Source: a virus | DNA length: 42,679 nt | Virus record (IMG/VR): IMGVR_UViG_3300048588_000379 | Span: 1-42,679 of that record | Reading direction: 5' to 3' (one strand) | Part shown: in pieces, positions 1 to 42,679 of the stretch | How positions within the stretch are numbered: position 1 is the first letter of the stretch | Layout of the letters: every line of letters starts with the position of its first letter | Translations under genes and position numbers: made by a program | Notes under the pieces: generated by a model | Databases searched by the model: none | What the model saw: only the letters and a program-made list of their open reading frames with translations | Told to the model about the DNA's origin: nothing

Positions 1-127
1 GCGACTCGGTGGGACGAAGCAGGACCGCGCAAGCGACGGCGGGAATGTCCGTGCCTTCGCTTATGAGTTCGCACGATGTCACGCCATCCACGGTGCCGTT
101 ACCGAGGCCGTCAAGGATGCGTGTGCG
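1..127. repeat. Terminal direct repeat, left copy (assembly overlap)
   Basis: Bases 1-127 are identical to 42553-42679. The repeat lies inside the helicase reading frame, which continues correctly when the two ends are joined. A length of exactly 127 equals a k-mer size commonly used by short-read assemblers, so this is best read as the overlap of a circular contig rather than a biological terminal repeat. It implies either a circular or a circularly permuted genome of 42,552 bp. Confidence 0.95.
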
Positions 128-940
128 CTCGGCGTCATCCATCCCCCCGTCCACATGGTAGAACCGATATCCGGCGTCGCGGAACTGCGCGGCGACATGG
201 CGGGCATGGTCCACCGACACGCAGAACACGATGGCGGGTTGACCTGCGCACAGCTTGGTGTAATGCTTGACGGCATCGCCGGTGATCGTGGGCCGGTCCA
301 TCAATGCGGCCAAATCGTCCTGCGCGAAGTCCCCGCCCCGATGCCTGATTCCGGATAGGTCAAGCGCCGCACCTGGCGCGTACACGATCGGTTTCGAAAG
401 AAATCCGCCACGGATCAGCTCGTAAATCTGAGGTCCGATGATGATGCGGTCGAAGAACCCGCCGGACTTGACGCCGAGGCCGGATTGATCGGTACGGCAT
501 GGCGTGGCGGTCACGCCGAGGATTTTCGCTTGCGGGTTGGCGGTGATGATGCGCGCCCATGTGTTCGCGTTGGCGTGGTGCGCCTCGTCCACGATGATGA
601 GGTCGGGTTTGTTCGGTATACGCCCCATCCGTTTAACCAAGGACTGCACCGACGCGACCTGCAACGGTTGGCGGTAGTTCGGACTGAATTTCGGGTTGAT
701 GATGCCGTGAGATATTCCAGCCTCGTGAAGTTTGCGCGATGTCTGCCGGATCAGTTCGATCCGGTGAACCAGTATCCACACGTTTTTCCCGCGCGAAGCG
801 GCGGACGCGGCGATGTAGGAGAACAGAACCGTTTTCCCACCACCCGTCGGAAGCACGTACAACGGCGATTGCGACCCCGATTTGAAGGCATGGCGGATCT
901 GCGCGACCCCATCGGTCTGATATGGGCGTAGGTCGTACAT
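1..940 (-). CDS. SF2 DEAD/DEAH-box helicase, N-terminal part (continues across the contig join)
   Basis: ATP-dependent DNA or RNA helicase of superfamily 2, probably used in phage DNA replication or recombination. Translating from ATG at 940 gives a Q residue at 8, Walker A PTGGGKT at 31-37, DEAH at 118-121 and TATP at 144-147, followed by the start of the C-terminal RecA-like lobe with SEGTDIPA (motif V). The frame is open to base 1 and continues at 42552, ending at 42092, for a total of 466 residues. It is the last gene of the leftward early operon, beginning 2 bp after the stop of the preceding gene. The exact role (replicative, recombination or transcription-associated) cannot be told from the sequence. 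Confidence 0.93.
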   Translation of the reverse strand, partial: MYDLRPYQTDGVAQIRHAFKSGSQSPLYVLPTGGGKTVLFSYIAASAASRGKNVWILVHRIELIRQTSRKLHEAGISHGIINPKFSPNYRQPLQVASVQSLVKRMGRIPNKPDLIIVDEAHHANANTWARIITANPQAKILGVTATPCRTDQSGLGVKSGGFFDRIIIGPQIYELIRGGFLSKPIVYAPGAALDLSGIRHRGGDFAQDDLAALMDRPTITGDAVKHYTKLCAGQPAIVFCVSVDHARHVAAQFRDAGYRFYHVDGGMDDAERTRILDGLGNGTVDGVTSCELISEGTDIPAVACAVLLRPTES

Positions 941-942
941 GG

Positions 943-1368
943 TTAGTCCTCGTGCGCGATGCCGGATTCGAACAGTTCCTGCGCGTGTTTGAGATACTTG
1001 AACTCGAACACCTGAACGGTATCGCCGTCGGAATCGACCTGAACGACCACCCACCGATCCTCGTCGTATTCGGGTCGCGTGTATCGCTTGGGCGCGGCAT
1101 CCTGCTCCGGTGGGGTCATGCCCGTCTTGCGACGGTAGAACTCCACCGCAAGGTCGTATGTGTCGAAGCTGTGGCGGTCGGACGTGGAATCGGTCGCGCG
1201 GTGCATGTAGGACTCCACCACCGTCCACCGTCCCGCTTGGGACAGGAACGGATGGGAGAAAACTTTGGCATCCGGATCACCGAACCCGAACGGCAATAGT
1301 TTATGCTGATGCGGGAGCGGTGAATCCAGCGTAGATCGGTCGAGGCGTTGGGGGAGGGAGGTGGTCAT
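943..1368 (-). CDS. Hypothetical protein, 141 aa
   Basis: Unrecognised soluble protein. The N-terminus is basic and unordered-looking. The C-terminal half holds a compact aromatic and acidic segment (DEDRWVVVQVD ... VFEFKYLKHAQELFES) that looks like a small alpha/beta fold. It starts with ATG overlapping the stop of the preceding gene by one base (TAATG-type junction at 1366-1370) and stops 2 bp before the helicase start, so it is co-translated with the helicase in the same operon. No motif allows a functional call. Confidence 0.75.
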   Translation of the reverse strand: MTTSLPQRLDRSTLDSPLPHQHKLLPFGFGDPDAKVFSHPFLSQAGRWTVVESYMHRATDSTSDRHSFDTYDLAVEFYRRKTGMTPPEQDAAPKRYTRPEYDEDRWVVVQVDSDGDTVQVFEFKYLKHAQELFESGIAHED

Positions 1369-1586
1369 TATATGATTTTCCCGTATTCAATCTTGAACGT
1401 GGCGACCATTTCTATTTCCCCACCCCTTAGTGCAGTCAGCGTTTTTTCGATCGCATCTTCCATGCTTTCGGCATCAACAGCAAACTCACCACGATCCGTC
1501 ACCATCTGATGGCAGGCCATACCCATTCGCTTGCGCTCCTCATCAACAGCGATACGGCCAATTTCAAGGGAAATTACAGCTCTCAA
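1368..1586 (-). CDS. Small hypothetical protein, 72 aa
   Basis: Small acidic protein, not recognised. The segment TDRGEFAVDAESMEDAIEKT suggests a strand-turn-helix fold like those of small phage-encoded DUF proteins. The start is uncertain: TTG at 1586 overlaps the TGA of the coiled-coil gene as TTGA, giving 72 aa, whereas the first ATG would remove about 20 residues. The tight packing on both sides (stop overlapping the next ATG) favours a real gene. Confidence 0.6.
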   Translation of the reverse strand: MRAVISLEIGRIAVDEERKRMGMACHQMVTDRGEFAVDAESMEDAIEKTLTALRGGEIEMVATFKIEYGKII

Positions 1587-2464
1587 AACGCCCTCGCATG
1601 TTCTTCGCCCATGGTCATCATCGCCTGCACGATTTCGGCGCGTGTGCGCTTGACGGACGTGTCTGCGAGCAGGTTTTCGAGATCGGTCACGCTGTGCGCG
1701 TATCCGGCGATCCAGTCCTGTGAGCGTTCGGGCTTTGGTGCCTGTGGCTCTGATGGTTCGGGTGCTGTTTGAACCACAGGCGCGGGTGTTTCCTCTACGA
1801 TCTGCGCATCCTCGGCGACCGTCTGTTTCGCGTTCAGGGCGCGGGCGGTTTCCTGTTCGGCTTGGAGTTTCGCGTTCCTATCGTCTTCGATCGCCTTCAA
1901 CCGCGCTAGTTCCGCCTGTTCCTGCGCGATACGCTCGACTTCGCGTTTGCCTGCCTCAATGTGCTGCGCAAGTTCGTCGTCTGAAAACGTGAGCAGTTTG
2001 TCGGCGGACAGGATGACCTCGCCCGCCACGAAGAACGTGCCACTCCACCGGAACCCCGCGCCGATGAGCAGTTCCTGGCGTCGCTTGGCTTCGGCGCGTT
2101 TGGCCTCTTCCTTGACGTTATCAATCCGCGCGATCTCGGATTTGAGGTGATCTTCCGCGCCTTGCAGGATTCCCACGATGCGGTCGGCTTCGCTGTCAAT
2201 CCGGCGCTTGAACTCGTTGGCTTGATCCTTGAGTTCCTTGGCGCGTTTCTGAACTTTGAGGCGCAGTTCGCGCACTTTGGCGCGCTTGGTGTCGGCGGAC
2301 TTGTAACCTTCGCGGTCGTCGATGCCGTCAATGGTGAATTTTAGCAGTTCCTTGGCGGATTGGAGGGTTTTTTCCTGAATCTGCACGTTGCTGATTCCTT
2401 GAAGGACGGTGTCCTCGGTGATGACCAGTACGGTCGCGTCGGCGGTGTTTTCGGATTGTGACAT
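1583..2464 (-). CDS. Coiled-coil protein of the early/recombination operon, 293 aa
   Basis: Long helical protein. Residues about 35-150 are rich in Lys, Glu, Ala and Arg with heptad-like spacing, interrupted by a conserved-looking segment (IGAGFRWSGTFFVAGEV) and followed by a second coiled coil and a Pro-rich linker (ETPAPVVQTAPEPSEPQAPKPE). It resembles coiled-coil proteins that accompany recombinases and exonucleases in phage genomes, but no catalytic motif is visible. ATG at 2464 is preceded by the A-rich leader ending CCATCC shared with other early genes here. It overlaps the next gene by four bases. Confidence 0.8.
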   Translation of the reverse strand: MSQSENTADATVLVITEDTVLQGISNVQIQEKTLQSAKELLKFTIDGIDDREGYKSADTKRAKVRELRLKVQKRAKELKDQANEFKRRIDSEADRIVGILQGAEDHLKSEIARIDNVKEEAKRAEAKRRQELLIGAGFRWSGTFFVAGEVILSADKLLTFSDDELAQHIEAGKREVERIAQEQAELARLKAIEDDRNAKLQAEQETARALNAKQTVAEDAQIVEETPAPVVQTAPEPSEPQAPKPERSQDWIAGYAHSVTDLENLLADTSVKRTRAEIVQAMMTMGEEHARAF

Positions 2465-2472
2465 GGATGGAT

Positions 2473-2598
2473 TTATTTATGGGTTCTGCGTTTGGATGTC
2501 CGATTGATGGGTCTGCGGACGTTGGGTTTGTTTCGATGGATGGTCAGGTTCATAAGAAAATGACGGGAGCGGATTTGGCGGATGATGGGATGGATCAT
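2473..2598 (-). CDS. Very small basic protein, 41 aa
   Basis: Short Arg/Lys-rich protein (MIHPIIRQIRSRHF at the N-terminus, SKRRTHK at the C-terminus). The ATG at 2598 overlaps the TGA of the preceding gene as ATGA (2595-2598), the junction used repeatedly in this operon; that junction is the main support. The longer open frame upstream (to 2817) runs through two better-supported genes and is not used. Function unknown; a nucleic-acid-binding or host-takeover peptide is possible. Confidence 0.45.
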   Translation of the reverse strand: MIHPIIRQIRSRHFLMNLTIHRNKPNVRRPINRTSKRRTHK

Positions 2599-2765
2599 AT
2601 ACGTTTCCTCCGTTTCGGCGCGAACTGCCCGATGACGATACGCCATGCGAACCGGATTCGCGCCCATAGCGGGTCTTGACAGATTTCCGACAGGAACGCC
2701 TTGATGATTGACATCTGTTGGTTGTTGACCAATCGGCGCACGGATTTGGCTTGTTTCTCGTTCAT
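2595..2765 (-). CDS. Small hypothetical protein, 56 aa
   Basis: Begins MNEKQAKSVRRLVNNQQM and ends GQFAPKRRKRI. The middle (LSEICQDPLWARIRFAWRIVIGQF) is amphipathic to hydrophobic and could associate with membrane. The ATG at 2765 overlaps the upstream TGA (ATGA at 2762-2765), and the TGA overlaps the next ATG (2595-2598), giving a chain of coupled small genes. Function unknown. Confidence 0.6.
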   Translation of the reverse strand: MNEKQAKSVRRLVNNQQMSIIKAFLSEICQDPLWARIRFAWRIVIGQFAPKRRKRI

Positions 2766-2986
2766 GGGAGGTGCTTGATGCAATGGGTTTTACCGATGAA
2801 GCGGAATCGACCCGCATTCATGGTGACTTTGTTTGGTCGCGCATATTGAGTATGCCGTCCGCGCGTGTTCTTTCGGTTGTTCTTGCGACCATTATCTTTG
2901 GAAGTCGACTCGTTTCGGACGTGTTTTTCATCTCCGATGAATCGAACGATGGCTTGATTCAGGAACGGAAGTGGTCGTGAGTTCAT
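2762..2986 (-). CDS. Small basic protein, 74 aa
   Basis: Lys/Arg/Asn-rich protein with a central stretch SKDNGRKNNRKNTRGRH, presumably able to bind nucleic acid. It starts 8 bp after the stop of the preceding gene and ends in an ATGA overlap with the next, so it fits the operon. No family recognised. Confidence 0.5.
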   Translation of the reverse strand: MNSRPLPFLNQAIVRFIGDEKHVRNESTSKDNGRKNNRKNTRGRHTQYARPNKVTMNAGRFRFIGKTHCIKHLP

Positions 2987-2994
2987 AAGTATCG

Positions 2995-3162
2995 TTATTT
3001 TTTAGGATTCAGTATAAAATGCTCCCGCATCGGCTTGAACTCCGCGGTGCGACCGCAAGCAATCGTCTGCGCGGTGGTTCGGTCGTCGTAGGCGAGTCTT
3101 GCCTGCGCCACGCGCTTGAGGTGACGCGCGTCGGTTCGGATGATCGGTGATGTGGTTTTCAT
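2995..3162 (-). CDS. Small hypothetical protein, 55 aa
   Basis: Starts MKTTSPIIRTDARHLKRVAQ and ends HFILNPKK. The start at 3162 is chosen because its ATG overlaps the TGA of the small membrane protein gene (ATGA at 3159-3162); a longer frame to 3240 would lie inside that gene. Basic and soluble, function unknown. Confidence 0.6.
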   Translation of the reverse strand: MKTTSPIIRTDARHLKRVAQARLAYDDRTTAQTIACGRTAEFKPMREHFILNPKK

Positions 3163-3299
3163 GCGAACGCGGCGATAAGGATTCCGAGCGACGCCCAGAT
3201 GCCGAGCGATATCGCCATGATGCCCGCCCATACGATCCACGCGGGAATCCAGCGACGCGCCGGACGCTGGTATGGAGTGCCGTTGATGTAGATTATCAT
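3159..3299 (-). CDS. Small single-span membrane protein, 46 aa
   Basis: Translation from ATG at 3299 gives a polar N-terminus (MIIYINGTPYQRPARRW) followed by about 28 hydrophobic residues (IPAWIVWAGIMAISLGIWAS onward), ending LIAAFA with no tail. This is a typical tiny phage inner-membrane protein. It begins 2 bp after the stop of the repeat-protein gene and shares ATGA with the next gene. It could be holin-like or a superinfection-exclusion type peptide, but its early-operon position argues against lysis. Function is inference. Confidence 0.65.
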   Translation of the reverse strand: MIIYINGTPYQRPARRWIPAWIVWAGIMAISLGIWASLGILIAAFA

Positions 3300-3301
3300 G
3301 G

Positions 3302-4147
3302 CTACGCCTCTTCGGTTTTTAGTGTCTCTGTTTTCAAGTCTTCAGCCGCCTGAAGCACAGCGCAGAAATCGATATACGATTTGTATTCGGCGATCTGTTC
3401 CGGCGTGTAATCAGCGGCGAACCCGATTGCTTCATATTTTTCGAGCCATTCGGCGACCGTATGTTTCTGGCATCCGATGTGAATAACGCCAGTCGAAAAC
3501 CAGTTGACGCCGTGAACCGATCCGCAGATGAACAAGGTTTTAGGCCTAGCGCCGTCACCGATGGATGCGCCGTACCCGATGGATGCGCCGTACCCGATGG
3601 ATGCGCCGTCACCGATGGATGCGCCGTACCCGATGGATGCGCCGTCACCGATGGATGCGCGGGAACCGATGGATGCGCGGGAACCGATGTATGCGCGGGA
3701 ACCGATGGATGCGCCGTACCCGATGGATGCGCCGTCACCGATGGATGCGCCGTACCCGATGGATGCGCCGTACCCGATGGATGCGCCGTCACCGATGGAT
3801 GCGCGGGAACCGATGTATGCGCCGTACCCGATGGATGCGCCGTCACCGATGGATGCGCCGTCACCGATGTATGCGCGGGAACCGATGGATGCGCCGTACC
3901 CGATGGATGCGCCGTCACCGATGGATGCGCCGTCACCGATGGATGCGCGGGAACCGATGGATGCGCCGTCACCGATGGATGCGCCGTCACCGATGGATGC
4001 GCCGTCACCGATGGATGCGCGGGAACCGATGGATGCGCGGGAACCGACTTTTATATCCCGCTTTTCAAACTCGGCCTTGATGGCTTCTGAATCGAAGTCG
4101 AAGGATTCCCAGCCAACGCCGGGCGTAAATAAATTTATGAGTGTCAT
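3302..4147 (-). CDS. Hexapeptide-repeat (left-handed beta-helix) protein, 281 aa
   Basis: After a 35-residue N-terminal region (MTLINLFTPGVGWESF...) the protein holds 28 consecutive six-residue repeats of three kinds, GDGASI, GYGASI and GSRASI (A-S sometimes A-Y), matching the [LIV]-G-x-x-A-x hexapeptide pattern of left-handed parallel beta-helices. An 80-residue C-terminal domain follows (PKTLFICGSVHGVNWF... with GCQKHTVAEWLEKY). No acyltransferase active-site loop is visible in the repeats, so a structural or binding role is more likely than catalysis. The ATG at 4147 is chosen because a Bacteroidota-type promoter lies about 30 bp upstream. The encoding 18-bp repeats should be prone to copy-number change. 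Confidence 0.85.
   Translation of the reverse strand: MTLINLFTPGVGWESFDFDSEAIKAEFEKRDIKVGSRASIGSRASIGDGASIGDGASIGDGASIGSRASIGDGASIGDGASIGYGASIGSRAYIGDGASIGDGASIGYGAYIGSRASIGDGASIGYGASIGYGASIGDGASIGYGASIGSRAYIGSRASIGSRASIGDGASIGYGASIGDGASIGYGASIGYGASIGDGARPKTLFICGSVHGVNWFSTGVIHIGCQKHTVAEWLEKYEAIGFAADYTPEQIAEYKSYIDFCAVLQAAEDLKTETLKTEEA
3548..4045 (-). repeat. 18-bp tandem repeat array, about 27.7 units
   Basis: Near-perfect 18-bp units (plus-strand form gatggatgcgccgtcacc) repeated without gaps and encoding six residues each. Variation is confined to three interchangeable types: gtc, gta or cgggaa-type codons give GDGA, GYGA and GSRA, plus an occasional gatgtatgc giving Y for S. The unit contains no stop in most frames, so several long spurious open frames appear on both strands here. 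Confidence 0.97.
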
Positions 4148-4176
4148 TGTAGTATTTTCTATGGGTGAACGTGTTG

Positions 4177-4204
4177 CAAATATAATACAAAAAACCGAAA
4201 CCAA
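4177..4204 (-). promoter_or_regulatory. Bacteroidota-type promoter for the leftward early operon
   Basis: On the minus strand TTG at 4202-4204, a 17-bp spacer and TATATTTG at 4177-4184 match the TTG / TAnnTTTG promoter of Bacteroidota. It lies 30 bp upstream of the ATG of the hexapeptide-repeat gene and would drive the gene chain down to the helicase. The same TATATTTGC box with TTG upstream occurs at 37291-37318 and 42066-42095. Confidence 0.7.
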
Positions 4205-4213
4205 GCGCAAGAA

Positions 4214-4417
4214 TTATTTTTCAAGCTCGGCGAATACCGCTTCGATGCGCCTCAGGCTGTCGATGGACGCGGGTTGGTGTTTCTTCCATTGGGACACCTT
4301 GTAGTGCGCCACGTCCGCGCGACGGCACAGTTCGGACACGGATATGCCCAATGTCTTGCACCGATCGGCGATCTGGTCGCCGATGGTGGCGTTGGATGTG
4401 AGGAAATCGTTTGGCAT
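4214..4417 (-). CDS. XRE-family helix-turn-helix regulator, 67 aa
   Basis: Small Cro/CI-type DNA-binding protein. IGDQIADRCKTLGISVSELCRRADVAHYKVSQWKK reads as helix 1, then helix-turn-helix (ISVSELCRRADVAHYKVSQW), then SIDSLRRIEAVFAELEK as the last helices. The ATG at 4417 (MPNDFLTSN) is chosen; the longer frame runs into the promoter. It sits between the leftward early operon and the divergent plus-strand recombination genes, so it could control one or both. It is too short to carry a CI-like cleavage or oligomerisation domain. Confidence 0.85.
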   Translation of the reverse strand: MPNDFLTSNATIGDQIADRCKTLGISVSELCRRADVAHYKVSQWKKHQPASIDSLRRIEAVFAELEK

Positions 4418-4439
4418 GGGAAAATTTATTTGGTTGTTG

Positions 4440-4470
4440 TAAATATAATTACTTTGTATTATTATTGCAA
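4440..4470 (-). promoter_or_regulatory. Promoter of the XRE regulator (divergent region)
   Basis: Minus strand: TTG at 4468-4470, 20-bp spacer, TATATTTA at 4440-4447, one base from the TAnnTTTG consensus, 22 bp before the XRE start. The surrounding 4425-4475 is AT-rich and serves divergent transcription with the plus-strand gene starting at 4496. No convincing plus-strand -7 box is visible. Confidence 0.55.
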
Positions 4471-4495
4471 CACACCATCCATCAATAAACGCACT

Positions 4496-5305
4496 ATGAC
4501 CGACTCCCAATACCACTCCGACCCGCGCATCGGCAGGTCTGGACTGCAAGACCTGTCGAGATCACCGTATCACTATTGGGCAAAATACTTAGACCCCAAA
4601 CGCGGACCTGAATCGCCGACTCCCGCCATGAGGCTTGGTACCGCGACTCACGCGCTGATCCTTGAAGGCGCGGAGGATTTTGCCGATAAGATCGCCGTCG
4701 AACCCGACCGATGGCCCACAAAGGCGGAATGCGGAATCAGTATCGAGCAACAGAAAATCGACTTCCAAACCGCCAACGCGGGCAAGACGATCATCACGCC
4801 GGAGCAATCGGCGCTTGCAATGAATATGCGCCAGTCCGTCATGGCGCATCCCGCCGCTCGCCTGTTACTGTCCAAAGGATCACCCGAACGCACCTTGATG
4901 TACGACCACCCCTTGACGGGATCGCCCTCAAAGGCGAAGCCGGATTGGGATTCGGTTACTGACAACGGGCTGATCGTGGATCTTAAAACCGCGCAGGACG
5001 CGTCAGAGTCCGAGTTCGCCCGCGCGTGTGTCAACCACTGGTACCACGTTCAAACCGCTTGGTATCTTGACGGCTACCTTGCCACGACCGGCGAAATGCC
5101 AAAGGGCTTCGTGTTCATCGTGGTGGAAAACACCGCTCCACATCAGGTCGCCGTCTACTACGCCCCGCCCGAGATGATCGCGCTCGGTCGGCGCATCTAC
5201 GAGCCTGTGCTGGAGCGCTACGAGCAGTGCCGTCAAGACAACACATGGCCCGGCTACGGCGACGAAATCCGCGCGCTTAACCTGCCCGCATGGGCTTTCA
5301 AGTAA
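4496..5305 (+). CDS. RecE/exonuclease VIII-like PD-(D/E)XK nuclease, 269 aa
   Basis: Probable 5'-3' double-strand DNA exonuclease for phage recombination. Features of the RecE C-terminal/DUF3799 group are visible: GTATHALILEG at 48-58, the PD of KAKPDWDSV at 149-150, the D-x-K of IVDLKT at 162-164 and a Q-x3-YLDGY motif at 186-194. The length is normal for stand-alone RecE nuclease domains. ATG at 4496 is chosen because upstream sequence is AT-rich and non-coding. The annealing-protein gene follows after 28 bp on the same strand, the usual partner arrangement. Confidence 0.85.
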   Translation: MTDSQYHSDPRIGRSGLQDLSRSPYHYWAKYLDPKRGPESPTPAMRLGTATHALILEGAEDFADKIAVEPDRWPTKAECGISIEQQKIDFQTANAGKTIITPEQSALAMNMRQSVMAHPAARLLLSKGSPERTLMYDHPLTGSPSKAKPDWDSVTDNGLIVDLKTAQDASESEFARACVNHWYHVQTAWYLDGYLATTGEMPKGFVFIVVENTAPHQVAVYYAPPEMIALGRRIYEPVLERYEQCRQDNTWPGYGDEIRALNLPAWAFK

Positions 5306-5333
5306 ATCACCAACCAACCAAGAAAACACATCC

Positions 5334-6305
5334 ATGAGTAATAACGAAATCCAAAACAAAGCACCGGAACTTCCGGCAAACCCGTTCGCCACCGAACGCC
5401 ATAAGAACATCAACCAAGGCACGGTCGCCATCGAGGAAAGCCGTGCCATAACCGAAGCTCAGGGAAAACTGTTGCTTGCCAAACGCTTTCCGCGTGACCC
5501 CGCGATGGCATATGAGGCGGTCATATCCTCATGTCGCCGGACAAGCCTTGCCGAATCCGCGTTCTACTCCTACCCGCGCGCAGGGGAAACCGTAAGCGGT
5601 CCATCCATCCGTTTGGCGGAAGAACTCGCGCGCTGTTGGGGGAACATCGAATTTGGCATGCGCGAACTTTCGCAGGGCAACGGGTTCTCTGAACTTGAAG
5701 CCTACTGTTGGGACCTTCAGACCAACGTGTACAGCTCACAGAAATTTGTCGTCAAACACGAACGCCACACGCGTAGCGGGGTGAAGATGCTCAGCGATCC
5801 GCGCGACATCTACGAGGCGACATCCAATCAAGCAGCGCGACGGCTTCGCGCGCGCATCCTGGCTGTGCTGCCACCGGACCTCATTGAAGGCGCTGTGGAC
5901 GAATGCAAGGCGACCTTACAAGGTGGAAGCGTTGATCCGAAACGCATTCTGAAGATGATGACATCGTTTTCCAAGTTCGGCGTCACTCAGGCGATGCTTG
6001 AGGCTCGATACAAGAAACAGGCGTCACAGTTCACAGGTGAGGATGTCGCGGAAATGATCGGAATCGGAAACAGCCTGCGCGACAATCAATCCACGCTTGC
6101 GCAATGGTTTGAAGGCATTGAATCGCCTACGCCGTCGAATATCACCGAACTCAACGAGTCCATCAAAGGTGGTAAGAAGGAACCGGAAACGACCACCGAC
6201 GACACCGTGACGGTCGAACGCGGGTCTAAATCCAAGAAAAAACCAGAACCCGTTGTCACCGTCCACAGTCCGGACGGGGCGGACAATGACGAAGATTTGA
6301 TTTGA
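5334..6305 (+). CDS. Probable single-strand DNA annealing protein (RecT-like role), 323 aa
   Basis: Directly downstream of the RecE-like nuclease, the usual place of a RecT/Erf-type annealing protein. The core (about 20-210) includes SSCRRTSLAESAFYSYPRAG, SGPSIRLAEELARCWGN and an Arg-rich segment SNQAARRLRARIL, a pattern found in phage proteins paired with RecE nucleases; I infer annealing activity from this and from context. The C-terminus is a charged linker (EPETTTDDTVTVERGSKSKK) ending in an acidic hydrophobic-tipped tail DGADNDEDLI, reminiscent of SSB tails. The start has no Shine-Dalgarno but the leader AAAACACATCC. Confidence 0.65.
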   Translation: MSNNEIQNKAPELPANPFATERHKNINQGTVAIEESRAITEAQGKLLLAKRFPRDPAMAYEAVISSCRRTSLAESAFYSYPRAGETVSGPSIRLAEELARCWGNIEFGMRELSQGNGFSELEAYCWDLQTNVYSSQKFVVKHERHTRSGVKMLSDPRDIYEATSNQAARRLRARILAVLPPDLIEGAVDECKATLQGGSVDPKRILKMMTSFSKFGVTQAMLEARYKKQASQFTGEDVAEMIGIGNSLRDNQSTLAQWFEGIESPTPSNITELNESIKGGKKEPETTTDDTVTVERGSKSKKKPEPVVTVHSPDGADNDEDLI

Positions 6306-6473
6306 ACGTGTGGGTTGGCGCCGTCTCCGAATTGGCTGTCCGGCCAACGTGATGCCATCCCTGCCGTATCCCGCATCCCTTCGTAACCGTGCGGGTGGTT
6401 CGGTCAAGCGTGGCGCCGTAAATAAAGAAGCGTAAAGGGTGGAACGGACACAAACGGGGCTTCGGCCCCGTTT
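6306..6473. other. Convergent intergenic region
   Basis: 168 bp between the converging recombination genes and the leftward lysis genes. Open frames here are shadows. The only feature seen is the bidirectional terminator hairpin at its right end. Confidence 0.7.
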
Positions 6474-6475
6474 TT
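6452..6475. terminator. Bidirectional rho-independent terminator
   Basis: Stem ACGGGGC / GCCCCGT closed by a TTCG tetraloop, with an A-run on the left and a run of five T on the right, so it can end transcripts from both directions. It separates the plus-strand recombination genes from the minus-strand late operon, whose last stop codon lies at 6474. Confidence 0.9.
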
Positions 6476-6773
6476 ATTTCGCGCCCATGATAGAGAGTAC
6501 GAGGTCCGCCAGTTCGCGGGCTTTTTCGATTTCAAGCTGTCCGGACGCTACCAAGTACAGCGCGATAAGCGACACGGCAAGCCGGAACTTGTCGATTTTG
6601 CCCCATGTGATCTGAGCGATGCGACCCGCCCCTGCATTGGGTTCCTGATCGATCGATGCGCGCACAAGGTTCAGCACGTTCGGGAATGGCAGGATGTCCA
6701 CGATTCCGTAGATGACTTGACCGAGTTTGGTTTTGCCTTGGATCAGGCGTTTGAGTGCGGATGGTTTTTTCAT
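6474..6773 (-). CDS. Small predicted membrane protein at the lysis end, 99 aa
   Basis: Basic N-terminus (MKKPSALKRLIQGKTK), a moderately hydrophobic stretch at about 18-35 (LGQVIYGIVDILPFPNV) and a clear hydrophobic helix near 65-80 (LAVSLIALYLVASGQL). It is the last gene of the late operon, overlapping the preceding one by ATGA. Its place next to the lysozyme makes a holin or accessory lysis role plausible, but the sequence alone does not prove it. Confidence 0.7.
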   Translation of the reverse strand: MKKPSALKRLIQGKTKLGQVIYGIVDILPFPNVLNLVRASIDQEPNAGAGRIAQITWGKIDKFRLAVSLIALYLVASGQLEIEKARELADLVLSIMGAK

Positions 6774-7045
6774 TGCTGGCTCCTTCTGATTTCTCTGATG
6801 TCTTGGTGCATGGCTTCAAGCCGTTTTTCGAGTTGTTGCCATTCTTGGCGTGGAACCGATTGCGATTCGATGCGTTGGAATTTCTGTTCTATTCGCGCTT
6901 CAATGGCTACGTTTTGGGCGCTTAGGGTCTTGAACATGAACGTGATTCCCATCACCAATGCGGTGAGCATGATAAGCGTGAACAAGCGGAATCCGTCTGT
7001 CTCTTTCATTCTGTCCCAAAGCTGGAATAATAGGCTGTATGGCAT
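6770..7045 (-). CDS. Membrane-anchored coiled-coil protein, spanin/holin-like, 91 aa
   Basis: One transmembrane segment at about 19-38 (RLFTLIMLTALVMGITFMF) followed by a coiled coil (VAIEARIEQKFQRIE ... LEKRLEAMHQDIREIRRSQQ). This layout of a short cytoplasmic N-terminus, one helix and a long periplasmic coiled coil is that of Rz-type inner-membrane spanins and of some small holin-associated proteins. It lies 45 bp downstream of the lysozyme gene and overlaps the next gene. No lipoprotein (o-spanin) partner is visible. Confidence 0.7.
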   Translation of the reverse strand: MPYSLLFQLWDRMKETDGFRLFTLIMLTALVMGITFMFKTLSAQNVAIEARIEQKFQRIESQSVPRQEWQQLEKRLEAMHQDIREIRRSQQ

Positions 7046-7090
7046 ATGATCGCGGGATGGGTTAGATGTTACAGTTAAGATTGTCTAATG

Positions 7091-7528
7091 TCATAATTTC
7101 TCAGCGATGCCGGAACGCATGACATCGGAAAGACGTTTCGCCCGGGCGGGTGAATCGTGTTGCGCCCACTTGGAATCGAGCATTTCGATGGATGCCTTGA
7201 CGTAGTCGCCGGACTGCAAAGCGTTGAGGAACTTCTTGAACCGGAGAACACCACCCATGCCCATCTGAAATACCATTGACAGTAGCACGTTGAACCGCGC
7301 ATCATCAAGTTTCAAAGCCCACGGCAGATGCCGTGTAATTTCGACTGTGACGCGCGATATGTCGTTAGCCAACAGGTAGTCCGATTCGTCTTGCGATATG
7401 CCCGTATCCTCAAGATTACGCCCTACTCCGATGGTCAGCTTCCCCGCCGTGCATCTGTAAGGTTTTAGCCGTTCCCCTTCGTCACGTTTGAGCAAGGTGA
7501 TGAGGTACATGAGTTGGTCTGATTTCAT
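7091..7528 (-). CDS. T4-type lysozyme endolysin (glycoside hydrolase 24), 145 aa
   Basis: Muramidase that cleaves peptidoglycan at lysis. The catalytic pattern E-8aa-C-5aa-T is present: E17 in KRDEG, C26 in PYRCTAG, T32 in LTIGVGRN, the C variant of the T4 E-D-T triad. The C-terminal half has the usual helical bundle (FNVLLSMVFQMGMGGVLRFKKF). No signal peptide or signal-anchor is seen, so export would need a holin. The start at 7528 matches the family N-terminus; an in-frame ATG at 7570 would add 14 residues. Confidence 0.93.
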   Translation of the reverse strand: MKSDQLMYLITLLKRDEGERLKPYRCTAGKLTIGVGRNLEDTGISQDESDYLLANDISRVTVEITRHLPWALKLDDARFNVLLSMVFQMGMGGVLRFKKFLNALQSGDYVKASIEMLDSKWAQHDSPARAKRLSDVMRSGIAEKL

Positions 7529-7535
7529 AGGATGG

Positions 7536-7631
7536 TCAGCTTTTGGGTGATGTTTGCTTAACCGCGTCATCGTTGCGATAAAGTTCCGTGTAGAGGGTCG
7601 GGATGCCGAGTAAGTCTTTGATTACAGCCAT
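7536..7631 (-). CDS. Tiny ORF between lectin and lysozyme genes, 31 aa
   Basis: MAVIKDLLGIPTLYTELYRN followed by DDAVKQTSPKS. Its ATG lies within the last codons of the lectin-like gene, and its TGA is 7 bp before the lysozyme ATG, so ribosomes could pass along the three genes. The amphipathic N-terminal half is plausible for a small phage protein; coding status is not certain. Confidence 0.4.
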   Translation of the reverse strand: MAVIKDLLGIPTLYTELYRNDDAVKQTSPKS

Positions 7632-8359
7632 TTGTTAGCAAGATAAGATTCAAGTACCTGTAATTCGGTCACGGATAAGGCGCGTTGATATACGATGAGT
7701 TCGCATAAAATTCCATTCAAGTAAGACCCCGGTATGGTAGACGAACCGACAAACGTCATTTGCGAATCGGTGTTGGATGAGTTCCCCGCCGTCTGAAAAG
7801 CCGTATCCACTTGCGACACGCCATTTATCCTTATTCCCGCCGTAGCGACCGAGTATCTTAAAAGACCTGTTTGCACAACAAGATTCGCGTTAGACGTACC
7901 CCCCGCAATCAAGACATCCGTATCACCATCCTCCCTTCGTGTTCCCGTCTGCCATTGAGTAGTAGACACACCCAAAAGAGCGCGGGTTCCCGTTCCGGCA
8001 GGGCGCATTGCAAACGCCCGTTGTGTCGTGGATGCCGTGTACTGAACCACCGCTATCATCGTAAGGCCACTCACATTTCGTCCCAACGTCAAACTCGCCG
8101 CGTTCCCCGTCAAGTAGTCATTGGTCCCGTCGAAATCAGGAACAGGCTTGCCTTTGACCGTAGTGATTGCGGGACGGTTCTCTTCGGCAGGAGCCGAGAA
8201 GTGCCGTCCGTTGCCCGATTGGTCGTTCCACACGTCCAGCGCACCGCCTACAAGCGTCTGCCCCCGTTCGTCAAGCCATAGACCGAGATTGGGTATGAGT
8301 TTCGGAGTGTCACCGAACGCACCCCCCATCTGCGCCGTCAACAGTGGTGGGAGGCTCAT
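7622..8359 (-). CDS. LamG/concanavalin-like lectin domain protein, probable adsorption protein, 245 aa
   Basis: The protein shows the laminin-G-like jelly-roll signature of phage receptor-binding proteins: GLWLDERGQT, VWNDQSGNGRHFSAP, VPDFDGTNDYLTG, and near the end LNGILCELIVYQRALS followed by LQVLESYLANKW. Such domains bind sugars, so it probably acts at the tail tip or in fibres on the cell-surface glycan. It overlaps the preceding gene by ATGA and closes the adsorption gene group before lysis. Confidence 0.85.
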   Translation of the reverse strand: MSLPPLLTAQMGGAFGDTPKLIPNLGLWLDERGQTLVGGALDVWNDQSGNGRHFSAPAEENRPAITTVKGKPVPDFDGTNDYLTGNAASLTLGRNVSGLTMIAVVQYTASTTQRAFAMRPAGTGTRALLGVSTTQWQTGTRREDGDTDVLIAGGTSNANLVVQTGLLRYSVATAGIRINGVSQVDTAFQTAGNSSNTDSQMTFVGSSTIPGSYLNGILCELIVYQRALSVTELQVLESYLANKWL

Positions 8360-8619
8360 CGGATGATCGAGATAGATGTGGCGGTGGTTCCCGACGCGAA
8401 GATCCGGTCGAAGCTACCCACATAGTGGATGACCCCGCCGACGAACGTGCGCGTGATGGTGTTTCCGGATGCGACCGACCGGAACGATACCGCCCCTGTC
8501 GTGTCCTGCATGAACGCCAGTGGGTACGTCTCGTTTTCGGGGTTTTCGAAGTCCGCCGACGAGACGTCCACGGTTTTCCAAGCGGTGCCTGGTATGGTTT
8601 TGATGTTGCCTGAGTTCAT
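8356..8619 (-). CDS. Small tail-associated protein, 87 aa
   Basis: Beta-rich protein (NSGNIKTIPGTAWKTVDVSS ... TTGAVSFRSVASGNTITRTF). The start at 8619 overlaps the stop of the preceding tail gene as ATGA, and its stop overlaps the lectin gene start likewise, so it belongs to the tail/adsorption operon. The size and beta-sandwich look fit a small spike, decoration or fibre-capping protein. Not recognised. Confidence 0.75.
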   Translation of the reverse strand: MNSGNIKTIPGTAWKTVDVSSADFENPENETYPLAFMQDTTGAVSFRSVASGNTITRTFVGGVIHYVGSFDRIFASGTTATSISIIR

Positions 8620-9938
8620 AGTATGATCAGTTTTTGGTTTGATGTTTGCGTGGCGATGGAATACACCGTGTCGCTCCATGCGGATTCGGTCACACCGTCG
8701 GATACTTTGACGCGGTACACGAATGTTTCATCGGCCGGCTGTGTGTCGGTAGTCTCGCAGCCCTGCCACTCAGCCTCGATGTTATTTCGCCGTTGGAATG
8801 TCTGCGTAAGTCCGCCTCCGTCCGTGGTTAGGGTGTTGATTAGTCCGGAACGGGATAAGAATAGGTTCGGGTTGGGGTTGAACGGTATTTCAGGCTCGAT
8901 GTCCGGTTCAGGCTCAACGGGTGGTTCGGGTTCGGGGATGGGAACGATTGCCGATACGGTCACGGGGTCGGTAGAGTACAAAGCCGTGTCGGATTCCGTT
9001 TCGCCGTCAAGATGGGTGATAGTGAATACGGATGTTCCGTTATCCTCTAAGAGATATTCCCATTGCTTGCCCCGTGACGTGCCGAAATAGCCGTTCGACG
9101 TGATGGACGATTCGCCTACACCTTCATAGATCAATTCGTCATTCCGGTAGATTCGCACTGTCTCAGACTGCCCGAATACCGGACACCAAAACAGATACAT
9201 GGGATAGCCACGAATCACACCGTCAACACGATACGTTCCGGCGATGTAAGCCCACAGCGCCCACGGGCTGAGAAGGTCGTAAGATTCCGGTGCGAATGCG
9301 GTAACGGGAACCAACCCGAACCCGTTCTGAATATCCTTGACCGGATAGTCCGGCATTGCCTGAATGAACGCCTTACGGGTCTGAATCTTTGTCAGCCCCA
9401 AGTCAACGAATGAGGCGAAGTGTCCGGCGCTTGTGGATGCCGTTTCGTTTGTGAACGTGTCGGTCGTGAATCCCGCACCCGCTACGCCGTCCTCCCACCC
9501 GAAACACTTGTACCCGCCTTGACGGATGTTCTCTGTGACCCCGCCACCCATCCACCAAATATCGGAGCCGTACTCTTGTTGGGTTCCCGAATTTCCCATT
9601 GCAGAGAACACGGCTTGCACGTTGGTCGTGCTTAGAATCGAATCAAGGTCACGTTCATAGGTACGCCCACCTGATGCCGAATAGGAATAGACGATGATGG
9701 AATAATCATCGTTCGATTGGACGTAGGATATGAGCGCTGTCGATGATGCGACGGTCGCATGAACCGGAGCGTAACCTGTGAACAGTTCCGGTCTGCCTGT
9801 CGAAATCACGATGTCAGCCGTCCATCCGTTCGGTGCGACCGCTAAAAACGCCTCCTTCACCTTGCGCTCATGGCTTGAAGCCTGCGCAGGTGTCGAAGTT
9901 GTTCCGAAGTCTAATCCGAAGATGAGGGCTTTTGGCAT
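8616..9938 (-). CDS. Tail protein with subtilase-like N-terminal domain and fibronectin-like C-terminus, 440 aa
   Basis: Residues 1-215 resemble a compact subtilisin (S8) fold: D10 in IFGLDFGTT, H60 in APVHATVASS, the oxyanion-type N116 in FSAMGNSGTQ, S170 in ASTSAGHFAS and a closing NGFGLVPVTAF like the YGYGLVN segment of subtilases. The spacing of the presumed catalytic residues is shorter than usual and the H and S motifs are degenerate, so activity is doubtful. A Pro-Glu linker (333-355) leads to a beta-sandwich (FVYRVKVSDGVTESAWSD), fibronectin-III-like. By position it is a tail-tip or fibre protein. Confidence 0.75.
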   Translation of the reverse strand: MPKALIFGLDFGTTSTPAQASSHERKVKEAFLAVAPNGWTADIVISTGRPELFTGYAPVHATVASSTALISYVQSNDDYSIIVYSYSASGGRTYERDLDSILSTTNVQAVFSAMGNSGTQQEYGSDIWWMGGGVTENIRQGGYKCFGWEDGVAGAGFTTDTFTNETASTSAGHFASFVDLGLTKIQTRKAFIQAMPDYPVKDIQNGFGLVPVTAFAPESYDLLSPWALWAYIAGTYRVDGVIRGYPMYLFWCPVFGQSETVRIYRNDELIYEGVGESSITSNGYFGTSRGKQWEYLLEDNGTSVFTITHLDGETESDTALYSTDPVTVSAIVPIPEPEPPVEPEPDIEPEIPFNPNPNLFLSRSGLINTLTTDGGGLTQTFQRRNNIEAEWQGCETTDTQPADETFVYRVKVSDGVTESAWSDTVYSIATQTSNQKLIIL

Positions 9939-10883
9939 TTAGTTGTAGGATTTGATGCTCAATAGAAAATCATCGAGTATTCCATCTTGAAACTGTCCAT
10001 CCCTCAATGTGTTTATCGTGTATACGTTATTGCTCGTCTTGACTACAGAAACTATCACCCTCTCATTTATATCCGCGTCATCCAACAAATAGACCATCTT
10101 TGGTTGCGTGGCTCCCCACCCGTTCTCATAGGTGATTGTGTACACACCCACCATTGACCTCGCAAATACTATTGGGCCACCTAAAGTGTTTATTTGAACA
10201 AATGTGGTCGGCGCATTTGTACCCGTCTGGCTAACCCGAGCCGTGTATTCATAATAACCAACAGCCGGACGCGGTGAGTTCTCATCGTTGCCTAAATATA
10301 GCATAGACGCAAAGCCACTCCTAACAAAACTCAGCATCTCCCCTTCCTTGAGCGGACTATTGGCTGTAGTTGGCAAGACAGGATTGTTATAGTCGGGTGT
10401 ACTCCCGTCAAATACAACAATACCACTTGTGCGGGCTACATCATTCTCATTACCTACATAAAGGGTTTCAACACCCTCATCATCCACATACATCACCCGT
10501 ATCCCCTTCGGTAGCGTGGTCGGTAGCGTGGTGGTGCTAAAGATTTCCCGATACGGCGATGAGACGTAGATACCGTCCAAGCACAATGCGTACCAATCAT
10601 CCGCGCCCGTGATTTCGATGGGTTCTCCGTCCGCGTCGGATAGCAATACAATCGAAACCGGATTCGTCGTGCTTGGTGCGGGGTCTAATGCGTCCGCGTA
10701 GGTCTTTGCGTTGGCGAAGGTCGTGAAGTACGGCGCTAAATTAGAAGCCGTGCCGAAGACGTACAACCGCCGTGCGGGGGTTCTGAGCTGTGACAATATC
10801 TTCGCCGCGATCGCCGCGTCCTGTCCGGCCGTGGTCATTCTCAGTACAAGGGGCGCGCCGTATAGGGAATCGTTTTCTGGCAT
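9939..10883 (-). CDS. Tail/adsorption structural protein, 314 aa
   Basis: Beta-rich protein with a short alpha/beta N-terminal domain (ARRLYVFGTASNLAPYFTTF). A segment VDDEGVETLYVGNENDVART is repeated in style downstream as SMLYLGNDENSPRP, and the protein ends in strand-rich sequence to DFLLSIKSYN. It lies directly between the BppU-like and subtilase-like genes, with the next gene starting without a gap. Composition (Thr, Asn, Gly, Tyr) is typical of tail fibre proteins. No family recognised. Confidence 0.75.
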   Translation of the reverse strand: MPENDSLYGAPLVLRMTTAGQDAAIAAKILSQLRTPARRLYVFGTASNLAPYFTTFANAKTYADALDPAPSTTNPVSIVLLSDADGEPIEITGADDWYALCLDGIYVSSPYREIFSTTTLPTTLPKGIRVMYVDDEGVETLYVGNENDVARTSGIVVFDGSTPDYNNPVLPTTANSPLKEGEMLSFVRSGFASMLYLGNDENSPRPAVGYYEYTARVSQTGTNAPTTFVQINTLGGPIVFARSMVGVYTITYENGWGATQPKMVYLLDDADINERVIVSVVKTSNNVYTINTLRDGQFQDGILDDFLLSIKSYN

Positions 10884-10886
10884 GAG

Positions 10887-11294
10887 CTATTGTGGTATCA
10901 GGGTTAGTCCGAGGGTGTTGTCGAGTGTCCCGCGACCCCAAGGCCAGCGGGTGCCGTCCGGCAGTACCGCCATCAGGTCGAACCAAAGGATGCCGAACCG
11001 AACGGCCTGCCAGTCTTCGGCCTCGGCTTTGAACAGGAAATAACTTTCGCCGTCAAGGGTCAGCCATTCAAGCGTCCCGTCGTCGGTGTCGAATGTGAAC
11101 AGCGCTTCTTCGTTTCGCGGTTCGGCCTTGACGGTCGCGATCACGCGGCTGATCGTGGAGTAATCGAACGGGGTCACCGTATCGCCTGCCACCGTCTCGA
11201 ATTTGACCAACTGCACAAACGTACCGCCCTTGTAGCCGGACAGTTCAAATTTGGCGGGTCGATTCCCGATGATTTTGACGGTGGAGGTACTCAT
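10887..11294 (-). CDS. Baseplate/tail-fibre attachment domain protein (BppU-N-like), 135 aa
   Basis: Single beta-sandwich domain: KFELSGYKGGTFVQLVKF ... YSTISRVIATVKAEP ... ILWFDLMAVLPDGTRWPWGRG. This pattern, strand-rich with the W-x-DL and DG-x-GxG turns, is that of upper-baseplate/fibre N-terminal domains that link fibres to the tail tip. It is the first gene of the adsorption/lysis group and has its own upstream element (GAATTTTTGTACAA, 11338-11351), suggesting separate transcription. Confidence 0.7.
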   Translation of the reverse strand: MSTSTVKIIGNRPAKFELSGYKGGTFVQLVKFETVAGDTVTPFDYSTISRVIATVKAEPRNEEALFTFDTDDGTLEWLTLDGESYFLFKAEAEDWQAVRFGILWFDLMAVLPDGTRWPWGRGTLDNTLGLTLIPQ

Positions 11295-11337
11295 GGGGGA
11301 AATGTACGCAACCTAAGTACGTGGTTGTAATAAACCG

Positions 11338-11351
11338 TTGTACAAAAATTC
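11338..11351 (-). promoter_or_regulatory. Candidate late promoter element 2
   Basis: Minus strand GAATTTTTGTACAA, identical to the element at 21276-21289 and, like it, exactly 43 bp before an ATG (here 11294). The following 43 bp also share TACAA, CTTA and CGTA blocks at similar places. It lies in the only sizeable gap (11295-11357) of the tail gene cluster, which fits a second late start point. It does not match TAnnTTTG, so a different sigma factor or activator would be needed. Confidence 0.45.
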
Positions 11352-11357
11352 GGGGGT

Positions 11358-12830
11358 TTAGACCGGCGTAAGCGTCACCGCCGTAACGTTTCCCGCCGTG
11401 ACAACCACGCTGTCGGTGTCCACGAGCGCGCCGTTGGTCGCCCTTACGGTGTAGGTGCCGGGTGGCACTTCGAAACGCACCGCGTCGCCGGGATAGTTGC
11501 GCCCCGTATCCCAAAAATCGTCGATGCTCACCACGCCTACGCCACCGGCCACCGTCACGTCGATGTAGCCGGACGGCTCTTCGGCAAGCACCAAGCACTG
11601 CAACGCTTCGGTGCGGTTCCATGACAGGTTCAGCGTCGCATATCGCGCGCGGACAAGGTATGCCGTTCCACCGAAACACATCCAGAACGGAAACAGCGGA
11701 TCAATCAGATCGGACGGCGCTACGGCGAATATGATCGGCGCGCCTTTGCCCAAAGTCTCACGGATCACGAACACGCTCGCCTCTGTCAGCAGATACGCTG
11801 TGGCGGGGGTTGACGGGTCAACGTAGGTCGCGTTGGCGTAGATCAGGTACGTGGGCGCGTCGCGGTAGGATAATCCCGCAGGTGTTCCGGTCGTGGCGTG
11901 GTCGGTCAGGTTCCAACGCAGGTCTCGGTCGTACTGCGGTTGCCGTGTGTTGTCGTCGGTCGGCGGGTCGAGTTCCACGCCATCGGCAAGTACGCGGTAA
12001 TACCCGTATCCTGGCGATGATATTTGAATGGACGCTTCGCCTTTGTCGTCTGCGATGCGGTCGATCAGTTGGGGCTTGATATTGATGGCAAGGCGCGTCG
12101 AACCTTCGATTCGCACGCCGTCCTCTAGGAACCGTTCCATGTGCATCAAGGTGTTCAGACCCAATCGCCACGAAAACCCGTACACGTACTGGAACAGTTC
12201 GGCAAGCGCTTCGTTGAGTTCGAGCACCGTATCGTCGGCATACAGATCCGGATTGAACTCGGTGCCGAACAGACCTGTCGGGATGGCGACGGACGGCGCT
12301 TGACCTTCCGGCCTCCAATCGTGGAAAATGGTGCCGATTCCGGATGTCGCGCCGGTGAACACGGATTGGAACAGCCATGTATAAACCGTCTGCACAGGGG
12401 ATACGGACGTGAGCCTGTCCACCGTGATGTTCTTGGATGCGCCCCATGATCCTGCGAACGACATCGACAGCGGAATGACCTGCTCCGCGTCAAGAGGACG
12501 GCGTATGGCAAGCGGAAGCAGAAACCCGTCGAAGAACAGCGCGCCGTTGCGGTACAGGCGCGCAAGGATCAGAACGCTCCCGTTGGCTCGGATGTCGGCA
12601 TTCAACAGCGTCAGTTGAGCCGGTGAAAAGTACGCCGTGAATTTCAGATTGGAACCGCACAGTCCGTACAGGTTCGTCCGGTTGGCGAGTTCGTATTGAA
12701 TCGTCACGCCCTCTTTGACGGTAAACGTGTTGATAGCCGGTGGCGAGACCTCATCGGTCAGCACGTCAAGCGTCCAGAACTGATTGCGGTTGTCCACCCA
12801 TTGCGCCTGATATTTGATCTCGTAACTCAT
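11358..12830 (-). CDS. Tail tip / distal tail structural protein, 490 aa
   Basis: Large beta-rich protein directly after the tape-measure gene, the usual place of distal-tail or tail-hub proteins. The N-terminus (MSYEIKYQAQWVDNRNQFWT) and segments such as FDGFLLPLAIRRPL and FSWRLGLNTLMHMERFLEDG look like a receptor-side tail protein. The last 70 residues form a PEGA/carboxypeptidase-regulatory-like beta-sandwich (SGYIDVTVAGG ... FEVPPGTYTVRATNG ... VTLTPV), which often binds surface polymers. The assignment to tail tip rests on position. Confidence 0.75.
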   Translation of the reverse strand: MSYEIKYQAQWVDNRNQFWTLDVLTDEVSPPAINTFTVKEGVTIQYELANRTNLYGLCGSNLKFTAYFSPAQLTLLNADIRANGSVLILARLYRNGALFFDGFLLPLAIRRPLDAEQVIPLSMSFAGSWGASKNITVDRLTSVSPVQTVYTWLFQSVFTGATSGIGTIFHDWRPEGQAPSVAIPTGLFGTEFNPDLYADDTVLELNEALAELFQYVYGFSWRLGLNTLMHMERFLEDGVRIEGSTRLAINIKPQLIDRIADDKGEASIQISSPGYGYYRVLADGVELDPPTDDNTRQPQYDRDLRWNLTDHATTGTPAGLSYRDAPTYLIYANATYVDPSTPATAYLLTEASVFVIRETLGKGAPIIFAVAPSDLIDPLFPFWMCFGGTAYLVRARYATLNLSWNRTEALQCLVLAEEPSGYIDVTVAGGVGVVSIDDFWDTGRNYPGDAVRFEVPPGTYTVRATNGALVDTDSVVVTAGNVTAVTLTPV

Positions 12831-12834
12831 GGGA

Positions 12835-15273
12835 TTATATGAATGACGACCTCACATCGTCCGCGCGTTGGTTGGCAAGCCGAATCACTTCGTTGTCGAT
12901 TTGGCCGACTACCTGAACGGTGATCGATTGCATGCTCGATTCACGGCGACCCGTTCTGCCTGCATCCATAGCCTCGGTGCTTGGTGGTGTGATGATTTCA
13001 CGACCCCTTCGTTTATCCCTGTTGGCGTAGTAATCGCCGTCACCGAACGATGCGCCGAACGAACTTCCGCTACCAACGCCGGAAAGCGCCGCGCGAGCCT
13101 GGTTGAACAGCAGGTTAATGGACCCACCGATCGCCGCCGCCGCCGCGATGTTGAAAGGGAACGGCACGGTTGCGAACACCGATGCCATACCAGACGCGAT
13201 CGACGCGGCCAATTTCGCCTGCACGACGCGGAACACTTCGTCGATGACGGAGTTCGCCAAATCGCGCTCAGATCTGATCTGCCGGTTCTGTTGAGTGATG
13301 ATATCGTTGATTGTACGCGCCATAATCATGGCCTCGGTCATACGGGCCTTCATCCGACGGTCGATCTCTTTTATCGTCTCCTCCGTCGTCTCCTGCTCGT
13401 TGGAGATGATCTGCGCCTGCATATCCTCGTTGCGGGCGATCATGCCGTCGATGAACGCTTGGTCCCAATCGACCGCGCCCAGTTGTTCTGCGGTTCGTAT
13501 TTCATCCATCTTCGCCCAGAACGCGACTTCGAGTTCGAGTTTCTTGTCCCAAAACGCTTGGTCGGCTTCGAGTTCGGCGGTAAGGAACGCCTGCAATGAC
13601 TCGGATTGCGCGTTCAGCCGTGCGAGTTCGGCTTCAGCGGCGCGCTTGACGCGTTCGGCCTGCTCGGATTCGCGCTCCTTTCGGGCTTGCTCTGTGCGCG
13701 ACTCGATCACGTCGGTGAGTTGCAGGACGCCGTTGAGCTCTGATTGGGCTTCGGCGGATGTCTCTACGGCGCTGTTGTAAGCGGTAAGCGCGGCCAATGC
13801 GCCAGATGTGGACACTCCCGCACCTTGTAACGCGGCCTGCGTCTGTCCGGCCTCCACAGCAAGCCTTCCGATGATGTCGACCTGCTCCTCCAATGATTTG
13901 TTCAGTATGTCAAGACCAGGACGCGCGACGGCGATGGCGTTGATCTCCTTGTTCAATTCCACCTGTGTCCGAAGCACATCCGCCTCGGCGCTTACCGCCT
14001 TGGTGAACGCGTCCTGATACAGTTCCTGCGCGGCCTGCAACCGGATGCGCTCGGTGTACTGATCGTTGACGGATTTGACCGCCGTAGCCAAATCCTCGTT
14101 CGATACGGTTTCAAGGTCGAGTTTTCCAACGATGTCCGGCGATAGCCTGCCGAGTTCGCGCAGCGCGGCGTTCCGGTTCTCCATTGACAGGTTTCCGTCG
14201 GTTACCGATTTGGCCACCGCCATGAACTGCGCCTGCTCGTCGCGCAGTTTGTCCGACAGCCGGATGGCCGTGAACGATATCGCCTGTTGCACGAGGTCTT
14301 TCATGGAACGCACGAACGGCTCGGTGCCGTTGAGGATCAGCGTACCGAAATTCTCCTTCAGGTCGGCGGTCAGGTTCTTGAGTTGCTCGATCTGTCCGGT
14401 GGGGGTCTGCGCCAATGCCTCGGCTGTGCCTTTGACCTGAATTTCCACTTGTTTGAGTAGCGCAACCTGGGCGCCGTACAAGTCGCCCTGCGCGTGCAGG
14501 TTCTTGATGTTCTCGATCTGCGTTTTCGAAAACGACACCCCGACCTCGCGTAGCGCCGATAGTCCGATGGTCGGGTCCTCAAGGGCCTTGCCTAATTGCT
14601 TGGTCGCCTGTTCAAGCGTACCGAATCCGGTCGCGGACAAATCCGTTGCCGCCTTCAATGTGCGTTCGAACACGTCACCGGCGATGGAACGGAACGTCAG
14701 GAGCATAGCCTGCGCCTCCAATATCTGCTCGTCGCCGAACGTGGTCATGGCTTGGATTTCCGACGCCATTTCGCGCAGCTGCTTGGCCGTGAATCCCGCC
14801 GCCATGCCCGTGGTTTTCACCAATGACTCCACGCGTTGCTCTGCCTGTTGCTGACGCTTGGCAAGTTCCACGGCCTCCGATGCGGTGCGAACAAACGCCT
14901 TGCCTACTTCGAACACCGCTTTGGCCGCCAATGCCGCAGCCGCAACCGCGCCCAATCCCCATTGCTTGGTGGACTGCTCGGCGCGATCCGTCACACCTTG
15001 AAGGCGCAATTTCTCCTCGGTCAACGCCCGTATGCGTTTATTGTAGTTGTCAACGATCTGAGGGTTGGCGAAACGGTTGCGCGATTCGGTCAGCGATTTG
15101 ATCCGGCGCGTCAGGTCGTCCACGCTTCCGGCCTGCGCCTTAATGTCGCGCTGACCCACCTTGGAACCTTGCTCGAACGCCTTGTTCGTCTTAGCGACCT
15201 CGTCGCCCATTTTCTTGACGACCTCGGTTGCCCCGTCGTCGCGAATCCGGATGACGTATTCTACGGATTTCAT
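12835..15273 (-). CDS. Tail tape-measure protein, 812 aa
   Basis: Sets tail length and takes part in DNA ejection. Long helical protein with coiled coils at the start (DDLTRRIKSLTESRN) and throughout, hydrophobic segments near 108-125 (GAVAAAALAAKAVFEVGKAF) and 700-745 (ASIASGMASVFATVPFPFNI onward), and the phage tape-measure motif region QVALLKQVEIQVKGTAEALA. By the usual rule of about 0.15 nm per residue it predicts a tail near 120 nm. It overlaps the chaperone fusion frame by ATGA and precedes the tail tip gene. Confidence 0.93.
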   Translation of the reverse strand: MKSVEYVIRIRDDGATEVVKKMGDEVAKTNKAFEQGSKVGQRDIKAQAGSVDDLTRRIKSLTESRNRFANPQIVDNYNKRIRALTEEKLRLQGVTDRAEQSTKQWGLGAVAAAALAAKAVFEVGKAFVRTASEAVELAKRQQQAEQRVESLVKTTGMAAGFTAKQLREMASEIQAMTTFGDEQILEAQAMLLTFRSIAGDVFERTLKAATDLSATGFGTLEQATKQLGKALEDPTIGLSALREVGVSFSKTQIENIKNLHAQGDLYGAQVALLKQVEIQVKGTAEALAQTPTGQIEQLKNLTADLKENFGTLILNGTEPFVRSMKDLVQQAISFTAIRLSDKLRDEQAQFMAVAKSVTDGNLSMENRNAALRELGRLSPDIVGKLDLETVSNEDLATAVKSVNDQYTERIRLQAAQELYQDAFTKAVSAEADVLRTQVELNKEINAIAVARPGLDILNKSLEEQVDIIGRLAVEAGQTQAALQGAGVSTSGALAALTAYNSAVETSAEAQSELNGVLQLTDVIESRTEQARKERESEQAERVKRAAEAELARLNAQSESLQAFLTAELEADQAFWDKKLELEVAFWAKMDEIRTAEQLGAVDWDQAFIDGMIARNEDMQAQIISNEQETTEETIKEIDRRMKARMTEAMIMARTINDIITQQNRQIRSERDLANSVIDEVFRVVQAKLAASIASGMASVFATVPFPFNIAAAAAIGGSINLLFNQARAALSGVGSGSSFGASFGDGDYYANRDKRRGREIITPPSTEAMDAGRTGRRESSMQSITVQVVGQIDNEVIRLANQRADDVRSSFI

Positions 15274-15925
15274 TTGAGGTACTCCCGCATGGCCATGGCT
15301 TCGGCGAGTTCGACGCGCGTCATCGCCTCGTCAGCGTACACCCTGCGCGGATGGTCGCCGTCCGAATACATCAGGCACAGTTTGCCCCAAAAACCAAGAT
15401 GCTCTGTCATTCGTCCCCTCCATCGCTTGATTTCCTCTCGGTAGAGGACGCGGCTTGGCTCTGGACGGCCTTCGTCATCAAGTCTTGGCGGGTCGTAAGC
15501 AAGTTCGACCAAACGCTCAGCTCTGGCGGTATCACGCCGAACAGCAAAAAAAAATCGTCAAACGCCCGCCTCGCTTCGGCCATGTCGATGTTTTCGAACA
15601 CATCCTCGTCGATGATCTCATAGCCCCCCGCGCCGATCTTGCCTACGGTTGGGAAGTCCACGAACAGCGCCTCGCAGATCGCGCCCCACGCTTTGCGCTT
15701 GCCGTACAGGATGGGTTGAGACACCTCCGTTTCGCCCTCCTTGACTTGGATCAGTTCGCCCTCGATGGCGTACGCCGCGCGGTGGGATTCGCTCAGTCCT
15801 TCGGTCGCGCACATGATCGCGCACAGCGTCCGGATGTTTTTGTTTGTGGTGCGAACCAATGTCCAATCGCCCTCAAGCGGGTGGTAGATCATCGGTGTCA
15901 GCGTGTTCGTTGAGTTCTGAGCCAT
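15270..15925 (-). CDS. Tail assembly chaperone GT-type fusion, made by -1 frameshift, 218 aa
   Basis: The first about 127 codons are shared with the G-type protein (start 15925). At the slippery run GATTTTTTTTTGC (15544-15556 on the minus strand) a -1 shift joins them to the downstream frame, which reads AVRRDTARAERLVELAYDPP and continues to the stop at 15270. The -1 frame is closed by TGA just upstream of the T run and open from there on, exactly as in lambda G/GT. The downstream part would normally be the T domain that contacts the tail tube. The stop shares ATGA with the tape-measure gene. Confidence 0.85.
15407..15925 (-). CDS. Tail assembly chaperone G-type protein, 172 aa
   Basis: Zero-frame product of the chaperone gene: MAQNSTNTLTPMIYHPLEGD ... 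EARRAFDDFFLLFGVIPPEL ... ERKSSDGGDE. Size and position (immediately before the tape-measure gene, after the tail tube and tail completion genes) fit the lambda gpG class, which coats the tape measure during tail assembly. The 106-bp overlap with the downstream -1 frame and the run of nine T inside it are explained by frameshifting. It overlaps the preceding gene by 28 bp. Confidence 0.85.
   Translation of the reverse strand: MAQNSTNTLTPMIYHPLEGDWTLVRTTNKNIRTLCAIMCATEGLSESHRAAYAIEGELIQVKEGETEVSQPILYGKRKAWGAICEALFVDFPTVGKIGAGGYEIIDEDVFENIDMAEARRAFDDFFLLFGVIPPELSVWSNLLTTRQDLMTKAVQSQAASSTERKSSDGGDE
15545..15556 (-). promoter_or_regulatory. Programmed -1 ribosomal frameshift site
   Basis: Minus-strand GAT TTT TTT TTG in the zero frame. 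The heptamer T TTT TTT allows both tRNAs to re-pair after slipping back one base. Downstream sequence is GC-rich and could fold. In the -1 frame a TGA lies a few codons upstream (GTT TGA), so only shifted ribosomes enter it. Homopolymer sequencing error is the alternative, but the length of shared coding and gene position argue for a real site. Confidence 0.8.
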
Positions 15926-16341
15926 GATGGTATTCCTGATAGTCGGTCACGGGTGATGACGCGGATATCCGCCGATGGCGTGAACAGTCCGCGTCGCATG
16001 TTGACAGGGTTCCCCGCAGCGGAGTCCCCTTTGATGGGGTAAGATACGCCCGAATCGATGTCATAAATCGGGTAGAACCGCACGGTTTTTCCGGCGATCA
16101 GAGCGTTTTCAAGATCCACGGGGTCGCCGGTGGACGATGTGCGTTCGGAAAACTCCGCGCGCATGGAGAACCGCAGATACACCCCGCGGATGTATTCCTC
16201 GTTCTGCCCGTTGGCCAAGCGCCAGGAATCTCGGTCTTTTTCAGGCAGGACATCGAGTTGGTCGTTGACGTACACGCGGATCACGTTGTCCCATTCGAAC
16301 GCGACCCTGCCGACATACAATGTGGATAGGAGTTGGCTCAA
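15898..16341 (-). CDS. Tail-region structural protein, 147 aa
   Basis: Starts MSQLLSTLYVGRVAFEWDNV, with further strand-rich segments (IRGVYLRFSMRAEFSERTSS, KTVRFYPIYDIDSGVSYPI). It sits between the tail carbohydrate-binding-like gene (ATGA overlap at 16338-16341) and the chaperone gene (28-bp overlap). Probably a tail or baseplate subunit; no family recognised. Confidence 0.75.
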   Translation of the reverse strand: MSQLLSTLYVGRVAFEWDNVIRVYVNDQLDVLPEKDRDSWRLANGQNEEYIRGVYLRFSMRAEFSERTSSTGDPVDLENALIAGKTVRFYPIYDIDSGVSYPIKGDSAAGNPVNMRRGLFTPSADIRVITRDRLSGIPSWLRTQRTR

Positions 16342-17171
16342 AATACAACCCTCTCTGTGCGGTTTTGGAGCGATAGCATGGGGCGGTGAACGGATACAGT
16401 GACGGCTCCACTGCCCTCGATGTATGTGTAATCGATCGACAGTAGCAACGATCGGCAGGTCGATGCCAGTGTGACATCCAAAAACACTTCTTGGAATGTG
16501 GTTCCGGCAAAAGTCTGCGTATGGGTGGATATGGTCGCGCCCGCACTATCACGTTGGACGATGCGTAGTTGCTTGGTGTGGTTCGCACTGTCTACCTGCG
16601 ATGTGGATATGCCTACAGAAAGCCGGACACCGAGCGACGGAAACGCAATGGGCAAGATGCACGATGCAGTTCCGTTGACACTTTCAGCCAACCCGTACTG
16701 CTGAATCGGGCGCGTATAAGTGCCGATAGTAAAACCCGTCAGTGTCAGAGCGCCAAGTCCAAACGTATTGTACGCCTCCAGCACGTTCGACCCGTACACC
16801 ACGTCGGGCATATACCCCGCCGTGGTCATGGTGATCAGGTACGGCACCGCCCCGTCGTTCGCGCCCGATGCTGGCGATTCGGTCAGCACGATCGCTTCCG
16901 GCACGTTCCACAGCAGGATCATGTCGTGACCTTCGACAGTCGCGCGCACCAAAGTACGGTCGTCAGCCCATTGGCGGATGATATCGAGCGAATCGCCGTC
17001 CATGGTCACGATGTTCAGCGACGGCTGCGCCCCGCCGTAGTGGTTCGACGTTCCGCCCTGCAAGGTGATGATTCCCGGATTGAACGACGTGTCGCGCCCC
17101 AAACGGTTCAATACCACCGACTGTGAATCGGTGTACAGGCAGACGCGACGGAATCCGGATAGTGCCTTCAT
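16338..17171 (-). CDS. Tail-region structural protein with jelly-roll C-terminus, 277 aa
   Basis: The N-terminal half (RRVCLYTDSQSVVLNRLGRD ... HDMILLWNVPEAIVLTES) is mixed alpha/beta. The C-terminal half (LRIVQRDSAGATISTHTQTF ... TFQEVFLDVTLASTCRSLLL ... GAVTVSVHRPML) has the strand pattern of carbohydrate-binding beta-sandwiches. First gene after the tail tube protein and terminator-like hairpin. Probably part of the tail, perhaps exposed on its surface. Confidence 0.75.
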   Translation of the reverse strand: MKALSGFRRVCLYTDSQSVVLNRLGRDTSFNPGIITLQGGTSNHYGGAQPSLNIVTMDGDSLDIIRQWADDRTLVRATVEGHDMILLWNVPEAIVLTESPASGANDGAVPYLITMTTAGYMPDVVYGSNVLEAYNTFGLGALTLTGFTIGTYTRPIQQYGLAESVNGTASCILPIAFPSLGVRLSVGISTSQVDSANHTKQLRIVQRDSAGATISTHTQTFAGTTFQEVFLDVTLASTCRSLLLSIDYTYIEGSGAVTVSVHRPMLSLQNRTERVVF

Positions 17172-17184
17172 GGGATGGGTATGC

Positions 17185-17224
17185 GGTTAAAAAGAAAGGC
17201 GGACAAGGTATGCCCCGGTCCGCC
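17185..17224 (-). terminator. Rho-independent terminator downstream of the tail tube gene
   Basis: Minus-strand stem GGCGGAC (17218-17224) pairing with GTCCGCC (17198-17204), 13-nt loop, followed by TTTCTTTTTAA. It lies between the tail tube gene and the next tail gene, so it probably lowers transcription of downstream genes relative to capsid and tail tube. Confidence 0.75.
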
Positions 17225-17249
17225 CTTGGATGTCTGATGGGTGGTGAGT

Positions 17250-17651
17250 CTAGGACTCGGCCACCAAGTCGTCCGGTCCGTAGCGCTCCATGTGGAAGCT
17301 GAACCCGCGAACACCGTCACGGGCGTTGACACCGCCCATGCGTTGGCACCGCGCGAGGTTGATCGCCTCGGATGTCCGGAACACCGCGCCGTCCTTGAAC
17401 GTGAAGCGCCAGTATTTCTCGGTATCCGCGCGCGCAAGCGTCTTGAGCGCGGAATAGTCGGCCATGTCGAGAACGAACACGTCCGCGACGATCGAGCCAC
17501 CGCCGTAGAGCAGTCCGTCGGTGGTTTCCGTGGTCGTGTCCTCGAACGCGACGGCGGATTCACTCGACAGCTTGCCCGTCACGGTGGTGAACGATCCCGA
17601 AGGCGTGTCTCCGTACGATGCCCGGATGATTCCGGCGTATTTCTTAGCCAT
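17250..17651 (-). CDS. Probable major tail (tube) protein, 133 aa
   Basis: Small beta-rich protein: MAKKYAGIIRASYGDTPSGS ... AVAFEDTTTETTDGLLYGGG ... VADVFVLDMADYSALKTLAR ... EKYWRFTFKDGAVFRTS. Size, composition and place (next gene after the major capsid, followed by a terminator that would keep its expression high) suit a tail tube subunit. No sheath gene accompanies it. A GAGG sequence 7 bp before the ATG could serve as ribosome binding site. Confidence 0.7.
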   Translation of the reverse strand: MAKKYAGIIRASYGDTPSGSFTTVTGKLSSESAVAFEDTTTETTDGLLYGGGSIVADVFVLDMADYSALKTLARADTEKYWRFTFKDGAVFRTSEAINLARCQRMGGVNARDGVRGFSFHMERYGPDDLVAES

Positions 17652-17674
17652 TTGTGTACCTCATTGGGTTAATA

Positions 17675-17693
17675 AGGGGGCGCAAGGCCCCCT
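17675..17693 (-). terminator. Hairpin between capsid and tail tube genes
   Basis: Stem GGGGGC / GCCCCC with a five-base loop in the 49-bp gap between the two most highly expressed structural genes. The 3' side lacks a good T run, so it may stabilise mRNA ends or terminate only weakly. Confidence 0.4.
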
Positions 17694-17700
17694 ATGATGG

Positions 17701-18666
17701 TTAAGTGGTCAACACGTCCGCGATGATGTGTCCGCACAACAGGTCAACGGTTTTCACATCGTAGAACGCGGTGCAACGTGGCACGTATGATTTGATGTCA
17801 CGGTCGTACACCACTTCGGAGCCGAAGAACGGAGCCTCCGGTTCGTCGATGTAGATCGTGTACGCGAGCGAATCGGTGCGCACGGTCGGGTTGTCGTTCA
17901 CGTAGAACAGACCGATGCTCTCGCCGGTCCACAGCTTTGTGAAGTTCTCGGCCTGACCGCTGTTCGCTTGGTCGATCAAATAGCGGGGAACGATGATCTC
18001 CTCGACTTCAAAGTACCGAGCAAGCGTCTCCATGGTCTGAGCGCCGAATGCGGTGAACTTCAATGCGTCGCGGATTTCATTGTCCTGACCCACCAATTTG
18101 TTGTACACAGCCGTCGGAATGAACATACGGTTCGGGTAGAAACCCGTTTTGTCGTACATCGATTCCTTGGCGTTGAGGATGTCCACCTTGATCTGCGCCG
18201 ATGTGGTGTCCCACTTCGCCGTCGGATCGGTGACCTGATTCGCGCCGTACTTGGTCACGAATCCGGCTTTGGTGGACGACCAAAACAAATCGGACACAGT
18301 GCGCTCGTGACGCTCTTGGATGATGCGTTGCGCTTTGGCGACACCATCCTGAAGCAATCCGAGAACACGCGGATCGGACACGGCGCGCTCGAACTCGAAC
18401 GGCACCACGACATCGATCGTGTGGTCGGTGAGTTTGTACTGCTCCATCGTGTACTGCTCGATGGTCACGCGCTTGACCATATCACCGGGAGCACGTTTAG
18501 GGTCCACTTCGTTGGTGCCACGCTTGCGTTTGAACACAGCGTATTCACCGACGGCTCCGGTATCGGAGAGCAACTGAGGCGCAAGACGGGCGCCCACCGG
18601 ACCAAGACCCATCGAACGCTCACGCGCGAAGCGGGTCAACAGGGCATTATGAGGGAATTGTGCCAT
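17701..18666 (-). CDS. Major capsid protein (HK97 fold, gpE-like), 321 aa
   Basis: Forms the icosahedral shell. Recognisable features of the lambda gpE-like family: RKRGTNEVDPKRAPGD (N-arm/E-loop region), DRDIKSYVPRC near the C-terminus, an alpha-rich spine (DGVAKAQRIIQERHERTVSD) and MFIPTAVYNKLVGQDNEIRD in the axial part. Length is normal. It follows the decoration protein by 3 bp, in the canonical order protease/scaffold, decoration, capsid. GGAGG lies 8 bp before the ATG. Confidence 0.9.
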   Translation of the reverse strand: MAQFPHNALLTRFARERSMGLGPVGARLAPQLLSDTGAVGEYAVFKRKRGTNEVDPKRAPGDMVKRVTIEQYTMEQYKLTDHTIDVVVPFEFERAVSDPRVLGLLQDGVAKAQRIIQERHERTVSDLFWSSTKAGFVTKYGANQVTDPTAKWDTTSAQIKVDILNAKESMYDKTGFYPNRMFIPTAVYNKLVGQDNEIRDALKFTAFGAQTMETLARYFEVEEIIVPRYLIDQANSGQAENFTKLWTGESIGLFYVNDNPTVRTDSLAYTIYIDEPEAPFFGSEVVYDRDIKSYVPRCTAFYDVKTVDLLCGHIIADVLTT

Positions 18667-18669
18667 TGA

Positions 18670-19080
18670 TTACGCCTCCGCAGGGATTTCAAGGGTGTTG
18701 ATGTACGCGCCCACATTGTCGCCAGGGGCGGTCGGTGTGGTACGTGCGCGCACTTGGATGGCCGCGCCGGACGATCCGGCAGCCTTGTAGAATTTTCCGG
18801 TCGTTCCTTTGACAGACAGGCCATCACCGGCAGTGATGCCGGACGACACATCCATCTTGACGGGAAACAGACCAAGCTCGACGATGGTGACCGTTTCGCC
18901 TTCGGCGATGGTCGCACCTTCCTCGCTCGATCCGTACACGATGCCGTCCACTTCCTCCCCGTCACCGGACGGATAAGTGGCCACGCCATCGGCGACCTGA
19001 ATGCCGGTACCCGGAATCAAGGTTTCCCCTGCGGTCACCGAATCAGAGATCAGCAGTATTTGACGCACGATGTCAGGCAT
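18670..19080 (-). CDS. Head decoration protein, 136 aa
   Basis: Beta-rich, Gly/Thr-rich protein (SDSVTAGETLIPGTGIQVAD ... VTIVELGLFPVKMDVSSGIT ... GDGLSVKGTTGKFYKAAGSS) of the DUF2190/gpD-like class that binds the expanded capsid and stabilises it. It starts within the last codons of the scaffold frame (8-bp overlap) and is followed by the major capsid gene, as in lambda. Confidence 0.8.
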   Translation of the reverse strand: MPDIVRQILLISDSVTAGETLIPGTGIQVADGVATYPSGDGEEVDGIVYGSSEEGATIAEGETVTIVELGLFPVKMDVSSGITAGDGLSVKGTTGKFYKAAGSSGAAIQVRARTTPTAPGDNVGAYINTLEIPAEA

Positions 19081-19645
19081 TGTCGTTCTCCATTTGTTTG
19101 GCGGCGATCAACGTGGCTTTTCCGAAGTCGAGTTTCTTGCCTTTGGCTTCGGCTTCGGCTACGAGCGCTGTCGCTTTGGTGATGAGTTTTTCTTCATCGG
19201 TCTGCGCCTGTGGGCGGTCGCCTGGAAGTTCTTGGGATTTGCCGACAGCCACACCATGCGCCTTGGCGTAGGTGATCATGTCAGCATACATGTCCGCTTT
19301 GACGGTGGCGTCAGCCTCTGCCAAATAGCGGTTCGCGCGCCGTGTGAGCGCTTCGCCGTGTTCCTTGCCGACTTGCATCTTGGCTTCGGCTTCCACCTTG
19401 GCCACGATGTTCTTGACCTCGAACTCGGCGAGCTTGGTGGCGTTGGCTTGCGCCTCGGCCTTCAGGGTCGTGATCTCGGTTGCGTTTTGTTCCAGTTTGG
19501 CCGTCACTGATTTGGCAAGTTCGGATTTCTCCGACGCAAGCGCTTCAGCTTTGACCGCACGGGTTTCGACTTCCGCGATCTTCGCCAAGATTGCATCCTC
19601 GGATGCCTCGGCGTTCAACCCCAATTTTTGAGCGATAGCTTTCAT
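19073..19645 (-). CDS. Nested scaffold protein (internal in-frame start), 190 aa
   Basis: In-frame ATG at 19645 (MKAIAQKLGLNAEASEDAIL) begins exactly where the coiled-coil scaffold domain starts and is preceded by AGGAG at six bases. Lambda Nu3 is made in the same way from inside gene C. This predicts a free scaffold in excess over the protease fusion. Inferred from layout; it shares all sequence with the longer gene. Confidence 0.55.
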   Translation of the reverse strand: MKAIAQKLGLNAEASEDAILAKIAEVETRAVKAEALASEKSELAKSVTAKLEQNATEITTLKAEAQANATKLAEFEVKNIVAKVEAEAKMQVGKEHGEALTRRANRYLAEADATVKADMYADMITYAKAHGVAVGKSQELPGDRPQAQTDEEKLITKATALVAEAEAKGKKLDFGKATLIAAKQMENDNA

Positions 19646-20277
19646 CGCGTTCTCCTGTTTGGGTTGTGGTTTTGGGGCGGATGCCCCGTGTTTTGCGAGA
19701 AGTCCCGCAAACTGTTCGGCGCTGGCCTGTGCGACCGCGCGCATTTCGGACTCGACGATATCGGTACCCAAGCCGATTTCCACGGCTTGGTACGCGTTCA
19801 TCCATGTTTCTTCATCCATCATCGCCGAAATCTGCTCACGCGTCCGCTTCATGACCGGCTCGTACGCGTTGATCAATAAATTCTCTTGGCCTTCAAGCCA
19901 GTCCGCGTTCTTACGAACCTGGTCGGCGGTGCCGAACATGGACGCGCGCGGATTGTGGATCATGACCTTGGCGTTGGCATCCAAATATCGGCGCTCACCC
20001 ATGGTGAAGATCACCGAGGCCATCGACGCGGCTTCGTAATCGACATAGGTATCAACGGGCAGATTCATGGCGCGAACGGCGTCCATTATCTTGAATCCCT
20101 CGTCCACCACGCCACCGGGCGAATTGATGCGAAGCGCGATGCGTTTGGTCGTCTGTGGCGCGAGCGCAAGGGCTTGCTTTACTGCGCCTATGGTCACTTC
20201 ATAGCCGATTACCCCGTAGATCATGATCTCGGCGGTATCTGGCAGTTTGCCCATGGCTTTGATGTCAGACAGCTTCA
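19073..20277 (-). CDS. ClpP-type (S14) prohead protease fused to scaffold, 400 aa
   Basis: The N-terminal domain (1-180) is a phage head maturation protease of the ClpP/S49-like fold: ALRINSPGGVVDEGF, S85 in YEAASMASVIF, H108 in KVMIHNPRAS and D155 in MMDEETWMNAYQAVEIGLG. After a linker (PKPQPKQEN) the C-terminal 190 residues are an Ala/Glu/Lys coiled coil, the scaffold. This matches the lambda C/Nu3 arrangement. ATG at 20277 is preferred to the TTG ten bases upstream; AGGAGG lies nine bases before it, though within upstream coding. Confidence 0.92.
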
Positions 20278-20789
20278 TTGATGCCAACCTCCTGCAATTC
20301 GTTGAAATCGTAATCGAGTCCCTGTATCTGGAATGTCGCGGCGTACGCGTCGATCTCGTTGGTCTTGAACATGATGCGCGATGCGGTCAGCACCAAGTTG
20401 AACGGCACATCGTTCAGGTAGATGTATACTGGTTCGTCCTTGGCGCGGTCATAGACAAGTGACTGTATGACCGATGCGATGCCGTTTTGCAATTTCGTTG
20501 CCCGCAGTCCGTCGTCGATGGTGATTTCCTGCATCGGGTTGCGCGCGAAATGCACGTCTATGTTCACGTTCGCGTTGAACTCGGTTCCCATCGTGTCACG
20601 CGCTTCGAACGCCGTGTCGGTGATGTTGAACGCGATCAGCGGATATCCGCCACCTACGCCGTTCTGATAAAAGGCGAACAGCTCGTCGGCGGTCGGACGG
20701 ATCGGGAGTGTTTGCAACGCCACGGTTCCGCCGTAGACATCGACCAAGCGTTTGCGGATCTGCCGTAGGATTTCGGTTTCGTACGTCAA
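20265..20789 (-). CDS. Head-tail connector or tail terminator-like protein, 174 aa
   Basis: Alpha/beta protein: MTYETEILRQIRKRLVDVYG ... TADELFAFYQNGVGGGYPLI ... NIDVHFARNPMQEITIDDGL ... RIMFKTNEIDAYAATFQIQG. Position between the DUF1320 adaptor and the protease, and a size near 170, suit a neck or tail terminator protein. It overlaps both neighbours by a few bases. No firm family match. Confidence 0.65.
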   Translation of the reverse strand: MTYETEILRQIRKRLVDVYGGTVALQTLPIRPTADELFAFYQNGVGGGYPLIAFNITDTAFEARDTMGTEFNANVNIDVHFARNPMQEITIDDGLRATKLQNGIASVIQSLVYDRAKDEPVYIYLNDVPFNLVLTASRIMFKTNEIDAYAATFQIQGLDYDFNELQEVGINEAV

Positions 20790-21232
20790 GTCGGCACACC
20801 TCGGTTGAATAGGGCCGCGCCCCGTTTGCCGGTGGCGAAAAACGTGTCACGCGATGTGTCGCGGGTTCCGTCGGCGGAATAAACCGCAAGGCCGATCAGC
20901 CCGCGCGCCACGTCCCGAAGCCACATGATGGCATGGTCATACTGCGCCTGCATCGCGCCGTCAACGAGGTTGCGGCGTTTGAACAGTTCGTACTTGGCGA
21001 TGGTGTACACATGACCGGAAATCACGGCGGGGATACTGCCGTCGGTCGCCTTGACAGGGGTGGAATACCGCCCGTTGAAATACGAATCGACCAGCGATTC
21101 GGCTTCCTTCAGGAACGTCTCGATGTACGATTCGTTGACCACCGAGCCGTTGGAATCGTTGGTCCCCTTCCATTGAAGGACCTGCGGAACCTTGGACTCG
21201 AACCCTGCTACGGTGGTGTAGTATAAATTCAT
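20786..21232 (-). CDS. DUF1320 / Mu gp36-like head-tail adaptor, 148 aa
   Basis: Helical adaptor of the gp36 type: ESYIETFLKEAESLVDSYFN followed by GRYSTPVKA (the family R-Y-x-x-P motif), then the helix YTIAKYELFKRRNLVDG and WLRDVARGLIGL. It would sit under the portal ring. It is the first gene of the leftward head operon, with the candidate late element 43 bp upstream, divergent from the portal gene. Confidence 0.75.
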   Translation of the reverse strand: MNLYYTTVAGFESKVPQVLQWKGTNDSNGSVVNESYIETFLKEAESLVDSYFNGRYSTPVKATDGSIPAVISGHVYTIAKYELFKRRNLVDGAMQAQYDHAIMWLRDVARGLIGLAVYSADGTRDTSRDTFFATGKRGAALFNRGVPT

Positions 21233-21275
21233 GGTGAATGATACGCACGGTTAAGGGTTCGTTTGTAGTTGGTTT

Positions 21276-21289
21276 TTGTACAAAAATTC
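21276..21289 (-). promoter_or_regulatory. Candidate late promoter element 1
   Basis: Minus strand GAATTTTTGTACAA exactly 43 bp upstream of the DUF1320 ATG (21232). The same 14 bp sits at the same distance from the start of the adsorption gene cluster (11338-11351). TTGTACAA is palindromic and could bind a dimeric activator. It lies in the divergent head-gene/portal intergenic region. Confidence 0.45.
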
Positions 21290-21320
21290 AGGGATTCCCG
21301 AAGCATCGCCCGTCGGGGCG

Positions 21321-21328
21321 TATATTTG
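21321..21328 (+). promoter_or_regulatory. Candidate -7 box for the portal operon
   Basis: TATATTTG, a perfect TAnnTTTG match, 21 bp before the portal ATG at 21349. No TTG is found at 17-23 bp upstream, so it would need activation or be weak. Confidence 0.4.
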
Positions 21329-21348
21329 AACCAACCCAACCCACCCAT

Positions 21349-22656
21349 ATGAGCATCAGATCCCGCCAACGCCGAAACAGCGTACGACCCAACAAACCGA
21401 CCGACAGCCTGCTGTCTGAACTCAAGTCCACGCCGTTCCTTGACAGGTTCGAATCCTTCAGCCGTGAAATCACCCCGTCGGAAGTCGATAACATGCTCCG
21501 CGCGGGTGAGTCGGGCATCCTGTCTTTCCTGTACGACTACTTCCTTCGCATGCGCACCACGGACACGCGCATCGCGGGTCTGGTCAACAACCGTCGCATG
21601 GCAGTCGCCCAACAGCCTTGGGATGTGACGGCGGGAGACGCGGAAAACGAACTGTCGGTAGAGATAGCCACCTTCATCCGGTCGAACCTTGAGATGCTTG
21701 ACGTGACCGAACTGCGCCGGATGATGTTCGACGGCATCCTTGACGGCATGAAGTTCTTCACCAACGAGTTTTGGCGCGACGACGAGGGGCGGTTGTACTT
21801 GGAATCCATCACGCCGATATCGCAGTCGCGCTACGGGTTCTATCCGATCATGGGCAAGGACCATAATTGGGGCGAACCGTCCATCAACCTGAACGCGGGT
21901 CTGCCGGTTCCGATATCACAGCTACCCGATTGGCAGGTGACCAAGTGCGTGTATCAGCGCAAGGACGGATATTACGACCTGACCGGAATCATGCGCCCGT
22001 GCGTGCGTTGGTATGTGATCAAATTCTACGCGATCAATTTCTGGATGGAGTTCGCCGAAACGTACGGATTCCCCATCGCCACGCTGTCCATGGCCGAGGA
22101 CAAGTTCGCGACACAACGCGCCGAAATGGAGACGTTCCTTGCCGATGTCGGGCGCAACAAATACGCGCTGTACAAAGAGGGCATGAACTTCGAACTTCAC
22201 GACAGCCAGCGAAGCACCTCGGTAGACACCTTCAAGCAGTTGGTGGACATGGCCAACACCGAAATGGCCATCGCCCTGAACGGGCAGAACCTGACCACCG
22301 AGGTCAAAGGTGGGTCGTTCGCCGCCGCATCGGTCCACCTTGAGACATTCCAGTCCTTGGTCGCCGACGACATCCGGTGGATAGACGGCATCATCAATTC
22401 TCAGATCGTGGACATGCTCGTCGCCTACAACTGGCCGTCGCTTCCGTACGAGCTGTATCCGAAGTTCACGACCATCAGCGAACCGGACATCAATCAATCC
22501 GAAGCGGTTCGCACCTTGCAGATGGCCGTAGCGATACCCGGATTCAGCGTTCCGGTTGACGAGGCTTACAAGATGACCGGAATCCGCAAGCCGGAGGAAG
22601 GCGAGGCCACGTTGTCGCGCTCCACGCTCTTGGATGTCATCGACTCCACGATATGA
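21349..22656 (+). CDS. Mu gp29-like portal protein (DUF935), 435 aa
   Basis: Forms the dodecameric DNA gate of the head. DUF935 features: FLYDYFLRMRTTDTRIAGLV near the N-terminus, RRMAVAQQPWDVTAGDAENE, FFTNEFWRDDEGRLYLESIT, WMEFAETYGFPIATLSMAED and ALNGQNLTTEVKGGSFAAAS followed by HLETFQSLVADDIRWIDGII. ATG at 21349 is chosen because the upstream frame runs through promoter-like sequence. It is on the plus strand, opposite to terminase and capsid genes, which is unusual. Confidence 0.92.
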   Translation: MSIRSRQRRNSVRPNKPTDSLLSELKSTPFLDRFESFSREITPSEVDNMLRAGESGILSFLYDYFLRMRTTDTRIAGLVNNRRMAVAQQPWDVTAGDAENELSVEIATFIRSNLEMLDVTELRRMMFDGILDGMKFFTNEFWRDDEGRLYLESITPISQSRYGFYPIMGKDHNWGEPSINLNAGLPVPISQLPDWQVTKCVYQRKDGYYDLTGIMRPCVRWYVIKFYAINFWMEFAETYGFPIATLSMAEDKFATQRAEMETFLADVGRNKYALYKEGMNFELHDSQRSTSVDTFKQLVDMANTEMAIALNGQNLTTEVKGGSFAAASVHLETFQSLVADDIRWIDGIINSQIVDMLVAYNWPSLPYELYPKFTTISEPDINQSEAVRTLQMAVAIPGFSVPVDEAYKMTGIRKPEEGEATLSRSTLLDVIDSTI

Positions 22657-23201
22657 CCCCTAAGGAGTTCGAAATCGCCATCCGTGAATCCATAACGCCC
22701 GCAAAGACGCGGATACTGGTCAACCGAGCCGGAGCGCAGGGCATAGCGATCATCGACACGCGGACACGCAGGGGTGAGTTCACGGGCGGGTCGTTGAAGT
22801 CAACCGGATATTCCACGAAGGCGATGATCCTGACGGGTTCGCGCGGGTTCCGGTACGAGTCCGGTTCCGCGTCGCTTTTGTCCAACAGCCTGTCGAAATC
22901 GGACTACATATGGCGAGTCATCAACGGGCGCACGGTTCCGTTGCTCATCGGCGGATACAAGAAATACCGCGAAATCACCGGACGGCGCACCGACCGCGTG
23001 GATTTGACGTTCACGGGCGACATGCTGCGCTCATTGCGGTACGAAGTCGGCCATAACGCCGCGGTCATCCGACCCGGACCCGATCAGATGGCGAAAGCCG
23101 CGGGAACCGATGCCAAGCGCGAATGGATGAACCTGACCAACGACGAGCAGGACGCTATCGCCCGCGCCTTGGAACAAGCGCTGTCTGAGCTATCAGGTTG
23201 A
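22653..23201 (+). CDS. Mu gpG-like virion morphogenesis / tail completion protein, 182 aa
   Basis: Resembles the phage virion morphogenesis family: N-terminal helix (MTPKEFEIAIRESITPAKTR), SGSASLLSNSLSKSDYIWRV, LIGGYKKYREITGRRTDRVD, LTFTGDMLRSLRYEVGHNAA. Probably joins head and tail. It starts in an ATGA overlap with the portal gene, and its 3' end overlaps the convergent glycosyltransferase gene by 47 bp. Confidence 0.7.
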   Translation: MTPKEFEIAIRESITPAKTRILVNRAGAQGIAIIDTRTRRGEFTGGSLKSTGYSTKAMILTGSRGFRYESGSASLLSNSLSKSDYIWRVINGRTVPLLIGGYKKYREITGRRTDRVDLTFTGDMLRSLRYEVGHNAAVIRPGPDQMAKAAGTDAKREWMNLTNDEQDAIARALEQALSELSG

Positions 23202-24321
23202 CGAACTGCGAGGCGACCGATTCCCATGACAGTCGCGCATCCTGGTTGGCCATGATCCGGTCTGGATCGGGACGCAGGGCATCCATCACAGCCCCCAAGA
23301 TATCCCCACCGCACGGACGGAACCGCGACAGGTCCTGCGGTCCGTAGTTCACATACGCGTCGTTGTCGTAGAAATACGAGGCCGGCGCGACTTCGGGCAG
23401 GGACGTGTTGCGCGGGGCGACCACGGGCACACCGGCGGCGGCGGCTTCGGCCACGGTCATGCCCCACCCTTCGCCGTGCGTGGTCGTAATGAACAGATCG
23501 GCGCAGTTGTACAGCTTGTTGAGAACCGAATCGGGCAGTTCCTTGTTGATGCAGGCCCATCGGTGCTGATCCACGCCAAGGCTTGCCATCATCGCGCGGA
23601 TGTCGTACTCATGGTCCGGCGACATCTTAAGCAGTAGAAACCCCGTTCCGGTCTGCGCGACGAACGACGCGAACGCCTGGAGCAGTTCGGGGATGTTCTT
23701 TCGGATCTGGTTTTTGTTGACAGACAGCCACAGCGGGCCTTGGACGTAGTTCGCCTCGGTCTGCGTCGGCGCGCCGGGGAATAGCGATCGACGCAATGCG
23801 ATGGGGTCGGCCACCAACGGACGGAACGCGTCGGACACGCCGTGGCCTATGACGTGAGAGGCGCGACCAAGCAGGAACGGATGTGCCATCGCCTGCCCGT
23901 ACTTGGTGTAAAACACGATCTCGTCGCACCTTAGAATCGACAGGCTCCAGTCCAGCGTGACAGGCGAATCCACAGGCCAATATCCGATCCACTTGGTATC
24001 GTGCCGGTCGCAGATTTGGCGAACCTCGTCGGATGCCTCGGCGTATTGGAAATAATCCATCATGGTCAGGAACACATCGTACTTGCCCGTATCAAGCAGG
24101 GTGATGGTTTGTTTGATGCCGATTCCGGTATCCTCGATACGACCCGTCACGGCAGGGTGTATGAAGCACGGCAGGACGCGTTCGAGTTCGTAGCGCCCCC
24201 AATGGTTCACGCCAACGACTTCGATATCCCACTCGTCGGGGAACCGCGTGATCAGTTCGCGGCAGACTTTGCCGAATCCGGTGTTCCGGCACGGGGAGTC
24301 GGTGTGGATGAGGAGTTTCAT
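23155..24321 (-). CDS. Glycosyltransferase family 4-like (GT-B), 388 aa
   Basis: Transfers a sugar from a nucleotide-sugar donor. The C-terminal GT-B half is clear: WLSVNKNQIRKNIPELLQAF, then NCADLFITTTHGEGWGMTVA and EAAAAGVPVVAPRNTSLPEV, the classical GT4 motif with the donor-binding E. The N-terminal half begins MKLLIHTDSPCRNTGFGKVC, typical of acceptor-domain starts. No signal peptide. It is the most distal gene of a leftward block rich in sugar- and methyl-transferases. The acceptor is unknown: virion protein, DNA or host surface sugar are all possible. Confidence 0.88.
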   Translation of the reverse strand: MKLLIHTDSPCRNTGFGKVCRELITRFPDEWDIEVVGVNHWGRYELERVLPCFIHPAVTGRIEDTGIGIKQTITLLDTGKYDVFLTMMDYFQYAEASDEVRQICDRHDTKWIGYWPVDSPVTLDWSLSILRCDEIVFYTKYGQAMAHPFLLGRASHVIGHGVSDAFRPLVADPIALRRSLFPGAPTQTEANYVQGPLWLSVNKNQIRKNIPELLQAFASFVAQTGTGFLLLKMSPDHEYDIRAMMASLGVDQHRWACINKELPDSVLNKLYNCADLFITTTHGEGWGMTVAEAAAAGVPVVAPRNTSLPEVAPASYFYDNDAYVNYGPQDLSRFRPCGGDILGAVMDALRPDPDRIMANQDARLSWESVASQFVNLIAQTALVPRRGR

Positions 24322-24360
24322 GGGGATGCTCTCATGCTCGGTCGCCCGTGTTCTTACGGC

Positions 24361-24669
24361 TCACTTGCCCTCCGAGGATGCGATGGCTTGCTTACGAAGC
24401 ATATTTGCAACGGAGCGAGTCCTGTCAACTTCATTTTTCATACCCAATAGGCGGTCATCCAACGGGTCTGAAATAGATTGAAAATTTCTCAATGCTTGTT
24501 GATGATCTTCCTCTGCCTTCAACGCCTCCACCAACTCCGCCTCACGCTTGGATTGCGCTTCGATTCGGTCGGCAAGTATCATCTCTAAAACATATCCATA
24601 GGATTCTTCATCACACTTCCGAACATGGTCGATGAGTTCAGCGTTCGTCATTTCATTGATTGGTTTCAC
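24361..24669 (-). CDS. Small coiled-coil protein, 102 aa
   Basis: Helical, Glu/Lys-rich protein (MTNAELIDHVRKCDEESYGY ... ADRIEAQSKREAELVEALKA ... LGMKNEVDRTRSVANMLRKQ). GTG at 24669 overlaps the TGA of the ribbon-helix-helix gene (GTGA), suggesting coupled translation; ATG at 24651 is the alternative. Lower GC than the surrounding glycosyltransferase genes. Function unknown, perhaps a partner of the upstream DNA-binding protein. Confidence 0.6.
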   Translation of the reverse strand: MKPINEMTNAELIDHVRKCDEESYGYVLEMILADRIEAQSKREAELVEALKAEEDHQQALRNFQSISDPLDDRLLGMKNEVDRTRSVANMLRKQAIASSEGK

Positions 24670-24803
24670 TTCTTCGCCTCCATGATTAGCCGAATGAGCA
24701 TTTGCGTTTGGTTGGTGTGGTGGGATTTGGCAAGTTCCGATAGGCGGGTAGCCACAAGGGGAGGGAAGCGGAAAGATAGTGCGGGGTTTTTGGGCTTTGC
24801 CAT
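24666..24803 (-). CDS. Ribbon-helix-helix DNA-binding protein, 45 aa
   Basis: Translation from ATG at 24803 gives MAKPKNPALSFRFPPLVATR followed by LSELAKSHHTNQTQMLIRLI and MEAKK. A short strand (LSFRF), helix A (PLVATRLSELAKSH), a turn (HTNQ) and helix B (TQMLIRLIMEA) match the Arc/CopG/MetJ-type ribbon-helix-helix fold. Strong position: 3-bp gap from the previous stop and GTGA overlap with the next gene. Probably a repressor acting on its own AT-rich gene block. Confidence 0.65.
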   Translation of the reverse strand: MAKPKNPALSFRFPPLVATRLSELAKSHHTNQTQMLIRLIMEAKK

Positions 24804-24805
24804 GA

Positions 24806-25147
24806 CTATGACACCTCGCAATTTTTTGTGACATGTCTCATCTTTTGGACTAAATCAGGCTTGCTCAGTCCGTTTTTTGCGTATAGGTTTATCAACTTGA
24901 ACAATTCCTGCTCAAAATTATTTGCAAGCGACTTTGGGTCGGTGTCGATGAATACTGATATGCTTTCGGGTTTTACTAAATATGACCCATATCTACCATT
25001 CATCATTGATTTTTCGGTGACGTTCATAATGTAATCAATTCCATCACTATAGGCTCCATTCCCCAAATACCTCCTTGCTTCGGTTATGTATCCGATTACC
25101 TCAATGTCGGTTCCCTTAATTGTTGCCTTGTATTTCTGAATTTCCAC
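24806..25147 (-). CDS. Hypothetical protein of an AT-rich cassette, 113 aa
   Basis: Starts at GTG 25147 (MEIQKYKATIKGTDIEVIGY). Mixed alpha/beta with a C-terminal helical part (NNFEQELFKLINLYAKNG). Codon use and base composition are clearly more AT-rich than neighbours, and a promoter-like sequence lies upstream, so this and the two following small genes look like a separately acquired unit. Function unknown. Confidence 0.65.
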   Translation of the reverse strand: MEIQKYKATIKGTDIEVIGYITEARRYLGNGAYSDGIDYIMNVTEKSMMNGRYGSYLVKPESISVFIDTDPKSLANNFEQELFKLINLYAKNGLSKPDLVQKMRHVTKNCEVS

Positions 25148-25269
25148 TGCGTGTCCTATATGGTTTTGGTTAATCTGAAATCAATATAACACAATCGAAA
25201 ATACAAAGTCAATACATTGTATTAATTTATTTCGCATCCTCAGGAATCGGGATGTGGCAACCGACTCCA
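25148..25269. other. AT-rich intergenic region
   Basis: About 120 bp of AT-rich sequence between the first AT-rich cassette and the glycosyltransferase-like gene. Apart from the promoter candidate listed separately nothing else is recognised. Confidence 0.5.
25183..25212 (-). promoter_or_regulatory. Candidate promoter of the AT-rich small-gene cassette
   Basis: Minus strand TTGACT (25207-25212), 18-bp spacer, TATATT (25183-25188). It resembles a sigma70-type promoter more than the TAnnTTTG form used elsewhere in the window, which would fit a moron brought from another background. Confidence 0.35.
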
Positions 25270-25857
25270 TCACCCCATCCTCGCCCAATCAATTCCAACA
25301 CCGTACTTCTCGATTATCCGGTTCAGTTCCTCGCCCGAGCTCACGCCGTCGATCTCCCATCCGCCGGTGACGGGCTTGACGTGGCGCATGGTCATCGCGT
25401 CGCATACAAGGGGTTCGGTGCCGTAGCGCTCTACGTGCAGTTTGCCCATCAGGACATCCAAGCCCCATCCGGATTTGGACTCGGTGAAGTACGGCGCGCA
25501 ATGCGTCAGGAAGTCGCGAGAGTACACGCAGTTCAGCTCCACGAACGGCAAGCGTCCGGCTCGCTTCATCGCGGCGTATGTGTGGTGCGATCCGGACGCA
25601 TGGACGGGTTGCCACCAGTGCTCAGCGATGGCTTCGGACACCGATGCCAGGTAAAGAGGTTCGTACTCCACGTCGTCGCCCATGAACGCGATGTAGTCAT
25701 ATTTGGCGATGGTCTTGGCGTATTTTTTGACGGCGCGTTCCATGAACTCGCCCATGCCACGGGAGAACCCGCGATACGGGATGTCGATGAATCGTACGCC
25801 GTCGATTTTCGGGCGTTCGGGTTTGCCGTCAACGGCGGTGATGATGAGCAGGCTCAT
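25270..25857 (-). CDS. GT-A-like glycosyltransferase-type protein, 195 aa
   Basis: Short alpha/beta protein beginning MSLLIITAVDGKPERPKIDG with a DxD-like acidic motif in YIAFMGDDVEYEPLYLASVS (about 54-73) and later CVYSRDFLTHCAPYFTESKS and MTMRHVKPVTGGWEIDG. This is the layout of small GT-A-fold transferases that bind nucleotide sugar through a metal. It overlaps the preceding gene by ATGA. Acceptor and donor unknown. Confidence 0.7.
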   Translation of the reverse strand: MSLLIITAVDGKPERPKIDGVRFIDIPYRGFSRGMGEFMERAVKKYAKTIAKYDYIAFMGDDVEYEPLYLASVSEAIAEHWWQPVHASGSHHTYAAMKRAGRLPFVELNCVYSRDFLTHCAPYFTESKSGWGLDVLMGKLHVERYGTEPLVCDAMTMRHVKPVTGGWEIDGVSSGEELNRIIEKYGVGIDWARMG

Positions 25858-26522
25858 GGTGATTTGTGGTTTAGTGGTTGGATGACATACCGTTCCTGCG
25901 GATACCGTTCCTCATAATGCCCCCCTCTGTCCCGTGTGTTCAGGCCGGATTCGTGCAGGCACTTGAGCGGACCCGCCGTGCCTATCCAAAACTCGCGATG
26001 CCAACGGGTCGGACCGTCAAGATACGAATGGTTCAGCGCGTTGATGTGTTCGGATGTCGCCCACCACATCCCCCCGCTGAAGTGCGGGTGATGTCCCATG
26101 AAGGTGTCCGATTGCAGGTTGCACCCGACCGCGCCTTCGTCGCCCAGGATGTCCAAGGCGTGTTCCCATCGATCGATGACGAAATACTCCATCATGCGTC
26201 GCCAGTCCTCGGTGAACGGCGTTTGGCGCGAAACGCCCTTGGTGTGGATGTAAAGCACGTACGACGGCTCGCACCTGGCGCAGTAGTCGCGTATCAGTTT
26301 GAGTGTGTCGGCTTCTTCGTTGTTGGATTTGTGGCGCACGTATTCGATTCCCGTCCACTCGATGCCCATTGGCTCGGAACCGTTCACACCCATGAACACG
26401 CGCGCGGTGTCGAGCAATCCCGCGTCCGTCAACCGATAAACCTGCTCCCACATCATCTCCACCCATCCCCCCGTCTGGTAGACGTGGTAGAACACTACGA
26501 TCTTACGATTCCGATTCCGCAT
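25854..26522 (-). CDS. Glycosyltransferase-like protein, 222 aa
   Basis: Contains YVLYIHTKGVSRQTPFTEDW, then MEYFVIDRWEHALDILGD and HFSGGMWWATSEHINAL, features found in bacterial surface-glycan transferases with an H-[ST]-K-G motif. It overlaps the SAM methyltransferase gene by 28 bp and shares ATGA with the next transferase, so these genes are expressed together. The exact family is not certain. Confidence 0.65.
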   Translation of the reverse strand: MRNRNRKIVVFYHVYQTGGWVEMMWEQVYRLTDAGLLDTARVFMGVNGSEPMGIEWTGIEYVRHKSNNEEADTLKLIRDYCARCEPSYVLYIHTKGVSRQTPFTEDWRRMMEYFVIDRWEHALDILGDEGAVGCNLQSDTFMGHHPHFSGGMWWATSEHINALNHSYLDGPTRWHREFWIGTAGPLKCLHESGLNTRDRGGHYEERYPQERYVIQPLNHKSP

Positions 26523-27106
26523 TTGTCCCCGTGAATGAATGTGTGTACCGCCTTATCCCTAATTTCGTTCCAATACCGGACCACGCCCGGGCATTGCGCC
26601 GATGCGATGTCGTGGAACACCTTGTACGTTGAAACCACCGCCTCGCTGTCCGCCTTCACGCCCTCGTAGCTGTGATCCCCGTCGATGAACGCAACATCGA
26701 ACTCGAAACCTATTTCCGGCAAGATGCGTTTTGAATCGCCCTCGATGAAAATGGCCTCCACCCCCGCCACGCGAAGCGACTCGATACGCGCGTCGATGTC
26801 CTCGCGCCGTTGTTCGGTCCATCCGGTGTACGACAGGTTGTCGACCGCGAACGCGTACTTGGGACGCGCGAACATGCACTCAAGCCAGAACGACCCGCCG
26901 TTTCCGATGCCTACGGCGATGTACCGATCCGGCGCGGTGTCGCGAAGCCATATCAGGTAATGCGCGTACTCCTCTGGTATCTGTTGCAGTTGCAAGCCAC
27001 CCGTATGCACCGTGCCGAAGTGCGCGGCGTTGTTCGATCCGGCAAGGCGTAGCCATGCGACGAGGGTGGGGTAGTCGGCGGTTCTCACGCGGTCATCAAA
27101 TTCCAT
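26495..27106 (-). CDS. Class I SAM-dependent methyltransferase, 203 aa
   Basis: Rossmann methyltransferase of the Methyltransf_24 type: SAM-binding IAVGIGNGGSFWLECMFA (63-80), acidic strand end in YAFAVDNLSYTGW, and the family FDVAFIDGDHSYEGVKAD (about 134-151). Enzymes of this type often O-methylate sugars or capsular residues. Embedded among glycosyltransferases, so capping of a glycan by methylation is a reasonable inference. Confidence 0.85.
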   Translation of the reverse strand: MEFDDRVRTADYPTLVAWLRLAGSNNAAHFGTVHTGGLQLQQIPEEYAHYLIWLRDTAPDRYIAVGIGNGGSFWLECMFARPKYAFAVDNLSYTGWTEQRREDIDARIESLRVAGVEAIFIEGDSKRILPEIGFEFDVAFIDGDHSYEGVKADSEAVVSTYKVFHDIASAQCPGVVRYWNEIRDKAVHTFIHGDKCGIGIVRS

Positions 27107-28179
27107 ACGGCTCCCTTGTATCCGGCGGTTCTGAGTCTGGTTTCGATGGCGTCATAGAAATTATGCGCAAGCACCACGACGTTATCGGTCGGGTCTGCCA
27201 TGAAATCGTCCATGCTGATAATCGGAACGGGCGTCCCCGGCATGAACTTACCTTGCTTGGTTTTAGTGTCATCGACCACGCACCGGAACGCGTCAGATCC
27301 GACGGCGTTGAGGAACACGGTGCCTTTGGCTGCCGCGCCGAATCCGGCCACGGTTCCGCGCATCTGCTTGAGCGCCTGCCGTTGGCCTATGATTTTAGCG
27401 CGTGTGACAGCCTGCCACCCCGCATAATCCGCCAGTTTCTCATGACCCGCAAACATCTCGGTTGCCGGATGGTGGTCGCCCTTGGATTTTTGGAACACGA
27501 TGCGCATCGACCCGCCGTGTATCGCGAAGCCCTGCGCGTCGATGATCCGAAGCCCGTAATATCCGGCAACCCTGCGAAGGGGCGTCAGATTCCAATAATA
27601 GTAGTGCTCGTGGTATACCTGGTCGTACTGCCCAGACATGACGGTGTTCGCCATCCACGGAAACTCCAAGATCCAAACGCCGTTGTCATTGAGGGTATGC
27701 GCCACTGCGTCGATGAACGCAAGATAGCCCTCGGTGTGCTGGAACACGTTGGTCGATATGATCATGTCCACATGTGGCGCGACACAGGGCCATGTGCCGT
27801 GGATGAAGTTGATCGCCTTGCACTCGTTCTCATCCTTGAAATCCGCGCAGGCTTCCACGTTCCACCGTTCGCCACGGAAGTGTGTCAGCATCGTTCCGTC
27901 GTTGCCACCGATGTCCATAACCGATCGAGGATTGAAGCGCGATGCGTACTGCGCCAGGTGCGCGCAATGGTCGCGGAAGGGCGCGGACACGCCGGAACGG
28001 TAAGGGTAGCCGGTGTACAGGATTTCGGGCGGTACGGCCTCGGTCAGGTGCAGCACGTCGCCGTCACGGACGACCTTGAGCGGGTAGCGCGGTAGCGCCA
28101 CGGATTGCTCCGCCGTATCCGCGTACGCGTTCGCTAAGGGTTGGTGTCCGAGGTCAAGGATGGTAGAGGGTGCGGGCAT
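27085..28179 (-). CDS. Sugar C-methyltransferase-like protein, about 364 aa
   Basis: Similar in layout to NDP-hexose C-methyltransferases (TylCIII-like): N-terminal LDLGHQPLANAYAD, SAM site SVMDIGGNDGTMLTHF, FEFPWMANTV-type region and the family motif QVYHEHYYYWNLTPL, then a C-terminal domain with GFGAAAKGTVFLNAVG and DDTKTKQGKFMPGTPVPI. The usual N-terminal zinc-binding cysteines are absent, so the protein starts just after that element. ATG at 28179 is used; a TTG at 28206, directly after the preceding stop, is possible. Suggests synthesis or modification of a branched deoxysugar. Confidence 0.85.
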   Translation of the reverse strand: MPAPSTILDLGHQPLANAYADTAEQSVALPRYPLKVVRDGDVLHLTEAVPPEILYTGYPYRSGVSAPFRDHCAHLAQYASRFNPRSVMDIGGNDGTMLTHFRGERWNVEACADFKDENECKAINFIHGTWPCVAPHVDMIISTNVFQHTEGYLAFIDAVAHTLNDNGVWILEFPWMANTVMSGQYDQVYHEHYYYWNLTPLRRVAGYYGLRIIDAQGFAIHGGSMRIVFQKSKGDHHPATEMFAGHEKLADYAGWQAVTRAKIIGQRQALKQMRGTVAGFGAAAKGTVFLNAVGSDAFRCVVDDTKTKQGKFMPGTPVPIISMDDFMADPTDNVVVLAHNFYDAIETRLRTAGYKGAVWNLMTA

Positions 28180-28206
28180 GTGGTCAGAGTAGGTGTATTT
28201 GCTCAA

Positions 28207-28431
28207 TCATGGAAGGGGATTTGCGTTTGCCAAAAGATGCGCTTTCAGTTCATTGTGCTTTCGGACAACCTCGTCACGCTGTCGAAGGAGCATCTTCGTG
28301 TTCTTGGTCTGCCATCCGTAGTGCTTGGCGATGGCTTGGGTTACCTTTAGTTCCGAACCGAGCATATCAATGTATGTCTCCATTGACTTCATCAGGTCGA
28401 ATGTGAGTTCATGTAGTGGCTTCTCGCTCAT
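28207..28431 (-). CDS. Small helical protein, 74 aa
   Basis: MSEKPLHELTFDLMKSMETY ... VVRKHNELKAHLLANANPLP; almost entirely helical. Shares ATGA with the upstream gene. More AT-rich than the methyltransferase gene that follows. Function unknown. Confidence 0.6.
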   Translation of the reverse strand: MSEKPLHELTFDLMKSMETYIDMLGSELKVTQAIAKHYGWQTKNTKMLLRQRDEVVRKHNELKAHLLANANPLP

Positions 28432-28649
28432 GGTTGCTCCGGTGGGGTGGGACGAGCCTTTATCTTCATTAGCAAGTATTCCAATGCTTCAATCATCTGA
28501 ATGCGTGGAAGATTAAAACTTTCTTGACCCCCATCTTTAGCGTTGTCTTTAATCGTAAGGGTCACCCCCTTCGGATTTTCATCAGTTACTATGACAACTT
28601 TGTTTGAGTTATGCTTGTCTTTGATATAGTAGTTTGAGTGTGCTTCCAT
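28428..28649 (-). CDS. Small hypothetical protein, 73 aa
   Basis: MEAHSNYYIKDKHNSNKVVI ... IQMIEALEYLLMKIKARPTP. A strand-rich first half and a C-terminal helix. ATG at 28649 is preferred because GGAG lies nine bases upstream; TTG at 28703 would extend it by 18 residues. AT-rich, in the accessory block; function unknown. Confidence 0.55.
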   Translation of the reverse strand: MEAHSNYYIKDKHNSNKVVIVTDENPKGVTLTIKDNAKDGGQESFNLPRIQMIEALEYLLMKIKARPTPPEQP

Positions 28650-28748
28650 TCTTTCATCTCCTCGTTGTTTCAGTTGTTCGGAATTTCCGAACGGGTTACG
28701 CAATACATGCCGGATTGGGTGTTATTGCGTATTGCGTTAATAAGAAAG

Positions 28749-29438
28749 TTATCGGCAAGCGTAAGACGACCACTGCACAGCCATAGCATTTGCAATTCCA
28801 TCAAACGTTTTGCTTCTTAATTTTGCTCTTTCTTCTTTTGGTAGCTTCCAAGCATCGGCATACCAAGTAGGCATACTTTTACCACTTGCAAACTCTGTTC
28901 TTTTTGGTGGTTCAACAATATTTGTCGGTTCTAACTTTGGTAATCCTTTTAGCCATAAGCAGGTTTTCTTTTCAAATGGGTCGCCAAATTGATAAGGGTT
29001 AATTATTTGGTCAGGTTTTCGCCATTCACTACTCATTATGCCTACTGGGTTTTCAATAGCTATAAAATCGCAATCTGCATCAGCAAACATTTTAAAGAAC
29101 TTAATTGCAAATTCTCTGTCTTTATGCCTTTGTATTGCTTGTTCGCCATAGCGTTCAATATTAAACCATCTGTTCCCAGTTACAGTCAAGTAAGTGCAAG
29201 GCGGAAACGCAATTATCATATCCCATTTAAGTTTCAGCAACTCGGTTACATCGTGCTGTAAATGCCATTCTTCGTGTCCACCGCTTTGTGGTAATAAATC
29301 ACAGCTAAATGCTTCGTGTCCTAATTTGCGTAATTCCTTTGTAACAGATTGGCTTTCCTCACAAGCAACAAGCACTCGGAGAACGCCAGCCGATAACACG
29401 GGTTTGGCAAAATGGCTGTTTAGTTCTTCTATCAACAT
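28749..29438 (-). CDS. Atypical C5-cytosine DNA methyltransferase-like protein, 229 aa
   Basis: Short Rossmann protein with a SAM-type motif I (RVLVACEESQSVTKELRKLG, 21-40), an acidic motif II (AFSCDLL), a PPC motif (MIIAFPPCTYLTVTGN, 74-89) in the place of the catalytic PCQ, and IENPVGIMSS (128-137) in the place of ENV. No target recognition domain or motifs VIII-X are visible. Known from many phages as a minimal cytosine methyltransferase-like family. Much more AT-rich than its neighbours, so recently acquired. Function as modification enzyme is inferred. Confidence 0.75.
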   Translation of the reverse strand: MLIEELNSHFAKPVLSAGVLRVLVACEESQSVTKELRKLGHEAFSCDLLPQSGGHEEWHLQHDVTELLKLKWDMIIAFPPCTYLTVTGNRWFNIERYGEQAIQRHKDREFAIKFFKMFADADCDFIAIENPVGIMSSEWRKPDQIINPYQFGDPFEKKTCLWLKGLPKLEPTNIVEPPKRTEFASGKSMPTWYADAWKLPKEERAKLRSKTFDGIANAMAVQWSSYACR

Positions 29439-29466
29439 TCGTTTTTAATTTTTAAGTTTTGTAATT

Positions 29467-29562
29467 CTATTTAGCTTCGGGTTCAGCCACTTCGCCAAGC
29501 CCGAAAACGTTAATGTCGTGTCGCCTGTCACAGCTTCCGTCCATATACATCTTAGTCGTCAT
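29467..29562 (-). CDS. Possible tiny protein, 31 aa
   Basis: MTTKMYMDGSCDRRHDINVF followed by GLGEVAEPEAK. It lies in the 146-bp gap before the atypical methyltransferase. A nine-codon frame that overlaps both the upstream stop and this ATG by ATGA could carry ribosomes here. Support is weak and rests on the junctions. Confidence 0.25.
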   Translation of the reverse strand: MTTKMYMDGSCDRRHDINVFGLGEVAEPEAK

Positions 29563-29584
29563 GAGAGTGGGGCTTCAGCGTGGT

Positions 29585-29950
29585 TCATGCTTTCATTTTG
29601 GCAAAATCTTCCGATGGGCAGAACCAATCATCCTTCGTGATATGACCGATAGCCTTAATGCTTCGATTGAAGCCTTGCCCATCTTCATACTTTACGCGGA
29701 TTGACTTACCCTTGATTTTATCCCAAGCATCCACGCCTGCAATTTCCATGCAACGGAAAATGAAGTGTCCCGCAAAGTCGCCTTTTTCTGTGAAATGGGT
29801 ATAGCTTTTAGGCAGGTACAACGTGAATCCACCAAATCCTTGGTGACATCCATCGCCATAATCCAAATGTAGCCATGCCGTTAATAAACCCCTATCACCC
29901 GTGTCAAGTGATAGCCTATCAATGATTGCATTTTTAATTTCTTCTTTCAT
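29585..29950 (-). CDS. Hypothetical protein, 121 aa
   Basis: Soluble protein with a distinctive segment LDYGDGCHQGFGGFTLYLPK and later FRCMEIAGVDAWDKIKGKSI followed by RVKYEDGQGFNRSIKAIGH. The look is of a conserved phage accessory protein, but I cannot name a function. AT-rich like the methyltransferase after it. Confidence 0.7.
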   Translation of the reverse strand: MKEEIKNAIIDRLSLDTGDRGLLTAWLHLDYGDGCHQGFGGFTLYLPKSYTHFTEKGDFAGHFIFRCMEIAGVDAWDKIKGKSIRVKYEDGQGFNRSIKAIGHITKDDWFCPSEDFAKMKA

Positions 29951-29995
29951 TCAGTGTCCTTGTTTGTGGTTTATGGTGATTCGTGGGGTTGCCCC

Positions 29996-30604
29996 TCACG
30001 GCACGAAATTCCCCGTCGTATGATGGTGTCCGAGTCCGGTGGTCACGACCCCGATGTGCTGGACGATGCAGTGGCGAAGCGCAAGCATGTCGTGGGAGTT
30101 CTCCATGCACCACGCCTTGATCAATAAATCGTACGGATCACGTCCGAGGTTCGCCATCAGGTAATCGGCAAGAGGCTCGCGGACGGCTTCGGGGTAGTAC
30201 ATGCCCTGCGTTCCGTAGAAACCGGATATCGCGTATGGAACGGTCAGGGAGTTGCCCGTGGTCAGCGGATAGCAGTGGTACAGCGCGACGATCTGTTTGC
30301 ATCCGGCAAGCGCGTCGATGGTGTCGCGCGACAGGCTGGAGAACTTCACATCGTCCTCGAAGATCATCGCGTCACCCGATCCCGCAAGGCAGTTGATGTA
30401 GTTGAGCGTTGATTTCACGCGCACGTCCGCGTCGTGCGGGATTTGAGGACGAACGACGGCCTGAAGGTCGAGGCCGTCAAGGTTCCCATCGGTCGGCGAA
30501 CCCTGCGACACAGTGAACGGAGCGCCGACGTGTTTATGGAACGATGCCACGGTTTCGGCGAAGTAGTTCGGTGATCGGTCGCAGGTGAGGAATAGGAAGG
30601 TCAT
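29996..30604 (-). CDS. GT-A/GT25-like glycosyltransferase, 202 aa
   Basis: Begins MTFLFLTCDRSPNYFAETVA, with a metal-site-like GDAMIFEDDVKFSSLS (about 75-90, DD) and a C-terminal HCIVQHIGVVTTGLGHHH. The EDD motif after a hydrophobic strand and the C-terminal QHxG are usual in GT25-type (LPS/procollagen-like) transferases. The ATG at 30604 shares ATGA with the preceding gene. GC-rich like the other transferases, but separated from them by AT-rich genes. Confidence 0.7.
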   Translation of the reverse strand: MTFLFLTCDRSPNYFAETVASFHKHVGAPFTVSQGSPTDGNLDGLDLQAVVRPQIPHDADVRVKSTLNYINCLAGSGDAMIFEDDVKFSSLSRDTIDALAGCKQIVALYHCYPLTTGNSLTVPYAISGFYGTQGMYYPEAVREPLADYLMANLGRDPYDLLIKAWCMENSHDMLALRHCIVQHIGVVTTGLGHHHTTGNFVP

Positions 30605-30894
30605 GCACCCTCCGCCTTGGCGATAATGATAGCCTCGCTCATGTTTTTTATGAACCACCCCGAACCGCTTGGTATGCCATCGCCATCAGTAGCAGGCATA
30701 TGCCGAACAAGCCCTATTTCCCTCAATTCCTTCATGGTAGATTGAAGTTCGGATTTGGTTGCCGTTAATCCATAGTCAATCTTTAGTTCGTCAATCAGGC
30801 AATCATATCCACGCCATAACTCGTACCATTGAACCATAATTTTTAACACAGAGCGTTGTAATTCACTCATATCCTTCCTTTGTTCATGTTCCAT
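30601..30894 (-). CDS. Winged-helix-like regulator, 97 aa
   Basis: Helical N-terminus (MSELQRSVLKIMVQWYELWR) followed by CLIDELKIDYGLTATKSELQ and TMKELREIGLVRHMPATDGD, which reads as helix-turn-helix plus a wing. ATG at 30894 has no Shine-Dalgarno; TTGTACAA occurs 20 bp upstream (30915-30922). Being the first gene of the accessory block, it may regulate it. Confidence 0.6.
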   Translation of the reverse strand: MEHEQRKDMSELQRSVLKIMVQWYELWRGYDCLIDELKIDYGLTATKSELQSTMKELREIGLVRHMPATDGDGIPSGSGWFIKNMSEAIIIAKAEGA

Positions 30895-30956
30895 ACAACG
30901 AATGTCGTAAATCTTTGTACAACTTCAAAATAAATTATCGTATGGCGCGCGGAACT

Positions 30957-31751
30957 TCACTCAATCCCCCACGCCATATCCCACGGGAGCAACCTGTGCC
31001 GGCAGTTGAACCCTCCACAATACACGGACGCAGGGTTCGGTCCGGTGGGGTTCTGGAGCATTTCCCAATAGTTCAGCGATTCGATGCGTCCAAGGTTCTC
31101 CAAACAGAACTCGCGGGTGATCCTGTCAACGGGTCCGGTATAGCGCATCAGCGATAGCCCCGCCGCCTGCGTCTGCACAAGGCGTATCTCTCGGTCGATG
31201 GCGGCGAGTTCCGTGTTCGCGATGGTTCCGGCGTACTGTGGCGCGACGCCGGCTTTGGCCTCAAGCGCGTCGATCAACTGCCTGCGCGTGACCATTTCTC
31301 CCGACTGCATGCGCCGGATGTACTCGCGTATCTCCTCGTCGATCTTCAGTTGCCCGCGCCCTATACCATCACCGATCGCCATCTGCATCGACGCGATCCG
31401 CGCAGGCACGTTGCCCACCATGCCGGGATTGTTCAGAACACCGCCGAACAATTCGAGCTGGGTCATGAGCCGGTTCACTGTTGACAGCCTGCGATTGACC
31501 ACGGCCATGTATGCCGCGTTCAGGTCCGACGATATCACCCCCGCCATGATGTACGGCAGTTGGTACATCACGTTCGACAACACTGCCAACGACTGAGGGT
31601 TGTACCCGAACTCGTCCAAGGTCATCAGCGCGGCGAGTTCCTTGATCAGTGACCGCTTGTACCGGCGCGAGGCTTTGACCACCTGCTCGAACATCTTGTC
31701 CATCAGTATGGAATCCTGCTCCAAATAACGTAACGATTCGGCTGCGGTCAT
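30957..31751 (-). CDS. Mu gpF-like minor head protein, 264 aa
   Basis: The C-terminal domain is diagnostic of the Phage_Mu_F family: LMRYTGPVDRITREFCLENL (about 211-230) and YCGGFNCRHRLLPWDMAWG near the end, with Cys and His in a metal-binding-like arrangement. The N-terminal two thirds is helical. These proteins sit near the portal and assist head assembly. It starts in an ATGA overlap with terminase. The portal gene normally next to it is 8 kb away and inverted. Confidence 0.88.
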   Translation of the reverse strand: MTAAESLRYLEQDSILMDKMFEQVVKASRRYKRSLIKELAALMTLDEFGYNPQSLAVLSNVMYQLPYIMAGVISSDLNAAYMAVVNRRLSTVNRLMTQLELFGGVLNNPGMVGNVPARIASMQMAIGDGIGRGQLKIDEEIREYIRRMQSGEMVTRRQLIDALEAKAGVAPQYAGTIANTELAAIDREIRLVQTQAAGLSLMRYTGPVDRITREFCLENLGRIESLNYWEMLQNPTGPNPASVYCGGFNCRHRLLPWDMAWGIE

Positions 31752-33205
31752 GCGCGTAGCCTCCGTCCGCTTGCACGGCTTCCGAACATCCGACCTGCGC
31801 CGGAGTTCAATCCACTGAAATCAACCGCCGAACCGTTCAGGCGCTTGATCGCCGCCACCAATGCGTCGTTCAGGTCATCGTTGGCGCCATTAGGGAAAAA
31901 CAGGATGCCTTGGCGCGAATCGTTGTGTAGTTTGTCCCACAGGTGAGAACGCACCATCACCCGTCCGGATTCCGCGACAGGTGTGACCTGGCGCGTCTCG
32001 CTGATCTTGTCAAGCGATTTTGCGACCTCTATCGCGGATATGCCGTTCGCCCGAAGCGTCTGCGCCGCGCTCTTCCCTGACGCCTTGGCCTCGATGTAGT
32101 GCGTGCCCTTGCGCTCCTTCATGTACCGGATCAGGTCGGGGAACTCAAGCCAATCCCATCCGAGATCATCGATCCATATCTTGCCGTCGTACCATCCCGC
32201 TGTCACGTATGCCGATGCGCTGTTTCGTTCCTCTCGCGTGTACGCGAGATCCCAATCCGTACCATAATTCACTAATTTAGGCGGCCACCAGTCGGTCGGC
32301 GTGATCCATTTCTGCCATATGCCACCGTCGATCGGCGCGGGATGTTGCAGGATCTGTCCGGCATATCCGTACGAACCTAGGTCCGCCTTCAGTCCGTCAA
32401 GCACCGATCGGGAGAACCGATCCGGAAACATCAGACCGTCGGTGTATTTATCGCGAAGTTCACCGGGTGACACGTACGGCGTGACTTCGCCAGGTATGTT
32501 GATGTGGTGGACCGGAACTCCCTTGGATTTCATGTGCGCGGTCATATCGCGCTCTGACAGGCGCTGCATGATGATGATCCGCACGTCCACCGCGGGATCG
32601 TTCAGACGCGTCGATAACGTCCGGTCATACCATGTGTTGGCCACGTCGTTAAGCTGAGCGCTGTCGGCCTGTTTCGGGTTCACCGGATCATCGACGATGA
32701 TGATGTTTCCACCTTGACCCGTAAGGGTTCCGCCAACAGATGTCGCCCGGCGCGAGCCACCCTTGTCGTTAGTGAACCGTGATTTCACGTTCTGATCGGA
32801 CGACAGCGCGAACACATTCCCCCACTTGGCTTGGTACCAGTCGGATTGGATCAGCCTACGGGTGTCCACCGCATGCTCGATGGCGAGATCGCCGGAATAA
32901 GACGCGGTAAGGAATTTCAGATGCGGGTATTTGGTCCACACCCACGCGTTCAGGCAGACAGTGGTGATTTTGGATTTCAGACTCCGTGGCTGGATGTTCA
33001 CCACGATGTCGTGCTGTTTGGTGCGCTTGCCCACAATGCGCTCGACTTCGGCCTGCAACACGTCACACAGGTAGTCGATATGCCAGTTCCATGTGATCTT
33101 ATCCTCCGGATCAAGTACAGCCAATGCGTACCGCAGAAAATCCCTGTAATGGCGCTCGCTTCGGGTGCGTTGCACTTCGGACAGGGTGGGTAGGTTCATG
33201 GTCAC
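31748..33205 (-). CDS. terL: Terminase large subunit (TerL), 485 aa
   Basis: Packaging motor ATPase and nuclease. A deviant Walker A (QPRSLKSK, 72-79), Walker B (IIIVDDPV, 168-175) and coupling motif (IIMQRLSERD, 211-220) make the ATPase; the RNase H-like nuclease has GTDWDLAYT (315-323), IEAKASG and NDDLNDALVAA near the end. The length is normal. It overlaps TerS upstream and gpF downstream by four bases, forming one packaging unit. Confidence 0.96.
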   Translation of the reverse strand: MTMNLPTLSEVQRTRSERHYRDFLRYALAVLDPEDKITWNWHIDYLCDVLQAEVERIVGKRTKQHDIVVNIQPRSLKSKITTVCLNAWVWTKYPHLKFLTASYSGDLAIEHAVDTRRLIQSDWYQAKWGNVFALSSDQNVKSRFTNDKGGSRRATSVGGTLTGQGGNIIIVDDPVNPKQADSAQLNDVANTWYDRTLSTRLNDPAVDVRIIIMQRLSERDMTAHMKSKGVPVHHINIPGEVTPYVSPGELRDKYTDGLMFPDRFSRSVLDGLKADLGSYGYAGQILQHPAPIDGGIWQKWITPTDWWPPKLVNYGTDWDLAYTREERNSASAYVTAGWYDGKIWIDDLGWDWLEFPDLIRYMKERKGTHYIEAKASGKSAAQTLRANGISAIEVAKSLDKISETRQVTPVAESGRVMVRSHLWDKLHNDSRQGILFFPNGANDDLNDALVAAIKRLNGSAVDFSGLNSGAGRMFGSRASGRRLRA

Positions 33206-33690
33206 ACCTTGGGCGTCTCGATCTTCGCCAGGATGCCTTCAAGTTTGGTCAGGTCGTCATCGGACAGGTTCGTCAGGTCGGTGGTCACTTGTACGCCGAT
33301 CGTGCGGGATTCGGATTTGTCGGTGAGGCCGAGATCGCGGGCGATGATATTCGGATTCAGTAAATCGGCGGCGGCTCCAGTGAATTTCTGTTCACGGAAC
33401 AGGTCGTCCACGCGCGCTATGACTTCCGAAAACTCAGCACGGTCTTTGTATTCCTGCCATGTTTGCCGTCCTATCGAGTTGTATAGGCAGAATCCTTGAA
33501 TCGTCGCGGCACGTATTTTTTTCACTTCGGCGTGAATAATTTCACCTTGGTGTTGGAACACTTTGTTCTCGATAAGGGGGTTGTCCACAATCCATTCCAT
33601 GTATTCGACGGCGGCCTTCCACAACTTGTCAGGCGTCTGGAACTTACGTGGTCGTCCCATGGCTCGTTTTGCGAGGTCTAGGGTACTCAT
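33202..33690 (-). CDS. terS: Terminase small subunit, 162 aa
   Basis: DNA recognition subunit for packaging. MGRPRKFQTPDKLWKAAVEY, WIVDNPL, IQGFCLYNSIGRQTWQEYKD and AADLLNPNIIARDLGLTDKS are hallmark segments of the small-terminase family with an N-terminal HTH and a central oligomerisation core. Shares ATGA with TerL. Confidence 0.92.
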   Translation of the reverse strand: MSTLDLAKRAMGRPRKFQTPDKLWKAAVEYMEWIVDNPLIENKVFQHQGEIIHAEVKKIRAATIQGFCLYNSIGRQTWQEYKDRAEFSEVIARVDDLFREQKFTGAAADLLNPNIIARDLGLTDKSESRTIGVQVTTDLTNLSDDDLTKLEGILAKIETPKV

Positions 33691-33694
33691 GACT

Positions 33695-33865
33695 TCAATC
33701 CTGAATCTTGTGAACCCGAATCCCGTGCATGGACATGTAGGTGGATTTGCGTCGGGAGAAGTGATCGGCGAGGGTATGTTTGGAAAGCCCTGTCGCTTTG
33801 GCGACGGCGCTCATCGTTTTTTCGATGCCTTTCTTGGTAGCGGATTCCCAGATGTACCCTTTCAT
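33695..33865 (-). CDS. Small helix-turn-helix-like protein, 56 aa
   Basis: MKGYIWESATKKGIEKTMSA followed by VAKATGLSKHTLADHFSRRK. The segment TMSAVAKATGLSKHTLADHF reads as a helix-turn-helix. ATG at 33865 is chosen, with ATG at 33871 two codons upstream also possible. It begins next to the AT-rich GTTAC-rich region and could bind there to control the packaging genes. Confidence 0.65.
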   Translation of the reverse strand: MKGYIWESATKKGIEKTMSAVAKATGLSKHTLADHFSRRKSTYMSMHGIRVHKIQD

Positions 33866-33901
33866 GCGCATATGATACAAAAAATTATTACGTCTTGGCA
33901 A

Positions 33902-34179
33902 CTGTTACGGCTGTAACGCATTTTGTAACATTTTGTAACGCTAAAAATCGGCGTTTTTGATATCGTGGTGGCATGGTGACTATATTATATTATACAGTTA
34001 CAATAAAAATAATATATAGAGGCTCTGTAATAATTTAAACATACAATGGTAGTATATTATATTTAAATGTGTAGGGAGGGGTCTATCGCTGGGGAGTTTT
34101 TTTGTAACACCAACCTAAGTGATTGATTTTTAAATACACGACCGTTACGAAATGTTACAACTAAAAACCTAACATAATT
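33902..34179. other. AT-rich intergenic region with repeated GTTAC/GTAAC sites, candidate origin or operator
   Basis: About 278 bp without a gene, between divergently transcribed genes. It contains at least eight GTTAC or GTAAC pentamers: GTTACGGCTGTAACG and two copies of TTTTGTAAC at 33904-33940, CAGTTACAAT near 33985, TTTGTAACACC near 34105 and GTTACGAAATGTTAC at 34144-34158. Between them lies a very AT-rich tract (about 33978-34065, ATATTATATTATAC). Clustered sites flanking an AT-rich stretch resemble iterons and an unwinding element. Confidence 0.5.
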
Positions 34180-34878
34180 ATGATTATTTACCCGTTAAAC
34201 CTTGTTTCAGATGCACCTGACGGTGTTTTGGATGTAAAACTGACACCTTACGAGGCTGGTGTGCTGAAGGAAATCGCGGTTGATTTTCAGCAGAAAAATG
34301 GTGTTTTACCCTTCAAAATTCGGACGATTCCGGGTGGAACGTATGAATTTCGGCGCGAAAATGGTGTGAAAATGGAGGATGTGTTCGATAAAACGCCCGC
34401 AAAATTGGTGATTCAACTCGGTTTGATCCTCGAATTGTGTGGGAAAATCACCGAAAATCCGAAAAAAGAGTACCGTTTGGGGTTCGATAACGCCCGTGAT
34501 TTGGGCAGAATTAGGCAGTATGCGTCCCGAAGTGGACAGAAAGTGTCCATAATTTCACAGAAATCGGGTCATGTTTTGATAAAATGGGGCAAAAAAAACG
34601 ATTATCTGCCCGTCGCGGACGGCATGCGCAGGGGTTTGCGAACGTTTCAGACCGAAGGAAATGACAATTATATCCGCCAAAGGGTGTCGTCGCTCAATTG
34701 TGAACTCGGCACTTCGTATCGTGTGCGGAAGATATCGACGGGTGTTTTTTGTGTGACTCTGGATACTGCGCGCGACAACTCGGATCTTGAACGCGGTTAC
34801 CGCCTGTTCCTGGCCATGCCTACACAGGAGAACGCGGACGCGTTAATCGAGGCGGCCAGGGGGATGGTTCAGAGATGA
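34180..34878 (+). CDS. Hypothetical protein with internal duplication, candidate DNA-binding, 232 aa
   Basis: Not recognised. Two segments look like copies of one basic strand-helix unit: RIRQYASRSGQKVSIISQKS (110-129) and YIRQRVSSL...SYRVRKISTG (164-188), each ending in a hydrophobic strand (HVLIKW, VFCVTL). This resembles small basic DNA-binding repeats. It is the only plus-strand gene in this part and starts beside the GTTAC-rich region, so a replication initiator or regulator acting there is possible. Its 3' end overlaps the convergent methyltransferase by 36 bp. Confidence 0.75.
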   Translation: MIIYPLNLVSDAPDGVLDVKLTPYEAGVLKEIAVDFQQKNGVLPFKIRTIPGGTYEFRRENGVKMEDVFDKTPAKLVIQLGLILELCGKITENPKKEYRLGFDNARDLGRIRQYASRSGQKVSIISQKSGHVLIKWGKKNDYLPVADGMRRGLRTFQTEGNDNYIRQRVSSLNCELGTSYRVRKISTGVFCVTLDTARDNSDLERGYRLFLAMPTQENADALIEAARGMVQR

Positions 34879-36285
34879 GGCAATGCGCCACCCCACCCAA
34901 AGAACGACCGGGGTCGCCATCGAGTTGCCGAGGGCTTTGTAGCGTGGTCCGTCCGGGGAATCGGGTTTGTTTCGCCACGGGATATTTGTGTAATTCCGAG
35001 GAAATCCCATTAAAATCTCGCATTCCGAGACGGTCAAACGTCGCACCACGTAGTCGGTGGTCATTACGCCGTCATGCCTGCCTCCTTGTCCACCACGCTG
35101 AATTGTTGGCCCGATATCAATACTCGGTGTCAACTCCTCGGACCATGCGACCGGTTGCGCAATCGTCTGGTCCTGCAGGGTCGAGACGGTGAACGCGGTG
35201 TCTTGGGAGGCAAGGTAGCCCTTGCCTCCCCCCTCCTTGCCCCCGCGGACTTTGAATGCGATGGGTTCCGCGACGATCGGCACGTTCCCACCCCCGGTTC
35301 CATACCTCGCGCTTATCGCATCCGCGAGATTCTTCGGACTCTCAACCCGCGAATCAGCCGGGTGGTGCGAGTAGTAGGCGGGTTGGAGGACCATGTTGCC
35401 GGTTTCGTTGCCACTGGGTCTGCCACTGCCCTTCGCCCATTTCGAGGTCACGGTGTCCGACACCTCCCGATTCAATTCCTCAATCACGGCAGGCGCAATT
35501 TGATTGCGGATAGAACCGTCTTTGGCACGGGCATCAAGCGTTGGACTCAGGTCTGTGAAGCTACCGCCAGAAGGGCCGATCTCAACGCCTCCGGCAACGC
35601 CTTTCCTCTTTTTTCGGCTCGGCGCAGGATCCCCGCGCAAGCTGTCGGCGATAGAAAGTATCTCTCCGGGACAGGCCCCGTCTCCAAAATCTGCGACAAA
35701 AGAGTTGTGTGTGGCAACGAGAAAAACCCGTCTTCTTCTTTGGGCAACCCCGAAATACCGGGCATCAAGGACTCTGTAACCCACTCTGCGCTTCTCTCCC
35801 CAGAATACGCCGCACGTAGGCCATGACCCGGCAGCAGTTGCAACGCTCCCATTCGTCCCCGCGAGCGCTCCGACCAACGCTCCAAAAGCGTTTGTTTTGT
35901 CACTGAGGACTCCGACGACGTTTTCCCAAACAACGATAACTGGTCGTCTTCCATGCTTTCTCCTGATATTGTCGATATGATTGATTAACAGAACGAACAC
36001 CAATGCAAGATTCCCCCTCGCATCTGATAAGCCACCGCGCAGACCCGCGATACTGAATGATTGGCAAGGTGAACCCCCGATGATGAGATCCACTTCTGCC
36101 AACAATTCCTCCGGCCATTGGTCGAATTTTGTGATGTCGCCCAAATTCGGAACGTCCGGATAATGATGGGCAAGCACAGCGCAAGGGAAGGGCTCGATTT
36201 CTGAGAAGGCGACGGGATTCCAACCCAAGGGTTCCCACGCCACACTCGCGGCCTCTATCCCCGAGAATACGGATAGGTAGTTCAT
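34843..36285 (-). CDS. DNA C5-cytosine methyltransferase (Dcm-type), 480 aa
   Basis: Methylates cytosine C5, probably to protect phage DNA from restriction. Canonical motifs: I LSVFSGIEAAS (4-14), IV IGGSPCQSFS with the catalytic Cys at 74, VI VVWENVVG (118-125), VIII QRRRRVF, a large target recognition region (about 210-400), IX VRRLTVSECEILMGFP and X YKALGNSMATPVVL. ATG at 36285 is chosen from the ATGA overlap with the small membrane protein. Target sequence cannot be read from the protein. No cognate endonuclease is encoded nearby. Confidence 0.95.
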   Translation of the reverse strand: MNYLSVFSGIEAASVAWEPLGWNPVAFSEIEPFPCAVLAHHYPDVPNLGDITKFDQWPEELLAEVDLIIGGSPCQSFSIAGLRGGLSDARGNLALVFVLLINHIDNIRRKHGRRPVIVVWENVVGVLSDKTNAFGALVGALAGTNGSVATAAGSWPTCGVFWGEKRRVGYRVLDARYFGVAQRRRRVFLVATHNSFVADFGDGACPGEILSIADSLRGDPAPSRKKRKGVAGGVEIGPSGGSFTDLSPTLDARAKDGSIRNQIAPAVIEELNREVSDTVTSKWAKGSGRPSGNETGNMVLQPAYYSHHPADSRVESPKNLADAISARYGTGGGNVPIVAEPIAFKVRGGKEGGGKGYLASQDTAFTVSTLQDQTIAQPVAWSEELTPSIDIGPTIQRGGQGGRHDGVMTTDYVVRRLTVSECEILMGFPRNYTNIPWRNKPDSPDGPRYKALGNSMATPVVLWVGWRIASSLNHPPGRLD

Positions 36286-36401
36286 GACTTGATATAATTT
36301 CGCATCCTCAACGGCGTATCCACCCTGCACCATCCGACGACGGCGATCAGACAGGCGGTCACGCACAGGGCTGTGATGATGAAATAGCAGATCAGGATCA
36401 T
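36282..36401 (-). CDS. Small membrane protein, 39 aa
   Basis: MILICYFIITALCVTACLIA followed by VVGWCRVDTPLRMRNYIKS: an N-terminal transmembrane helix and a short basic tail, cytoplasmic by the positive-inside rule. ATGA overlaps on both sides (36398-36401 and 36282-36285) link it to the hypothetical gene and the methyltransferase. Function unknown. Confidence 0.6.
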   Translation of the reverse strand: MILICYFIITALCVTACLIAVVGWCRVDTPLRMRNYIKS

Positions 36402-36787
36402 ACCCTCACCACCACTCGATTGGCTTCGGATGTTGCCGGAATCCCGAACTCGCGCAGACCCGTGACCACGCGTTCGCAGTCGCGTTCGGTGAAATACGCG
36501 CGGAACGATGGTCTCGCCCCGTTTCCGATGTACACAGCGCTGTAATGGGTGTCCGCGACCACATGATGCACGGTCACATTGAACTCGTCCGAGCTGTCCG
36601 GATGCAGTTCGGCGTACCATGCCCGCGCGTCGCCGGTGGACAGGGGATTGCCGTCAACCAGGCAGGCGTATCGGGTTGAACCGTAATCGAACCGGAACGC
36701 GGCAAGGTGGATGTAATTGAGGTCGTCGGACTTCGATAGCCGGATCACCTCGATGATGGCCGGTGCGTAGGTGTGGTGGAGGGTCAT
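36398..36787 (-). CDS. Hypothetical protein, 129 aa
   Basis: Strand-rich protein (YIHLAAFRFDYGSTRYACLV ... FNVTVHHVVADTHYSAVYIG ... AYFTERDCERVVTGLREFGI). Starts 5 bp after the preceding stop in the same operon. No family recognised. Confidence 0.7.
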   Translation of the reverse strand: MTLHHTYAPAIIEVIRLSKSDDLNYIHLAAFRFDYGSTRYACLVDGNPLSTGDARAWYAELHPDSSDEFNVTVHHVVADTHYSAVYIGNGARPSFRAYFTERDCERVVTGLREFGIPATSEANRVVVRV

Positions 36788-36791
36788 GGGG

Positions 36792-37268
36792 TTAGGTGTT
36801 TACGATTACAGGTTGTTTGCAGTTTTCAAGCGCCCAATCCACCCAATATTTTATCCATTCAAGCCGTACGGCGTAAGCATTTTCCTTGGGCCAATCAGGA
36901 TCTACGCCGAAAGGGTCTTCTGTTTGTTTTTTAGAGTAACCCGGCTTGCAATCAGGGTGTTTGGCATAAAAATTGGCATACGCTTCGTCGATTGCTTTTT
37001 TGTGTTCAATGGTCAATTTCACACATCCTGGATGCTTTCGCATAAGTCCTGTTTCTGGATTCCGAAACAAATCCTTGAGTCCAATTGCCTCCAATACCTT
37101 ATTCCAACTACCATATGAAGGCCAACGTTGATTTTCGTAATCGGTGGGTTCACCAAATGCGGGAGCCGTTTCGTGTCTTGCATGAATAGCGCCGTCAAGG
37201 TATCTACGTATGCCATCTTCGGTGTATGATGTGCGTTTATATTGTCCGATTGTTATGTCGTATCCCAT
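36792..37268 (-). CDS. Hypothetical conserved-looking protein, 158 aa
   Basis: MGYDITIGQYKRTSYTEDGI ... FGEPTDYENQRWPSYGSWNK ... GCVKLTIEHKKAIDEAYANF. The beginning and the W-P-S-Y-G-S-W segment are reminiscent of a group of small phage proteins of unknown function. ATG at 37268 follows ACATCC and a good Bacteroidota-type promoter 23 bp upstream; it is the first gene of the operon leading to the DNA methyltransferase. Confidence 0.75.
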   Translation of the reverse strand: MGYDITIGQYKRTSYTEDGIRRYLDGAIHARHETAPAFGEPTDYENQRWPSYGSWNKVLEAIGLKDLFRNPETGLMRKHPGCVKLTIEHKKAIDEAYANFYAKHPDCKPGYSKKQTEDPFGVDPDWPKENAYAVRLEWIKYWVDWALENCKQPVIVNT

Positions 37269-37290
37269 GGATGTAATATTTAGTTGGTTG

Positions 37291-37318
37291 CAAATATAAT
37301 ACGAAATACTCCGACCAA
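37291..37318 (-). promoter_or_regulatory. Bacteroidota-type promoter for the methyltransferase operon
   Basis: Minus strand TTG (37316-37318), 17-bp spacer, TATATTTG (37291-37298), identical in boxes and spacing to the promoter at 4177-4204. It starts the operon of the 158-aa protein, a 129-aa protein, the small membrane protein and the cytosine methyltransferase. Confidence 0.7.
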
Positions 37319-37325
37319 TGCAAAT

Positions 37326-37352
37326 AAAAAAAGCCACGTCTTAGGTGGCTTT
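37326..37352 (-). terminator. Terminator of the RNA operon
   Basis: Minus-strand stem AAAGCCAC / GTGGCTTT with a seven-base loop (CTAAGAC), followed by a T run. It ends the leftward tmRNA/tRNA transcript just before the promoter of the next operon. Confidence 0.88.
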
Positions 37353-37500
37353 GGATGCGCGGGTCGAAACAACACGCCAATGGTGAATAGTCCCGTCGCA
37401 TCAAGGTGTCCCGCCTCCGTCGTAATGGGCTACAATGTCGGGAGGCGGGTCGCTCCGCATATGCCGCGGAGCTAGGTTCCGAAAGCCTTTGGAGCGTTCG
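37353..37500 (-). ncRNA. Unassigned structured RNA downstream of tRNA-Met
   Basis: No good reading frame. Two strong hairpins: GCTCCGC/GCGGAGC (37452-37472) and CCCGCCTCC/GGAGGCGGG (37410-37449), nine uninterrupted pairs around a 22-nt inner part. It lies between the last tRNA and the terminator of the same transcript. It could be a small RNA, a processing signal or a degraded tRNA gene; no family recognised. Confidence 0.5.
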
Positions 37501-37572
37501 TGGCGGGGGCAGGAATCGAACCTGCGATCTCAGGATTATGAGTCCTGCGAACTACCACTATTCCACCCCGCG
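37501..37572 (-). tRNA. tRNA-Met(CAU), initiator-like
   Basis: Minus strand: acceptor CGCGGGG with CCCCGCC, D-arm GAAT/GTTC, anticodon stem CAGGA/TCCTG around CTCATAA, T-arm GCAGG-TTCGATT-CCTGC, A73, CCA not encoded. The first pair (1:72) is C.C, i.e. unpaired, and the D-stem has A11:U24, both traits of bacterial initiator tRNA; two of the three G-C pairs of the initiator anticodon stem are present. An Ile(CAU, lysidine) identity is the other possibility. Confidence 0.88.
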
Positions 37573-37593
37573 ATATAAATTCAAAGAACAAAG

Positions 37594-37680
37594 CGGAAGG
37601 CAGTGGGATCGAACCACAAACGGTTGCCCGTTCGCAATGTTTAGCAAACAAGCCCGACTACCGTAGCCGGATTACCTTCC
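37594..37680 (-). tRNA. tRNA-Ser(GCU)
   Basis: Minus strand: acceptor GGAAGG/CCTTCC, anticodon GCU in TGTTTGCTAAACA, a long variable arm with the stem AACGG-GCAA-CCGTT, T-arm GTGGTTCGATCCCAC. A long variable arm and the GCU anticodon define Ser (AGY codons). The anticodon stem has weak outer pairs. CCA is not encoded. Confidence 0.87.
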
Positions 37681-37684
37681 AAGC

Positions 37685-37767
37685 GGAAGCGGGGAGAATC
37701 GAACTCCCGAACCCCTTGGGGCCAGCTGTTTTCAAGACAGTGTCCTCGTCCATGCCGGACCACTTCC
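37685..37767 (-). tRNA. tRNA-Ser(UGA)
   Basis: Minus strand: acceptor GGAAGTG/CGCTTCC, D-arm GTCC/GGAC, anticodon stem CTGT/ACAG with loop CTTGAAA (anticodon UGA), variable arm GGCCCCAAGGGGTT, T-arm GGGAG-TTCGATT-CTCCC. Reads UCA and wobble codons. Only 4 bp from the neighbouring tRNA-Ser(GCU), so the two are cut from one transcript. Confidence 0.92.
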
Positions 37768-37879
37768 AATGAGACAAAGAACAAAAATGGCGGGCTACTA
37801 ACTGAGGGCCAATTCAGTCTTCACCCGTCGAAAGAGCCACCCTGAGAACGCATCGTTGAGAGGCGGGACGGCTTTGCTG
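37768..37879 (-). other. Spacer between tmRNA and tRNA-Ser(UGA)
   Basis: About 110 bp inside the RNA operon without an obvious tRNA fold. It has GC-rich complementary patches near both ends (GCCGTCCCGCC and AGTAGCCCGCC on the minus strand) but no cloverleaf. May hold processing sites for the tmRNA 3' end. Confidence 0.4.
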
Positions 37880-38182
37880 TGGAGGTGGTGGGAGTTGAAC
37901 CCACGTCCGAATGCTCGTCAAAAACAATACTACTTACGGCAATAGCGTTTTGAAGGGTCGCCACCCATCTGATCTCCACCACCGTCATTTTACAGATGCC
38001 GGAAACTGGTTTGCGGTAATTCTGTTCCTACCGCGATCTGATTCAGACCGCTACCGCAAGGCGCGACGCCGAAGCGCCGATGTGACCGATAACTTTGTTG
38101 TCGATTACGTTGTGTCGCGTTCTTTCACGCCGTCATGCCGGATTGTATCCGCCGGATTCATCCGTCGAAACCCGTCACCCCC
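37880..38182 (-). ncRNA. ssrA: Transfer-messenger RNA (phage ssrA), about 303 nt
   Basis: Rescues stalled ribosomes. The 5' end GGGGGTGACGGGTTTCGACG and 3' end GGACGTGGGTTCAACTCCCA ending CCACCTCCA are diagnostic; 5' GGGGGTG pairs with 3' CACCTCC to form the acceptor stem, and GTGGG-TTCAACT-CCCAC is the T-arm. CCA is not encoded. The tag frame, read after GTAATC (the usual position just before the resume codon), is DNKVIGHIGASASRLAVAV with TGA at 38043-38045. At about 303 nt it is shorter than most bacterial tmRNAs. Confidence 0.92.
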
Positions 38183-38295
38183 AATAAATCAAAGAAATTT
38201 TGAGGGTCTCTCCCCTCGGTCACCCTCCACTCTTCTTCGCGCTACGGTGGCGGACAGGTCAGCACCTCGTTACGGCTCTAACATACGACATTCCC
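38183..38295. other. Leader between primase gene and tmRNA
   Basis: 113 bp without a gene. A short hairpin (GAGGG-GAGAGA-CCCTC, minus strand) followed by AAAATTTCTTTGATTTATT lies just before the tmRNA 5' end; it may end the primase message or hold a weak tmRNA promoter (TTTCTTTG is two bases from TAnnTTTG). Nothing else is recognised. Confidence 0.4.
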
Positions 38296-40893
38296 TCAAT
38301 CCATGCAATACGTCATCGGTATCGCGACGCCACGTTGGAGCAACCCGCCACCAAACCGGATGGGGTCGGTCTTGCGCGCGCCTTCGATGCGACCAAGGAT
38401 CTTCGCGTGTCCGTTCGCCCACGGCGTCCGGTCCAATGTCCGGCGAATCCAGTCGGAATTGTTTGAGACCACGACATACCCCTCCACCGTTTTAAGCCCG
38501 TGGCGCGCGAGCCTGGTGTTCGCCACATCCGATCCGATGCCGTCATCGATGCGCAGTCGCGCGGATATCTGCACGAGTTCACCGATCGTGCGTTCGACCA
38601 TGTTGTACCCCTGCTCGACGCGGATGACCTGCTCAAGAAGGAAATTGAGCAGCATGTCCTCGTCGCGCTGTTCGTCCAACCCGCGCTCCTCGCTCCAATC
38701 CTGCTTACGAATCCACTCCACCGCGTTGTCGTAGGATATGCGCTTGTCCGAATACAGCGAGTACGCGCCCGCGAGAAGGGTTCCGATCTGGTCGCCGGTT
38801 CTCTGGTAGTTCAATTCCGCGCCCGCCGCCGCCGCGAATGTGCGAGCGTTGTCCAATATGATAGGCAGGATGCGAACCGTTCGGGCTTGCAAGCGCGCCG
38901 CGAACTCGTCGGTAAGGATGTCGTGATGCAGTTTTTGGAGCTTCGACCATCGCGCCTCGCGTTCGCCTTGGTCTAGAATGCGTTTGATGGCAAGCACGGA
39001 TATCCGCGTCTTGTCCGCTTGCTTGGCAGCTTGCACCGCGATCGACCCGAGCGCGAAGCACGATTTGATGTTGAAGTCCATCGCCCGTCCGCCCGCGCTA
39101 CCCTTGATGATTTTTCCACCGTCCGCCGATGACGCCGATCGCATGATGGCGAGGATTTTCTGAATCCGGTCGTTGTCTGATTTACCGTCGGTGTCGGCCT
39201 CATCGAACACGATCGGCATCGCGTCGTGCTTGAGCGTCTGCCGAAGCCCCGCCTCGGTCGTTTCGCCCTGAACCGCAAGGCCGGTATCGCCGAGCAACGG
39301 GCGCACGATGCGTTCCAAGATCCACGACTTGCCCGTTCCCGCGCCACCCGTGATCCAGATGTGCGGACGCCATTGGAGCGCGCCACACACAGGAGCCAAC
39401 ACGCACCACCCCGCAAGCAGGTAGGCGTTGACAGGGCGCTCCCAATTAACGAGCGCAAGCACGTCCATAAAGCGGTTGGCTTCGGTGTTTCCGAGGGGTT
39501 TTTCGGTGGGGAATTTCAGGGCGTTGGACTGCTCGTACATGAACCGCGATTGCAGTTGACCGAGGCGAACCATGGCGCCATCTGCAACCAAGTAATCGCC
39601 CGAATGCAGCACCACGCGTCCGTCGTCGATCCACGCCCCTCGACCACGTACGAGCGATTCGTCGAACATGCCTTGCATATAGGACTGAGACACGAGCCAG
39701 GATACGGCCATGTCCATATCCATGCCACGCTTGGACGGGAAATTCGATTCCCACCACGTCGGGTCTGGAACCAATGTCAATAGGTTGTTCTTGGACATCG
39801 ATCCCGCCGTGATCCGGATGATGGTCTTGGAGCGGTTGACGTAGAAGCAGAACGATTGGGATATCTCTGTTTTTTCGAATCCCAGGAACTTGAACATCCC
39901 ATTCTCGATTCCCGAAGGTTCGACCTTCGGTGGCAGGGGCGGATTGGATGTGACCTTGTAATTCGGTGATGGAACGGTTTTGATCTGATTGCCCTTGGTG
40001 CGCACGTAGGCCAGCGCCATATCCGTCGTCCAATCGTCGTCGGCGATGTCCCATCCCTTGGGTGTTCCAACGGGTGGCACGACGTATCGAACGACGCACC
40101 CGTTGGCCGAAAGATGATCCCCGATCCATGCGACGGCCTTGATGCCGGCCTCATCGTTATCCGGCCACAGCACAACTTTGCGACCGTACACCGGCGACCA
40201 GTCCACATGCGCCACGCCGTCGGTTCCACCCTGCCACGACACGCACACGAGGTCGGGGAACAACTTGCTCGCCGCGTCGCATGATTTCTCGCCCTCGGTG
40301 ATCATCACCGTGGCGGTCGCATTGGCGCGCAGTTTCGGCATGCCGTAGATCGGCCTTGGTTTCGGGAATCCCGCCCACGCCCATTGTTGGCGTCCGTTTT
40401 TCTCGACGTATGTTTGCGGAAACACCTGTTTGCCACCATTTGGCTCATTGAACCGCACGGTGTATCCTATCAGCGCGCCGTCAAGATCGCGGTACTCCCA
40501 ACGCTTGGCGAACTGAAGGTCTGATTTCTTATCCGGTGGACGTGGCGCGTCAGCGGGTACGGGGATGATGGCGGATGATTTCGCCGGTTCGGATTTGCTC
40601 ACCACGACCGGCGACGGTTTGAACGTTCCGGTTTTGCCGTCAAGGTAGTCCACGGCCTTGAGGAAATCCATGCCACCGAGTTTGAGGAACTCCAGCGCGT
40701 CCCCACCCGCCCCGCAAGCGAAGCACTTGAATATCTGTTTGCCCTGACTCACCGACAGCGACGCCTTGGTGTCGTTGTGGAACGGGCATATGCCGACGTG
40801 TTCTGCTCCCTTGCGCTTAAGGCTCACTTCGCGCGATATCACGTCAAGGATGTCGATTCGGGAAAGCAGGGCGTCGGTGTCGATTTTGGACAT
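38296..40893 (-). CDS. DNA primase-helicase, 865 aa
   Basis: Bifunctional replication enzyme. The N-terminal CHC2 zinc finger has C36, H39, C57 and C60 (GICPFHNDTK ... FKCFACGAGG). A Toprim domain follows with MITEGEKSCDAA (198-209) and VLWPDNDEAG (241-250). The C-terminal ATPase has Walker A ITGGAGTGKSW (514-524) and Walker B IVFDEADTDG (561-570), of the DUF927-like helicase type. It synthesises primers and unwinds the fork. ATG at 40893; stop followed by the RNA operon. Largest gene in the window. Confidence 0.93.
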   Translation of the reverse strand: MSKIDTDALLSRIDILDVISREVSLKRKGAEHVGICPFHNDTKASLSVSQGKQIFKCFACGAGGDALEFLKLGGMDFLKAVDYLDGKTGTFKPSPVVVSKSEPAKSSAIIPVPADAPRPPDKKSDLQFAKRWEYRDLDGALIGYTVRFNEPNGGKQVFPQTYVEKNGRQQWAWAGFPKPRPIYGMPKLRANATATVMITEGEKSCDAASKLFPDLVCVSWQGGTDGVAHVDWSPVYGRKVVLWPDNDEAGIKAVAWIGDHLSANGCVVRYVVPPVGTPKGWDIADDDWTTDMALAYVRTKGNQIKTVPSPNYKVTSNPPLPPKVEPSGIENGMFKFLGFEKTEISQSFCFYVNRSKTIIRITAGSMSKNNLLTLVPDPTWWESNFPSKRGMDMDMAVSWLVSQSYMQGMFDESLVRGRGAWIDDGRVVLHSGDYLVADGAMVRLGQLQSRFMYEQSNALKFPTEKPLGNTEANRFMDVLALVNWERPVNAYLLAGWCVLAPVCGALQWRPHIWITGGAGTGKSWILERIVRPLLGDTGLAVQGETTEAGLRQTLKHDAMPIVFDEADTDGKSDNDRIQKILAIMRSASSADGGKIIKGSAGGRAMDFNIKSCFALGSIAVQAAKQADKTRISVLAIKRILDQGEREARWSKLQKLHHDILTDEFAARLQARTVRILPIILDNARTFAAAAGAELNYQRTGDQIGTLLAGAYSLYSDKRISYDNAVEWIRKQDWSEERGLDEQRDEDMLLNFLLEQVIRVEQGYNMVERTIGELVQISARLRIDDGIGSDVANTRLARHGLKTVEGYVVVSNNSDWIRRTLDRTPWANGHAKILGRIEGARKTDPIRFGGGLLQRGVAIPMTYCMD

Positions 40894-40933
40894 GGAATTT
40901 GGGTGCGATGGATGTCAGGTGCGGGGCTGTAAG

Positions 40934-41314
40934 TTAGTCTATTCGGATAATGTCCGCAACGTTTTCCGGTGACCACGCGACGCCCGCCAATCCGCCTGCC
41001 TGCCGGACGCGGGATATGAAATTGAGTTGTTCGGCGGTCGCGCGTCCCTTGATGGATTTCACTTCGATGGCGGTGAACACGGCGATGGTTTTTCCCACCA
41101 TGTCAGGCGTTACAGTCACGGGAGTCCACCCGATCAGGTCGGATGAACCCTCGCACAGTCCTGCATGCAAGGGACGGGCGTTTCGGATGATGGTGAAATC
41201 ACCCTTGCGCGATGACTGACCAACCCACCCCTGACCGACGTTGTTTCGGAACGTGACGGCTCCGAGCTTGGTCGCTTGCAGTTGTATCCGGCGTTGGGTT
41301 TCGGATTCGGTCAT
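40934..41314 (-). CDS. VRR-NUC domain nuclease, 126 aa
   Basis: Small stand-alone PD-(D/E)XK nuclease of the VRR-NUC family, likely acting on branched DNA. Motifs: N-terminal helix with E (MTESETQRRIQLQATKLG), GLCEGSSDLIGW (the G-S-D-L-I-G metal site), AIEVKSIKGRATAEQLNFIS (E-x-K) and VRQAGGLAGVA. ATG at 41314 is chosen from the ATGA overlap with the DUF551 gene; the longer frame would overlap it more. Confidence 0.9.
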   Translation of the reverse strand: MTESETQRRIQLQATKLGAVTFRNNVGQGWVGQSSRKGDFTIIRNARPLHAGLCEGSSDLIGWTPVTVTPDMVGKTIAVFTAIEVKSIKGRATAEQLNFISRVRQAGGLAGVAWSPENVADIIRID

Positions 41315-41607
41315 GTGGCCTCCGGTCGGTCGATTCTGCGCCAATGGGTGACACCATCAATACACCCAAGCGAAGGGGCCACAAATCCAACACCCTCAAT
41401 GTACTCGCATTTCTGTGCGCCATATTCCGAGAAGCATAACACCGTTTCGCCATCATCCGGCAACCGTTCCTCAACCGGAATCCAACGGGTGAGCGATTCC
41501 ATTTGGTCGATGACTTCCAGATGATTGCCACGGTTCACGTCAAGCCATATCATTTCACGAAGATAGGCATAGCACTCTTGCAATGTCCATTCGTTTACAG
41601 GTTTCAT
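41311..41607 (-). CDS. DUF551-containing protein, 98 aa
   Basis: The C-terminal part matches the DUF551 pattern: TRWIPVEERLPDDGETVLCF ... GCIDGVTHWRRIDRPE. The N-terminal 35 residues are helical (MKPVNEWTLQECYAYLREMI). Such proteins are frequent in phages; function is unknown. Overlaps both neighbours by ATGA. Confidence 0.8.
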   Translation of the reverse strand: MKPVNEWTLQECYAYLREMIWLDVNRGNHLEVIDQMESLTRWIPVEERLPDDGETVLCFSEYGAQKCEYIEGVGFVAPSLGCIDGVTHWRRIDRPEAT

Positions 41608-42035
41608 GGCTTCATCCCCTCAATCACCCGCACCACCCGATGCAGAATCCGGTGGTTACGGCTACGGAACTGGCGGTAGCCGTCAACGGTGGGAGGGAAC
41701 GCACCCGTGCGGATTCCGTGTCGGACAACGGATATCTTCGAAATACGGTTCGATTTCAGATAGAACGCGACATCGGCAACCACAGAATCAGCATCCGGCA
41801 GCGGATCGTAGTCGAATCCTTCCGAGCGCAACACCCGCGCGATCACGTCCATTCGTTCGTACGACGCGGACCCGCCGTTGACGGCGTTCCAAATGTCGTT
41901 GTAGGCGATGGTCATTCCCGTGGCGTCGGTGACCATCTGCGCGACTACGCTGTGCTTGATACCGCGCTCGCGCATGAATTGGGCGATGCGTCCGCGCAGA
42001 CCCTCGTGGTCTGTATAGAAATTAAAGTTTTTCAT
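41604..42035 (-). CDS. Helix-turn-helix regulator, 143 aa
   Basis: First gene of the replication operon. LRGRIAQFMRERGIKHSVVA followed by QMVTDATGMTIAYNDIWNAV resembles an XRE-type HTH, and SVVADVAFYLKSNRISKISV looks like a second helical DNA-binding unit. ATG at 42035 follows the leader AAAAACACATCC and a promoter at 42066-42095; the longer open frame crosses that promoter. Probably controls early or replication genes. Confidence 0.75.
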   Translation of the reverse strand: MKNFNFYTDHEGLRGRIAQFMRERGIKHSVVAQMVTDATGMTIAYNDIWNAVNGGSASYERMDVIARVLRSEGFDYDPLPDADSVVADVAFYLKSNRISKISVVRHGIRTGAFPPTVDGYRQFRSRNHRILHRVVRVIEGMKP

Positions 42036-42065
42036 GGATGTGTTTTTATGACATGGTGACTGTTG

Positions 42066-42095
42066 CAAATATAAACAAATCGGGCGCGATGTCAA
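42066..42095 (-). promoter_or_regulatory. Bacteroidota-type promoter of the replication operon
   Basis: Minus strand TTG (42093-42095), 19-bp spacer, TATATTTG (42066-42073), 31 bp before the HTH regulator start. The TTG overlaps the last codons of the helicase gene. Same form as the promoters at 4177 and 37291. Confidence 0.7.
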
Positions 42096-42679
42096 CCCGT
42101 TTTTTTCTGCCGTGATAGGTATATGTGGTCCGCCCATCCGGGTTTGTACCCGCGACGCCGAGCCAGTTCCTTCAGATCCTCCAACGACTGCGCCGCGCGT
42201 TGCTCGCGGAACCTGTCCGCGCGGATGCGCTCTTTGTCCGCCTCGGTTATTTCGCGCAGTTCGCCGTCAACCTGATCCACTTCGCGACCTTCCGACACAT
42301 ATTCGTGCTTGCAGACCGGACATACCGGCGCAGGTTCGTGTATCGCGTAGCATGACGGGCATTGCTTGACGAGGGTCTTGGGTTCGTCCGATTTCTTACC
42401 CCGTTTCTTGGGTTCGGCCTCCAGCGACCAGTCCCGATGCTCGTCCGGCAATCCGTGGCGCATCACGTTACCCACATGGTCCAATATGATCGCGTGTGGT
42501 TTGCCCGGCGCCGGACGCAAAGCCCTGCCTACCTGCTGAAGGTACATACCAAGCGACTCGGTGGGACGAAGCAGGACCGCGCAAGCGACGGCGGGAATGT
42601 CCGTGCCTTCGCTTATGAGTTCGCACGATGTCACGCCATCCACGGTGCCGTTACCGAGGCCGTCAAGGATGCGTGTGCG
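42092..42679 (-). CDS. SF2 helicase, C-terminal part with zinc-ribbon tail
   Basis: C-terminal portion of the helicase that begins at 940 on the other side of the join; the last 127 bases duplicate the window start. It holds motif V (SEGTDIPA) and motif VI (QQVGRALRP, the arginine finger). A four-cysteine zinc-ribbon-like segment (CPSC...CPVC) follows, then a basic helical tail ending SRQKKTG. The 3' end overlaps the -33 element of the promoter of the next leftward operon (42066-42095). Four cysteines after the helicase core are common in phage helicases and may help bind nucleic acid; that part is inference. Confidence 0.93.
   Translation of the reverse strand, partial: RTRILDGLGNGTVDGVTSCELISEGTDIPAVACAVLLRPTESLGMYLQQVGRALRPAPGKPHAIILDHVGNVMRHGLPDEHRDWSLEAEPKKRGKKSDEPKTLVKQCPSCYAIHEPAPVCPVCKHEYVSEGREVDQVDGELREITEADKERIRADRFREQRAAQSLEDLKELARRRGYKPGWADHIYLSRQKKTG
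42553..42679. repeat. Terminal direct repeat, right copy (assembly overlap)
   Basis: Second copy of the 127-bp perfect repeat found at bases 1-127. Removing one copy restores one uninterrupted helicase gene of 467 codons including the stop. See the left copy for interpretation. Confidence 0.95.

Follow-up and report, generated by a model that had tools for sequence, protein, structure and literature searches.

Phage tmRNAs are already a known gene type. The mycobacteriophage Momo (species Bixzunavirus Bxz1, KR080196), a 155-kb phage with 34 tRNAs and a Mycobacterium host (PMC4472892), encodes a one-piece tmRNA of 435 nt within a tRNA cluster, and its tag, ATDTDATVTDAEIEAFFAEEAAALV, is long (25 aa) and valine-ended (ALV). 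Bacillus phage G (JN638751), with a genome of 498 kb, encodes a one-piece tmRNA of 309 nt and the non-LAA tag AKLNITNNELQVA, which ends in VA (LQVA). tmRNA genes are also carried by Bradyrhizobium elkanii phages, which are reported to be virulent (PMC12656738). In the literature on phage tmRNA tags we found no study of tag function.

The locus described here is a further member of this gene type, and lies in a viral DNA of 42,679 nt (IMG/VR record IMGVR_UViG_3300048588_000379; the whole stretch is called the window below). Like Momo, the window has a one-piece tmRNA within a tRNA cluster and a long tag that ends in valine, and like phage G it encodes a one-piece tmRNA with a non-LAA tag. It differs from Momo in genome size, tRNA number, host and tmRNA length, from phage G in genome size, host and tag end, and from the B. 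elkanii phages in having tRNAs. The Momo tmRNA was absent from the records similar to the window tmRNA, among the matches listed. Chromosomal Bacteroidota tmRNAs commonly have a resume codon of the GAN/GGN type and mostly do not encode the CCA, as in the window, whereas their tags are 9-10 aa long and end in LAA or MAA, and the RNAs are 347-403 nt long. The V-terminal tag in a compact genome of about 42.6 kb, probably that of a Bacteroidota phage, adds an independent case, and it makes testable whether a phage gains from ribosome rescue itself or from an altered fate of the tagged proteins.

A one-piece tmRNA gene in a phage genome

The initial annotation had placed a phage-encoded tmRNA with diagnostic, properly pairing ends at 37880-38182, giving no strand. 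ARAGORN called a one-piece tmRNA (ssrA) at 37879-38182 on the minus strand, with the tag DNKVIGHIGASASRLAVAV followed by a stop, and Rfam model RF00023 covered the gene end to end (37877-38182, minus, model positions 1-374) with a score of 71.5 bits (E 5e-26) against a gathering cut-off of 47 bits. No rival Rfam family reached a comparable score over the locus. The two independent methods agree, and the gene lies among phage genes and not in a host flank, confirming that the locus is a genuine phage-encoded one-piece tmRNA gene. A permuted-tmRNA reading scored 24.5 bits, under the cut-off of 47, and was dropped. The features of the RNA are as follows.

37880..38182, minus strand: one-piece tmRNA (ssrA), 303 nt to the discriminator base (ARAGORN; RF00023, 71.5 bits)
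38176..38182, minus strand: 5' strand of the acceptor stem, GGGGGUG, 7/7 pairs with 37881-37887, including G3-U70
38043..38102, minus strand: tag frame DNKVIGHIGASASRLAVAV and UGA stop, with the resume codon GAC after GUAAUC (ARAGORN, Rfam alignment, resume profile)
37992..38034, minus strand: candidate H-type pseudoknot 3' of the tag, GCGGUAG/UUACCGC with ACAGA/UCUGU, unproven (-12.3 kcal/mol)
37888..37904, minus strand: T arm GUGGG-UUCAACU-CCCAC, intact (direct reading; full posterior in the Rfam alignment)
37881..37887, minus strand: 3' strand of the acceptor stem, CACCUCC, with A73 at 37880

The ends pair as had been claimed: all seven pairs of the 7-bp acceptor form, and both the G3-U70 pair and A73, as expected of a substrate of alanyl-tRNA synthetase, are present. 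Position 37880 is the discriminator base A73, and the ARAGORN call ends one base further (304 nt). The 3' CCA is not encoded; ACAG stands in the gene at that place. The minimum free energy of the RNA was -109.5 kcal/mol, with a z-score of -2.2 to -2.4 relative to shuffled sequences.

The RNA had also been described as compact. This was overstated, since its 304 nt fall inside the range of 243-412 nt found for one-piece tmRNAs on viral contigs, and its size is ordinary. The accompanying doubt about pseudoknots, of which a tmRNA typically has four, still stands. PK1, sought in the tmRNA with stems of at least 4 bp, was not found, the best downstream candidate (-12.3 kcal/mol) was matched by 9 of 60 shuffles, and the Rfam posterior was low across the downstream pseudoknot region. 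Function of the tmRNA may possibly be impaired, because its RF00023 score is low compared with the 106-200 bits of chromosomal Bacteroidota tmRNAs.

The window begins and ends with an exact 127-bp direct repeat (1-127 and 42553-42679), and the siphophage-like record is therefore most likely a complete genome of about 42.6 kb (about 42.55 kb given the repeat). It encodes a primase, terminase subunits, a portal, a ClpP-like head protease, a major head protein and a tape measure, together with tail, endolysin-like and methyltransferase genes. Neither an smpB match nor a tyrosine integrase match was found in a search of the phage genome. Inspection for Shine-Dalgarno sequences, made with no control set, showed weak 4-mers ahead of 11 of 32 starts. 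The tmRNA is flanked by the primase gene and by tRNA genes, in the following order.

38296..40893, minus strand: DNA primase, directly upstream of the tmRNA (PHROG 35358, E 1.8e-126; Pfam CHC2 zinc finger)
37880..38182, minus strand: tmRNA
37683..37768, minus strand: tRNA-Ser(UGA), downstream of the tmRNA (ARAGORN)
37595..37680, minus strand: tRNA-Ser(GCU), missed by ARAGORN (Rfam match; anticodon GCU read directly)
37500..37572, minus strand: tRNA-Met(CAU) (ARAGORN; Rfam tRNA, 66 bits)
37330..37352, minus strand: hairpin and T tract resembling an intrinsic terminator, 3' of the RNA genes (the region has 4 sites of this kind, against 2.1 expected by chance)

The Rfam match of the tRNA-Ser(GCU) gene was to the type II tRNA-Sec model, at 35.5 bits, under the gathering score of that model.

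The tag frame and its ending

In the 304-nt transcript called by ARAGORN, positions 81-140 hold the tag frame with its UGA stop, and the Rfam alignment places the consensus resume site on UAAUC-GAC with high posterior. We also built a profile of the resume site from 100 other tmRNAs (33 viral and 67 Bacteroidota), with labels taken from ARAGORN. With the combined 18-nt profile, GAC at position 81 ranked first among all positions of the transcript, as it did with the Bacteroidota-only profile. The 18-nt profile of the 33 viral tmRNAs put GCA at position 169 first and GAC at 81 second, and profiles limited to 6-8 upstream nucleotides discriminated poorly. Because resume positions in the training set span 59-103, a range that includes 81 and leaves out 169, GCA was excluded as the resume codon; further grounds were its place inside a candidate stem and the lysine at the end of its tag, ANQFPASVK.

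The RNA has a resume site and an open tag frame with a stop, as expected of a tmRNA, and the tag ends in LAVAV instead of the C-terminal Ala-Ala (LAA, MAA or VAA) of the standard ssrA degron. Both the tag sequence and the non-LAA ending given by the initial annotation were recovered by ARAGORN, and the Rfam alignment has the same resume site. The observation was correct, and the interpretation built on it was partly supported.

We compared the ending with those of other tmRNA tags. Ala-Ala ends 67 of the tags among 69 Bacteroidota tmRNAs, and the remaining two look like miscalls. Among 34 distinct one-piece tags on viral contigs, the window counted, 29 end in Ala-Ala and the five exceptions end in VAV (the window), LSA, YAG, MVA and AVA. 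With the two miscalls left out, exceptions amount to 5/34 viral and 0/67 Bacteroidota tags (Fisher P 0.0035), in a comparison that ignores phylogeny; the viral contigs probably derive from hosts in more than one phylum, and part of them may be host DNA. A Terminase_6N match was present in only 8 of 36 tmRNA-bearing viral records checked, and smpB was absent from 34 of the 36 contigs. The ending is uncommon yet closely precedented, because of the other viral exceptions, the ALV of Momo and the LQVA of phage G; its description as unusual holds insofar as LAVAV is a real non-Ala-Ala ending, but not in the sense of being unprecedented. The remark that phage tmRNAs are uncommon went too far, since the matches listed in an IMG/VR scan for tmRNA were mostly tmRNA genes, some of them perhaps on host contigs.

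Other tmRNAs met in the survey varied in structure and tag. A 100.9-kb viral contig (L039/G018) with a terminase has a tmRNA at 70542-70862, a tag ending in TVLSA and its own smpB (47701-48129). Two viral contigs (L158 and L187) have one-piece tmRNAs with 31-aa tags ending in LLAA, and two others of about 30 kb (L068 and L077) have a permuted tmRNA with the V-terminal tag ANKIVAFSRSKVATLV. On a 54-kb viral contig (L007, about 1056-1200, minus strand) the 3' and 5' segments of a tmRNA stand in permuted (two-piece) order. The annotated tmRNA of Chryseobacterium phage MA9V-3 (L205, 2941-3299) was called permuted by ARAGORN, with the tag GNVIDINKYVAKLEVAA, and lies below the Rfam cut-off. On a 146-kb viral contig (L004, 4599-4955) a tmRNA of 86 bits has no ARAGORN tag, and one open frame after AAAAGUC encodes 44 aa ending in LAATT.

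Function of the tmRNA and fate of tagged proteins

We consider it likely, from the features of the gene, that this is an ordinary tmRNA of trans-translation whose main function would be ribosome rescue. The tmRNA would be co-transcribed with the few tRNA genes beside it, undergo tRNA-like processing, receive its CCA from a host enzyme, and then be charged with alanine by the host AlaRS. As the search found no SmpB in the phage, that of the host would be loaded onto it. During infection it would release ribosomes that stall at broken or degraded mRNAs, and append the tag (A)DNKVIGHIGASASRLAVAV. The initial annotation had proposed that tagged proteins might escape the host proteases, a proposal we could not support: the V-terminal ssrA variant AAV remains a substrate of ClpXP, although its degradation is slower than that of LAA (PMC9382460). 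The last two alanines of ssrA matter most for ClpXP, and altering them increases KM and leaves Vmax little affected (PMC7652416). Because AAV is slower than LAA and changes in the last two alanines raise KM, LAVAV is more likely to be a degron, weaker or read in another way, than a cap that protects the protein. Since the tag retains a small apolar C-terminus, tagged proteins would most likely still be degraded, with changed affinity and possibly with less dependence on host adaptors. The phage would probably gain from the recycling of ribosomes, not from protection of the tagged proteins.

The main rival to ribosome rescue is that the altered tag is itself the purpose of the gene, such that the phage tmRNA replaces or competes with that of the host and, its tag being a poor degron, lets truncated phage proteins or selected host proteins survive. 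Non-Ala-Ala tags do recur in phages (Momo, phage G and several viral contigs), against Ala-Ala in all 67 validly called Bacteroidota tags, and the Fisher comparison above favors such a role. However, proteolysis still acts on the known V-terminal variant (PMC9382460), 29 of the 34 one-piece viral tags retain Ala-Ala, the viral set may include host DNA, and it is not obvious what a phage would gain from truncated proteins, so we regard this as improbable. The endings LAVAV (window), ALV (Momo), LQVA (phage G) and ATLV, VLSA, AYAG and RMVA (viral contigs) could also mean that phage tmRNAs have repeatedly left the Ala-Ala degron, retaining rescue but, during infection, weakening the proteolysis that the tag directs or passing it to another protease; this is a tentative idea that we think unlikely though conceivable.

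A tmRNA in decay, or one retained as an inhibitor or SmpB sink, would account for the low Rfam score, the failure to find PK1 and the unproven state of the other pseudoknots, and the TLD-only RNA of phage DS6A has been proposed to play such a role (PMC4131195). The acceptor, T arm, resume context, open tag frame and stop are nevertheless all intact here, making this explanation quite doubtful. Many phage records hold only about 33 nt of the tmRNA 3' end, some of them annotated as attP, and the locus might by that precedent be left over from integration into the tmRNA gene of a host (an attP with part of ssrA). Here, by contrast, the full-length gene is present, in a tRNA cluster beside the primase and in a genome with no tyrosine integrase match, and an integration remnant, largely ruled out on these grounds, is very improbable.

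Relatives and host

The same tmRNA gene is present on a 17-kb contig with 99.98% identity to the window; this near-identical contig was the only relative found with the gene, and none was found at intermediate distance. Terminase relatives (45-51% identical), several of which are fragments, showed no tmRNA above the cut-off, and no additional relative came out of scans with the tmRNA 3' end or the major head protein. When the tmRNA was searched at the DNA level against 395 Bacteroidota genomes, almost all matches fell in the conserved 3' end, so that they name no host. The terminase is closest to those of Cellulophaga and Croceibacter phages and of an Allomuricauda contig, whereas the primase is closest to those of Bordetella and Synechococcus phages. 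Tags starting with D or G occur in 42 of 69 Bacteroidota tmRNAs, in which the CCA is mostly unencoded, as in the window. From the terminase and these tmRNA features we infer that the host is probably a member of the Bacteroidota. One Bacteroidota genome (G127, C1:772761-773172, L259) has, besides its chromosomal tmRNA, a second tmRNA-like match of 49.3 bits, with no ARAGORN call.
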